Virus record (IMG/VR): IMGVR_UViG_3300021964_000212
Location: 1 to 36,132 of that record
Reading direction: 5' to 3' (one strand)
Source: a virus
DNA length: 36,132 bases
Under the pieces are notes generated by a model. That model was not told the origin of the DNA. It saw only the letters and a list, made by a program, of their open reading frames with translations, and did no database searches. Position numbers and translations under genes: made by a program. Position 1 is the first letter of the stretch. Every line of letters begins with the position of its first letter. Positions 1-36,132 of the stretch are shown here, one piece after another.

Positions 1-1
1 A

Positions 2-79
2 GTTGGGCGTGAACTGTTGTTCAACTACTTTGTTAAAAACAAATTGAAACATTTGATAACAGATATACAGGATTTTTAG
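2..79 (+). CDS. C-terminal fragment of an upstream gene (partial)
   Basis: An open frame enters from the left edge and ends at a TAG just before the next start. The visible 25 residues (VGRELLFNYF... ending ITDIQDF) are protein-like, and the stop lies one base before the next gene's ATG, which suggests an operon. The family cannot be named from this fragment. Confidence 0.45.
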   Translation, partial: VGRELLFNYFVKNKLKHLITDIQDF

Positions 80-80
80 T

Positions 81-521
81 ATGGCTTTAAAATTATCAAT
101 GTCGGATATTCTAACTCAAACCGGCAAACTTAAATCGAAAAAAGAAAAGGTTGCATTCTTACAAGAGAATGACAATCCAGCTTTTCGCACAGTATTAAGA
201 CTTATCTATGATAAAGAGATTGAGTTTCTAATACCAGACACAGCCCCACCTTGGAAGAAAAATAACTTACCAGATGCTACCACAATGCTTTATAGAGAAG
301 CAAGGCGTCTAAAGATTTTTATTAAGGGCGGTGGATATGACAATTTAAATCAAATTAAACGAGAAACATTATTCATTTCTTTATTAGAAGATATTGAAGA
401 TAATGATGCTGACCTTCTTGCAAATAATATGATTTCACATACACCAGTCAAAGGTGTCACTCTTAAAACGGTTGAGGAAGCATTTCCTAACTTATTCACA
501 ACTCCTATGGATATGAGATAA
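81..521 (+). CDS. Conserved T4-like phage protein (DUF6433-like)
   Basis: A 146-aa protein that starts MALKLSMSDIL and contains the conserved pattern of a family found in cyanophages and other marine T4-like phages: an EKVAFLQENDNPAFRTVL-type segment (about 22-39), a P-rich stretch (PDTAPPWKK), LYREARRL, and KRETLFISLLE followed by an acidic D-rich turn. No catalytic motif, membrane segment or signal peptide is visible. The function of the family is not known to me. AGGA about 7 nt before the ATG serves as ribosome binding site. Family assignment is from remembered sequence pattern. Confidence 0.8.
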   Translation: MALKLSMSDILTQTGKLKSKKEKVAFLQENDNPAFRTVLRLIYDKEIEFLIPDTAPPWKKNNLPDATTMLYREARRLKIFIKGGGYDNLNQIKRETLFISLLEDIEDNDADLLANNMISHTPVKGVTLKTVEEAFPNLFTTPMDMR

Positions 522-531
522 GGAATTTGAT

Positions 532-669
532 ATGGCCAAGAGATTTAGGGACTTCCCTGAGTCTGAATGGGAAGATCTTAAAACGCAAGATCGCCGTAAA
601 ATTGAACAAAGAAAAAGAAATCAGCGTTCAAAACGAAAGAGAAGAATTAAAGAAAAATACCAACCGTAA
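532..669 (+). CDS. Small highly basic protein (45 aa)
   Basis: ATG 10 bp after the preceding stop, with AAGGAA as ribosome binding site. The product is 45 aa and extremely rich in Lys/Arg in its second half (RKRNQRSKRKRR), so it may bind nucleic acid. It ends at the edge of the next promoter. Similar short basic proteins occur in this position in marine T4-like phages, but no family can be named with certainty. Confidence 0.6.
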   Translation: MAKRFRDFPESEWEDLKTQDRRKIEQRKRNQRSKRKRRIKEKYQP

Positions 670-673
670 CGTG

Positions 674-702
674 TTGACTTTTGCTCATTAATGTATTATA
701 AT
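674..702 (+). promoter_or_regulatory. Early-type promoter
   Basis: TTGACT (674-679), 17 bp, TATAAT (697-702), preceded by AACGTG. One of nine near-identical AACGTGTTGAC promoters in the window. It drives the HAD phosphatase gene. Confidence 0.85.
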
Positions 703-729
703 ATACACTTAATGGAAAAAGGAAAGAAA

Positions 730-1317
730 ATGACAGATATTAGAAGTGACAAAGTCATTCTAGTCGATTGTGATGGCGTATTACTTGACTGGAAATATGG
801 CTTTTATAAATGGATGACTGACCACGGTTATAAGGTGGTAGAAGAAAATCAATATGAGGTTGCAAAAACCTTTGGTATACCAAAACCTCTCAGTGAAAAA
901 TTGGTACAGAATTTCAATGAATCAGCAGCAATAGGGTTTCTTCCGGCGTTGAGAGATGCTGTGAAATACGTCAAGAAGTTAAATGAAGAAGGTGGATATG
1001 TTTTCCATTGTATTACTTCATTATCAACTGACCCATACGCAGGTCGACTCAGAATGAAAAATTTGGAGAAACTCTTTGGTAAAAATGTGTTCGAAGAACT
1101 TATTTGCCTAGAATGTGGAGCAGATAAAGATGAAGCTCTAATACCTTATAAAGATAGTGGTTGTTATTGGGTTGAAGATAAACCCGCAAATGCAATTGTT
1201 GGTGATGAAATGGGGTTAAATTCCATATTAATTCACCATGACCACAATAAAGATTTCCAACATGAAAATATACAAAAAGTTGCTAATTGGAAGGAAATCT
1301 GTGAAATGATTTTATAA
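730..1317 (+). CDS. HAD-superfamily phosphatase
   Basis: Start chosen at ATG 730 (195 aa), because GGAAAG precedes it and the in-frame ATG at 691 lies inside the promoter. HAD motifs are visible: DCDG at 13-16 (nucleophile D13, acid/base D15), T96/S97 after a hydrophobic strand, K133 (ADKDE) and the metal-binding acidic pair E149-D150 in VEDKP. This is the expected order for a magnesium-dependent phosphohydrolase. Phage relatives are often called 5'-nucleotidase-like; the substrate cannot be read from sequence. Confidence 0.8.
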   Translation: MTDIRSDKVILVDCDGVLLDWKYGFYKWMTDHGYKVVEENQYEVAKTFGIPKPLSEKLVQNFNESAAIGFLPALRDAVKYVKKLNEEGGYVFHCITSLSTDPYAGRLRMKNLEKLFGKNVFEELICLECGADKDEALIPYKDSGCYWVEDKPANAIVGDEMGLNSILIHHDHNKDFQHENIQKVANWKEICEMIL

Positions 1318-1320
1318 ATA
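1313..1320 (+). promoter_or_regulatory. Possible T4-type late promoter
   Basis: Exact TATAAATA overlapping the stop codon of the HAD gene and about 29 nt upstream of the next start. It matches the T4 late promoter box. In such AT-rich DNA a chance match is possible. Confidence 0.4.
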
Positions 1321-1348
1321 AATCTATGACAGCTTGGATATTTAATTA

Positions 1349-1594
1349 ATGCCAACTTACGAATTTAAAGATACCAATACTGGCGAAACATTCGAAAAAA
1401 TCTTAAAGATTTCCGAATATGACCAGTTCAAAAAAGATAATCCCCATCTACAACAAATAATTTCTAGCGGACAAAATGTGATTGAGTCTGCGCGCCTCGG
1501 TCGTATGAAACCTGACCAAGGTTTTCGTGATTTGCTTTCGTCTATGAAAAACAATAAAGCTTATACAGGAAACAAGATTAACGACTGGAAATAA
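1349..1594 (+). CDS. Conserved marine T4-like phage protein (81 aa)
   Basis: Starts MPTYEFKDTNTGETFEK, resembling the beginning of FmdB-type regulators but without their zinc-ribbon cysteines. It then has KISEYDQFKKDNPHLQ and a conserved GRMKPDQGFRDLL block (about 51-63). The same arrangement is seen in cyanophage proteins of about 80 aa of unknown function. It sits 39 bp before phoH and may be co-transcribed with it. Confidence 0.7.
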   Translation: MPTYEFKDTNTGETFEKILKISEYDQFKKDNPHLQQIISSGQNVIESARLGRMKPDQGFRDLLSSMKNNKAYTGNKINDWK

Positions 1595-1633
1595 AACTTT
1601 CTTGGTCGTTTTTCGCCATTAAGGAGGTTATAC

Positions 1634-2401
1634 ATGCCAAAGAGTCGTATATCGCAGAAAGAGAGAAGAAGATTGGAACGTAATAAAAATGGAACACTTG
1701 ATTCAAAATTTAGTATGAGACCCATTAAACCAATTACAATCACTCAAGAAGATATGTTTGACAGTTATAAGGCTGGATATAATATTGCCGCAATAGGAAC
1801 GGCAGGAACAGGGAAAACAATGTGTGCTCTATACATGGGCTTACAAGACATTCTCCAAACTGATGAATATGATCAAATGATTATAGTTCGTTCCGCAGTA
1901 CAAACAAGAGAACAAGGCTTTATGCCAGGGTCACAAGCCCAAAAAGAAGCGGTGTATTCAGTACCTTATGCAGACATAGTTAATAATTTATTTGGTCGCG
2001 GAGATGCTTGGGAGATAATGAAGCAAAAACGCCAAATTAAATTTATGACATCTTCATTCGTGCGAGGACTTACATTTGACAACTCCATTATCGTTGTTGA
2101 CGAATGTCAATCAATGACATATCACGAGCTTGATAGTATTATCACTCGTGTAGGAGAATCTTCAAGAATTATATTCTGTGGAGATACAAGGCAAGATGAC
2201 TTATTTAACTCACGCAATAAAAATGATGTAAGTGGATTAGGTAACTTTATTAATGTACTTAATCGTATTCCTTCATTTAGAGTTGTAAACTTTGGAGTCG
2301 AGGATATTGTTCGCTCAGGCCTCGTAAAGGAATATATTATTGCGAAAGATAAATTTGAATCAAATAGAAACGTAGTTCATGCTGCTTTTGCAGTAGCTTA
2401 A
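1634..2401 (+). CDS. phoH: PhoH-like P-loop ATPase
   Basis: A 255-aa PhoH-family protein. Walker A is GTAGTGKT at residues 55-62 and Walker B is IIVVDECQ around 152-159 (D156, E157). IVRSAVQTREQGFMPG and IIFCGDTRQDD are further PhoH signatures. The family is RNA-helicase-like or nuclease-associated; its role in phages is unsettled, although phoH is a common marine phage marker. The strong site AAGGAGG lies 6 nt before the ATG. It is followed by a GC-rich hairpin. Confidence 0.93.
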   Translation: MPKSRISQKERRRLERNKNGTLDSKFSMRPIKPITITQEDMFDSYKAGYNIAAIGTAGTGKTMCALYMGLQDILQTDEYDQMIIVRSAVQTREQGFMPGSQAQKEAVYSVPYADIVNNLFGRGDAWEIMKQKRQIKFMTSSFVRGLTFDNSIIVVDECQSMTYHELDSIITRVGESSRIIFCGDTRQDDLFNSRNKNDVSGLGNFINVLNRIPSFRVVNFGVEDIVRSGLVKEYIIAKDKFESNRNVVHAAFAVA

Positions 2402-2417
2402 AGGAGGACAACGAGGG

Positions 2418-2445
2418 TGGCCGGGGTAACTCGGCCATTCTTTAT
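2418..2445 (+). terminator. Hairpin downstream of phoH, possible terminator
   Basis: TGGCCG (2418-2423) pairs with CGGCCA (2432-2437) across an 8-nt loop, followed by a short T-rich stretch (TTCTTTAT). The U-tract is weak, so termination may be partial. Confidence 0.45.
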
Positions 2446-2463
2446 ATTTGGATATATAGTATT

Positions 2464-2712
2464 ATGACACAAGAAATTGAAAATCACAAAATAAAATGGT
2501 TACGCAAACAAGCGTTCCGAGTAGAAGTAAAAGCAGCTGATGCTGAAAAAGCTCTTACTTGGCTACAAGAGAATGTAGAAGAAAAATCTTACGAATATTC
2601 TATCAAAGAAGATTTAGGAGGTTTACATACTTTCTTTTTTGAAAACGCTTCAGACGCTTCCAGTTTCAGAGAAGAACTATTCGGTGACTCTCGAACCGTG
2701 AACGTCAGCTAA
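2464..2712 (+). CDS. Hypothetical protein (82 aa)
   Basis: A mixed alpha/beta, acidic protein starting MTQEIENHKIKWLRKQAF. VEVKAADAEKALTWLQ suggests a small ferredoxin-like fold that pairs a strand with a helix. It has no cysteines, membrane segment or recognised motif. It lies between the phoH hairpin and the nuclease gene (22 bp gap). Function unknown. Confidence 0.6.
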   Translation: MTQEIENHKIKWLRKQAFRVEVKAADAEKALTWLQENVEEKSYEYSIKEDLGGLHTFFFENASDASSFREELFGDSRTVNVS

Positions 2713-2734
2713 TCAAAAACACACAGGATATATT

Positions 2735-3421
2735 ATGTTTACCCACCACGATCATGGGATCGAATTACCCCATATAACAAGAAAAACAACAGAAAGCGGA
2801 AGAAGATATTTCACACCAACAGGTGAAGCATACCCTTCCGTAACCACAGTACTAGGCATTCTCAGTAGAGCAAGTATTGCTGCATGGCGCAAGCGTGTCG
2901 GTGAAGAAGAAGCAAATCGAATCAGTTCACAAGCCGCAAGACGTGGCACCGCAGTTCATAAAATTTGTGAAAATTATTTGGACAATAAAGAAGATTGGAA
3001 AGATGGTGTACAACCATCAAATATGTTCATGTTTAATACAATGAAACCTGTACTAGACAAAAAGATAAATAATATATGGTTCCAAGAGGCTTTTTTATAT
3101 AGCGATGAATTGGAAACTGCAGGCCAGGTTGACTGTATTGCTGAATATGATGGTAAACTTTCGGTTGTTGATTTTAAAACATCTAGAAGACCGAAAGAAT
3201 TTGAGTACATTTCTGGTTACTGTATGCAGGTTTCCTTTTATGCTAAAGCCTTTGAAGAACGAACAGGCGTTCCAATAGAACAAGGTGTAATTGTAATTGG
3301 AGTTGATGATTCAGAACCACAGGAATTTATTATTGATACTTCTGAATATTTGGAACATTTTAAGGCTGTAAGGGAAAAATATAAAGAATTGTATGAAAAA
3401 GATGCGGTACATAATAATTGA
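2735..3421 (+). CDS. PD-(D/E)XK nuclease (RecB-like exonuclease)
   Basis: A 228-aa protein with the order of motifs expected for a RecB/Cas4-type PD-(D/E)XK nuclease: a GTAVHKICE helix (H75, E79), E118, then G130-x-x-D133 in AGQVDC, and D146-F-K148 in VVDFKT followed by a basic SRR. The QVSFYAKAFEE helix closes the fold. Marine T4-like phages commonly carry this exonuclease, thought to act in recombination or host DNA degradation. ACAGGA serves as ribosome binding site. The end overlaps the next gene. Confidence 0.88.
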   Translation: MFTHHDHGIELPHITRKTTESGRRYFTPTGEAYPSVTTVLGILSRASIAAWRKRVGEEEANRISSQAARRGTAVHKICENYLDNKEDWKDGVQPSNMFMFNTMKPVLDKKINNIWFQEAFLYSDELETAGQVDCIAEYDGKLSVVDFKTSRRPKEFEYISGYCMQVSFYAKAFEERTGVPIEQGVIVIGVDDSEPQEFIIDTSEYLEHFKAVREKYKELYEKDAVHNN

Positions 3422-3740
3422 TGAGAATATGGGAGTCTTTTTAGGAACATATCAAGGCCATTCCCTAGGTGCCGAACATGACGATCGAATGTATGCGTGT
3501 TTTGCTGAAAATAATCCTTTTGGGTTAACCACTGCTTGTTCTTTTAAATCGGAGAGAGCAGCAACTCATTACATCAAAGATATGTTTCCTCACAGAAAAC
3601 AAGAGGAATTAAGAACATTACCAGTCAAAACAGACTCAGAATTTCCAAGTGTTGTAGAAATGATAAAGGCAGGTTATGGCAGACATTGCCATGATATGCT
3701 AGATGTGATGTTTGAGTCAGGAAATCAAACAGTTCACTAA
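3402..3740 (+). CDS. Conserved phage hypothetical protein (112 aa)
   Basis: Starts MRYIIIDENMGVFLG and overlaps the nuclease gene by 20 nt. An in-frame ATG at 3393 would add three residues, and neither has a clear Shine-Dalgarno. The segments YACFAENNPFGLTTACSF and SERAATHYIKDMF suggest a compact alpha/beta domain. Function unknown. Its stop is directly followed by the promoter of the alarmone hydrolase gene. Confidence 0.65.
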   Translation: MRYIIIDENMGVFLGTYQGHSLGAEHDDRMYACFAENNPFGLTTACSFKSERAATHYIKDMFPHRKQEELRTLPVKTDSEFPSVVEMIKAGYGRHCHDMLDVMFESGNQTVH

Positions 3741-3745
3741 ACGTG

Positions 3746-3774
3746 TTGACATTTAAAGTTTTTTATGTTAATAT
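3746..3774 (+). promoter_or_regulatory. Early-type promoter, near-leaderless transcript
   Basis: TTGACA (3746-3751), 17 bp, TAATAT (3769-3774), preceded by TAAACGTG. The expected start site at about 3781 is only 2-3 nt before the ATG at 3784. Confidence 0.8.
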
Positions 3775-3783
3775 ATAGTATAT

Positions 3784-4320
3784 ATGAAAACATCAAATAA
3801 ATTAATCAACGATGCTCTAATGTTGGCAATTCAGGCTCACGGAGACCAAAGACGCAAATATACGGGCGAGCCTTACGTGCTTCATCCTATAGGCGTATCT
3901 AAGATTGTGGAAACCGTAACACATACGCCTGAAATGATTGCCGCTGCCCTTCTCCACGACGTGGTAGAGGACACAGATGTGACATTTAGAGAAATCAAAG
4001 AACAATTTGGCCCAGTCGTGGCTGAATATGTACACTATTGCACAAATGTTTCCGAAAAGGAAGACGGCAATAGAGCGTTCCGTAAGAAAATGGACGCAGA
4101 CCACTTCGCTCTAGGGCCGGCAGAGTCCCAGACAATTAAAATAGCTGACTTGCTTCATAACACTGAGTCTATTGTCAAGCATGACCAGAAATTCTTCCAC
4201 AAAGCATATAAGCACGAAAAAGCATATATGTTAGATATCCTTAAAAAGGCTGACGAAGAGTTAGTCTCTAAAGCTCGGGGTATTTTGGACGAAAACTGGA
4301 CCCCAATCCACAAGCAGTAA
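3784..4320 (+). CDS. HD-domain (p)ppGpp hydrolase, small alarmone hydrolase-like
   Basis: A 178-aa stand-alone RelA/SpoT hydrolase-type HD domain. Visible signatures: H19 and QRRK at 22-25, GEPYVLHP with H34, LLHDVVEDT with the HD pair 58-59 and the ED pair 62-63, and IADLLHNT with D122. There is no synthetase, TGS or ACT domain, so by length it resembles MESH1 and other small alarmone hydrolases. Expected reaction: removal of the 3'-pyrophosphate of ppGpp. The N-terminus fits the family, so the ATG only 10 nt after the -10 box is probably the real start. Activity on other nucleotides cannot be excluded. Confidence 0.85.
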   Translation: MKTSNKLINDALMLAIQAHGDQRRKYTGEPYVLHPIGVSKIVETVTHTPEMIAAALLHDVVEDTDVTFREIKEQFGPVVAEYVHYCTNVSEKEDGNRAFRKKMDADHFALGPAESQTIKIADLLHNTESIVKHDQKFFHKAYKHEKAYMLDILKKADEELVSKARGILDENWTPIHKQ

Positions 4321-4367
4321 TATACTAAAAAGTTATAACGATATACTGAAATAGTCTAAAAAATCTG

Positions 4368-4396
4368 TTGACTTTTAAAAGCAAACCTATTATAAT
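4368..4396 (+). promoter_or_regulatory. Sigma70-type promoter
   Basis: TTGACT (4368-4373), 17 bp, TATAAT (4391-4396). It lacks the AACGTG extension seen at most other promoters here. Confidence 0.8.
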
Positions 4397-4421
4397 GGTT
4401 AAGTCAAATAGGGAAACAGGT

Positions 4422-4574
4422 ATGAATATTTACGAAATTTATTTACACGGAATCAGTAAAGGTTTTATTAAAGCTTGGTCAGAATCGGCCGCTCGTGAAA
4501 CTTATTATATGCGTCACGGTGACGCTTCTGGTTTCTTCTTTGGTTATAATGATATTAAGGTGATTAAACGATAA
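4422..4574 (+). CDS. Hypothetical protein (50 aa)
   Basis: Start set at ATG 4422, because the upstream in-frame ATG overlaps the promoter; GGGAAACAGG precedes it. The product starts MNIYEIYLHGISKGFI. No recognised family. Its stop overlaps the next start (TAATG), indicating translational coupling. Confidence 0.6.
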   Translation: MNIYEIYLHGISKGFIKAWSESAARETYYMRHGDASGFFFGYNDIKVIKR

Positions 4575-4768
4575 TGGACATAATAAAACACATCGAGCGT
4601 AAGGTCCTTGCGCTCCAAGAAGCCGAGGTGGCAATGTTGACTCTCAATAGTCACCTTCAAAAGGAACACTTCCCACCTGAAACTCTGGCAATGATTTCAG
4701 AGCTTAAGGTGGATTTGTACGAAATCCGAGACGCTCAAGCCCAACTGGAAAATAATTCAACTTTTTAA
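4574..4768 (+). CDS. Hypothetical helical protein (64 aa)
   Basis: Begins in a TAATG overlap with the preceding stop. The product is almost entirely amphipathic helix (MDIIKHIERKVLALQEAE..., then ELKVDLYEIRDAQAQLE), so it probably forms a small helical hairpin or coiled coil. Function unknown. Confidence 0.6.
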   Translation: MDIIKHIERKVLALQEAEVAMLTLNSHLQKEHFPPETLAMISELKVDLYEIRDAQAQLENNSTF

Positions 4769-4778
4769 AGTAAACGTG

Positions 4779-4807
4779 TTGACATTTGCTTTTAAAAGTA
4801 TTATAAT
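4779..4807 (+). promoter_or_regulatory. Early-type promoter
   Basis: TTGACA (4779-4784), 17 bp, TATAAT (4802-4807), preceded by TAAACGTG and an AACTTTTT block that may be an UP element. Confidence 0.88.
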
Positions 4808-4845
4808 GTACACATAAAATGAAAAAAGGTAATAAAGGAGTTGTT

Positions 4846-5211
4846 ATGAAAAATTATTTTACTGTGAGACAGGTTAAAATCTCAGATGCTGATAAGGATC
4901 TACCGAATCAGTTAGGTTGGGACGGCGCAATTAAAGCCTCCCCTGCTTGGAAAGCTAAAATGGATAACATGAGAGCATCGCATGATTCTTTCGATTTTGA
5001 TTCATCAAGTTTAGCTCACTACCATGATTGTTTCTTGGTTCAAGCAGACGATTTGGACGATGTGTTTAGGATTACCAATCTTTGGAATGATCCTGATGCC
5101 GTTCACACTTATACCCCAGGGCATTCTACCTCTGTTGGGGATATCATTCAAGACAATAGTTCAGGCGACCAATTCTTGGTCTGTGATTTTGGTTTCAAAA
5201 AGGTAGCTTAA
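4846..5211 (+). CDS. Conserved phage hypothetical protein with SVGDI motif (121 aa)
   Basis: Start chosen at ATG 4846 because AAAGGAG lies 5 nt upstream; an in-frame ATG at 4819 lies in the conserved leader. The C-terminal half has an HSTSVGDIIQD motif followed by FLVCDFGFKKV, seen in many uncharacterised phage proteins. The N-terminal part carries charged helices. No enzyme motif is visible. The stop overlaps the next ATG (TAATG). Confidence 0.7.
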   Translation: MKNYFTVRQVKISDADKDLPNQLGWDGAIKASPAWKAKMDNMRASHDSFDFDSSSLAHYHDCFLVQADDLDDVFRITNLWNDPDAVHTYTPGHSTSVGDIIQDNSSGDQFLVCDFGFKKVA

Positions 5212-5372
5212 TGATGTCGCTTAATGAATATTTTGAATTTTTGGATGCTCTTAGGGAGTCAGGAACTATTAATATGTTCGGCGCCCCTAAGGTGCTTCAG
5301 GATGAGTTTGGTTTGAGCAAAGGAGAATCTTACGATATCTTCAAAGCTTGGACTGAGAAATTTAATCAATAA
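5211..5372 (+). CDS. Small conserved phage protein (53 aa)
   Basis: A TAATG start overlaps the preceding stop. The sequence MMSLNEYFEFLDALRESG followed by NMFGAPKVLQDEFGLSK matches a short helical protein common in T4-like phages. It is probably one helical domain. Function unknown. It ends 21 bp before the DUF932 gene. Confidence 0.7.
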   Translation: MMSLNEYFEFLDALRESGTINMFGAPKVLQDEFGLSKGESYDIFKAWTEKFNQ

Positions 5373-5393
5373 TTGTGGAAAAGGAGATAAATT

Positions 5394-6371
5394 ATGGCAC
5401 ATAATGTTGAAATGATAAACGGTCAAGCTCAAATGGCTTATCGTTTAACAGCCGGGGTTCCCTGGCACGGACTTGGGGTACCTGTCGGTGACGACATGAC
5501 ACCTCAAGAAATGCAAACGGCAGCTGGTCTTGACTGGACTGTCAAAAAAGTCGACTCATTTGTTGAGTTGAATGGTGAAAAGATTCCTACAGGTCAGCAA
5601 TCGCTGATTAGGGAATCAGATGGAAAAATCCTAACCAATGTTGGTGGTAACTGGAACCCAGTTCAGAACTCAGAAGCTTTTGATTTCTTTACTGATTTCG
5701 TTAAAGCTGGAGACATGGTTATGGACACAGCAGGTAGTTTGAAGGACGGACAAATCGTCTTTGCAACAGCTGATGTTCGTGATGGATTTGAACTCTTTGG
5801 TGGAGACGAAGTGAAAGGATATCTTCTTTTCTCTAATCCTCATCTTTACGGAAAGGCAATCGATGTCAAATTTGTAATGACACGAGTGGTATGTAATAAT
5901 ACATTGACTATGGCATTGGCTGAAAATAACCAACCAGCGGTTCGTGTATCACACAGAAACGAGTTTGATGCCGAAAAAGTAAAAGAACTTCTTGGTATTT
6001 CACATACAAGAATTGCACAGTTCAAAGAGGCTGCAGAGTTTCTTGGTTCAAAGCGTTACACTGACTATGACTTTGAGAGATTCCTCGGTAAAGTCTTTGG
6101 CGTGTCTACTAACGACAAGCGTGAACTCAGCAAGACTGGTGTAAACCTTAGCCCAACTGCTCAGAGAGCCTTGGAGATTGTTGATAGTCAACCAGGTGCA
6201 AATTTTGCTCCAGGTACATGGTGGAATGCTTACAATGCAGTCACCTATATTACCGACCACGAACTTGGTAGGAATGCAGACTACAGAGCTGCGGCCGCAT
6301 GGTTCGGACACAACGCAAAGAGGAAACTTGATGCCCTCAACGTTGCTGTTGAAATGGCGGAGGCTGCATAA
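5394..6371 (+). CDS. DUF932 family phage/plasmid protein
   Basis: A 325-aa member of the DUF932 (phage/plasmid-like, TIGR03299-type) family. It opens MAHNVEMINGQAQMAY, then VPWHGLGVPV, and later has NWNPVQNSEAFDFF, VVCNNTLTMAL and a C-terminal NAVTYITDHELGR. The length is normal for the family, which is widespread in phages and plasmids and has no established function. AAAGGAG precedes the ATG. Its mRNA ends at the hairpin at 6385-6412. Confidence 0.88.
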   Translation: MAHNVEMINGQAQMAYRLTAGVPWHGLGVPVGDDMTPQEMQTAAGLDWTVKKVDSFVELNGEKIPTGQQSLIRESDGKILTNVGGNWNPVQNSEAFDFFTDFVKAGDMVMDTAGSLKDGQIVFATADVRDGFELFGGDEVKGYLLFSNPHLYGKAIDVKFVMTRVVCNNTLTMALAENNQPAVRVSHRNEFDAEKVKELLGISHTRIAQFKEAAEFLGSKRYTDYDFERFLGKVFGVSTNDKRELSKTGVNLSPTAQRALEIVDSQPGANFAPGTWWNAYNAVTYITDHELGRNADYRAAAAWFGHNAKRKLDALNVAVEMAEAA

Positions 6372-6384
6372 TCAGGCTTTTCGG

Positions 6385-6412
6385 AAAGGTCAACCTCAAG
6401 GGGTTGACTTTT
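6385..6412 (+). terminator. Terminator whose 3' arm contains the next -35 box
   Basis: AAAGGTCAACC (6385-6395) pairs over 11 positions, one of them G-U, with GGTTGACTTTT (6402-6412) across a 6-nt loop. It follows the DUF932 stop by 13 bp. The -35 box TTGACT (6404-6409) of the next promoter is part of the 3' arm. Confidence 0.7.
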
Positions 6413-6432
6413 CTGGCTTTTGATGTTATAAT
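6404..6432 (+). promoter_or_regulatory. Sigma70-type promoter overlapping a terminator
   Basis: TTGACT (6404-6409), 17 bp, TATAAT (6427-6432). The -35 lies inside the preceding terminator stem. No AACGTG extension is present. Confidence 0.78.
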
Positions 6433-6458
6433 AACACAATAATGAAAAAGGATATATT

Positions 6459-6824
6459 ATGAGATTTGACAGAAACGGACTAATGACTATGGAGGATGGA
6501 ACCACCATCAAAAAAGATTCCAAAGGTAAACAAAGAACAGATGCATGGGTCGGCAGATTCCATGTTGGTTGTGCAGGAGATATGCTTGAGCTTGAGAAAA
6601 TCAAAGACACTGTAAAGTCTATGAACAAACTTCTCAGCCAAGGAGATGCTACTGATAAAAGGGGAAATCCTATCAGGTATAGGATTAAAGTAAAAGGCAG
6701 GAAGCCAATCAATAAAGTTATCAATCCTAGAACTGGTCGTGAAAATGGCTTTACGTATTTTGGTGATATTATTGGTGGAATTGAAAACGCCTCTGAACTT
6801 GATGCTTACATTTACAGGAGATAA
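6459..6824 (+). CDS. Hypothetical protein (121 aa)
   Basis: AAAGGA and ATG 6459 give a 121-aa basic protein (MRFDRNGLMTMEDGTTIKKD...). A central helix (LELEKIKDTVKSMNKLL) is followed by RYRIKVKGRKPINKVINPRTG, a Lys/Arg-rich strand region that could contact nucleic acid. No family recognised. Confidence 0.65.
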   Translation: MRFDRNGLMTMEDGTTIKKDSKGKQRTDAWVGRFHVGCAGDMLELEKIKDTVKSMNKLLSQGDATDKRGNPIRYRIKVKGRKPINKVINPRTGRENGFTYFGDIIGGIENASELDAYIYRR

Positions 6825-6825
6825 T

Positions 6826-6918
6826 GTGAGTATTAATTGGTTATTTGGGTGGGTCAGTATTGACTACCTACAAGAAAAAGGAATTATTCCTGAGGGATAT
6901 TATGAAAATAGAATTTAA
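6826..6918 (+). CDS. Possible 30-aa micro-ORF
   Basis: A GTG start 1 bp after the previous stop opens a 30-codon frame (VSINWLFGWVSIDYLQEKG...). It has GGAGATAAT upstream and a protein-like composition, but it is very short. It overlaps the start of the amber-interrupted frame that follows. Confidence 0.3.
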   Translation: MSINWLFGWVSIDYLQEKGIIPEGYYENRI

Positions 6919-7078
6919 AACAACAGATTAGGACGGTATAGAAACATTTGCGTCTTTTGATAGCGATTTTGAGCATGAAGAGGATTTTAGAGATTTATTA
7001 GTTTTAATATTTAAATTATTAATAAAAAATAAGGTAGATGTCCCAGAAGAAATAGTAGAGGAACTAGAAAAAATTTAA
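6902..7078 (+). pseudogene. 58-codon gene interrupted by an in-frame amber codon
   Basis: GAGGG and ATG 6902 start a frame MKIEFKTTD, then TAG at 6929-6931. The same frame then continues without a stop for 48 more codons (DGIETFASFDSDFEHEEDF... to VEELEKI) and ends in TAA at 7076-7078. There is no ATG, GTG or TTG after the amber from which the rest could be started. Either the gene is broken, the TAG is read through, or a base is wrong. The product would be a small acidic protein of unknown function. Confidence 0.55.
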
Positions 7079-7101
7079 TGCAACTTTTTTCACTTAACGT
7101 G

Positions 7102-7130
7102 TTGACATTCGCTTTTAAAGTTGATATAAT
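7102..7130 (+). promoter_or_regulatory. Early-type promoter
   Basis: TTGACA (7102-7107), 17 bp, TATAAT (7125-7130), preceded by TTAACGTG and an AACTTTTTT block. Confidence 0.88.
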
Positions 7131-7174
7131 ATACTTATAAAATGAAAAAGGAAATGATTAATAAAGGAGTTGTT

Positions 7175-7453
7175 ATGAAATCAGTGAAAATTTTTGAAAA
7201 AGGCCCAAAATTTGTTTTTGACAGATGTTTAGATGCTGCTGAATGGATTTGTGGAGATTGGCCTGAAGATGAAGGCTTCGGTTCTTCTGACAGAGCTGCG
7301 GTTTACAGGTCTGCTCTTAGAGATGTAATCGGGCATGAAAATGCTAATAACCATTTCGACGGAAAGCTTGAATTAAATCCCACTGAACTTGAAATGTTCA
7401 AAATGGGAGTTTACAACGCAATTTCTGATGTGTTTGCAAAGGAGGCACTTTAA
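7175..7453 (+). CDS. Hypothetical protein (92 aa)
   Basis: Start at ATG 7175 after AAAGGAG; the in-frame ATG at 7142 belongs to the repeated leader. The protein starts MKSVKIFEKGPKFVFDRC and is acidic, with predicted helices around an EWICGDWPED turn. First gene of a five- or six-gene overlapping operon. Function unknown. Confidence 0.65.
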   Translation: MKSVKIFEKGPKFVFDRCLDAAEWICGDWPEDEGFGSSDRAAVYRSALRDVIGHENANNHFDGKLELNPTELEMFKMGVYNAISDVFAKEAL

Positions 7454-7454
7454 T

Positions 7455-7958
7455 ATGAAAAAATTAGTCATCTATACTCAATATAAAGAGAACTACGGTG
7501 CCCATGATTGGGACGGCAAGGGCGAATGCCCACAATATTGGAAGTTCAAGGGTGGTGATACCTATGTTCTTCCTAACTGTGGCGATAGCGCCGATGTTGA
7601 TGCCGTTCTAGAAGCGGTTACTCCCTTTATCACTCACTCTAATGATTATTCTGAGGAATATATCCTTAGTACTGAGGTTGTGGATTACCATGCAAAGGTT
7701 GCCGAGGAATGGGAAACCATTACCGAGTTTTGTTTTGACCAATTCACGGGAGACGTAAATTTCATGAAGGTCACTGATAACCGTGAAGATGGCTGGATGC
7801 GTAAAGAGATTCTCGAGAAAATCGAGACTTGGACTGGTTGTCTAGAATCAAACTCTGGCCGTGCTAACTATAAAGCTGAATTTCTTATGGAGGACGGTGA
7901 CAGCTGTAACTCCGAGAACAAACTTAGAGATTGGTTTAAAACCAAGGAGGCTGCATAA
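7455..7958 (+). CDS. Hypothetical protein (167 aa)
   Basis: Start at ATG 7455, two bases after the previous stop, with GGAGG 8 nt upstream. It opens MKKLVIYTQYKENYGAHDW, then CPQYWKFKGG and an acidic region. The TQYKENYG opening recurs in uncharacterised T4-like phage proteins of similar size. No catalytic motif recognised. The stop overlaps the next ATG. Confidence 0.7.
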   Translation: MKKLVIYTQYKENYGAHDWDGKGECPQYWKFKGGDTYVLPNCGDSADVDAVLEAVTPFITHSNDYSEEYILSTEVVDYHAKVAEEWETITEFCFDQFTGDVNFMKVTDNREDGWMRKEILEKIETWTGCLESNSGRANYKAEFLMEDGDSCNSENKLRDWFKTKEAA

Positions 7959-8149
7959 TGGAAATCGTGAATACAATTTTTATAATAGTGATGATGGCCT
8001 TCATGACTTGGGTGGCCTATATGGGCTGTCATATTAGTGAAGAGAAAAGGAAAGGCGAATGGATACCACTTCCTTGGGAAAAAGATGGCTGGGCCAGAAA
8101 CCTGTTTGACAAAAATGATGTCAAATATAGAGATGGAGATAACACATGA
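7958..8149 (+). CDS. Small single-pass membrane protein (63 aa)
   Basis: TAATG overlap with the preceding gene. An N-terminal hydrophobic segment (about 5-24, NTIFIIVMMAFMTWVAYMG) is followed by a charged, Trp-rich tail. Probably an inner-membrane protein with a cytoplasmic tail. Function unknown. Confidence 0.65.
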   Translation: MEIVNTIFIIVMMAFMTWVAYMGCHISEEKRKGEWIPLPWEKDGWARNLFDKNDVKYRDGDNT

Positions 8150-8370
8150 ACGAGACCTACGCAAAAGAATGTATCGTTGAATGTATTGACAACGGTAAAC
8201 AGGTCGAAGCAGAGGTCGGTAGGTTCGAGCCGTTAGAAAGTTTACAGGTTTATATGAATACCGTAAAGGTGAACTTAAAATACAACTCAAAGCAAAGTAT
8301 ATATGTCGGCACTCAGTTCGGTATGGAATTTGTATCAGAAGGACCAAAACTTTTAGGAACATACAGATGA
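8146..8370 (+). CDS. Conserved phage hypothetical protein (74 aa)
   Basis: ATGA overlap with the preceding stop. The sequence MNETYAKECIVECIDNG, FEPLESLQVYMNTVKVNLKY and GMEFVSEGPKLLGTYR reads as a small beta-rich domain that I recall from marine T4-like phages. Function unknown. Confidence 0.68.
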   Translation: MNETYAKECIVECIDNGKQVEAEVGRFEPLESLQVYMNTVKVNLKYNSKQSIYVGTQFGMEFVSEGPKLLGTYR

Positions 8371-8597
8371 GTAAAATCCAAGTTTTACAAGAGATTACCG
8401 ATTGGGGTAGTGAAAGCCTAAATGAAAAGAATGGTGTTTACTATGTCAATGACCATGGCCACTTGGTTGGCTATAATGGTAAAATGTTCAAATCGCCTAT
8501 GAAACAGTTTTCAAAGGCGCGACGCAAGTTTGAGGTTATCGGAGAGTTAACTAATGAATACTTCATTATGTTAACTTCAGAGTTAACTAATGAATAA
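8367..8597 (+). CDS. Hypothetical protein (76 aa)
   Basis: ATGA overlap with the upstream gene. A beta-rich middle (GVYYVNDHGHLVGYNGK) precedes a basic FSKARRKFEVIG segment. The last residues repeat ELTNE twice because of a 17-bp direct repeat at 8544-8560 and 8580-8596. The second repeat copy also supplies the next gene's ATG. Confidence 0.62.
   Translation: MSKIQVLQEITDWGSESLNEKNGVYYVNDHGHLVGYNGKMFKSPMKQFSKARRKFEVIGELTNEYFIMLTSELTNE
8544..8596 (+). repeat. 17-bp direct repeat (two copies)
   Basis: GAGTTAACTAATGAATA occurs at 8544-8560 and 8580-8596, separated by 19 bp, at the end of the 76-aa gene. The downstream copy contains the start codon of the 54-aa membrane protein. Confidence 0.85.
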
Positions 8598-8754
8598 TAT
8601 AGATTGGAAACGCTGGGGGAAAGTTGCATTGGTTGCACTTCCAGTAGTAATATGGGTTGCTTGGTATGAAATCATTAAATTGCTTCATGCTGGTAGCGAA
8701 TGGTTCAACGATTTCGGCGACGAATGGCTTGAAAATTTTTTAAATAAGGATTGA
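8590..8754 (+). CDS. Small single-pass membrane protein (54 aa)
   Basis: ATG 8590 lies inside the second copy of the direct repeat and overlaps the previous gene by 8 bp. A hydrophobic segment (about 12-29, VALVALPVVIWVAWYEII) follows a short basic N-terminus. The tail is acidic (GSEWFNDFGDEW). Function unknown. Confidence 0.6.
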   Translation: MNNIDWKRWGKVALVALPVVIWVAWYEIIKLLHAGSEWFNDFGDEWLENFLNKD

Positions 8755-8756
8755 TT

Positions 8757-9020
8757 ATGAGTAATATTATTTTACCCACTAGCGATAGTGATAAAAAGAG
8801 AATTAAAGATTGTATGCAGGAAATTTCCAATTCATACACTCGACAAGAAGCTGAAAGAAGCTTTATCAAAGAGGCAATTGTCTCTCTATCAGAAGATGTG
8901 AATATTCCTAAAAACATTTTGGCAAAAATGGCTAGGATTTATCACAAACAAAATATGGCCGATGTTGTGGCTGAAGTTTCCGACATCGAAGCTTTACTAG
9001 AGACAGTAAATGGCAATTAA
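8757..9020 (+). CDS. DsbA-like dsDNA-binding late transcription protein (tentative)
   Basis: AAGGA 5 nt before ATG 8757 sets the start (87 aa). The helical sequence with KKRIKDCMQEISNSYTRQEAERSF, then NILAKMARIYHKQNMADVVAEVSDIEALLE, has the order and spacing of T4 DsbA, whose C-terminal part reads LYHKDN followed by an acidic helix. T4 DsbA binds double-stranded DNA near late promoters. Similarity is by eye only; any small helical protein is an alternative. Confidence 0.55.
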   Translation: MSNIILPTSDSDKKRIKDCMQEISNSYTRQEAERSFIKEAIVSLSEDVNIPKNILAKMARIYHKQNMADVVAEVSDIEALLETVNGN

Positions 9021-9183
9021 AACAGAAGTTCATCAACAGGGCACCGCAATGGAGCTCAAGTTATCACGAAAGCTCGTTCGAGCAATGGAAGACTCAGGTG
9101 TGGTTCTCACGCCTGATGTCTCTCCTCATCTACAAAAACTTAAAGAGTTTTACAAAAAGCAAATCAAAGCAGGACTTTTGTAA
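9010..9183 (+). CDS. Small basic protein (57 aa)
   Basis: ATG 9010 overlaps the preceding gene by 11 bp. Product starts MAIKTEVHQQGTAMELKLSRK and ends KEFYKKQIKAGLL. It is helical and basic and follows the DsbA-like gene, so a role in transcription is possible but not shown. Confidence 0.55.
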   Translation: MAIKTEVHQQGTAMELKLSRKLVRAMEDSGVVLTPDVSPHLQKLKEFYKKQIKAGLL

Positions 9184-9242
9184 CATTTTTGTAAAATATT
9201 ATTAATTTTTATATTATATTATAAAAATTTTGTATATATACT

Positions 9243-9267
9243 ATTGTATGGCAAATCGGCATACAAT
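9243..9267 (+). promoter_or_regulatory. Leader hairpin before the micro-protein cassette
   Basis: The 105-bp gap before 9289 is very AT-rich. It contains ATTGTATG (9243-9250) perfectly paired with CATACAAT (9260-9267) over a 9-nt loop, and AAGGACAT as the ribosome binding site. No early-type promoter is visible here. The role of the hairpin is unknown. Confidence 0.4.
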
Positions 9268-9288
9268 TCATTTTAACATAAGGACATA

Positions 9289-9474
9289 ATGAATCAAACG
9301 ACTGATACAAAAATTTTAAAAGCAGTTAATTTATCGCCTCCGGTCGACGATACATTTTTTGACAAGCTCGAAAATGTACATCCCATGAAACAAATAACTA
9401 TTGCTTCTATAATTCAGGTATCGGTATTTGGATTTATGCTACTAGCATTTTATTTGATAGGACTGGTAGTATGA
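9289..9474 (+). CDS. Small single-pass membrane protein (61 aa)
   Basis: First gene of a run of five tiny ORFs. A soluble N-terminus (MNQTTDTKILKAVNLSPPVD...) precedes one C-terminal membrane segment (about 37-61, ITIASIIQVSVFGFMLLAFY). AAGGA precedes the ATG. Its TGA overlaps the next ATG (ATGA). No family recognised. Confidence 0.62.
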   Translation: MNQTTDTKILKAVNLSPPVDDTFFDKLENVHPMKQITIASIIQVSVFGFMLLAFYLIGLVV

Positions 9475-9572
9475 AAAATTTAGATAAAAATAAAATACAA
9501 GAAAATGCTGAGCTTTTTACTTTAATCACAATATTTTTTATTGCATTATTGGGAGTGAATCCACCACTATGA
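9471..9572 (+). CDS. Micro membrane protein (33 aa)
   Basis: Starts in an ATGA overlap with the preceding stop. The 33 residues have a polar start (MKNLDKNKIQENAELF) and one hydrophobic segment (TLITIFFIALLGV) ending NPPL. Its own TGA overlaps the next ATG. Coupling in both directions supports real translation. Confidence 0.5.
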   Translation: MKNLDKNKIQENAELFTLITIFFIALLGVNPPL

Positions 9573-9661
9573 GAAATTTTTTCAAAAGGGGCTGGGTAAA
9601 ATCGTTCGTTAAATACTGGGTAATGCCTTGGGCACCTTGTGTACCTAAGGAAAAAGTCTAA
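9569..9661 (+). CDS. Micro protein, basic and aromatic (30 aa)
   Basis: ATGA overlap. The sequence MRNFFKRGWVKSFVKYW followed by MPWAPCVPKEKV is amphipathic, Trp/Phe-rich and cationic, so it probably lies at the membrane surface. Its TAA overlaps the following ATG. Confidence 0.45.
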   Translation: MRNFFKRGWVKSFVKYWVMPWAPCVPKEKV

Positions 9662-9771
9662 TGTTAGAATTTATTATCATAATGGTTTCCATACTTTCAA
9701 GTTTTCTTTATTTGAAAAAAGCTCCTATGTATGAGATCCAACAGGCTCTCTACCTAGAAAAACAAAAATAA
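9661..9771 (+). CDS. Micro membrane protein (36 aa)
   Basis: TAATG overlap. An N-terminal membrane segment (LEFIIIMVSILSSFLYL) is followed by a short soluble tail KKAPMYEIQQALYLEKQK. Function unknown. Confidence 0.5.
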   Translation: MLEFIIIMVSILSSFLYLKKAPMYEIQQALYLEKQK

Positions 9772-9790
9772 CAAACTCAGAGGTAATACA

Positions 9791-9901
9791 ATGAAGCAAT
9801 TCTTAGAAGGATTGCAATTCAATGGTGAGATTTGTATGGAGTGTATTCTTGTTTCCATTTTTATGGGAATGATGTTCTACAGCATAAGTACTATAGCATA
9901 A
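9791..9901 (+). CDS. Micro membrane protein (36 aa)
   Basis: Preceded by GAGGTAATACA. One hydrophobic segment (ILVSIFMGMMFYSISTIA) after MKQFLEGLQFNGEICMEC, which carries two cysteines three residues apart. Last gene before the terminator at 9925. Confidence 0.5.
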   Translation: MKQFLEGLQFNGEICMECILVSIFMGMMFYSISTIA

Positions 9902-9924
9902 TGATTGCAATCATTTAAAACTAG

Positions 9925-9949
9925 AAAGGGAGCCATTGGCTCCCTTTTT
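9925..9949. terminator. Strong terminator between convergent operons
   Basis: AAAGGGAGCC (9925-9934), ATT loop, GGCTCCCTTT (9938-9947), then T residues. It closes the plus-strand block and can also stop minus-strand transcripts of the late operon. Confidence 0.9.
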
Positions 9950-9955
9950 AATACC

Positions 9956-10120
9956 TTAATACCAAGGATTATTAGTCACATAACTAGGCAAAAATCTCTC
10001 TTCGTTTTTTGGTCCAAAAGATTTTGCAATCTTATGATTTCTAGCCCGTGGACTTAATAATTTGTTTCTAAGGTCGCGTTTGACTGCATGTTTAAAACAA
10101 GCAATTTGATATTTAGTCAT
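9956..10120 (-). CDS. Small basic protein under tandem glutamine riboswitches (54 aa)
   Basis: ATG at 10120 is preceded by AAAAGGAGATGTT, an ideal ribosome binding site. An upstream in-frame start would lie in the riboswitch. The product is 54 aa and strongly basic: MTKYQIACFKHAVKRDLRNK, then LLSPRARNHKIAKSFG and a C-terminus NNPWY. In cyanobacteria this riboswitch class controls small basic peptides, including glutamine synthetase inactivating factors and 'downstream peptides'. A similar role here is a hypothesis; direct sequence similarity to IF7/IF17 is not evident to me. Confidence 0.7.
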   Translation of the reverse strand: MTKYQIACFKHAVKRDLRNKLLSPRARNHKIAKSFGPKNEERFLPSYVTNNPWY

Positions 10121-10139
10121 AACATCTCCTTTTACAAAG

Positions 10140-10191
10140 ATGCGTTCCTTCGGTTTCATTACCTACTTCCGTCTGTTTCCAGATGAACGAT
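10140..10191 (-). promoter_or_regulatory. Glutamine (glnA-type) riboswitch, proximal copy
   Basis: Read on the minus strand (10191 to 10140): outer stem CGTTC/GAACG, hairpin TCTG-GAAA-CAGA, conserved ACGGAAGTAG, hairpin GGT/ACC, conserved CGAAGGAACGC. This three-way junction and its conserved strands match what I know of the glnA RNA motif, an L-glutamine aptamer found in cyanobacteria and marine phages. It ends about 20 nt before the start codon, so control of translation initiation is likely. Confidence 0.82.
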
Positions 10192-10192
10192 A

Positions 10193-10243
10193 ATGCGTTC
10201 CTTCGTCACTTCTGACTACTTCCGTCCAATAAGGATGAACGAT
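10193..10243 (-). promoter_or_regulatory. Glutamine (glnA-type) riboswitch, distal copy
   Basis: Second tandem copy one base upstream of the first (minus strand 10243 to 10193). The same conserved strands ACGGAAGTAG and CGAAGGAACGC and outer stem CGTTC/GAACG are present. The two inner hairpins differ in sequence but still pair (TCC/GGA and GTCA-GAAG-TGAC). This is covariation between the copies and strongly supports a folded RNA. Confidence 0.82.
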
Positions 10244-10255
10244 TAATATTATTTA

Positions 10256-10468
10256 TTACTTAGCGACCACAAACTCATTCAATTCTGCGGCAACATTAAT
10301 AATGTCTTGAGCAGTAAAGTTTTGAGCTGGTAAAGGTTTCTTATCATCTGGATGGTTATCGTTGTGATGATAAGTAGCGTTAATCTTTCTTTCAAGATTA
10401 TCATATAATATGGACTGAGCCATACTGAGTAGGTCGGCACGAATCTCGTACCCTGATTTATTTGACAT
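10256..10468 (-). CDS. Conserved small phage protein (70 aa)
   Basis: ATG at 10468 follows AGGAGGAATT. The sequence MSNKSGYEIRADLLSMAQ, then ILYDNLERK and a C-terminal FTAQDIINVAAELNEFV, resembles a short helical protein common in marine T4-like phages. Function unknown. A 6-bp hairpin (GTATCT/AGATAC, 10502-10519) lies in the 68-bp gap upstream, without a good U-tract. Confidence 0.72.
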   Translation of the reverse strand: MSNKSGYEIRADLLSMAQSILYDNLERKINATYHHNDNHPDDKKPLPAQNFTAQDIINVAAELNEFVVAK

Positions 10469-10536
10469 AATTCCTCCTGTGTGTATGTGTGTTTATGTCT
10501 TGTATCTTTTATTAGATACATTATTATATATACGAG

Positions 10537-11208
10537 CTATCTTTTTTCGCATTGCCTCTCGGCTTTATTAAGTAATCTAAAATTATTTGCTACAACAACT
10601 CCAGTTGAAACACCTGCACCTAATTTCCAACCATACCAAAAAAGTTCGTCAGCATCTAAAACAAATTTTATTCCACCAATAACACCTATCTTTAAACCGA
10701 TCATTTCATGCACTTTTGGAACTTCGGGTAATAAAGGATTTGCTTCAAAGACACAATCATATTTCATACCTTTATATGTTGAATATACATCAAGTATCTG
10801 TGTGGTCCAAAAGAATATATCAATGTATCTTTTTTCTCTCTCGTTCCAATAAAAATCTGGAGAGGACATATCTAGGTCAAGATTTACATCATTTACTGAG
10901 AATTGTGGAGCACGTTCCTGGAATTTTGGTTTGTGTTGTAAATCATGAAAAGTAGGAACAAATTTAGGACCATAAGGTAATTGGATAATTGCACCGTTAG
11001 ACATTATTCTAGCTTTGCCTACAATTGTTCGGCGAATATAATGTTCGCTGTATGGAGCAAAATGCCCTTGTTGAAATTGTGCTAAATGTCTTTGATTAAC
11101 GTTGGGTATGTAATGATTTTCTATTTTAGGAACATAGGCACTTACCGGAATACTCAGAAAAAGTAATCCGATAATTAATTTATTTAGTCGTGGCAATAAA
11201 AATTCCAT
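10537..11208 (-). CDS. Exported/membrane protein with DUF5658-like C-terminus
   Basis: A 223-aa protein with a signal-like N-terminus (LIIGLLFLSIPVSA, about 11-24). A middle region rich in His and Tyr follows, then a C-terminal segment ILDVYSTYKGMKYDCVFEANPLLP with two further hydrophobic helices. The D...ST...EANPL pattern is that of DUF5658-type small membrane domains. The start overlaps the end of the cyclase gene by 29 bp. Last large gene of the curli operon; function unknown. Confidence 0.68.
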   Translation of the reverse strand: MEFLLPRLNKLIIGLLFLSIPVSAYVPKIENHYIPNVNQRHLAQFQQGHFAPYSEHYIRRTIVGKARIMSNGAIIQLPYGPKFVPTFHDLQHKPKFQERAPQFSVNDVNLDLDMSSPDFYWNEREKRYIDIFFWTTQILDVYSTYKGMKYDCVFEANPLLPEVPKVHEMIGLKIGVIGGIKFVLDADELFWYGWKLGAGVSTGVVVANNFRLLNKAERQCEKR

Positions 11209-13219
11209 CCCAATCTCTTGGTAGCGTTTGTGTTTTCATATATTCACATCGCTCTATCCACATTTTGTAATATCCAGCCATTTGGCCTTCAAAACATTCC
11301 ATCAAGTTATTACAGATTTTAATGGCCTTATCAAAATTTTGTTTTCGATAATTCAGATGCATTGCTTCATGCATCTCTGTGGGTTTAATATATTTATTCT
11401 TGTCCAAATCAAGTACTGTGTATATTTCAATACCTACTGTCTTGCCTTTCACTGCCAAATCATCTACTTTTAAAAAGAAAAAGTCATCACGACAATGTTT
11501 TACTGTATCTCCACCTACTAATAAAAGACAACCATATTCTTTACATTTTGATTCGATACGAGCAGCGGTTGAAACAGCGTCTCCAAGTACATCATAACTA
11601 TGCCTTTCGGTAGAACCCATCTCGCCGAGATAACCTAATCCTGTATTAATTCCAGCACCCATACCAATTGGAGGCCTTCCTTCCGATACAATCTTTTTAT
11701 TAAATTCTTCTACAGATTTTAGCATATTCAATCCAGTCTGAACAGCTGTTTTCGGATGGTCGGGATCTTCTATTGGTGCATTATGAATATGCATTGAAGC
11801 ATCACCTATATACTTAATAATCATTCCATCAGCGTTAAGGACAGGCTCTGTGATTGAATCCATATATCCATTCATTAATTTTGTCAAGCCTTGTACATCG
11901 TCTCCAAAACTTTCACCTAATGGTGTAAATCCTCTTAAATCGGAAAAACAAATACTAACTTCTTTTTTCATACCTTCTTTAATGAGGGCAGGATTTTCTT
12001 GTAAGAGACGAACAACTGTTGGGGAAGCATACCCAGAAAATTGCTTTTGTATTTGACGTTTCTCTAAAAACGTGATATAATACTTATTGAAACTTGATTG
12101 GGCAAAAACTACTAAGGAAGCTAATGAACTCAAAGTTGCATCAACGAAGATTAAAGAATTCCAAAGATACAGAGATATTCCATAAGAGGAAAAGAGCTGA
12201 ACGAGACTCACTATCACCGCAAGAGTTGTGGGTAAGATATAGACCGCTCCAAGGATACCTAGACTCAATAGGACCAGAAGAGCAAGCTCGGCTATTGGCT
12301 GCCAGTCGGGAATCTGTATTTCGACTCCTGAAAGAACGGTCTGAATTAACTGGGCTTGAACTTCGTGGGGATACTTTGCACCCAATGGGGTTGCGACTGG
12401 ATTAGCATATCCTTCAGCTGTAACTCCAAATAAAAGAACCTTTCCTGCTGGAAGTGGATCTAATATACTAATTTGTTCAAATTCGTTCCAGAATGCAATT
12501 GGTATTTCAGCAAAACTATTTGTTGTAATTGGGTCTTGTCGACCCATTCGTATCCATTCAACACCATTGGTGCCGACTTTCATCTGATAACTTGGTTCTC
12601 CTGTAAACACTCGTAACGTATCGAGGGCGAGAGATGGATAGGGATTCCCGGCTGCTTTGACCACGAGCGGTGCTCTTCGCACGACTCCGGTTGGTGCGTC
12701 AGGAATAGCAACAGTAGCGCCGACACCAAAAGCCCAAGAAGAAAGAGATTCCACAGGGTACAATAATCCAGGAAACGAGTATAGCCAATTTTCATTTTGT
12801 TCTCCAAAAGTTGCAACACCTACAAAGGTGCCAACTCCATCTGATGTCTGTTGAGTGGGAGCAGAAGATAATACAACAGCTTTATTTGCCATTGCTTCTG
12901 CTAGTTGATTATCCTCTCCGAATCTATCAGATTCGGAATAAATCATATTTAGTACATATAAAGAATCAGCAGGGCCAGAATTAATATAATCAGCAACACT
13001 GCCCCTTGGCCAAGGATACTGACCATTTTTTGCAATTGCCCTTTCATCAATGTTGACGAGGACGATGTCACTCGATACAATTTTTTCCTTTTTGGAATGG
13101 AGATAGTCATAATAAGAATACTCTATACTTTGAATAAAATTTGGGTTTGTAATACTTAATGTTGCAAACCCAGTGATGGTTATTAATACAGTCCACCATT
13201 TTGTGAGATATTTAAGCAC
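11180..13219 (-). CDS. CHASE2-domain class III adenylate cyclase
   Basis: A 679-aa membrane receptor cyclase. One N-terminal membrane helix (about 10-25), an extracytoplasmic CHASE2 sensor (about 45-300, with VNIDERAIAKNGQYPWPR), membrane helices between about 308 and 375, and a class III catalytic domain (about 418-560). Metal-binding D427 (FSDLRGFT) and D473 (YIGDAS), ATP-type K469 and D543, and transition-state R554 are present. The usual transition-state Asn is Ser550 (GDAVSTAAR). The start is GTG at 13219 with AAGGA upstream, overlapping hemE by 8 bp. Expected product cAMP; activity is uncertain because of Ser550. Confidence 0.88.
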   Translation of the reverse strand: MLKYLTKWWTVLITITGFATLSITNPNFIQSIEYSYYDYLHSKKEKIVSSDIVLVNIDERAIAKNGQYPWPRGSVADYINSGPADSLYVLNMIYSESDRFGEDNQLAEAMANKAVVLSSAPTQQTSDGVGTFVGVATFGEQNENWLYSFPGLLYPVESLSSWAFGVGATVAIPDAPTGVVRRAPLVVKAAGNPYPSLALDTLRVFTGEPSYQMKVGTNGVEWIRMGRQDPITTNSFAEIPIAFWNEFEQISILDPLPAGKVLLFGVTAEGYANPVATPLGAKYPHEVQAQLIQTVLSGVEIQIPDWQPIAELALLVLLSLGILGAVYILPTTLAVIVSLVQLFSSYGISLYLWNSLIFVDATLSSLASLVVFAQSSFNKYYITFLEKRQIQKQFSGYASPTVVRLLQENPALIKEGMKKEVSICFSDLRGFTPLGESFGDDVQGLTKLMNGYMDSITEPVLNADGMIIKYIGDASMHIHNAPIEDPDHPKTAVQTGLNMLKSVEEFNKKIVSEGRPPIGMGAGINTGLGYLGEMGSTERHSYDVLGDAVSTAARIESKCKEYGCLLLVGGDTVKHCRDDFFFLKVDDLAVKGKTVGIEIYTVLDLDKNKYIKPTEMHEAMHLNYRKQNFDKAIKICNNLMECFEGQMAGYYKMWIERCEYMKTQTLPRDWDGIFIATTK

Positions 13220-14147
13220 GATATTCCTTAACAGTATTAACTAATGCCCTCACATTTTCTACTGGTGTAGTTTTATGTATACCATGAGCAAGATTTACTA
13301 CGTAAGGTTTATCTTTCATTTTATCTAATACAGGAGTTATATCTTCTCCGTTTATGAGTCTTTGTACTGTTATTCCACCTTGTAATACTTCACCGTGTAT
13401 TTCATCGACGGGTTTATCATCACTAATATTTGTACAATCTGGATTGACAATCTCGATGTATTTGTTTATCTTATCACCAACTAATCTTGGGAAAGCTATA
13501 ATACAAACATGAGGATAATGTGCTCGAATAATATCAACAATTATTTTTGTTGGTTCAATAACAATTTCATCAAAGTCATGTTCCGATATATCACCAGCAT
13601 GACTGTCGAATATTTGTATCGTATCACAACCAGCTTCAATCTGCATTGAAAGGTGAGTTACAATATATGGTATTAATCGGTTAACTATATCTGAATCTAC
13701 AGAATCACACATGTACTTACAGAGCGTATAAGGAGCTGCTGCAAAACCAATAAGTGATTTACTATCATCAAGTTCTTCTCTTACTCTTCTGATAGCTTCA
13801 TAAACAGGTTCGCATTTTTGAATAAAGTCACCTTCTGTTGTTTCCCAAAAAGATTCGTTATAAGGTCCCAGTACGGGACTAGGTGTGTAATCTAATTCTT
13901 GCCCTAAAGCATAATTGATTATTAATATGTCTGAAAATATAATTGCTGCATCCATATCAAATTCTTTAATAGGTTGCATTGTAATTTCTGCTGCCTTACT
14001 TGGAGTAAGAGCCATATCTAAAAAGCCATTTGATTTTTCTTTGATCGCCATATATTCTGGCATATATCTTCCGGCTTGTCTCATTAACCAAACAGGATAT
14101 AAATTGACCTCTTTATCCTGTATGGTCCTTTGTAATAACGTTTTCAT
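13212..14147 (-). CDS. hemE: Uroporphyrinogen decarboxylase
   Basis: A 311-aa HemE that would convert uroporphyrinogen III to coproporphyrinogen III in the cytoplasm. Signature 1 is PVWLMRQAGRYMPEY (18-32, substrate-binding R23 and R27), followed by IIFSDILI with catalytic D73, AAPYTL with Y140, and NLAHGIHKTTPVENV with H288. FDSHAG (180-185) differs from the usual FDSWAG. It is shorter than typical bacterial enzymes (about 340-355 aa). It lies 6 bp after the second curlin gene with no clear Shine-Dalgarno, so coupling is likely. All main substrate-binding residues are kept, which argues for function. Confidence 0.92.
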   Translation of the reverse strand: MKTLLQRTIQDKEVNLYPVWLMRQAGRYMPEYMAIKEKSNGFLDMALTPSKAAEITMQPIKEFDMDAAIIFSDILIINYALGQELDYTPSPVLGPYNESFWETTEGDFIQKCEPVYEAIRRVREELDDSKSLIGFAAAPYTLCKYMCDSVDSDIVNRLIPYIVTHLSMQIEAGCDTIQIFDSHAGDISEHDFDEIVIEPTKIIVDIIRAHYPHVCIIAFPRLVGDKINKYIEIVNPDCTNISDDKPVDEIHGEVLQGGITVQRLINGEDITPVLDKMKDKPYVVNLAHGIHKTTPVENVRALVNTVKEYRA

Positions 14148-14153
14148 AATTAA

Positions 14154-14891
14154 TTAATTTTGTGTCACTGAAACTGAACACCCACCTACAGTATAACAGG
14201 TTTGATTGAGTGAGTATGATTTGTTTGCAGTTGAATCTTGTAAAAGTGTTATATCTGTTCCGTATGTTCCGTCAAGTCTTATCCATGCATAATGATTTCC
14301 ACTATTCTTTTGAACAACATCAACAATATTATTATCATTAAAAATATCTAAATCTAATGTATGTCCACCACCTTCTTTTTGAATAGTAGATATATCATTA
14401 TAATCTCCTTCAAGATGTAATCCATACCAATGACCTGCAGAACTACTGTTTGTTCGTTGAGTCATTTCTATATCGTTATAATCACCAGTGACATTCACAT
14501 GAACAAAGGTATCGCCATACTCATCATTGTCTACAGAAAAACTTCCATCTGCATTGATGATATATCCTTGAGCAAGTTTTAGGTTATTGCCTTGCCCCCA
14601 AACTCTACGAATCTCTATAATGTTTTTATCGATAGAACTACCATAGTTTTTATTTTGTGCTATCGCTATTGTATTGTCTGCACCATCTATTCCTTCTGTA
14701 GATGACCATTGTTTAATGATATTGCTATAACCTGTTTGTGTTATATTTAGATCAAAATTATCACCAGTCTGTTCTATTGTGATTTCATTATCTGCATAGG
14801 CTTTACCGGCTGCCAAAAGAAAATACATTCCTAATAGGCACCAACTAAATCCTAATAACCATTTGTCTAATTTTTTGTCAAATTCGTCCAT
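14154..14891 (-). CDS. Curlin-like amyloid repeat protein (CsgA/CsgB type), second copy
   Basis: A 245-aa secreted protein: a long N-terminal region with hydrophobic core and a likely cleavage after KAYA (about 34), then curlin-type repeats of the form N-x-I-x-I-x-Q-x-G-x-x-N (DNEITIEQTGDNFDLNITQT, DNTIAIAQN, DYNDIEMTQ, NNIVDVVQKNSGNH). In curli, such repeats stack into a beta-solenoid amyloid exported through CsgG. Two cysteines near the C-terminus (QTCYTVGGCSV) are unusual for curlins and are shared with the first copy. It follows the FecR-like gene by 9 bp. Confidence 0.85.
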   Translation of the reverse strand: MDEFDKKLDKWLLGFSWCLLGMYFLLAAGKAYADNEITIEQTGDNFDLNITQTGYSNIIKQWSSTEGIDGADNTIAIAQNKNYGSSIDKNIIEIRRVWGQGNNLKLAQGYIINADGSFSVDNDEYGDTFVHVNVTGDYNDIEMTQRTNSSSAGHWYGLHLEGDYNDISTIQKEGGGHTLDLDIFNDNNIVDVVQKNSGNHYAWIRLDGTYGTDITLLQDSTANKSYSLNQTCYTVGGCSVSVTQN

Positions 14892-14900
14892 AGTATCTAT

Positions 14901-16046
14901 TTATCCACCTTGTCTTATAATTACTGTTGAGTCATTACCACCATTTAAATCTATAATACCTGAATATCCTTCTACTTCTGTGTTGATTTTTACTGAAGCA
15001 TCTACAGCAAATGCTAATTGAATTTTTCCATTTGCCATACGATAAAAAATTATTTTACCATTATCTTCATAAATGTTATATTGAGAATCTGAATTTAAAC
15101 CGAAAGTTGCACCTTTTAATTCTGCGCCCATCACAGTATTTGATACTGCACTATCATCTAATGAAGCTGTTGTTTTTACAAGATCATCAATTACATTTAA
15201 TAAATCAACAAGAAAATCTACATTTAAAAAATCAATATCAAGTTCTGAAAATTCTAATTCGTCTTCCTCTAATGCATCGTATTCCAATTCGTTAAACTCT
15301 AAAAAGTCAACATCAAGCAACCCTTGGTCCTGATTATTTTCATCGTTGTATTCTTCTTCTAACGCTCTTTTTACTTCAGGAGGCGGAGATACAATGAACA
15401 TATTGTCAATAATATTTGCTGTTATGTTTTGAATGTTAATCTGTTTTGTTGGCGGGTCATCTAATGTGGAAACCATTGTAGCCGCATAAGCCTCTTCCAA
15501 TACTATAGTACCACCAAGATTTGACACCTCTATAGTACCTGATGGGTTTCCATATTGGTCTGGTAAAAGTATAACTAGTGACCTTCCAAGTTCATCTATG
15601 GTAGTGGTAAAGTCTGTTCCTCTTACAGCAATGGACGCCGTAGGTGTTTGTATATCTATATTGCTTTTGTTGACCATGCCTAAACGACCAGATGCAAACC
15701 TTGCGGTTCCCATTGCCATTCTCATTGCCATTTTTGATTTGCTTGGGTCTGGGTCGTAGTATACTTTATCAATGTATACCTTTGTATTTTCTGTAAGACT
15801 GAGTTCTGCTTTATCTAAGAATTCGATAAGCATTCGGCCATTCTCGGTTTCGGCCGTATCATTTATTACGATATCTGGAACTTGTGTGTCTGAAACTTCT
15901 AACGTTGCTCCAGCTTCTCGAGTAATGGAAGCACTTCCCTTATGCTCAATGATATTCCCGATGGGCTCTGCATTAGAACCCATCGAAAATAGTAGAATAC
16001 TAACTGTCGTTAGATGAATCTTTTTGATTAATCTGGATAGTAGCAT
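14901..16046 (-). CDS. FecR-domain exported protein
   Basis: Start set at ATG 16046 (381 aa); a TTG at 16058 is possible. A signal peptide (IHLTTVSILLFSMGSNA) is followed by a FecR-type beta domain: TAETENGRMLIEFLDKAEL, KVYIDKVYYDP, and the hallmark TPTASIAVRGTDFTT. The C-terminal half has a very acidic, repetitive stretch (about 225-290, with LEFNELEYDALEEDELEF) and ends NDSTVIIRQGG, which resembles a single curlin repeat. Exported FecR-domain proteins occur near curlin genes in other bacteria. The gene overlaps the preceding curlin gene by 47 bp. A scaffold or nucleator role for the curlins is inference. Confidence 0.8.
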   Translation of the reverse strand: MLLSRLIKKIHLTTVSILLFSMGSNAEPIGNIIEHKGSASITREAGATLEVSDTQVPDIVINDTAETENGRMLIEFLDKAELSLTENTKVYIDKVYYDPDPSKSKMAMRMAMGTARFASGRLGMVNKSNIDIQTPTASIAVRGTDFTTTIDELGRSLVILLPDQYGNPSGTIEVSNLGGTIVLEEAYAATMVSTLDDPPTKQINIQNITANIIDNMFIVSPPPEVKRALEEEYNDENNQDQGLLDVDFLEFNELEYDALEEDELEFSELDIDFLNVDFLVDLLNVIDDLVKTTASLDDSAVSNTVMGAELKGATFGLNSDSQYNIYEDNGKIIFYRMANGKIQLAFAVDASVKINTEVEGYSGIIDLNGGNDSTVIIRQGG

Positions 16047-16731
16047 TTTCAGAATCAATGTCTAAAGTTATAATTCCGTTACAGGTTGATACACCTGTAG
16101 GACATGTTCCACTTAATTGATTGATATCTATATCAGCACTGTCACCAACATGTGTCAGGTTGATTTCATGTTCTGCACCATCTTTTTGCATTGTATTAAT
16201 ATTATTCGAATCTCCAGTAATATCGAAGTTCCAAATTGCATCGTCTACATCTATATCAATATCGAATACATTAGATGAACCAATAACAGATAAATCAAAA
16301 TCTAATCTCTCTGCACTTGCGTTATAACCTAGATCGAAATCCATAGTATTGCTATCACCAGTTATAGCAGATAAAATGTCTGCTGAATCTGATGAACCAA
16401 TATAACCAATATTCCAATCCCATACATTACTATCTCCAGTCCAAGTAAGATCTATTGTTGAACTGTCTAATGTAATAGGACCAAAAAGCAAATTGCTATT
16501 ACCAATTTGATTAATGTCAATATTCAAAGTTGCACCAATAATAGACATTGCTGAAAGAGAGCCAGAAGAGGCATTGTCTCCTCCAACTTTGTTTCCATAT
16601 CCATATTGGTCAATATATAAAGTCAGCGTATCACCTTGTTGGTCGATATTAATTTCGTTATCGTCAGTCGCCTGCGCAAGAGCAAAAGTGGAAACAAAAA
16701 CTAAACTTAGGCCTAATAGTTTTTTAATCAT
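16000..16731 (-). CDS. Curlin-like amyloid repeat protein, first copy
   Basis: A 243-aa protein with a clear signal peptide (MIKKLLGLSLVFVSTFALAQ, cleavage near residue 19). Repeats follow the curlin rhythm: DNEINIDQQGDTLTLYIDQY, NIDINQIGNSN, TGDSNVWDWNI, TGDSNTMDFDLG, TGDSNNINTMQ, DIDINQ and a final TIQINQ. Many repeats carry Asp and Trp where Gln is usual, so it is a divergent curlin. A Cys pair (GTCPTGVSTC) lies near the C-terminus, as in the second copy. It overlaps the csgG-like gene by 8 bp. Confidence 0.87.
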   Translation of the reverse strand: MIKKLLGLSLVFVSTFALAQATDDNEINIDQQGDTLTLYIDQYGYGNKVGGDNASSGSLSAMSIIGATLNIDINQIGNSNLLFGPITLDSSTIDLTWTGDSNVWDWNIGYIGSSDSADILSAITGDSNTMDFDLGYNASAERLDFDLSVIGSSNVFDIDIDVDDAIWNFDITGDSNNINTMQKDGAEHEINLTHVGDSADIDINQLSGTCPTGVSTCNGIITLDIDSENATIQINQKDSSNDS

Positions 16732-17641
16732 TTTTCTTTTCCTCGTTATTTGTGTTTATCGTCCAGAAACCACGACGATCCCCTTGATAAACCATTTCTA
16801 GCACTGCTGCTTCTATAGCTGTTCGCACTGCATACGTCACACTTTCATTATTTCCTACACCGTCTTCATATTCTATCAACTGTGTTCCTTGTTCTATAAA
16901 TCTAAATACATCGCCTCCAGAACCATAACTTAAAATTGTCTTTTTCGTTTGGACATTTAATAGTACTTCACCAGTAAGAACTGATACTGCTCTTAAAGAA
17001 ACAGTCACCTGGTCTTGTCTATATTGTCTACTAAATCCAATACCAAGTGTTCGAGCCCCTCGGCCACCAGTTTTTAAATTACTATCATATCCAATTATAC
17101 CACCTTCTATAATCATTCCCGCAAACAAAAGTGGTCCTAAATTTTGTGGCTTTTCTCCAAGAGCTTTGGCAGCTTCATCTCTGCCACTTCTAATAATTTG
17201 TCTTTCTCTTACAAGAGCATCAATTCCTTGTCGCTCGACTACTCTAAACCACTTACCTTCTCCTGCAGTTTTGAGTGCGTCTATTAATAATTCCGTTCCA
17301 CCTTGTGTTACCGCAGTGGAGAAACTTTGCCCTGTAACTGAATCTTTACGTTGTCCCGTTTTATCTAAAAACTGATATACTGCAACGACTGGCATTTGTT
17401 GTGCTGGTGGTAAATTTAATAATTCTATATAAGATGGTAATTTTACAACTTGTGGACTTTCAGCACATATTAATTGACTTGTGTAAAACTTTCGAACGCC
17501 TGTATATACATCTCTTCCCCAGCCTTCGTCATACTTTCCAGTCTCGTATGCACAATTTGCAGGATTCTCGCTCCATTGTGGTATAGAAGCACATCCTGTG
17601 AGGAATAAAAATATACTAACCGCCGTCAGGATTCGAGTCAT
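16724..17641 (-). CDS. csgG: CsgG-like curli secretion channel lipoprotein
   Basis: Start at ATG 17641, preceded by GGAGGAACAG (305 aa). The lipobox LTGC with Cys17 directs it to the outer membrane. CsgG features: MPVVAVYQFLDKTGQR, TELLIDALKTAG, WFRVVERQGIDALVRERQII, then AGMIIEGGIIGYDSN and RQDQVTVSLRAVSVLTGEVL, the strands that form the periplasmic ring and barrel. CsgG assembles as a nonameric pore that exports curlin subunits. It is somewhat longer than E. coli CsgG. Its start overlaps the csgF-like gene by 26 bp. Confidence 0.9.
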   Translation of the reverse strand: MTRILTAVSIFLFLTGCASIPQWSENPANCAYETGKYDEGWGRDVYTGVRKFYTSQLICAESPQVVKLPSYIELLNLPPAQQMPVVAVYQFLDKTGQRKDSVTGQSFSTAVTQGGTELLIDALKTAGEGKWFRVVERQGIDALVRERQIIRSGRDEAAKALGEKPQNLGPLLFAGMIIEGGIIGYDSNLKTGGRGARTLGIGFSRQYRQDQVTVSLRAVSVLTGEVLLNVQTKKTILSYGSGGDVFRFIEQGTQLIEYEDGVGNNESVTYAVRTAIEAAVLEMVYQGDRRGFWTINTNNEEKKND

Positions 17642-18116
17642 CTGTTCCTCCGCCGAAATTACCACTACCAATTGGTATTTCAATTACTGTGGTAGTTCCA
17701 TCTTCGCCTACAATTGTCATTTTGATATATTCAGTACCATCTTCATTTGTGAGTACTTCATATGTCACTGTAGAACCTTCAAGAACAAATGAGCCAAACC
17801 TTACAGGATTGTCATTTGAAAACATATTATCAACTAACTGCTTTGCTAGTTGGGCGTATATACGTGATTCTAAATTACGAATAAATTTAGCGAGTATAGT
17901 ATTATCTGCTTCTCGTTCCGCTGCTTTTCTTGCAGCTTCTAAAGCATCTTCTATTTGTTTCTTTCTACTGTGTTCCTGGTTTTCAATTGTTAAATAATGA
18001 GCACCAGTTCCAATCCCAGAGAAAGAAGGATTTTTAAACTTGTGTACAATTGGCTCTGCCTGAACAGTACCAATTGCAAATAATAAAATTAAACTACTTT
18101 TTAGTTTGTTTTTCAT
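17616..18116 (-). CDS. csgF: CsgF-like curli assembly factor
   Basis: Start set at ATG 18116 (166 aa); ATG 18137 would add seven residues. A signal peptide (SSLILLFAIGTVQA, cleavage near 20) is followed by FKNPSFSG (27-34), which corresponds to the conserved F-x-NP-x-F-x-G at the mature N-terminus of CsgF that inserts into the CsgG pore. YLTIENQE, a charged helix, a beta-rich domain and a Gly/Asp tail follow. CsgF links export to nucleation at the cell surface. Position just before csgG supports the call. Confidence 0.85.
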   Translation of the reverse strand: MKNKLKSSLILLFAIGTVQAEPIVHKFKNPSFSGIGTGAHYLTIENQEHSRKKQIEDALEAARKAAEREADNTILAKFIRNLESRIYAQLAKQLVDNMFSNDNPVRFGSFVLEGSTVTYEVLTNEDGTEYIKMTIVGEDGTTTVIEIPIGSGNFGGGTDDSNPDGG

Positions 18117-18363
18117 TTTGATTTTTAAGACTCTCATTCTCTTTATATTTTAATACCACATCTACTTTTTGCTGTAAACGAATAAGATCTTGGTCTAGCA
18201 TTCTCATTCGGTCAATTACCTTTATCAATTGCATATGCTGTTTGTCTATTTCTGGCTGTAATTTTTCGTTTACAAATTGCCAGACAAAATAGACAAAATA
18301 TCCAAGACCAACAACCATTACGACCGGAAAGCCATATTCTGATATTAGTTGTGCTACATCCAT
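18094..18363 (-). CDS. Small membrane/coiled-coil protein, YvrJ-like (89 aa)
   Basis: Start at ATG 18363, one base after the previous stop. LISEYGFPVVMVVGLGYFVYFVW is one membrane segment, then a long charged coiled coil (MQLIKVIDRMRMLDQDLIRLQQK). The ISEYGFPVVM opening resembles YvrJ-type and holin-like proteins. It overlaps the csgF-like gene by 23 bp. It could be a holin-like protein or a membrane anchor for the curli system; sequence alone does not decide. Confidence 0.65.
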   Translation of the reverse strand: MDVAQLISEYGFPVVMVVGLGYFVYFVWQFVNEKLQPEIDKQHMQLIKVIDRMRMLDQDLIRLQQKVDVVLKYKENESLKNQNEKQTKK

Positions 18364-18364
18364 C

Positions 18365-18583
18365 TTAAAAATCAAACTTTAATTGTTCATTACTATCAAA
18401 TTCAACGCGTTTGTCTACTCTACGTAGCATAGGTTGGCCTATTTCAGTTTCACTTGCCACAAAATAATCTCCTACATTCCAATTAAATTTATCTAATGTT
18501 AGGTCTGCAATTCGTGATTCTGCGTCAAAAATTAGAATATCGCCAGAAGGAGTTAACTCCCATTTATAGCCACAAAATAACAT
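18365..18583 (-). CDS. Hypothetical protein (72 aa)
   Basis: ATG 18583 overlaps the upstream stop (TAATG), with AAGGAGAG before it. A small beta-rich protein (MLFCGYKWELTPSGDILIFD, then FNWNVGDYFVASE). No membrane segment. Similar short proteins follow YvrJ-like genes in marine phages as far as I recall. Function unknown. Confidence 0.65.
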   Translation of the reverse strand: MLFCGYKWELTPSGDILIFDAESRIADLTLDKFNWNVGDYFVASETEIGQPMLRRVDKRVEFDSNEQLKFDF

Positions 18584-18879
18584 TAATCTCTCCTTACGTC
18601 GAGTTTTCCGTCCTCAATAAAATTCTCTGCCCGAGCTATTCTCTCAATATCAGGATTTAATCCAAGTGCACTACTCACGAGCAGATCTATTTTGACCATC
18701 TCATTTGACATGGTCCGAGCTCTGTTTTCGAGGCTTTCACAAAACATTGTTAATGTGTTTATGCTATCAACGATTCCTTCAAAAATTTGCTTAATAATAA
18801 TGAATATGAAGAATCCCATTGTCAACGCTCCGGCTATAGGTAACCCTACATCCGAAATCAGCTGAAATATTTCTTCCAT
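18583..18879 (-). CDS. Small membrane/coiled-coil protein, YvrJ-like (98 aa)
   Basis: Start chosen at ATG 18879, because AGGATAAAG precedes it and the longer in-frame start would place the late promoter inside the gene. MEEIFQLISDVGLPIAGALT leads into a membrane segment (about 13-35), then a helical tail (SLENRARTMSNEMVKIDLL). The N-terminal pattern matches the other membrane protein two genes downstream, so the two are probably paralogues. First gene of the curli operon. Holin-like or structural role is possible. Confidence 0.68.
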   Translation of the reverse strand: MEEIFQLISDVGLPIAGALTMGFFIFIIIKQIFEGIVDSINTLTMFCESLENRARTMSNEMVKIDLLVSSALGLNPDIERIARAENFIEDGKLDVRRD

Positions 18880-18920
18880 TTTCTTTATCCTGTTTAAGAG
18901 AGATATTGCACCCTCGTCAC

Positions 18921-18928
18921 TATTTATA
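18921..18928 (-). promoter_or_regulatory. T4-type late promoter of the curli operon
   Basis: Minus strand TATAAATA, exact match to the T4 late promoter box, 42 nt upstream of the first gene of the operon. No other convincing promoter lies between here and about 10.5 kb on this strand. Confidence 0.72.
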
Positions 18929-18971
18929 AAGATACCTCTTACAAATAAAGTAACTTTTTTCACTCAACGTG

Positions 18972-19000
18972 TTGACATTGCAAAGTAATCCAATTATAAT
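18972..19000 (+). promoter_or_regulatory. Early-type promoter
   Basis: TTGACA (18972-18977), 17 bp, TATAAT (18995-19000), preceded by TCAACGTG and AACTTTTTT. It is divergent to the late promoter of the curli operon, only 44 bp away. Confidence 0.87.
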
Positions 19001-19039
19001 GGTACCATAATTTAATGAAATAGGAAATAGGAGTTGTCT

Positions 19040-19324
19040 ATGTTAACATTAACCAAATCAGAGATGAACAAAATCGGTTCTCTCTTCTCAAAAATGTCCT
19101 CAATAGAGGATTTCAAAGCTGTTGCAGATATGTTTAAATCTGCTCAAGCATACAATAACTCAAAACTTAAAGCAACCTTTACGGTTGGTGATACTGTATC
19201 TTTTACTAAAAAGACCGGTGAAGTGGTTATTGGAACTTTAGTTAAAAAGAACCCTAAATACCAACACATTCAGACTGACAGCGGTGTCTGGAGGGTCCCA
19301 ACTTCCATGTTGTCAGCCGCCTAG
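19040..19324 (+). CDS. Small KOW-like protein (94 aa)
   Basis: ATG 19040 after ATAGGAGTTGTCT. A helical N-terminus (LTKSEMNKIGSLFSKM) and a C-terminal small beta-barrel (FTVGDTVSFTKKTGEVVIG, then VWRVPTSML). The GDxVxF...G.v..GtvvK pattern recalls KOW/SH3-type RNA or protein binding domains in phages. Function unknown. A clear terminator follows at 19341. Confidence 0.7.
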   Translation: MLTLTKSEMNKIGSLFSKMSSIEDFKAVADMFKSAQAYNNSKLKATFTVGDTVSFTKKTGEVVIGTLVKKNPKYQHIQTDSGVWRVPTSMLSAA

Positions 19325-19340
19325 TCCATAGGTGAACTCC

Positions 19341-19368
19341 AGTGCCGGCTTTTGTCGGCACTTTTTTT
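19341..19368 (+). terminator. Intrinsic terminator
   Basis: AGTGCCGGC (19341-19349) pairs with GTCGGCACT (19354-19362, one G-U pair) around a TTTT loop, followed by TTTTTT. Confidence 0.92.
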
Positions 19369-19377
19369 AAAAACGTG

Positions 19378-19405
19378 TTGACAAATGAACTTTTTATGAT
19401 ATAAT
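19378..19405 (+). promoter_or_regulatory. Early-type promoter, near-leaderless transcript
   Basis: TTGACA (19378-19383), 16 bp, TATAAT (19400-19405), preceded by AAAACGTG. The expected start site is only about 4 nt before the ATG at 19416. Confidence 0.85.
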
Positions 19406-19415
19406 ACTACACAAT

Positions 19416-19988
19416 ATGAATATTTTTGTAACTGACCTAGATCCAATCAAAGCAGCGCAGAATTTGTGTGATAAACACATTCCCAAAATGATTGTGGAAT
19501 CTGCTCAAATGCTATCTACGGTTCATCGTCTACTTGATGGCATACCAGAGAAAAGACCATCAAAGTCAGGCAAAACAATACAAGAATATTATACATTTGG
19601 GGATAAGCGAGACAATTTATATTATCTAGCAGTACACAAATATCACCCTTGTACGACATGGACAAAAGAATCAAAGACAAATTACGAATGGCATTATGAT
19701 CATTTTGTAGCAATGGCAAATGAATACGAATATCGTAGAAACAGAAAGCATGCTACATTTCAGAAGTTAGGTACTCTGTTGCAAAAGGCACCTAAAAATA
19801 TACCTGACATTGGACTCACAGAGTTTGCACAAGCAATGAATCACTATCCAACCTGTAAAGTGGAAGGTGACGCAGTGCAAGCTTATAGGAACTATTACCA
19901 TGCAGCAAAACCTTTTGCTAAATGGGAATGGGGTAGACCTGCGCCAGATTGGTGGCAGGGTTACCAAGGGTTGCCGGGTTCGGCTTAA
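19416..19988 (+). CDS. Conserved phage protein, pyrimidine-dimer-glycosylase-like
   Basis: A 190-aa protein of a family widespread in phages and often labelled pyrimidine dimer DNA glycosylase-like. It shows MNIFVTDLDPIKAAQNLCDK, HIPKMIVESAQML, HKYHPCTTW, NYEWHYDHF, NEYEYR and a C-terminal DAVQAYRNYYHAAKPFAKW. The family always begins at this methionine, so the start only about 4 nt from the promoter's start site is probably right. The enzymatic label is by family only; I do not see a proven catalytic residue. Confidence 0.8.
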   Translation: MNIFVTDLDPIKAAQNLCDKHIPKMIVESAQMLSTVHRLLDGIPEKRPSKSGKTIQEYYTFGDKRDNLYYLAVHKYHPCTTWTKESKTNYEWHYDHFVAMANEYEYRRNRKHATFQKLGTLLQKAPKNIPDIGLTEFAQAMNHYPTCKVEGDAVQAYRNYYHAAKPFAKWEWGRPAPDWWQGYQGLPGSA

Positions 19989-20022
19989 TAATATATATTA
20001 ATAAATTAGGAGAAATTTGTCT

Positions 20023-20280
20023 ATGTCTACAGACTTTAACGCTGATAATATCGCCGTTTCGTTAATGGAAGATGTTAAAGCAGGTCGTTTACGCCAAACT
20101 ACTTTGCTTGCCGCATGCCTTACTTATATGTCCGAAGATCAAATCTTAAAAATGGCCTTAGAAGAAGGTTTCATTTATCAAAAAGAAGATGATGATAAGG
20201 AAGATAGAATACATTATGATGACCTTACTGCTCAAGATAGGATCATTGAAAAAATATTAGCGAGACATGGTGGCAGCTAA
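20023..20280 (+). CDS. Hypothetical acidic protein (85 aa)
   Basis: TAGGAGAAATTTGTCT precedes ATG 20023. The product MSTDFNADNIAVSLMEDV... is helical, with an acidic KEDDDKEDR stretch. I recall similar short proteins in marine T4-like phages. Its stop overlaps the next ATG (TAATG). Confidence 0.65.
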   Translation: MSTDFNADNIAVSLMEDVKAGRLRQTTLLAACLTYMSEDQILKMALEEGFIYQKEDDDKEDRIHYDDLTAQDRIIEKILARHGGS

Positions 20281-20462
20281 TGGAACTCTATGAATTTTTA
20301 ACAGTGGCCATTATTTACACTGCAATAGGTCTGTACTGGGGATTGCAATATAATAAGCAAATGATCACAGGCGCAACAATAGACGAATTAATCAAAACTG
20401 GTTATCTCAAAACACGAGGAACTGGTAAAGATTTGGAAATCCTAAAATATAATGAAAGTTAA
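20280..20462 (+). CDS. Small single-pass membrane protein (60 aa)
   Basis: TAATG coupling to the preceding gene. The membrane segment spans about 5-23 (EFLTVAIIYTAIGLYWGLQY), followed by a basic tail. Function unknown. Confidence 0.6.
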   Translation: MELYEFLTVAIIYTAIGLYWGLQYNKQMITGATIDELIKTGYLKTRGTGKDLEILKYNES

Positions 20463-20658
20463 CGACTTTACTCTATTTAAAGTTCAAGAAGCACATACAC
20501 TCACCGATGAAGCCTTAGTTGAAAAAGGTGAGATGAGAGCAAAAGAAGTCAAAGAACTCATGAAAAGAAATGATGCATTAGGTATTGCAACAATTGTTCA
20601 ATCTGTTGATAATGACCCAGAAATAATGCACGACTTTTTAGAGCACTATATCAGATAA
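20452..20658 (+). CDS. Hypothetical helical protein (68 aa)
   Basis: Overlaps the membrane protein gene by 11 bp. It starts MKVNDFTLFKVQEAHTLT and is mostly amphipathic helix (MRAKEVKELMKRNDALG). No family recognised. It ends 19 bp before the next -35 box. Confidence 0.6.
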   Translation: MKVNDFTLFKVQEAHTLTDEALVEKGEMRAKEVKELMKRNDALGIATIVQSVDNDPEIMHDFLEHYIR

Positions 20659-20677
20659 AAAAAATACCCAAAACGTG

Positions 20678-20706
20678 TTGACAAATACTTTTAAAAGTAT
20701 TATAAT
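20678..20706 (+). promoter_or_regulatory. Early-type promoter
   Basis: TTGACA (20678-20683), 17 bp, TATAAT (20701-20706), preceded by AAAACGTG. The spacer contains the palindrome AATACTTTTAAAAGTATT. Confidence 0.88.
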
Positions 20707-20733
20707 GGTTCTATAAACTGGGAATAGGAATCT

Positions 20734-21441
20734 ATGTTTGATAATGATTTTGAATCTATACCAGGTGCCTTTTGGGAAACCTTAGGCCAATATGTGTATG
20801 GATACAAAGAAGGTGATAAATTTGTATATGTTGGAAAGGGTAACAAAAATCGTGCCATTTCTCACATTAACTCTAAAGGGTATAATACAGATAATTTATA
20901 CATCATCGCTAGGAATCTTGAAAGCTTTAAAGCAGATAAAGATGACCTACAATCTTTCATACTCGAATCCTATTTAATTTCAAAACATGACCCGCGCGAC
21001 AATTCCGTTGCTGGTCACTATAAGGAGTGTTTTATTATGGCAAAGTTCTCTGAACTATTTGAAGAATTTCAGAAGGACCAACACGATAACTTTGAAACCT
21101 TACCAGAGTGGTATGTAAACAACTATTCTGTATTGGCTAACAGAGTGAATCGTCTTGGGATTACTTCTAATAACCATGCTTTAGAATTTGCAACCAGGCA
21201 GAAAATGCAGTGTTTCTTAGATGTTTCTACAGAAGAAGCTGTATCTCTTAAAGTTGCAATTTGGGCAAAACAAGCCGATGAGTTCGATGTAAGGCTAAAA
21301 CAGCTTTATAAATTCTGTGAATCTTTCGGCATTGGTGAAGATAAAATTGAAAAAAGTGGTAGTAGAGAAATTTATGCGATTGATGCAAAAGGTATGAATT
21401 TAGAATTAGCCTTTCAATTCATCGACGATTTCTTCTCCTAA
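20734..21441 (+). CDS. GIY-YIG (LEM-3-like) nuclease-domain protein
   Basis: A 235-aa protein. An N-terminal GIY-YIG fold: GQYVYGYKEG (18-27) and FVYVGKGNKNRAISHI (30-45), with a later acidic FILESYLI helix that would hold the metal-binding Glu. YVY...YVGKG instead of GIY-YIG is normal in LEM-3-like members. The C-terminal 100 residues are helical and unassigned. GGAATAGGAATCT precedes the ATG. It could be a free-standing homing endonuclease or a nuclease acting on host DNA. Confidence 0.75.
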   Translation: MFDNDFESIPGAFWETLGQYVYGYKEGDKFVYVGKGNKNRAISHINSKGYNTDNLYIIARNLESFKADKDDLQSFILESYLISKHDPRDNSVAGHYKECFIMAKFSELFEEFQKDQHDNFETLPEWYVNNYSVLANRVNRLGITSNNHALEFATRQKMQCFLDVSTEEAVSLKVAIWAKQADEFDVRLKQLYKFCESFGIGEDKIEKSGSREIYAIDAKGMNLELAFQFIDDFFS

Positions 21442-21461
21442 AAACTTATCTATATAATACT

Positions 21462-21731
21462 ATGGCAGATTATAAACCCGTAGATACGCTAGAAGAGCTA
21501 CAAAAAGAATGGCGAAATCCATATATTCAATGGTACGCCGCTGGAATGCCTGCTTTCGTATCAGAAAACAAAGAAGCTTGGAAACAATTAACATTGAAAT
21601 TTAAATCAATGGAAGATCGTATGCACTTTGGTGAAGCTATGGACTATAAAATTACAGAAAAGACGCATGTTGTTTGGTATCCCAAACGAGAATCAGAACA
21701 AAATCAGATGAGTAGGTATGTCGAAGAATAA
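21462..21731 (+). CDS. Conserved phage protein (89 aa)
   Basis: MADYKPVDTLEELQKEWRNP, then IQWYAAGMPAFVSENKEAW and THVVWYPKRE. This pattern is strongly conserved in phages next to the glycosyltransferase that follows. It is probably a small ParB-like or DNA-modification accessory domain, though this is not certain. A TATAAT-like string lies 5 bp before the ATG without a matching -35. It overlaps the next gene by 14 bp. Confidence 0.72.
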   Translation: MADYKPVDTLEELQKEWRNPYIQWYAAGMPAFVSENKEAWKQLTLKFKSMEDRMHFGEAMDYKITEKTHVVWYPKRESEQNQMSRYVEE

Positions 21732-22665
21732 TCGTTATCCAATTTATATTATATCAAAAGGACGCTGGGAAAGCCGATACACTCCTAAGGCTTTGGAAAG
21801 AATGGGCGTTCCGTATTATGTTGCTGTAGAGCCACAAGAATATGATAACTATAAAGCAGTAATTGGACCACTTGGAACAGTTTTAAAACTTCCGTTTAGC
21901 AATCATGGAAAGGGCTCGGGTCCTGCAAGAAACTGGTGTTGGGAACATTCTCAAGCAAATGGTTTCAAGCGTCATTGGTTGATGGACGATAATATATCCG
22001 AATTTTGGCGTGTCCATAATAGTAAACGATATCGCGTTGATAAAGGTTCTGCTATTTTTAGAGCAACTGAAGATTTTGTAGATAGATTTGAAAATATAGC
22101 TCTAGCAGGATTACAATATAAATTTTTTGTCGTTGATGGAACTGATTATCCGCCTTATGTACTGAATACAAGAATTATGTCATGTTTTTTAATTGACAAT
22201 GATTGCCCAGAAAAATGGAGAGGCAAATATAACGAAGATGTAGATTTAAGTATTCGTGTTCTGAAGCGAGGTTTGTGTACTATGTTGATGTATTCTTTCC
22301 TATGTGGAAAACTGAGAACAGGTACAGTAAAAGGTGGCAATACATCAGAGATTTATAATGACTATAAAGAAGACGCTTCACTTACCAAATCACAGATGTT
22401 AAAAGAAATGCATCCAGATTGTGTGACTGTTGGAGAACGATATGGTCGAGTGCACCATTTTGTGGATCTGAATTTAATTAAAAGACCAGATGGTTTACCT
22501 GCAAGACAAAATGCTCCAATTCTACGCAAAGATGTAAAGATTGTTAATAAAACAGATAATTATGGTATGAAGCTCATGCGTGAATATGAGACTGATAACC
22601 AATATGAAGATATAGCATATGCTCAGGATGTGTTTCCTAGGGGCAGAAAGTCTGTGCATACCTAA
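21718..22665 (+). CDS. TET-associated-type glycosyltransferase (GREB1 C-terminal-like)
   Basis: A 315-aa protein. It opens RYPIYIISKGRWESR, then MGVPYYVAVEPQEYDNY, KLPFSNHGKGSGPARNW and RHWLMDDNI (D90-D91, metal/sugar-nucleotide site), then PPYVLNTRIMSC and KYNEDVDLSIR (171-180) and VKGGNTSEIY. This matches the phage family named TET-associated glycosyltransferases, related to the GREB1 C-terminal domain. Some members attach sugar to oxidised 5-methylpyrimidines in phage DNA. No TET/JBP or base-modifying enzyme is visible in the window, so the substrate is unknown. Confidence 0.8.
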   Translation: MSKNNRYPIYIISKGRWESRYTPKALERMGVPYYVAVEPQEYDNYKAVIGPLGTVLKLPFSNHGKGSGPARNWCWEHSQANGFKRHWLMDDNISEFWRVHNSKRYRVDKGSAIFRATEDFVDRFENIALAGLQYKFFVVDGTDYPPYVLNTRIMSCFLIDNDCPEKWRGKYNEDVDLSIRVLKRGLCTMLMYSFLCGKLRTGTVKGGNTSEIYNDYKEDASLTKSQMLKEMHPDCVTVGERYGRVHHFVDLNLIKRPDGLPARQNAPILRKDVKIVNKTDNYGMKLMREYETDNQYEDIAYAQDVFPRGRKSVHT

Positions 22666-22703
22666 AATTGGACGCTTTAGCTTGATTTCTAAGCGTATTT
22701 AGG
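22662..22703 (+). other. Inverted repeat after the glycosyltransferase gene
   Basis: CCTAAA (22662-22667) pairs with TTTAGG (22698-22703), and inside it ACGCTTTAG pairs with CTAAGCGT with one bulged base. There is no U-tract, so it is a weak terminator or an mRNA end-stabilising hairpin. The rest of the gap to 22780 is AT-rich with nothing recognisable. Confidence 0.5.
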
Positions 22704-22785
22704 GTTGTACATATATGATTAATACGCCGATATATAGCATATCTTACATAGCGTTAAAAAAATATAACTTTTTATAGTAAACGTG

Positions 22786-22814
22786 TTGACATTTGCTAAA
22801 GTTTATTGTATAAT
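22786..22814 (+). promoter_or_regulatory. Early-type promoter of the large RNA
   Basis: TTGACA (22786-22791), 17 bp, TATAAT (22809-22814), preceded by TAAACGTG and AACTTTTT. Unlike the other early promoters, no ribosome binding site and ATG follow within 50 nt; transcription would start near 22821, at the beginning of the structured RNA. Confidence 0.88.
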
Positions 22815-22820
22815 AGACAC

Positions 22821-23582
22821 ATATTGAGGGAAACACCCCACCAACAGAGACAATTGGTGAATGGATAACCTGAGTCGAATAGAAGATCTTATCAATCGGA
22901 AGGCTCAAAGATATAGGTGGACAACCCGACCGGCAGCTTGAGCCGGGGATATCAACCGAAGTACAAAGTTGGTATTGCCCGAAGTAATGGGAAGGCCGAT
23001 GCAGGAATGCATGTAATTATACGGGTCAGAACGAATCAATATAGTGGGTATGAAAGCGTCTCCGTGTATGAAGAAACGCTCGATACAGAAGTCCCCAAAC
23101 TAGTGCGGAAACACAAGATGAAGTACTATAATCTAGGGAAGGGGCGTAATGGAAAAGGAAGAGCCTCACCTTCCCCGCAAGGAAACCGAGGAATACAGGA
23201 CGGCAGTCCAGGCTTTATTCCCTTTAGGCAGAGATGGTAGTACATGGATGCTACCAACCGAGACTGGGATTAACGAGTACCATGTAAGTCCGAGAGACGT
23301 ACCTACGATTTTTTAAGAGTTTCAATAATAGGGGCTCAAAGCTCGGGGTAGCGGCAGGAATTTAAGATTAACAATTCCACATTATTTAACGAATTGCGTT
23401 AACACAAATTCCACCGCCCCAAATTTTAAGTTTTAGGTAGTTTGAAATCCCTGATTAGTCATCAGGTCCGGTAGCCCGGCTCAAATAACAAATGACGATT
23501 GTGAGTGAGAAGTTCAATACCAAGGCGGATCTTGACATACCTTTGATAGGCGTATATGGAAGGTCCGCCGATTTGTATACTG
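22821..23582 (+). ncRNA. Large structured noncoding RNA candidate (about 760 nt)
   Basis: The stretch from the promoter to tRNA-Glu is clearly richer in G and C than its surroundings and full of pairable segments: CACCAA/TTGGTG (22839-22857), CCGGC/GCCGG (22929-22945), ATGCA-GGAA-TGCAT (a GNRA loop, 22999-23012), GGGAAGG/CCTTCCC (23136-23176), TGGTAG/CTACCA (23234-23255), and a bulged 14-bp helix from GGGGTAGCGG with CCGCCCC (23355-23420) enclosing TTAACG/CGTTAA. At the 3' end a perfect 10-bp helix (23525-23573) has an inner 7-bp stem. Size, phage context and position directly before a tRNA recall the GOLLD and ROOL ornate RNAs. Membership cannot be tested by eye. RNase P cleavage of the tRNA would define its 3' end. 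Confidence 0.7.
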
Positions 23583-23657
23583 GGCCCGTTCGTCTAGTGG
23601 TTAGGACACATGGTTTTCATCCATGCAACAGGAGTTCGATTCTCCTACGGGCTGCCA
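23583..23657 (+). tRNA. tRNA-Glu (anticodon TTC), CCA encoded
   Basis: Acceptor stem GGCCCGT/ACGGGCT (first pair G-U), D-arm TCTAGTGGTTAGGACA, anticodon stem CATGG/CCATG with loop TTTTCAT (anticodon 23616-23618), T-arm AGGAG-TTCGATT-CTCCT, discriminator G and encoded CCA at 23655-23657. All arms are intact. It reads GAA/GAG. It lies directly at the end of the structured RNA. Confidence 0.96.
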
Positions 23658-23661
23658 GATT

Positions 23662-23796
23662 ATGAGAGATATGATACAATTAATAAGAGAAATCGTGTGG
23701 TGTTTTACAGCTATTACAATTTTAGCAATGTTAATACTTTGGTATGAGGGAGCATTTACCAAAGGTTGTTTAAATCTGGTATGGTCTGTATTATGA
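23662..23796 (+). CDS. Small membrane protein (44 aa)
   Basis: ATG 23662, 4 bp after the tRNA CCA end. One membrane segment (about 11-29, IVWCFTAITILAMLILWYEG). No good Shine-Dalgarno, since the region upstream is tRNA. Its TGA overlaps the next ATG (ATGA), which supports translation. Confidence 0.5.
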   Translation: MRDMIQLIREIVWCFTAITILAMLILWYEGAFTKGCLNLVWSVL

Positions 23797-24008
23797 ACCA
23801 AAGAACAAAACAAAAACATAAAGAGACCGCTATGACAGTAGGTACTGGTCTCGTTATCAATTATCCTTTAAATCTTTTCTTTTTGTGGTTATTCATTTCC
23901 GTAATGGAAATCACAGACCCTTTCACGCTGAGTATTCTAATCTCGGCTGTAATGACAATTCTCGCATACATTCGCGTCTATTTAGTCCGCTCATATTACG
24001 ATAAGTAA
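23793..24008 (+). CDS. Two-pass membrane protein, DUF7220-like (71 aa)
   Basis: Start at ATG 23793 in the ATGA overlap. The sequence MNQRTKQKHKETAMTVGTGL has the basic opening typical of a small phage membrane family (MNQSRKQS-type, DUF7220), followed by two hydrophobic segments (about 24-42 and 47-65) with VYLVRSYYDK at the end. Function unknown. No clear terminator follows. Confidence 0.7.
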   Translation: MNQRTKQKHKETAMTVGTGLVINYPLNLFFLWLFISVMEITDPFTLSILISAVMTILAYIRVYLVRSYYDK

Positions 24009-24044
24009 GGCGCAAAATAGGCGTACATTTTTACAGTAAACGTG

Positions 24045-24073
24045 TTGACATTTGTTCGCTTTTATAGTATAAT
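24045..24073 (+). promoter_or_regulatory. Early-type promoter
   Basis: TTGACA (24045-24050), 17 bp, TATAAT (24068-24073), preceded by TAAACGTG. Confidence 0.88.
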
Positions 24074-24114
24074 ATACTTATAAAATGAAAAAATTAATGA
24101 AAAAGGAGTTGTTA

Positions 24115-24420
24115 ATGGAATTGAATGTGAGAGTATTAGGAAATCAACCTGAACCATCTTTAACTATGGATGGTTATGAAATTATTGATTTTGAAGTCAG
24201 AACTAGAGACGAGAATCTCTTTGAAAAAGGAAAGAAAATCATCAATGATTATATTTCCAATAACCCAATGTGGGAAAATTGTCAATTGTTTATCGACGAC
24301 CCAATGACAGTCGGTATCTATCCTCAAAACAGCAATGGTGCTGCTTTTAATGAAATTGTTTTAAAATTAGAATCCCTAGGTTTCTATGGTAAAGCTGCTG
24401 GTTATAAGGAGATTGCATAA
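24115..24420 (+). CDS. Hypothetical protein (101 aa)
   Basis: AAAGGAG precedes ATG 24115; an in-frame ATG at 24085 belongs to the repeated leader. Starts MELNVRVLGNQPEPSLTMDG; an alpha/beta protein with IINDYISNNPMWENCQLFID. No family recognised. The TAA overlaps the next ATG. Confidence 0.65.
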   Translation: MELNVRVLGNQPEPSLTMDGYEIIDFEVRTRDENLFEKGKKIINDYISNNPMWENCQLFIDDPMTVGIYPQNSNGAAFNEIVLKLESLGFYGKAAGYKEIA

Positions 24421-24737
24421 TGAAATTATTTGAAAAATGGACCAAACTTGGTCAAGAAACATTTGGTGATACTTTTGAACAGTGTCAATTCATCTTAGAT
24501 AATAAGAGATATACTGGTATGATTAAGGAATTTGGAGAAAATCATATCGATGTCAAGCCCATGTCTATTGATTATAAATCGTGTATCTTTATGGAAAATG
24601 TCAACATGGTCAAACTGACAAAAGATATGTTTGACAAAATCAAGTTAGAGCTTTGGGACGATGCAAGAGGGTGTGATAATTCAGCAATTGGAGTTGCTGG
24701 TTGTTATGAACCTTGGGAAAACTTTATCTGGGAATAA
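24420..24737 (+). CDS. Hypothetical protein (105 aa)
   Basis: TAATG overlap with the preceding gene. MKLFEKWTKLGQETFGDTFE, then FILDNKRYTGMIKEFGENH, suggests a small Sm- or SH3-like beta barrel in the middle. Function unknown. It ends just before the bidirectional terminator. Confidence 0.65.
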   Translation: MKLFEKWTKLGQETFGDTFEQCQFILDNKRYTGMIKEFGENHIDVKPMSIDYKSCIFMENVNMVKLTKDMFDKIKLELWDDARGCDNSAIGVAGCYEPWENFIWE

Positions 24738-24739
24738 AA

Positions 24740-24764
24740 AAAGAGGCCCAGGAAGGGCCTCTTT
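24740..24764. terminator. Bidirectional terminator between early block and capsid gene
   Basis: AAAGAGGCCC (24740-24749) pairs perfectly with GGGCCTCTTT (24755-24764) around AGGAA, with A-rich and T-rich flanks. It serves the convergent plus-strand operon and the gp23 transcript. Confidence 0.92.
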
Positions 24765-24822
24765 AAAGTGGTTTAGTGAATCTAAACTCTTTTTATTATT
24801 ACCTTTCAGTAAACGTTTAAAC

Positions 24823-26145
24823 TTAGAATAAGTTAGTAACGCGCACCTTGCGATAATATTTGTTGACGTTATTTGCCAATGAACCAAGTCCCTGTGAAGA
24901 AACATCGCCTTGAGCAAATGGGTTAGCAACCATTCCGTAACGAGTCTTGAAACCAATCTTCGGTTGGAAGCTATTTTCACCAACGGCACGAACCATTTGT
25001 AATGGAACGTAAGGACAATAGAATAATCCAGCATCAAATGCAGATGATCCTTTATATCCAACTACTAAGTAGTTTCCGCCTGCGAATGGGTCAACATAAA
25101 CTCTGAATCTTCCGTTAAGAACACCAGCAAAAGTATTGCCTGTGTCATCAACTTCTAAAGAGTTAGAGTTAAGAGCAGGTGTGTAGTCAAGTACACCAGC
25201 CATTTGAAGAGCAGAAGCAACGTCTGAAGAACAGATTACGATGTTTCCTTTACCTCTTCTTGTTCCTTTAGCAATAGCGTTAGCTTCTTGCTCGATTTGG
25301 AACATAAGGCCTTTGAACTTCTCAACAGACCATCTACCGTTTGCATCAACGTCTAAGTCGAATACACCAGCAGAAGCAGTGTTTGAAGCACCAACTACAG
25401 ATGTTGTATAAATTGTTCTAACAACTTCTCTATTGATTTCTGTTAAGATTTCAGTTTGAAGGATGTTAGCCAATTCAGTTTCAGCATCTAAGCCGTGAAC
25501 TGCTTTAAGGTCTTGAGCTAATTCAGTTGTATACTCAGCTTTTAGGGCACGAGTCTTAGCAGAAACAGTTACTTTCTCGATTGAGAATGCCATTTCAGCA
25601 TAATCAGTAACACCATCACCTAAAGCCTCAGCAGCACCTGTATCCATACCAGTACCAGTTGTAATTAACTGAGTATTAGCATTTGGTAAAGTGTTAGCAT
25701 GAGTACCAGTTCCAGCGAAGCCTGTATCAGCTTCATTGAACATAGCCTCAGCTCCAGCTTGTGAACCATATCTTGCACGCATTGCGAAGATAAGACCTGT
25801 AGGACCAGTCATAGGCTGAACACCACAGATATCGTATGCGATTAAGTTAGGTACGGCTCTACGCACTAAGCTAATTAGGATTGGGTCATAACCAGCAACT
25901 GGACCAGCAGCAGCGTTTGTTGATAAGCCTGAGAAGCCATCAGCAGATGCAGCGTTTGTTGGTGCGGCCTCACTTAAAAGTGAAGTCATGTTGGCTGATA
26001 AATCGCCAGATTCCATCAAAGCTTTTTCAGTGTTTTCCAACACAGTAGCTGTTACAGCTTTTTTGTGTTGGTCACTAATTGGTGAAAAAGATTCGTGCTC
26101 TAAAATAGGGCTCCACTTTTCCACAAGTTTTGTATAGTTATCCAT
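24823..26145 (-). CDS. 23: Major capsid protein, T4 gp23-like
   Basis: A 440-aa T4-type major capsid protein. Visible family blocks: an acidic N-terminal region later removed by the prohead protease, then GYDPILISLVRRAVPNLIAYDICGVQ (split blocks around 85-110), MTGPTGLIFAMRARYG, EMAFSIEKVTVSAKTRALKA, EYTTELAQDL and a C-terminal GFKTRYGMVANPF. It forms the hexamers of the head. AAAGGAGATCCAA precedes the ATG. Last gene of the virion operon; likely the most abundant late product. Confidence 0.97.
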   Translation of the reverse strand: MDNYTKLVEKWSPILEHESFSPISDQHKKAVTATVLENTEKALMESGDLSANMTSLLSEAAPTNAASADGFSGLSTNAAAGPVAGYDPILISLVRRAVPNLIAYDICGVQPMTGPTGLIFAMRARYGSQAGAEAMFNEADTGFAGTGTHANTLPNANTQLITTGTGMDTGAAEALGDGVTDYAEMAFSIEKVTVSAKTRALKAEYTTELAQDLKAVHGLDAETELANILQTEILTEINREVVRTIYTTSVVGASNTASAGVFDLDVDANGRWSVEKFKGLMFQIEQEANAIAKGTRRGKGNIVICSSDVASALQMAGVLDYTPALNSNSLEVDDTGNTFAGVLNGRFRVYVDPFAGGNYLVVGYKGSSAFDAGLFYCPYVPLQMVRAVGENSFQPKIGFKTRYGMVANPFAQGDVSSQGLGSLANNVNKYYRKVRVTNLF

Positions 26146-26198
26146 TTGGATCTCCTTTATATTAAAATTAATTTAATTTACAATAAACCAAGTTAAAA

Positions 26199-27191
26199 TT
26201 AATTATTCTTTTTCTTGTGATTGAATGCCTCTACAAGAGCATTAATAGATGTGTAATCAGAAGCTGGTTTAACGACTTCCTGTTCATCTAGAATAATTTC
26301 GTCATTTTCTTCTTGTAAATCAGATTGTGTTTCCACAGCTGGTTTGCTTGAAAAGAATGACTCCTTAATTACTTGAAGATTCTCGGTATAAGACTCTAAA
26401 TCTTCAATATCAAGCTTTTCAGACAATACTTTCAAACGCTCTACCTGATTCTCAGATAAACCTTCTGAAAGCTCGTCAAATATTTTTTCTGCCTTGAAAG
26501 ATGAGATTTCTCTCTGTAGGTCAATGTTCTCATTTACGAGTTCATTGCTCTTTGATTCAAGGTCTGAAACTTGTGTTTCGAGTTCTGAAACAATGTCAAC
26601 GCTTTCGCCTTCAACAGTAATATTGTGTTCTGTGAAAAGACCTTTTAAACCATTCATTAATGATTCAGCCATTTCAACCTTAATACCACTTTCGATTGCA
26701 ATTTCGTTTTCCTTTGTCCACTCTTGAACAACATAGTCGAGATACTTGTCTACGTTCTCAACAACTTCGTCCATTCTGGACTCAACTGCTTCTGATAACT
26801 CTTTATCAAGTGACTCTTCTAATTCTTCTTTAAGTGTTTCTGTTCTTTTGCTAACTTCTTCGTTAACAGCTGCGTCAAAAACAACACTAATTTTGTTCTT
26901 GAACTCTTCGGATAAGTCTTCGCCTTCGATTACTGAAGCGATAGAAGATTCTACAACAACCTCTTCGATTGTTTCAACTTCTTCTGTTTCAACCTCTTCC
27001 GCAGTAGGTACAGGTTCACCGGCCTTTTCTTGGCCAGGAACTACTTTTTTAGGTTCGACTGCATCTTTAGGCTTGTCTTCAGCGGTTTTCTTTAACTTGT
27101 CCTTTTTACCTTCTCCACCTTCTGGTGAAATAGGTGAAGGAACACTAGAAATTCCGTCGTCGGCTACGAATGAATTTTTTTCATCTGCCAT
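26199..27191 (-). CDS. 22: Prohead core scaffolding protein, T4 gp22-like
   Basis: A 330-aa, very Glu/Lys-rich, coiled-coil protein in the gp22 position between the protease and the capsid gene. Pro-rich N-terminus, long helical middle (SEAVESRMDEVVENVDKYLD), and a C-terminal YTSINALVEAFNHKKKN. Scaffold proteins form the prohead core and are cut by gp21. TAAAGGAG precedes the ATG and an exact late promoter lies upstream. Confidence 0.88.
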   Translation of the reverse strand: MADEKNSFVADDGISSVPSPISPEGGEGKKDKLKKTAEDKPKDAVEPKKVVPGQEKAGEPVPTAEEVETEEVETIEEVVVESSIASVIEGEDLSEEFKNKISVVFDAAVNEEVSKRTETLKEELEESLDKELSEAVESRMDEVVENVDKYLDYVVQEWTKENEIAIESGIKVEMAESLMNGLKGLFTEHNITVEGESVDIVSELETQVSDLESKSNELVNENIDLQREISSFKAEKIFDELSEGLSENQVERLKVLSEKLDIEDLESYTENLQVIKESFFSSKPAVETQSDLQEENDEIILDEQEVVKPASDYTSINALVEAFNHKKKNN

Positions 27192-27256
27192 TGTTATTTC
27201 TCCTTTAATTTGTTATAACAATTAATTTTTAAAACAATTTATAATTTGACTGTTTT

Positions 27257-27264
27257 TATTTATA
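27257..27264 (-). promoter_or_regulatory. T4-type late promoter for gp22/gp23
   Basis: Minus strand TATAAATA, 65 nt upstream of the gp22 start and just past the gp21 stop. Confidence 0.75.
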
Positions 27265-27266
27265 AT

Positions 27267-27953
27267 TTATGAGTTTCTTAAAGTACGGATAAATGTTTCA
27301 AACATTGTTGTTGCCGTTTCTTCATCAATTTTTCGTACTACACGATTTACTTTCTTTTCGACCTCTTCTACAATCTCATCAATAACATCAGCTATTTCTT
27401 GAGCTCTCCAAGTGTTTGAAGCAATATCATAGTAATACTCTCTATTCTCCATAATGCCATTTACAAAGGCATCAGGAGCAGAAGGATCTGTTACAATATC
27501 AACTGTAGATAAATGAAAGTCTTCTTGAACTTGCATTACGCCATCTTTTAGTTGTTTTACTGAACCAAGACCTCGAGTCGAAACTCCAATCTTTACTCCT
27601 TCGTCTATGAACGTTTTAACAATTTCTCCCATTGGTGTGCCAAGAATCTTAGCCTTACCATAGAAATTATTTCCATCGCGTCTCATTTCTGTAATTAAAT
27701 GTGACACACGATCTCCGTTGATTGTTGGACCATCGGGATGTCCTAATTCACCTAGCGCTCTTTTTGTTTCAATGAAATCTTTTGAGTAACGATTCATTTC
27801 TTTTTCCAAAGTGTCGCAAGGATAAACTCTGCCATTGCGATTTTTAATATCACCTTGCATGAAGATACCTTCAATAAAGAAGGATTTCTTGCCGTTCTCG
27901 GCAGCCTCGGTAATAATCTCGCAATCTTCTGTGTATTCTGATATAAGTTTCAT
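27267..27953 (-). CDS. 21: Prohead core protein protease, T4 gp21-like
   Basis: A 228-aa serine protease of the herpesvirus-assemblin/gp21 fold. FFIEGIFMQGDIKNRNGRVY, then ELGHPDGP with catalytic H72, VSTRGLGS with catalytic S125, and TVDIVTDPSAPDAF. It matures the prohead by cleaving scaffold and capsid proteins. AGGTAC lies just upstream, with a late promoter at 27974-27981. Confidence 0.94.
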   Translation of the reverse strand: MKLISEYTEDCEIITEAAENGKKSFFIEGIFMQGDIKNRNGRVYPCDTLEKEMNRYSKDFIETKRALGELGHPDGPTINGDRVSHLITEMRRDGNNFYGKAKILGTPMGEIVKTFIDEGVKIGVSTRGLGSVKQLKDGVMQVQEDFHLSTVDIVTDPSAPDAFVNGIMENREYYYDIASNTWRAQEIADVIDEIVEEVEKKVNRVVRKIDEETATTMFETFIRTLRNS

Positions 27954-27973
27954 AATTGTACCTATTTAAGTAT

Positions 27974-27981
27974 TATTTATA
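27974..27981 (-). promoter_or_regulatory. T4-type late promoter for gp21
   Basis: Minus strand TATAAATA, 20 nt upstream of the gp21 start; the leader would be about 13 nt. Confidence 0.68.
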
Positions 27982-27984
27982 CCC

Positions 27985-29529
27985 TTAACCAACAGTTATT
28001 TCTGCAAATTGAAGAACTTCATTATATGATTCTTCATCGTTTAATAGTTTACCAGCCATATCTTTGGCATCTCTTGTATTTAACTGTTTAAAGAAATCTG
28101 TTAATAATTTAGCCTGATCTTTGTCAACCTTTATTCTTTTACCATTATCAAGTTTGGCTTGGCCTGGTCTTGCTGTGACTCTTGAACCAGATATTTTAAT
28201 TGATGATTCTTCAAGTTCTTTATTTGTAGATTCTGCAAATCCTAAAATACCTGCTTTATCAAACATTGCTGCTGCTGACATTGGGCTAGGTTTTGGATTT
28301 GAAAGTTGGTCACCTTTGGACCATGCATAAAGTGATTTAACATTACTAAATACACTAGCAAGTTTATTTTGCCACCACTCTTCTGGGTCAACACCACTCT
28401 TTAAATATTCTTGTATTTCTTCTGAAGCATAACAAATGAAATGTAGTTGTTTCATCATCATTGGAATTTCTTCTTGGGGACTCTCTAGAAGTTCTTCCTC
28501 TGTGCTGATTTTATCTAACATTTCTTTAAATGTCACTTTAATTTTTCTGCCACCAGACACACCGATTTCAACAGCTGAAGGTGATAGTTTGTCTTGTTTT
28601 ACTTTTGGAGCTTCATCTGGTTGAGCATCAAGAGTATCAGCTGAGTCTGTTTCAGTTTCTTCCTCAACTTTTTCCTCTTCGCCCATACAGTTTGAAGCAT
28701 ATAAACCTTCAAAAGTTGACTTTGAACAGCCATACTTTTCTTTGATTTTTTCATACATTTCGTGTTTGGAACAACCAGAAGCATGAAGTTTTATCATATC
28801 CTCAACACATGCTGATTCATTATAACCTTCTTCTTGTTCTGGAGCGTCATTAGGATCTTCATCACCCATGTTCTCAGGTTTCTTGTTTTTAAAACCAAGG
28901 ATTTCAGTAATGGATTGATATTCAACACTTTCAGATCTTTGAGCATTTCTTTCGGCTTCTTTAGCCTTTTGAATTGCCTCTTTAGCTTTTTCTAATCTTT
29001 CCTGAGCCTTTTTCAAGCGTTCTTTAGCTTTCATTTTCTTTTCTAGCTTATCTGCTTGTCTTTCAGCTCTATCTGCTTGACCAGAAGTTGTAAATCTGTC
29101 AATTGTTTGTCGTTTAATACCTCTACCAATTGCTTTTGCGGCACGACCTATAACTTCATCAATCTCTTCTTCTGTAAGATCTTCTAAATCATAATTGTCT
29201 AATGCTTCTGCAAGAGCGTTCAATTGCTCTTCAGACCAATCGTAGTCATCAGTAAGTTCTTCATCATCGACAACGATTGTATTACCTCTTTTAGGTAGAG
29301 TTTGAGAAACTTTCTTTTTGTAGGCTTGGTCGTATGCTTTTGCATCGTCACCTTTGGCATTATCTGCCGGGCGTTTCTTTGGCGTAAGACCATCGATGTC
29401 ACCTGTGAATTGATGATCTAAAGCAACAGGATGATCGATTTTCTCAATCTCATGTTGTCCTTTAAATCTCTTTTCTTCAGGTGCCTTAGGTTGGCCTACC
29501 TCGGAAAGAATGTCTTTAAATTGTTTCAT
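27985..29529 (-). CDS. Prohead core-associated protein (gp67/gp68 position, 514 aa)
   Basis: Lies between portal and protease, where T4 has the small core proteins gp67 and gp68. Starts MKQFKDILSEVGQPKAPEEK and DHPVALDHQFTGDI, features I associate with marine T4-like phage prohead proteins. A long Lys/Glu/Ala coiled coil (about 150-200, KAKERLKKAQERLEKAKEAI), a small domain with four Cys (about 235-285), an acidic linker and a C-terminal domain (KIKVTFKEMLDK...) follow. It is much larger than T4 gp67 or gp68. Role as internal core protein is inferred from position. Confidence 0.65.
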   Translation of the reverse strand: MKQFKDILSEVGQPKAPEEKRFKGQHEIEKIDHPVALDHQFTGDIDGLTPKKRPADNAKGDDAKAYDQAYKKKVSQTLPKRGNTIVVDDEELTDDYDWSEEQLNALAEALDNYDLEDLTEEEIDEVIGRAAKAIGRGIKRQTIDRFTTSGQADRAERQADKLEKKMKAKERLKKAQERLEKAKEAIQKAKEAERNAQRSESVEYQSITEILGFKNKKPENMGDEDPNDAPEQEEGYNESACVEDMIKLHASGCSKHEMYEKIKEKYGCSKSTFEGLYASNCMGEEEKVEEETETDSADTLDAQPDEAPKVKQDKLSPSAVEIGVSGGRKIKVTFKEMLDKISTEEELLESPQEEIPMMMKQLHFICYASEEIQEYLKSGVDPEEWWQNKLASVFSNVKSLYAWSKGDQLSNPKPSPMSAAAMFDKAGILGFAESTNKELEESSIKISGSRVTARPGQAKLDNGKRIKVDKDQAKLLTDFFKQLNTRDAKDMAGKLLNDEESYNEVLQFAEITVG

Positions 29530-29563
29530 ATTGAGTCCCTATTTAATTCTATTTAACTATTTA

Positions 29564-31099
29564 TTAAAAACCTTGATCTTCATCATCAAATGCACCAGCA
29601 GCTCTTTCTTGTTCAATTTCGTCTTCCATATCTTTTGCCTGGACATCAGTCATCTGTAAGACATTTTTAACAATCCACTGGTGAGAGAAATATTTGCCTG
29701 TATAATCTGCTACATCTCTCAATGTTGTTAATCTTTCTCTTAAAATCTCAGCTTCTTTCAATTCTTCAAAATAGTTATCCTTTACAAAATCATATCGTAT
29801 TTGATTTCTAATTTCGTTAAATTCTTCCGGTGTTAAAACTCCTTTTAATACCAATTGTTTTTCTAACATTATATTGAATAGCCAAGAAAACCTTGTTCTT
29901 ACTCTACGAATAAACTTACCAAATTTAAGTTCATCACGAGTAATCTCAGACGCACGACCAAAAGTCGCTTGTGTTTCTGGTTCCAATCTTGTTAGAGGTA
30001 CCTTCAACGCTTTATATAATTTACGTTGAAAATACTGAAGGTTCTCATCTGTACTCAAAGCCTGAGCAGCACCTCCAGCTAGTGTGTCAACCTCAGTTGA
30101 CCTTTCACCACCTCTACGTGGGAACCAAAAGTCCTCTGTCATTGTCAACATTTTACGAGCATCTGTTATTTCACCTGTTGACGAATTGTATTGTAACTTG
30201 TTTTTGTGTCTGGACATCATATCGCGAAGATATTGTTCAGCCTTATTTTTTGGCAAGTTACCTACATCAATATAGAATATTCGCCTTTCCGGTGCTCGAG
30301 TCAATGTATAAATGACCGTAGCGTCTTCAAGCATGCGAAGTTGATTCAGAGCTTTAATTGATGGATGTAAATGAGATAACACTAAACTGTTATTCTCATT
30401 CATTAATCCTGAAGTAACTCTAGCAATAGAATCCTTCGCAATTTTAAAGCCTGTAGTTCCACCAGGAACCGGTGAACCAACACCACCAGTGCTTGTATTC
30501 TGGAATCCCGTATCTGAATACATAAAGTATTCATTTTTTACTCTTTTTGTCGGAACGCCAGAGTGTTTATCTTTTCCTTTCTTGTCGACCTCTCGTATTA
30601 ATTTAATCTTTCGAGGATCAACATACCTTAATTCAATAATGCCTTTCTTGACATTTTCTTCATCAATGATGATATGATAATTTAATCTACCATCAACATA
30701 GAATTTTTGGAACATATCATAAGCATTATTTGTAAAATCTAATAATGATAATATGTTATCAAATTCATCAGTTATTTTAGTTTTTACCTTTTCGGGCAGT
30801 TGAGTTTCACCCAACGAAATTTCAACTACTGAGTCATTAGTATCAATACTAATTGCCTCATTTACGATGTCATCAACTGCCTGACTAATTTCAGGCTGCA
30901 TCGCCATGTGTCTATATTTTGTAATTAACTCAGATTCGGTTTTTGCCGAACCTTCCATATCCAAAATAGTATTATAAAAACCACCTAGCGCATTACCTAC
31001 TGTAATTGCACCATCATCATTTAAGGGCTCTGCAAATGAAACCGGTACGTTTTCGATTTCATCTCCGGCCCTCTTTATTTCAAAGCCAAAAATTTTCAA
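29564..31099 (-). CDS. 20: Portal vertex protein, T4 gp20-like
   Basis: A 511-aa portal protein. Typical blocks: ELITKYRHMAMQPEISQAVD, VDDIVNEAIS, LEDATVIYTLTRAPERRIFY, VGNLPKNKAEQYLRD, EDFWFPRR and LPLTRLEPE-like KVPLTRLEPETQ. It forms the dodecameric DNA entry port and starts head assembly. The start is TTG at 31099 behind AAAAAGGTGAT; no ATG fits better. Confidence 0.95.
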   Translation of the reverse strand: MKIFGFEIKRAGDEIENVPVSFAEPLNDDGAITVGNALGGFYNTILDMEGSAKTESELITKYRHMAMQPEISQAVDDIVNEAISIDTNDSVVEISLGETQLPEKVKTKITDEFDNILSLLDFTNNAYDMFQKFYVDGRLNYHIIIDEENVKKGIIELRYVDPRKIKLIREVDKKGKDKHSGVPTKRVKNEYFMYSDTGFQNTSTGGVGSPVPGGTTGFKIAKDSIARVTSGLMNENNSLVLSHLHPSIKALNQLRMLEDATVIYTLTRAPERRIFYIDVGNLPKNKAEQYLRDMMSRHKNKLQYNSSTGEITDARKMLTMTEDFWFPRRGGERSTEVDTLAGGAAQALSTDENLQYFQRKLYKALKVPLTRLEPETQATFGRASEITRDELKFGKFIRRVRTRFSWLFNIMLEKQLVLKGVLTPEEFNEIRNQIRYDFVKDNYFEELKEAEILRERLTTLRDVADYTGKYFSHQWIVKNVLQMTDVQAKDMEDEIEQERAAGAFDDEDQGF

Positions 31100-31116
31100 A
31101 ATATCACCTTTTTAAA

Positions 31117-31650
31117 TTATGTAGTTGGAATTCCAGTGCTGCCTTCAACTCTCCAGAAGTCGTATGCAAATGTCACACCGAATTCCTCTATAGCATCAAC
31201 ATTTGACCAGTCCATATCAATTTGGTCAAGAGTTATTGGATACATGCCTTCAAATACATATGATCTGATTGCATCACCATCTTTGCTATATTGTGTAATT
31301 ACGGCATTGGATTTATAATCCTGAGGTAATGATCGAACATTACTATCGTGAGTATTGATAGCGTTCATCCATGCCTCCATGCCGTTTCTTACAATAAAAT
31401 CCTCATCATTAATTACTGTAACTGTCCAGTCATCAAATGTTCTGTCTCCAGCATATTTGATATTACGACCGAAATAAGGTACCTCAAAAGACCCTATGTT
31501 AGAAGCTGGAATACCAGCTGTTCTTACCATAAATGGGACTTTAAAATCTGCCTCAGGAGCTACAGGATTGAGTATTTGCACTTGGAAAAGGGAAGACCGA
31601 GCACCACCACCTACTAATTGTGATTTAAACTCGTTAATATTAAATGCCAT
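31117..31650 (-). CDS. 19: Tail tube protein, T4 gp19-like
   Basis: A 177-aa protein of normal gp19 length. MAFNINEFKSQLVGGGARSS, FMVRTAGIPASNIG, VPYFGRNIKYAGDRTFDDW and a C-terminal AYDFWRVEG are gp19 landmarks. It builds the inner tube of the contractile tail. TTAGGAGAAACGAGA precedes the ATG. Confidence 0.95.
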   Translation of the reverse strand: MAFNINEFKSQLVGGGARSSLFQVQILNPVAPEADFKVPFMVRTAGIPASNIGSFEVPYFGRNIKYAGDRTFDDWTVTVINDEDFIVRNGMEAWMNAINTHDSNVRSLPQDYKSNAVITQYSKDGDAIRSYVFEGMYPITLDQIDMDWSNVDAIEEFGVTFAYDFWRVEGSTGIPTT

Positions 31651-31688
31651 TCTCGTTTCTCCTAATTATCTTTTAATTATTTATTCTA

Positions 31689-33602
31689 TTAAATAGAACC
31701 CACGATTTCTTCAAATTCAATACCACTTCTTGTTGCAACAAATGTAAGTTCGATTACATTAATAGAACGAGCTGGTTTAATGAAGATATTGGCTCTAAAT
31801 TTACCCTGATCCACCACAGCTGGTGTGTTTACTGTGCTATCAGAAATTACTCTGAAATCAACAATGCCTCTTCTTCCTTGAATGTCTCTCAAGAATGGTT
31901 CAACAATATTTTTGAACTGTGTTTGTGAGAATTCATCATTCAATTCAAATAAGAATGATTCAGCTGTATTAGCAATTACTTTTTCAACAGCAATGAATAG
32001 TCTTCTTACATTCAATGAACCAAATGCACTTGGTAAACCTAAACCAGTTTTATCACCGAATAGAACAATACCTTGTCCCACTTGACTCATTACTGGGTTT
32101 ACCTCTGCACTGTAAAGTTGGTCTCTCTGTGCTTTATTTGGGTTGAAAGCAAGTTTAACTACATTTTTAATTACACCTTTACGGAAACCGGCAGGGGATT
32201 CATAAGGTTCAACACGAGAAGCAAGACCAGCCATGTCACCATTTAATGGGACATATCTGTATACATCATTGTACTTGTCGTATCTATATTTGTAACCAGA
32301 ATCCATAAACCAGTATGAACTGTTCTGAAGTGCGTTTCTATATGCAATTACGTTTGTAAGTTTAGCATTTGTTTTGTTTTCATCAACAACTGCTTCCTTA
32401 GATGGTGAAATAAATGCAACAGCATCTTTTCTGGAATCTGTGACATTAGAAATAATGTAATTTGCAAGATTACCAGCATTATCACCTTTACCTTGGAGAA
32501 CAAATGAAACATCAATTTCGTTTGAATTTGCAAAAAGATCATACCCTTCAGCAAGAGCACCTAGACCAGTTGCACTTTCAGAAGTACCATCTGTACCATT
32601 TGCAAGACTTTCATACGCAATTGTTTTTGATTCAAAGTGTGCAGTATTTGCAACTTGAACAAAATTTGATCTTTGGTCAATAACATCTACGTAGTAGTTT
32701 GTTGTACCATCAGATAATCTTGCTCCGGCAGTTGTAGAGACATCTGAGAAGAGCTCTATAATACCATTTGTTTCACCTGTAATTGAACCATCTGTATCAA
32801 CGACTGCAATATGATAGTTATCAGTTTGAGGTGCTTTACCAAATACGCCTGAATGTTTCCATTTTCTTTCAAGTGAAAGTTTACTTAAATCTGTTTCAGT
32901 CAATAAGTAATTTGAAGCAAATGTGAAAGCATATTCATATGATGTAATCAATGAAGTGTTTGATGTCGGATCGCCGGCACTATCTAGTGAGCTTTCAGTA
33001 ATAGCAGATAAAGAAAGTTCTTGATAACCGACAGAGTCGTTACCAATTCTAATTATATCACCTACGTTAATATCGGCAACTGTTAATCTGTCATTAGGAA
33101 CAACTTCAAATGAAGTAGTGTTACTATTGAAAGATATTGTTTGTGAAATTTGTGTGTTTCCAGTTATTCTTGAAGCAGTAATGTCAGAAACTTCAATCAG
33201 TACATCTGAGAAATCCTCAGATTTGACATACGCAACATCAATGGAATTACCTAATGCGCCTGGATACAATGCATCAAAACCACCGAAAGTGTGGAGTTGT
33301 GTGTTTGCATTTGAAGTATCAGAAGCAGAAGCTGTAACTGCGCCATTATCAACACGAGCTACATATAATGCATTTGCATACGAAAGGTAATCTGCTGCAA
33401 CGAAAAATGTTTCATAGTTATCATTGGTTGGTTCACCAAAACGACTTACTAATTCATTCTCCGAAGAAACAAGGATTGCTTCGCCTACAGGACCCCATCT
33501 AAATACACCTGCAATAGCGGCAGGTGGTGTTGCGATGGCCGGTACCGCTGTTGATGCGTCCACTTCACGAATTATTACGGAAGGACTTACGGAAAAAGCC
33601 AT
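31689..33602 (-). CDS. 18: Tail sheath protein, T4 gp18-like
   Basis: A 637-aa sheath protein. It starts MAFSVSPSVIIREVDAST and AGVFRWGPVGEA, has variable beta domains in the middle, and ends with the conserved C-terminal part (NVRRLFIAVEKVIANTAESF, FLRDIQGRRGIVDFRV, INVIELTFVATRSG). It forms the contractile sheath. AAAGGAGAAATAAT precedes the ATG and a late promoter lies 60 nt upstream. Confidence 0.96.
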   Translation of the reverse strand: MAFSVSPSVIIREVDASTAVPAIATPPAAIAGVFRWGPVGEAILVSSENELVSRFGEPTNDNYETFFVAADYLSYANALYVARVDNGAVTASASDTSNANTQLHTFGGFDALYPGALGNSIDVAYVKSEDFSDVLIEVSDITASRITGNTQISQTISFNSNTTSFEVVPNDRLTVADINVGDIIRIGNDSVGYQELSLSAITESSLDSAGDPTSNTSLITSYEYAFTFASNYLLTETDLSKLSLERKWKHSGVFGKAPQTDNYHIAVVDTDGSITGETNGIIELFSDVSTTAGARLSDGTTNYYVDVIDQRSNFVQVANTAHFESKTIAYESLANGTDGTSESATGLGALAEGYDLFANSNEIDVSFVLQGKGDNAGNLANYIISNVTDSRKDAVAFISPSKEAVVDENKTNAKLTNVIAYRNALQNSSYWFMDSGYKYRYDKYNDVYRYVPLNGDMAGLASRVEPYESPAGFRKGVIKNVVKLAFNPNKAQRDQLYSAEVNPVMSQVGQGIVLFGDKTGLGLPSAFGSLNVRRLFIAVEKVIANTAESFLFELNDEFSQTQFKNIVEPFLRDIQGRRGIVDFRVISDSTVNTPAVVDQGKFRANIFIKPARSINVIELTFVATRSGIEFEEIVGSI

Positions 33603-33661
33603 ATTATTTCTCCTTTAATATTATCTATTTAAAACCTATTTTAATAATCAGTTATCACCTT

Positions 33662-33669
33662 TATTTATA
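33662..33669 (-). promoter_or_regulatory. T4-type late promoter for gp18
   Basis: Minus strand TATAAATA in the gap between gp17 and gp18, 60 nt upstream of the gp18 start. Confidence 0.75.
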
Positions 33670-33680
33670 AAAAATAAAGT

Positions 33681-35291
33681 TTATACCTCAAATGAACGAT
33701 TGGATACATCTACCCAACCGTGTTCATCTCCTATTGGTTCACCTGTATCAATAAATCCAAAGGGAAGTAATTCTTCATTTAGCTGTTCCTCGGTCTTTTC
33801 TCTTAATTGTGCCAAGGTGTTTATATCTGTCAGTTCTCTAAAAAATCTGTCATCAGTTAGCCATGCAAAGATGACTAGGTTCATGACAAGGTCGTCGTGA
33901 AAACCGGGTTCAGCTTCGTAAGAATATCCTTTCTTTGAAAAGCGTGATAACTCCTGTATTGTGTTATAATCTACTAAAATGAGTTGATTTTGTTCAACTA
34001 ACATTTTAAGTATCGAACAACCTTTTTGTTTAACACTTTTTGTTGTTCTTATTCCATTATCTGTACCTCTTCCAAATCCACCTGATATTCTTTTGCCCTG
34101 TCTACCAGCGCGTTCGGTGAATAGAAGATTTTCATAGCCGTAGTCCATTAAGAGTACATCTGAAACTTGTTCGCCAATGTCGTTAGTTTCAACTAATATA
34201 GCACCCTCATTATACATGAGCCCTATTCTATATATAATAGAGGCAAAATCAACCGGACTAATATAGTTATCTCTATATGTACAAACCTGCTTATAAGGCA
34301 TTTCGGTCACATCAAATACCGTAAATGTTGAGTAGTCAAGGCCTTTTCCTCTAGATACATCAACAGTTATCACATATGCATGACCTTCCACTGGAGCTTC
34401 ATATTGGTAAATGTTTTCACTTTCTACCAGTGGTTTGGAATGTAGAAGCTGTTTCAATTTGGCACCACTAATCAGCGTACCAGAGCTTCCAATAAATTCA
34501 CAGCAGTATTCTTGGTTAAACTTTTCTTCATCATGGTCAAGTGCCTCGATTGTTTCCTTACGCCATTTTTCATCACGTCCTGGAACATCATACCACATCA
34601 CCTTTACATATTCATAACCATTAGTCTTTTCTTCAGCACCTTTACATGTTTTCCAAAAGTGGTTTAACCCATTAGGAGTAGAAGTCATTAATAGCTTTGT
34701 AGTTTCACCAGATGAGATTGTCGGATATACCGAAGCAAAAAACTCATCAAAGCCTTCAATAAATGCCACCTCGTCAAGATAGAGGAAACTGATAGATTTA
34801 CCTCTAATTGCTGATGATGTGGTCGTACCAGCATATATTTTGCAACCATTCTCTAAGGTAATATTACCTTTATTCCATTCTTCTACACCTTGTTGCATCC
34901 ATTTAGGCAAAGCTTCATAAGCAAGTTGAACTCTTGAAAGAACTTCTCTTGCAGCATCACCTTTATTAGCAAGAATAGCAACTGTTTTGTGTTCATTAAA
35001 TAAAATATAATGTAAAATAACTCCAACAGCTGTTGTAGTTTTTCCACTCTGTCTTGCTGTCAATACAGCAACACGTCTATTGTTTGTAATCTTTTCTGTA
35101 ATATCTTTTTGATAATCATACATTTTAAGAGGCACTAGACCTTTATCAACATGTACGATTTTAATATAATTTTCTGCAAAGTATATTGGGTCCTTAGAAC
35201 ACTTTACAAATTCCTTTAAAAGCTCAGGCGTAAATTCAATTTCTTCGCCAGCCTTTTTAAGGTAGGTATTACCTAAGTAACCTTTATCCAT
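33681..35291 (-). CDS. 17: Terminase large subunit, T4 gp17-like
   Basis: Start at ATG 35291 behind GGAGAAG; a GTG at 35300 would add three residues (536 or 539 aa). N-terminal ATPase: Walker A ARQSGKTT (about 79-86), Walker B FLYLDE (about 169-174) and the coupling motif LMTSTPNG. C-terminal RNase H-type nuclease: VITVDVSRGKGLDYSTF with the first catalytic Asp, LVETNDIGEQ and FHDDLVMN. It packages and cuts concatemeric DNA. It overlaps gp16 by 8 bp. Confidence 0.97.
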   Translation of the reverse strand: MDKGYLGNTYLKKAGEEIEFTPELLKEFVKCSKDPIYFAENYIKIVHVDKGLVPLKMYDYQKDITEKITNNRRVAVLTARQSGKTTTAVGVILHYILFNEHKTVAILANKGDAAREVLSRVQLAYEALPKWMQQGVEEWNKGNITLENGCKIYAGTTTSSAIRGKSISFLYLDEVAFIEGFDEFFASVYPTISSGETTKLLMTSTPNGLNHFWKTCKGAEEKTNGYEYVKVMWYDVPGRDEKWRKETIEALDHDEEKFNQEYCCEFIGSSGTLISGAKLKQLLHSKPLVESENIYQYEAPVEGHAYVITVDVSRGKGLDYSTFTVFDVTEMPYKQVCTYRDNYISPVDFASIIYRIGLMYNEGAILVETNDIGEQVSDVLLMDYGYENLLFTERAGRQGKRISGGFGRGTDNGIRTTKSVKQKGCSILKMLVEQNQLILVDYNTIQELSRFSKKGYSYEAEPGFHDDLVMNLVIFAWLTDDRFFRELTDINTLAQLREKTEEQLNEELLPFGFIDTGEPIGDEHGWVDVSNRSFEV

Positions 35292-35790
35292 CTTCTCCAC
35301 TATCCTTAATCATTTTGAGTAGGTCTGCAGTGGATACAATAAGGTTATTATTTGTGACTTGTGTAGAAGGTGCTTGTTCTTCTTTTGCATATCTTTTCTT
35401 TGTTGACATTTCAACATAATCTTTGTTTGCGTCTAGTAGAGTTTTCATTAAAGTAGATACAACTTCAAATGCTCTTGGTGATTCTGATTGTTTTGCAATT
35501 TCAACCATTTCTTTAACTGCACTATCACCTAAACCAATAATATTCTCAATATTGGCTTTTGCTAATTCAATGTCTTTTAAATTTTCTTGAGCAAGTTCGT
35601 CTGCTGGAACTAATTCGCCAGCTTGTTTCTCTACTGGTAAATTTGTGACTTCGTCATTTGTTGAAAATGCATTCGCCGGCAAATTGGGTAATTTATCCGG
35701 ATTGAGTTCATCTAAAATTTCTTGTTTTTCTTCCTCTGCTTCTTCCAAAGGTCTCATATTTAAATGTTGTGCAATTTTATCATCACTCAT
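35284..35790 (-). CDS. 16: Terminase small subunit, T4 gp16-like
   Basis: A 168-aa protein directly before gp17, of usual gp16 length. An acidic N-terminus (EEAEEEKQEILDELNPDKLP) is followed by two central helices (ENIIGLGDSAVKEMVEIAKQ, VVSTLMKTLLDANKDYVEM) that form the oligomeric coiled-coil core, then a polar tail. It recognises DNA and regulates the gp17 motor. Two bases separate it from the upstream stop; no clear Shine-Dalgarno, so coupling is likely. Confidence 0.9.
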   Translation of the reverse strand: MSDDKIAQHLNMRPLEEAEEEKQEILDELNPDKLPNLPANAFSTNDEVTNLPVEKQAGELVPADELAQENLKDIELAKANIENIIGLGDSAVKEMVEIAKQSESPRAFEVVSTLMKTLLDANKDYVEMSTKKRYAKEEQAPSTQVTNNNLIVSTADLLKMIKDSGEDG

Positions 35791-35792
35791 AA

Positions 35793-36132
35793 TTAGTACT
35801 CATATTTCTTTTCTTGGTCACAAACTCTCTGCCTCAAACCACTACTACTAAAACGATGGTCTCGCTTATTAAAGTAAAGGTCTATGTCTCGTTTACGGCA
35901 TATGTCTTTACCAGTAAAATCTTTATCGCGATATTCCTCTCCTAATATTCGTACATGGATTGTGTACATTTCAAGAATATCTTCTAGATCTCTTTCAGTT
36001 GAATAAGGGATAATTTCATCAACATAGCTTACTGCTTTAAGTTGAGTATATCTCTCAACCACAGTTTGGACAGGCGCATTTTTCTCTGGTCTGTCAGAAC
36101 TTGGATCTTGTTGTAATCCACATATTAAATAA
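35793..36132 (-). CDS. Cytidylyltransferase (glycerol-3-phosphate cytidylyltransferase-like), partial
   Basis: The frame stays open to the window edge, so the N-terminus lies outside. The visible 112 residues read LICGLQQDPSSDRPEKN, PVQTVVERYTQLKAV, YVDEIIPYSTERDLEDIL, then GEEYRDKDFTGKDI and FSSSGLRQRV. This is the second half of a TagD/GCT-type nucleotidyltransferase (the HxGH half is missing here). The SSSGLR segment corresponds to the usual STS-x-R nucleotide-binding motif. Such genes occur in cyanophages near the terminase genes. Substrate in the phage cycle is unknown. Confidence 0.88.
   Translation of the reverse strand, partial: YLICGLQQDPSSDRPEKNAPVQTVVERYTQLKAVSYVDEIIPYSTERDLEDILEMYTIHVRILGEEYRDKDFTGKDICRKRDIDLYFNKRDHRFSSSGLRQRVCDQEKKYEY

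Follow-up and report, generated by a model that had tools for sequence, protein, structure and literature searches.

A covarying large RNA of T4-like aquatic phages, probably the product of an autonomous non-coding RNA gene

To our knowledge, only a handful of large (>400 nt) structured RNAs of bacteria and phages are known. Both phage ones solved so far are cages of unknown use, GOLLD assembling as a 14-mer nanocage and ROOL as an 8-chain nanocage. The RNA-only nature of the GOLLD and ROOL cages, the universal 3′ region of GOLLD and one marine-metagenome example of GOLLD downstream of a Met-tRNA have been described (PMC12286853). In Vibrio phage ICP1, a long non-coding RNA is more abundant than any other phage transcript (PMC7567579). 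The RNA described here shares the phage setting of these systems and has its conserved part at the 5′ end.

The locus and its relatives

The window analysed here, an IMG/VR record 36,132 bases long, comes from a T4-like myovirus and has genes for a gp23-type capsid, scaffold, portal, sheath and terminase. About 760 bases of raised G+C (0.48 vs 0.31–0.36 in most flanking windows, in line with the initial annotation) lie between the gene of a TET-associated glycosyltransferase (PF20691, 21718–22665, + strand), an enzyme which suggests modified phage DNA bases, and a tRNA-Glu gene. The whole RNA gene was mapped to 22821–23582 on the + strand. The RNA start is expected at 22821–22823 from the position of a sigma70 promoter, TTGACA-N17-TATAAT, at 22786–22814 (+), with the −35 at 22786–22791 and the −10 at 22809–22814, and the 3′ end was placed at the 5′ end of the tRNA, where RNase P is predicted to cut. 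The tRNA-Glu (anticodon UUC; 23583–23657, +) is intact, as had been noted, but it is separated from the last stem of the RNA by 13 nt and not by a single base. Similarly, the promoter does have the consensus form for which it had been called the best type in the window, but it is not special to the RNA, as ten such sites are present. These ten consensus sigma70 promoters with 16–18-bp spacers, for example at 22786–22814 and 24045–24073, compare with 0.12 expected; all are located on the + strand, for which they apparently form a promoter set of the phage's own. The folding energy of the RNA was not significant (MFE z-score of −0.67, 20 shuffles) and was therefore not used as evidence; the case for a structure is made by covariation and not by stability. 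The window also contains a tandem pair of glutamine riboswitch aptamers (RF01739, at 61.6 and 56.2 bits; 10139–10243, − strand) and a phage-encoded CHASE2 and nucleotide cyclase protein of 679 aa (11180–13219, − strand), which is a sensor-type second-messenger enzyme.

The gp23 of the window was used as a lead to 80 contigs, with which the RNA was then compared by blast. This comparison returned a close copy (94%, L004), a 75% copy with indels (L053) and partial copies in L010 and L007; L023 and L017 matched weakly, with no more than motifs from the 5′ two thirds preserved. DNA patterns (UUGAGGGAAACACCCC; GGUGGACAACCC...GGCAGCU; AUGAAGAAACGCU; UUAAC.AGUA...AGUCCGA) were run over IMG/VR, and 55 distinct sequences were obtained after DNA motifs and profile iteration, with L266 and L267 (model scores of 103–107 bits) added from the last pattern scans. 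The 57 distinct relatives of the RNA are located in IMG/VR contigs of T4-like phages, all of them metagenomic. L199 was rejected as a member because the 17-mer in common was there by chance, without a model match. A blastn search of 50,697 phage records returned no homologues, only tRNA matches or short chance ones, and the RNAs of L108 and L132 had no match in phage records either. When bacterial genomes were searched, over the contigs bearing the 5′ 16-mer of the RNA, 59 exact 16-mer matches gave 0 homologues (best E about 0.2), and thus no chromosomal copy was found within these contigs. The RNA was present once per contig by model R1, including a phage contig of 156 kb, and a second R1 match in G321 was at chance level (16.8 bits).

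Among cultured phages, those nearest by gp23 have Sinorhizobium, Stenotrophomonas, Methylophilales and Synechococcus as hosts. The window carries a curli-type cluster (14154–18137, − strand), and such clusters are widespread in pelagimyophages (PMC7029224). Its CsgG, CsgF and weak curlin-repeat match fit with pelagimyophages, whereas the cultured gp23 relatives have other hosts.

The conserved core and its covariation

Only the first ~490 of the ~760 nt are common to the whole family, and the remainder is a lineage-specific 3′ module. The core spans 22821–23310 (+), being ~490 nt in the window and ~400–440 nt in compact members, the greater length here resulting from inserts in P6 and P9. It opens with a near-invariant 5′ end, UUGAGGGAAACACCCC (22824–22839, +), having a possible GGG/CCC hairpin, which is followed by the P2 hairpin ACCAA/UUGGU (22840–22858, +; by inspection), where other lineages have an extra hairpin. 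P3 (22871–22876 paired with 22902–22907, +) encloses P4 (22885–22887 with 22895–22897, +), which has the loop NUUAUCA and 9 distinct stem versions. P7 is a hairpin of the form AUGCA-GGAA-UGCAU (22999–23012, +), in which the GNRA (GGAA) loop is invariant in 34 aligned sequences while the stem is rewritten; we counted 15 stem versions, always capped by GGAA, and the four inner pairs were 93–100% standard. P8, a stem of 5 bp (23065–23087, +) around the conserved GAAGAAACGCUCG, occurs in 12 versions including GCACAU/AUGUGG, GAGCAU/AUGCUA, GGGUGU/ACACCA and GGUCAU/AUGACG. P9 (23093–23095 with 23142–23144, +) is longer in the window lineage, which has an insert there, and P10 (23164–23191, +) was obtained from the structural alignment. 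P11, GGAC-GGCA-GUCC (23198–23209, +), is supported by covariation with 8 versions, such as GGAC/GUCC, GCUC/GAGC, GAAC/GUUC, AGAC/GUCU and UGAC/GUCA. P12 (23219–23222 with 23266–23269, +), read from the alignment as CUCC/GGAG, UCCC/GGGA, CUUC/GAAG, UCUC/GAGA and UAUC/GAUA, surrounds the hairpin P13 (23236–23240 with 23251–23255, +), which was taken from member sequences. A candidate P8 pseudoknot, AGCGU/ACGCU, is present in the window and was rejected as it is not kept in other lineages.

The covariation was assessed in two ways. The motif-anchored stems were read around sequence anchors with no structural fitting. In addition, a covariance model of P7–P11 was made from ten compact members of lineages other than that of the window; this model recovers every other lineage, and the window itself scored 39.2 bits (E 5e-8). 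In the structural alignment of 34 distinct rows, 98.0% of the cells pair, both-side changes were seen in 24 of 25 pairs, and the covariation score was 0.754 compared with 0.193 for shuffled and up to 0.124 for slid partners. Because the structural alignment is fitted to the model, we give more weight to the motif-anchored counts, and the two agree. Among the 99 well-filled unpaired columns, 39 were invariant and 30 of these were purines (19 A), while 36 of the 38 paired columns varied and only 2 were invariant. Invariant loops beside varying helices are expected with tertiary contacts such as those of GNRA and A-minor type. When single pairs were tested in the manner of R-scape on a plain MAFFT alignment, only two reached significance, one of them a base pair, which we attribute to the abundance of nearly identical copies, the small number of deep clades and the misalignment of indels; the motif-anchored stems and the structural alignment were used in its place. 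The large structured RNA of the initial annotation thus passes the check proposed there, with covariation among relatives and no reading frame conserved, and the segment in the window is almost certainly a real structured RNA.

In the 3′ module, whose consensus fold was −107 kcal/mol, the consensus fold of relatives backs a long bulged helix at 23357–23412 (+), in agreement with the bulged helix of the initial annotation. It has an outer stem GGAAUUU/AAAUUCC, an inner stem AAUUC/GAAUU and the loop CACAUUAUUUAAC. The same fold contains a hairpin CCUGAU/AUCAGG (23450–23466, +). The terminal 10-bp hairpin (23524–23569, +; 23524–23533 with 23560–23569), described earlier as perfect, is real, and through compensatory changes the relatives have six versions of it, each of them fully paired, but it is not strictly perfect as the window copy has one G.U. 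Furthermore, L099:2025–2300 is a natural deletion variant, which keeps the promoter, the 3′ module and the 5′ part as far as P4 but has lost P8–P12. The retention of both ends without the middle of the core indicated that the parts of this RNA are modular.

Promoters, 3′ ends and neighbours across the family

The sequence TTGAC-N17/18-TATAAT is found at a constant distance before AUUGAGGG in nearly every member with upstream sequence, L176 having a variant −35 (TTGCCT), so that the promoter first assigned to the RNA from the window holds across the family. The 3′ ends differ between lineages. A strong intrinsic terminator comes straight after the core, at 432–475 nt, in 12 members and further down, at ~557 nt, in L094 and L100; L093 and L092 also have one further down, ahead of hemC, and L266 and L267 show the same form of terminator as the terminator-ended members, which are without the 3′ module. 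In the window lineage no terminator was found between the 3′ module and tRNA-Glu, which makes their co-transcription probable.

The neighbours of the RNA also change. They are a TAGT glycosyltransferase and tRNA-Glu in the window lineage, and hemC is located downstream on the same strand in 13 loci. The RNA comes directly after gp23 in L157, L181, L108, L132 and others; in the L193 group it follows a DnaB-type (gp41-like) helicase, and in the L107 and L109 group it lies in a nuclease/ligase region (SNase/DNA ligase). The tRNA at the end of the RNA, on which its first description had relied, is thus true of the window lineage but is not a defining neighbour, since many members are without one. 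A promoter at fixed distance, terminators and changing neighbours together argue for an autonomous RNA and not a gene leader, and its own 3′ end and conserved fold add to the expectation that it acts in trans; from these sequence signals, we consider it very probably autonomous and trans-acting. The covarying multi-helix structure without a conserved ORF, together with the promoter and 3′ end recognised as sequence signals, agrees with the broad kind of large autonomous phage non-coding RNA.

The hemC gene encodes porphobilinogen deaminase, and in L097 the order is RNA, tRNA-Glu(UUC) and hemC. A hemE-like URO-D gene is located elsewhere in the window (13212–14147). Since C5 tetrapyrrole synthesis starts from tRNA-Glu, a heme link of the RNA/tRNA-Glu/hemC cluster is possible.

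Proposed action, alternatives and known large RNAs

The locus is probably a gene for an autonomous non-coding RNA in T4-like aquatic phages, and its product may be an abundant architectural RNA, possibly oligomeric. Host RNA polymerase would transcribe the RNA from the consensus promoter, from which its transcription and abundance are predicted. The core would fold compactly around invariant unpaired elements, and the candidate contact elements are the GGAA tetraloop of P7, which is possibly a tertiary anchor, the NUUAUCA loop of P4, the strand AACGAAUCAAUAUAG and the P8 loop GAAGAAACGCU. These elements would make tertiary or RNA–RNA contacts, intra- or intermolecular, and the RNA would act in trans as a folded molecule that might form a homo-oligomer of the kind seen in GOLLD and ROOL. 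The transcript of the window lineage would run on into tRNA-Glu and be cut by RNase P at 23582/23583. An architectural RNA was favoured because the size, phage setting and modularity are like those of GOLLD/ROOL and the ICP1 long RNA. By this analogy, a homo-oligomeric scaffold can be suggested tentatively. A slightly bolder speculation is that the RNA represents a phage nanostructure of a third kind, in which the core might self-assemble through its invariant loops into an RNA-only oligomer, the window lineage might display or enclose the attached tRNA-Glu and 3′ module, and the compact lineages might form the bare assembly.

The main rival, to which we give the same tentative standing as to the homo-oligomeric scaffold, is a regulatory or decoy RNA that would use the invariant loops for binding a host target such as the ribosome, RNA polymerase, an RNase or mRNAs. 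Invariant single-stranded motifs, for example AACGAAUCAAUAUAG and GAAGAAACGCU, would suit such a role, whereas the many helices and the ~440-nt size exceed the needs of a simple antisense RNA. A role in cis, as leader or attenuator of the hemC or tRNA-Glu that lies downstream, would agree with the always co-directional arrangement of hemC in 13 loci and of tRNA-Glu in the window lineage, and with many members having no terminator found before the downstream gene. We regard it as improbable because the 12 terminating members have unrelated genes behind them, L093 and L092 terminate before hemC, and the core stays constant while the neighbour changes between lineages.

The membership of GOLLD or ROOL, which the initial annotation had proposed beside a new class, was not supported. 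In the search of Rfam 15 (4227 families), only the tRNA reached its gathering score in 22700–23700, and no other family was over the cut-off in the RNA region in a search opened to E 10. The models RF02032 (GOLLD; gathering score 150 bits, with no positive control found among 300 genomes of one Gram-positive class) and RF03087 (ROOL; 99.1 bits) did not match the RNA in the window and eleven relatives at E up to 10, and the sole weak GOLLD match (E 0.69, L259) lies outside the RNA. Under the same search set-up, the ROOL model scored 228 and 239 bits on true ROOLs, and model R1 had no significant match in a ROOL-bearing genome. A divergent GOLLD or ROOL missed by the Rfam models would explain the similar size, phage location, adjoining tRNA and variable modules around a conserved part. 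It is nevertheless very unlikely given these 12 records, and the conserved part here is 5′ with compact members ending after ~440 nt, whereas the universal region of GOLLD is 3′ and its 5′ region variable (PMC12286853). A remnant of a self-splicing intron or other catalytic RNA, to which the size and the GNRA loop are similar, is still less credible, since no Rfam intron or ribozyme model matches and the RNA has its own promoter and terminator and lies between genes, not within one. The protein-coding reading was ruled out: a 107-aa ORF (22917–23240) does lie open inside the RNA, where no convincing gene had been seen, but it had no Pfam or PHROG family match, the frame was not kept in the relatives examined for it (longest stop-free runs of 52–83 aa in different frames), and the changes track base pairs and not codons.

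A new class is supported, in the sense of an RNA absent from Rfam 15 and the searched phage collection and unnamed in the literature found. This class, unrelated to GOLLD and ROOL, has dozens of members, a compact form of ~440 nt, natural domain-deletion variants and exchangeable 3′ modules, and with it one can ask independently whether large phage RNAs in general form cages or oligomers, and what role they have in infection. Among the known large RNAs, OLE is likewise a large ornate bacterial RNA and forms a homo-dimer (PMC12286853), but it occurs mainly in extremophilic bacteria and no Rfam match was found for the new RNA. The ~800-nt long non-coding RNA of ICP1, located between gp139 and gp140, is a stand-alone RNA of a lytic phage with similar size; it differs in adjoining lysis genes in a phage without tRNAs, and model R1 gave at most 7 bits on it. 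The ICP1 region (80097–81107, L265:5098–6108) reached no Rfam 15 cut-off and may represent another unclassified large phage RNA. ROOL resembles the new RNA in being phage-borne, ~600 nt long, rich in helices, near tRNAs and with no known protein partner (PMC12286853), but its model finds true ROOLs and misses this RNA. GOLLD is also large, phage-borne, several hundred nucleotides long, modular and often near or containing tRNAs. The new RNA differs from GOLLD in lacking a model match, in many members being without a tRNA, in compact members of about half the GOLLD size, and in carrying its universal part at the 5′ end where GOLLD has it at the 3′ end.
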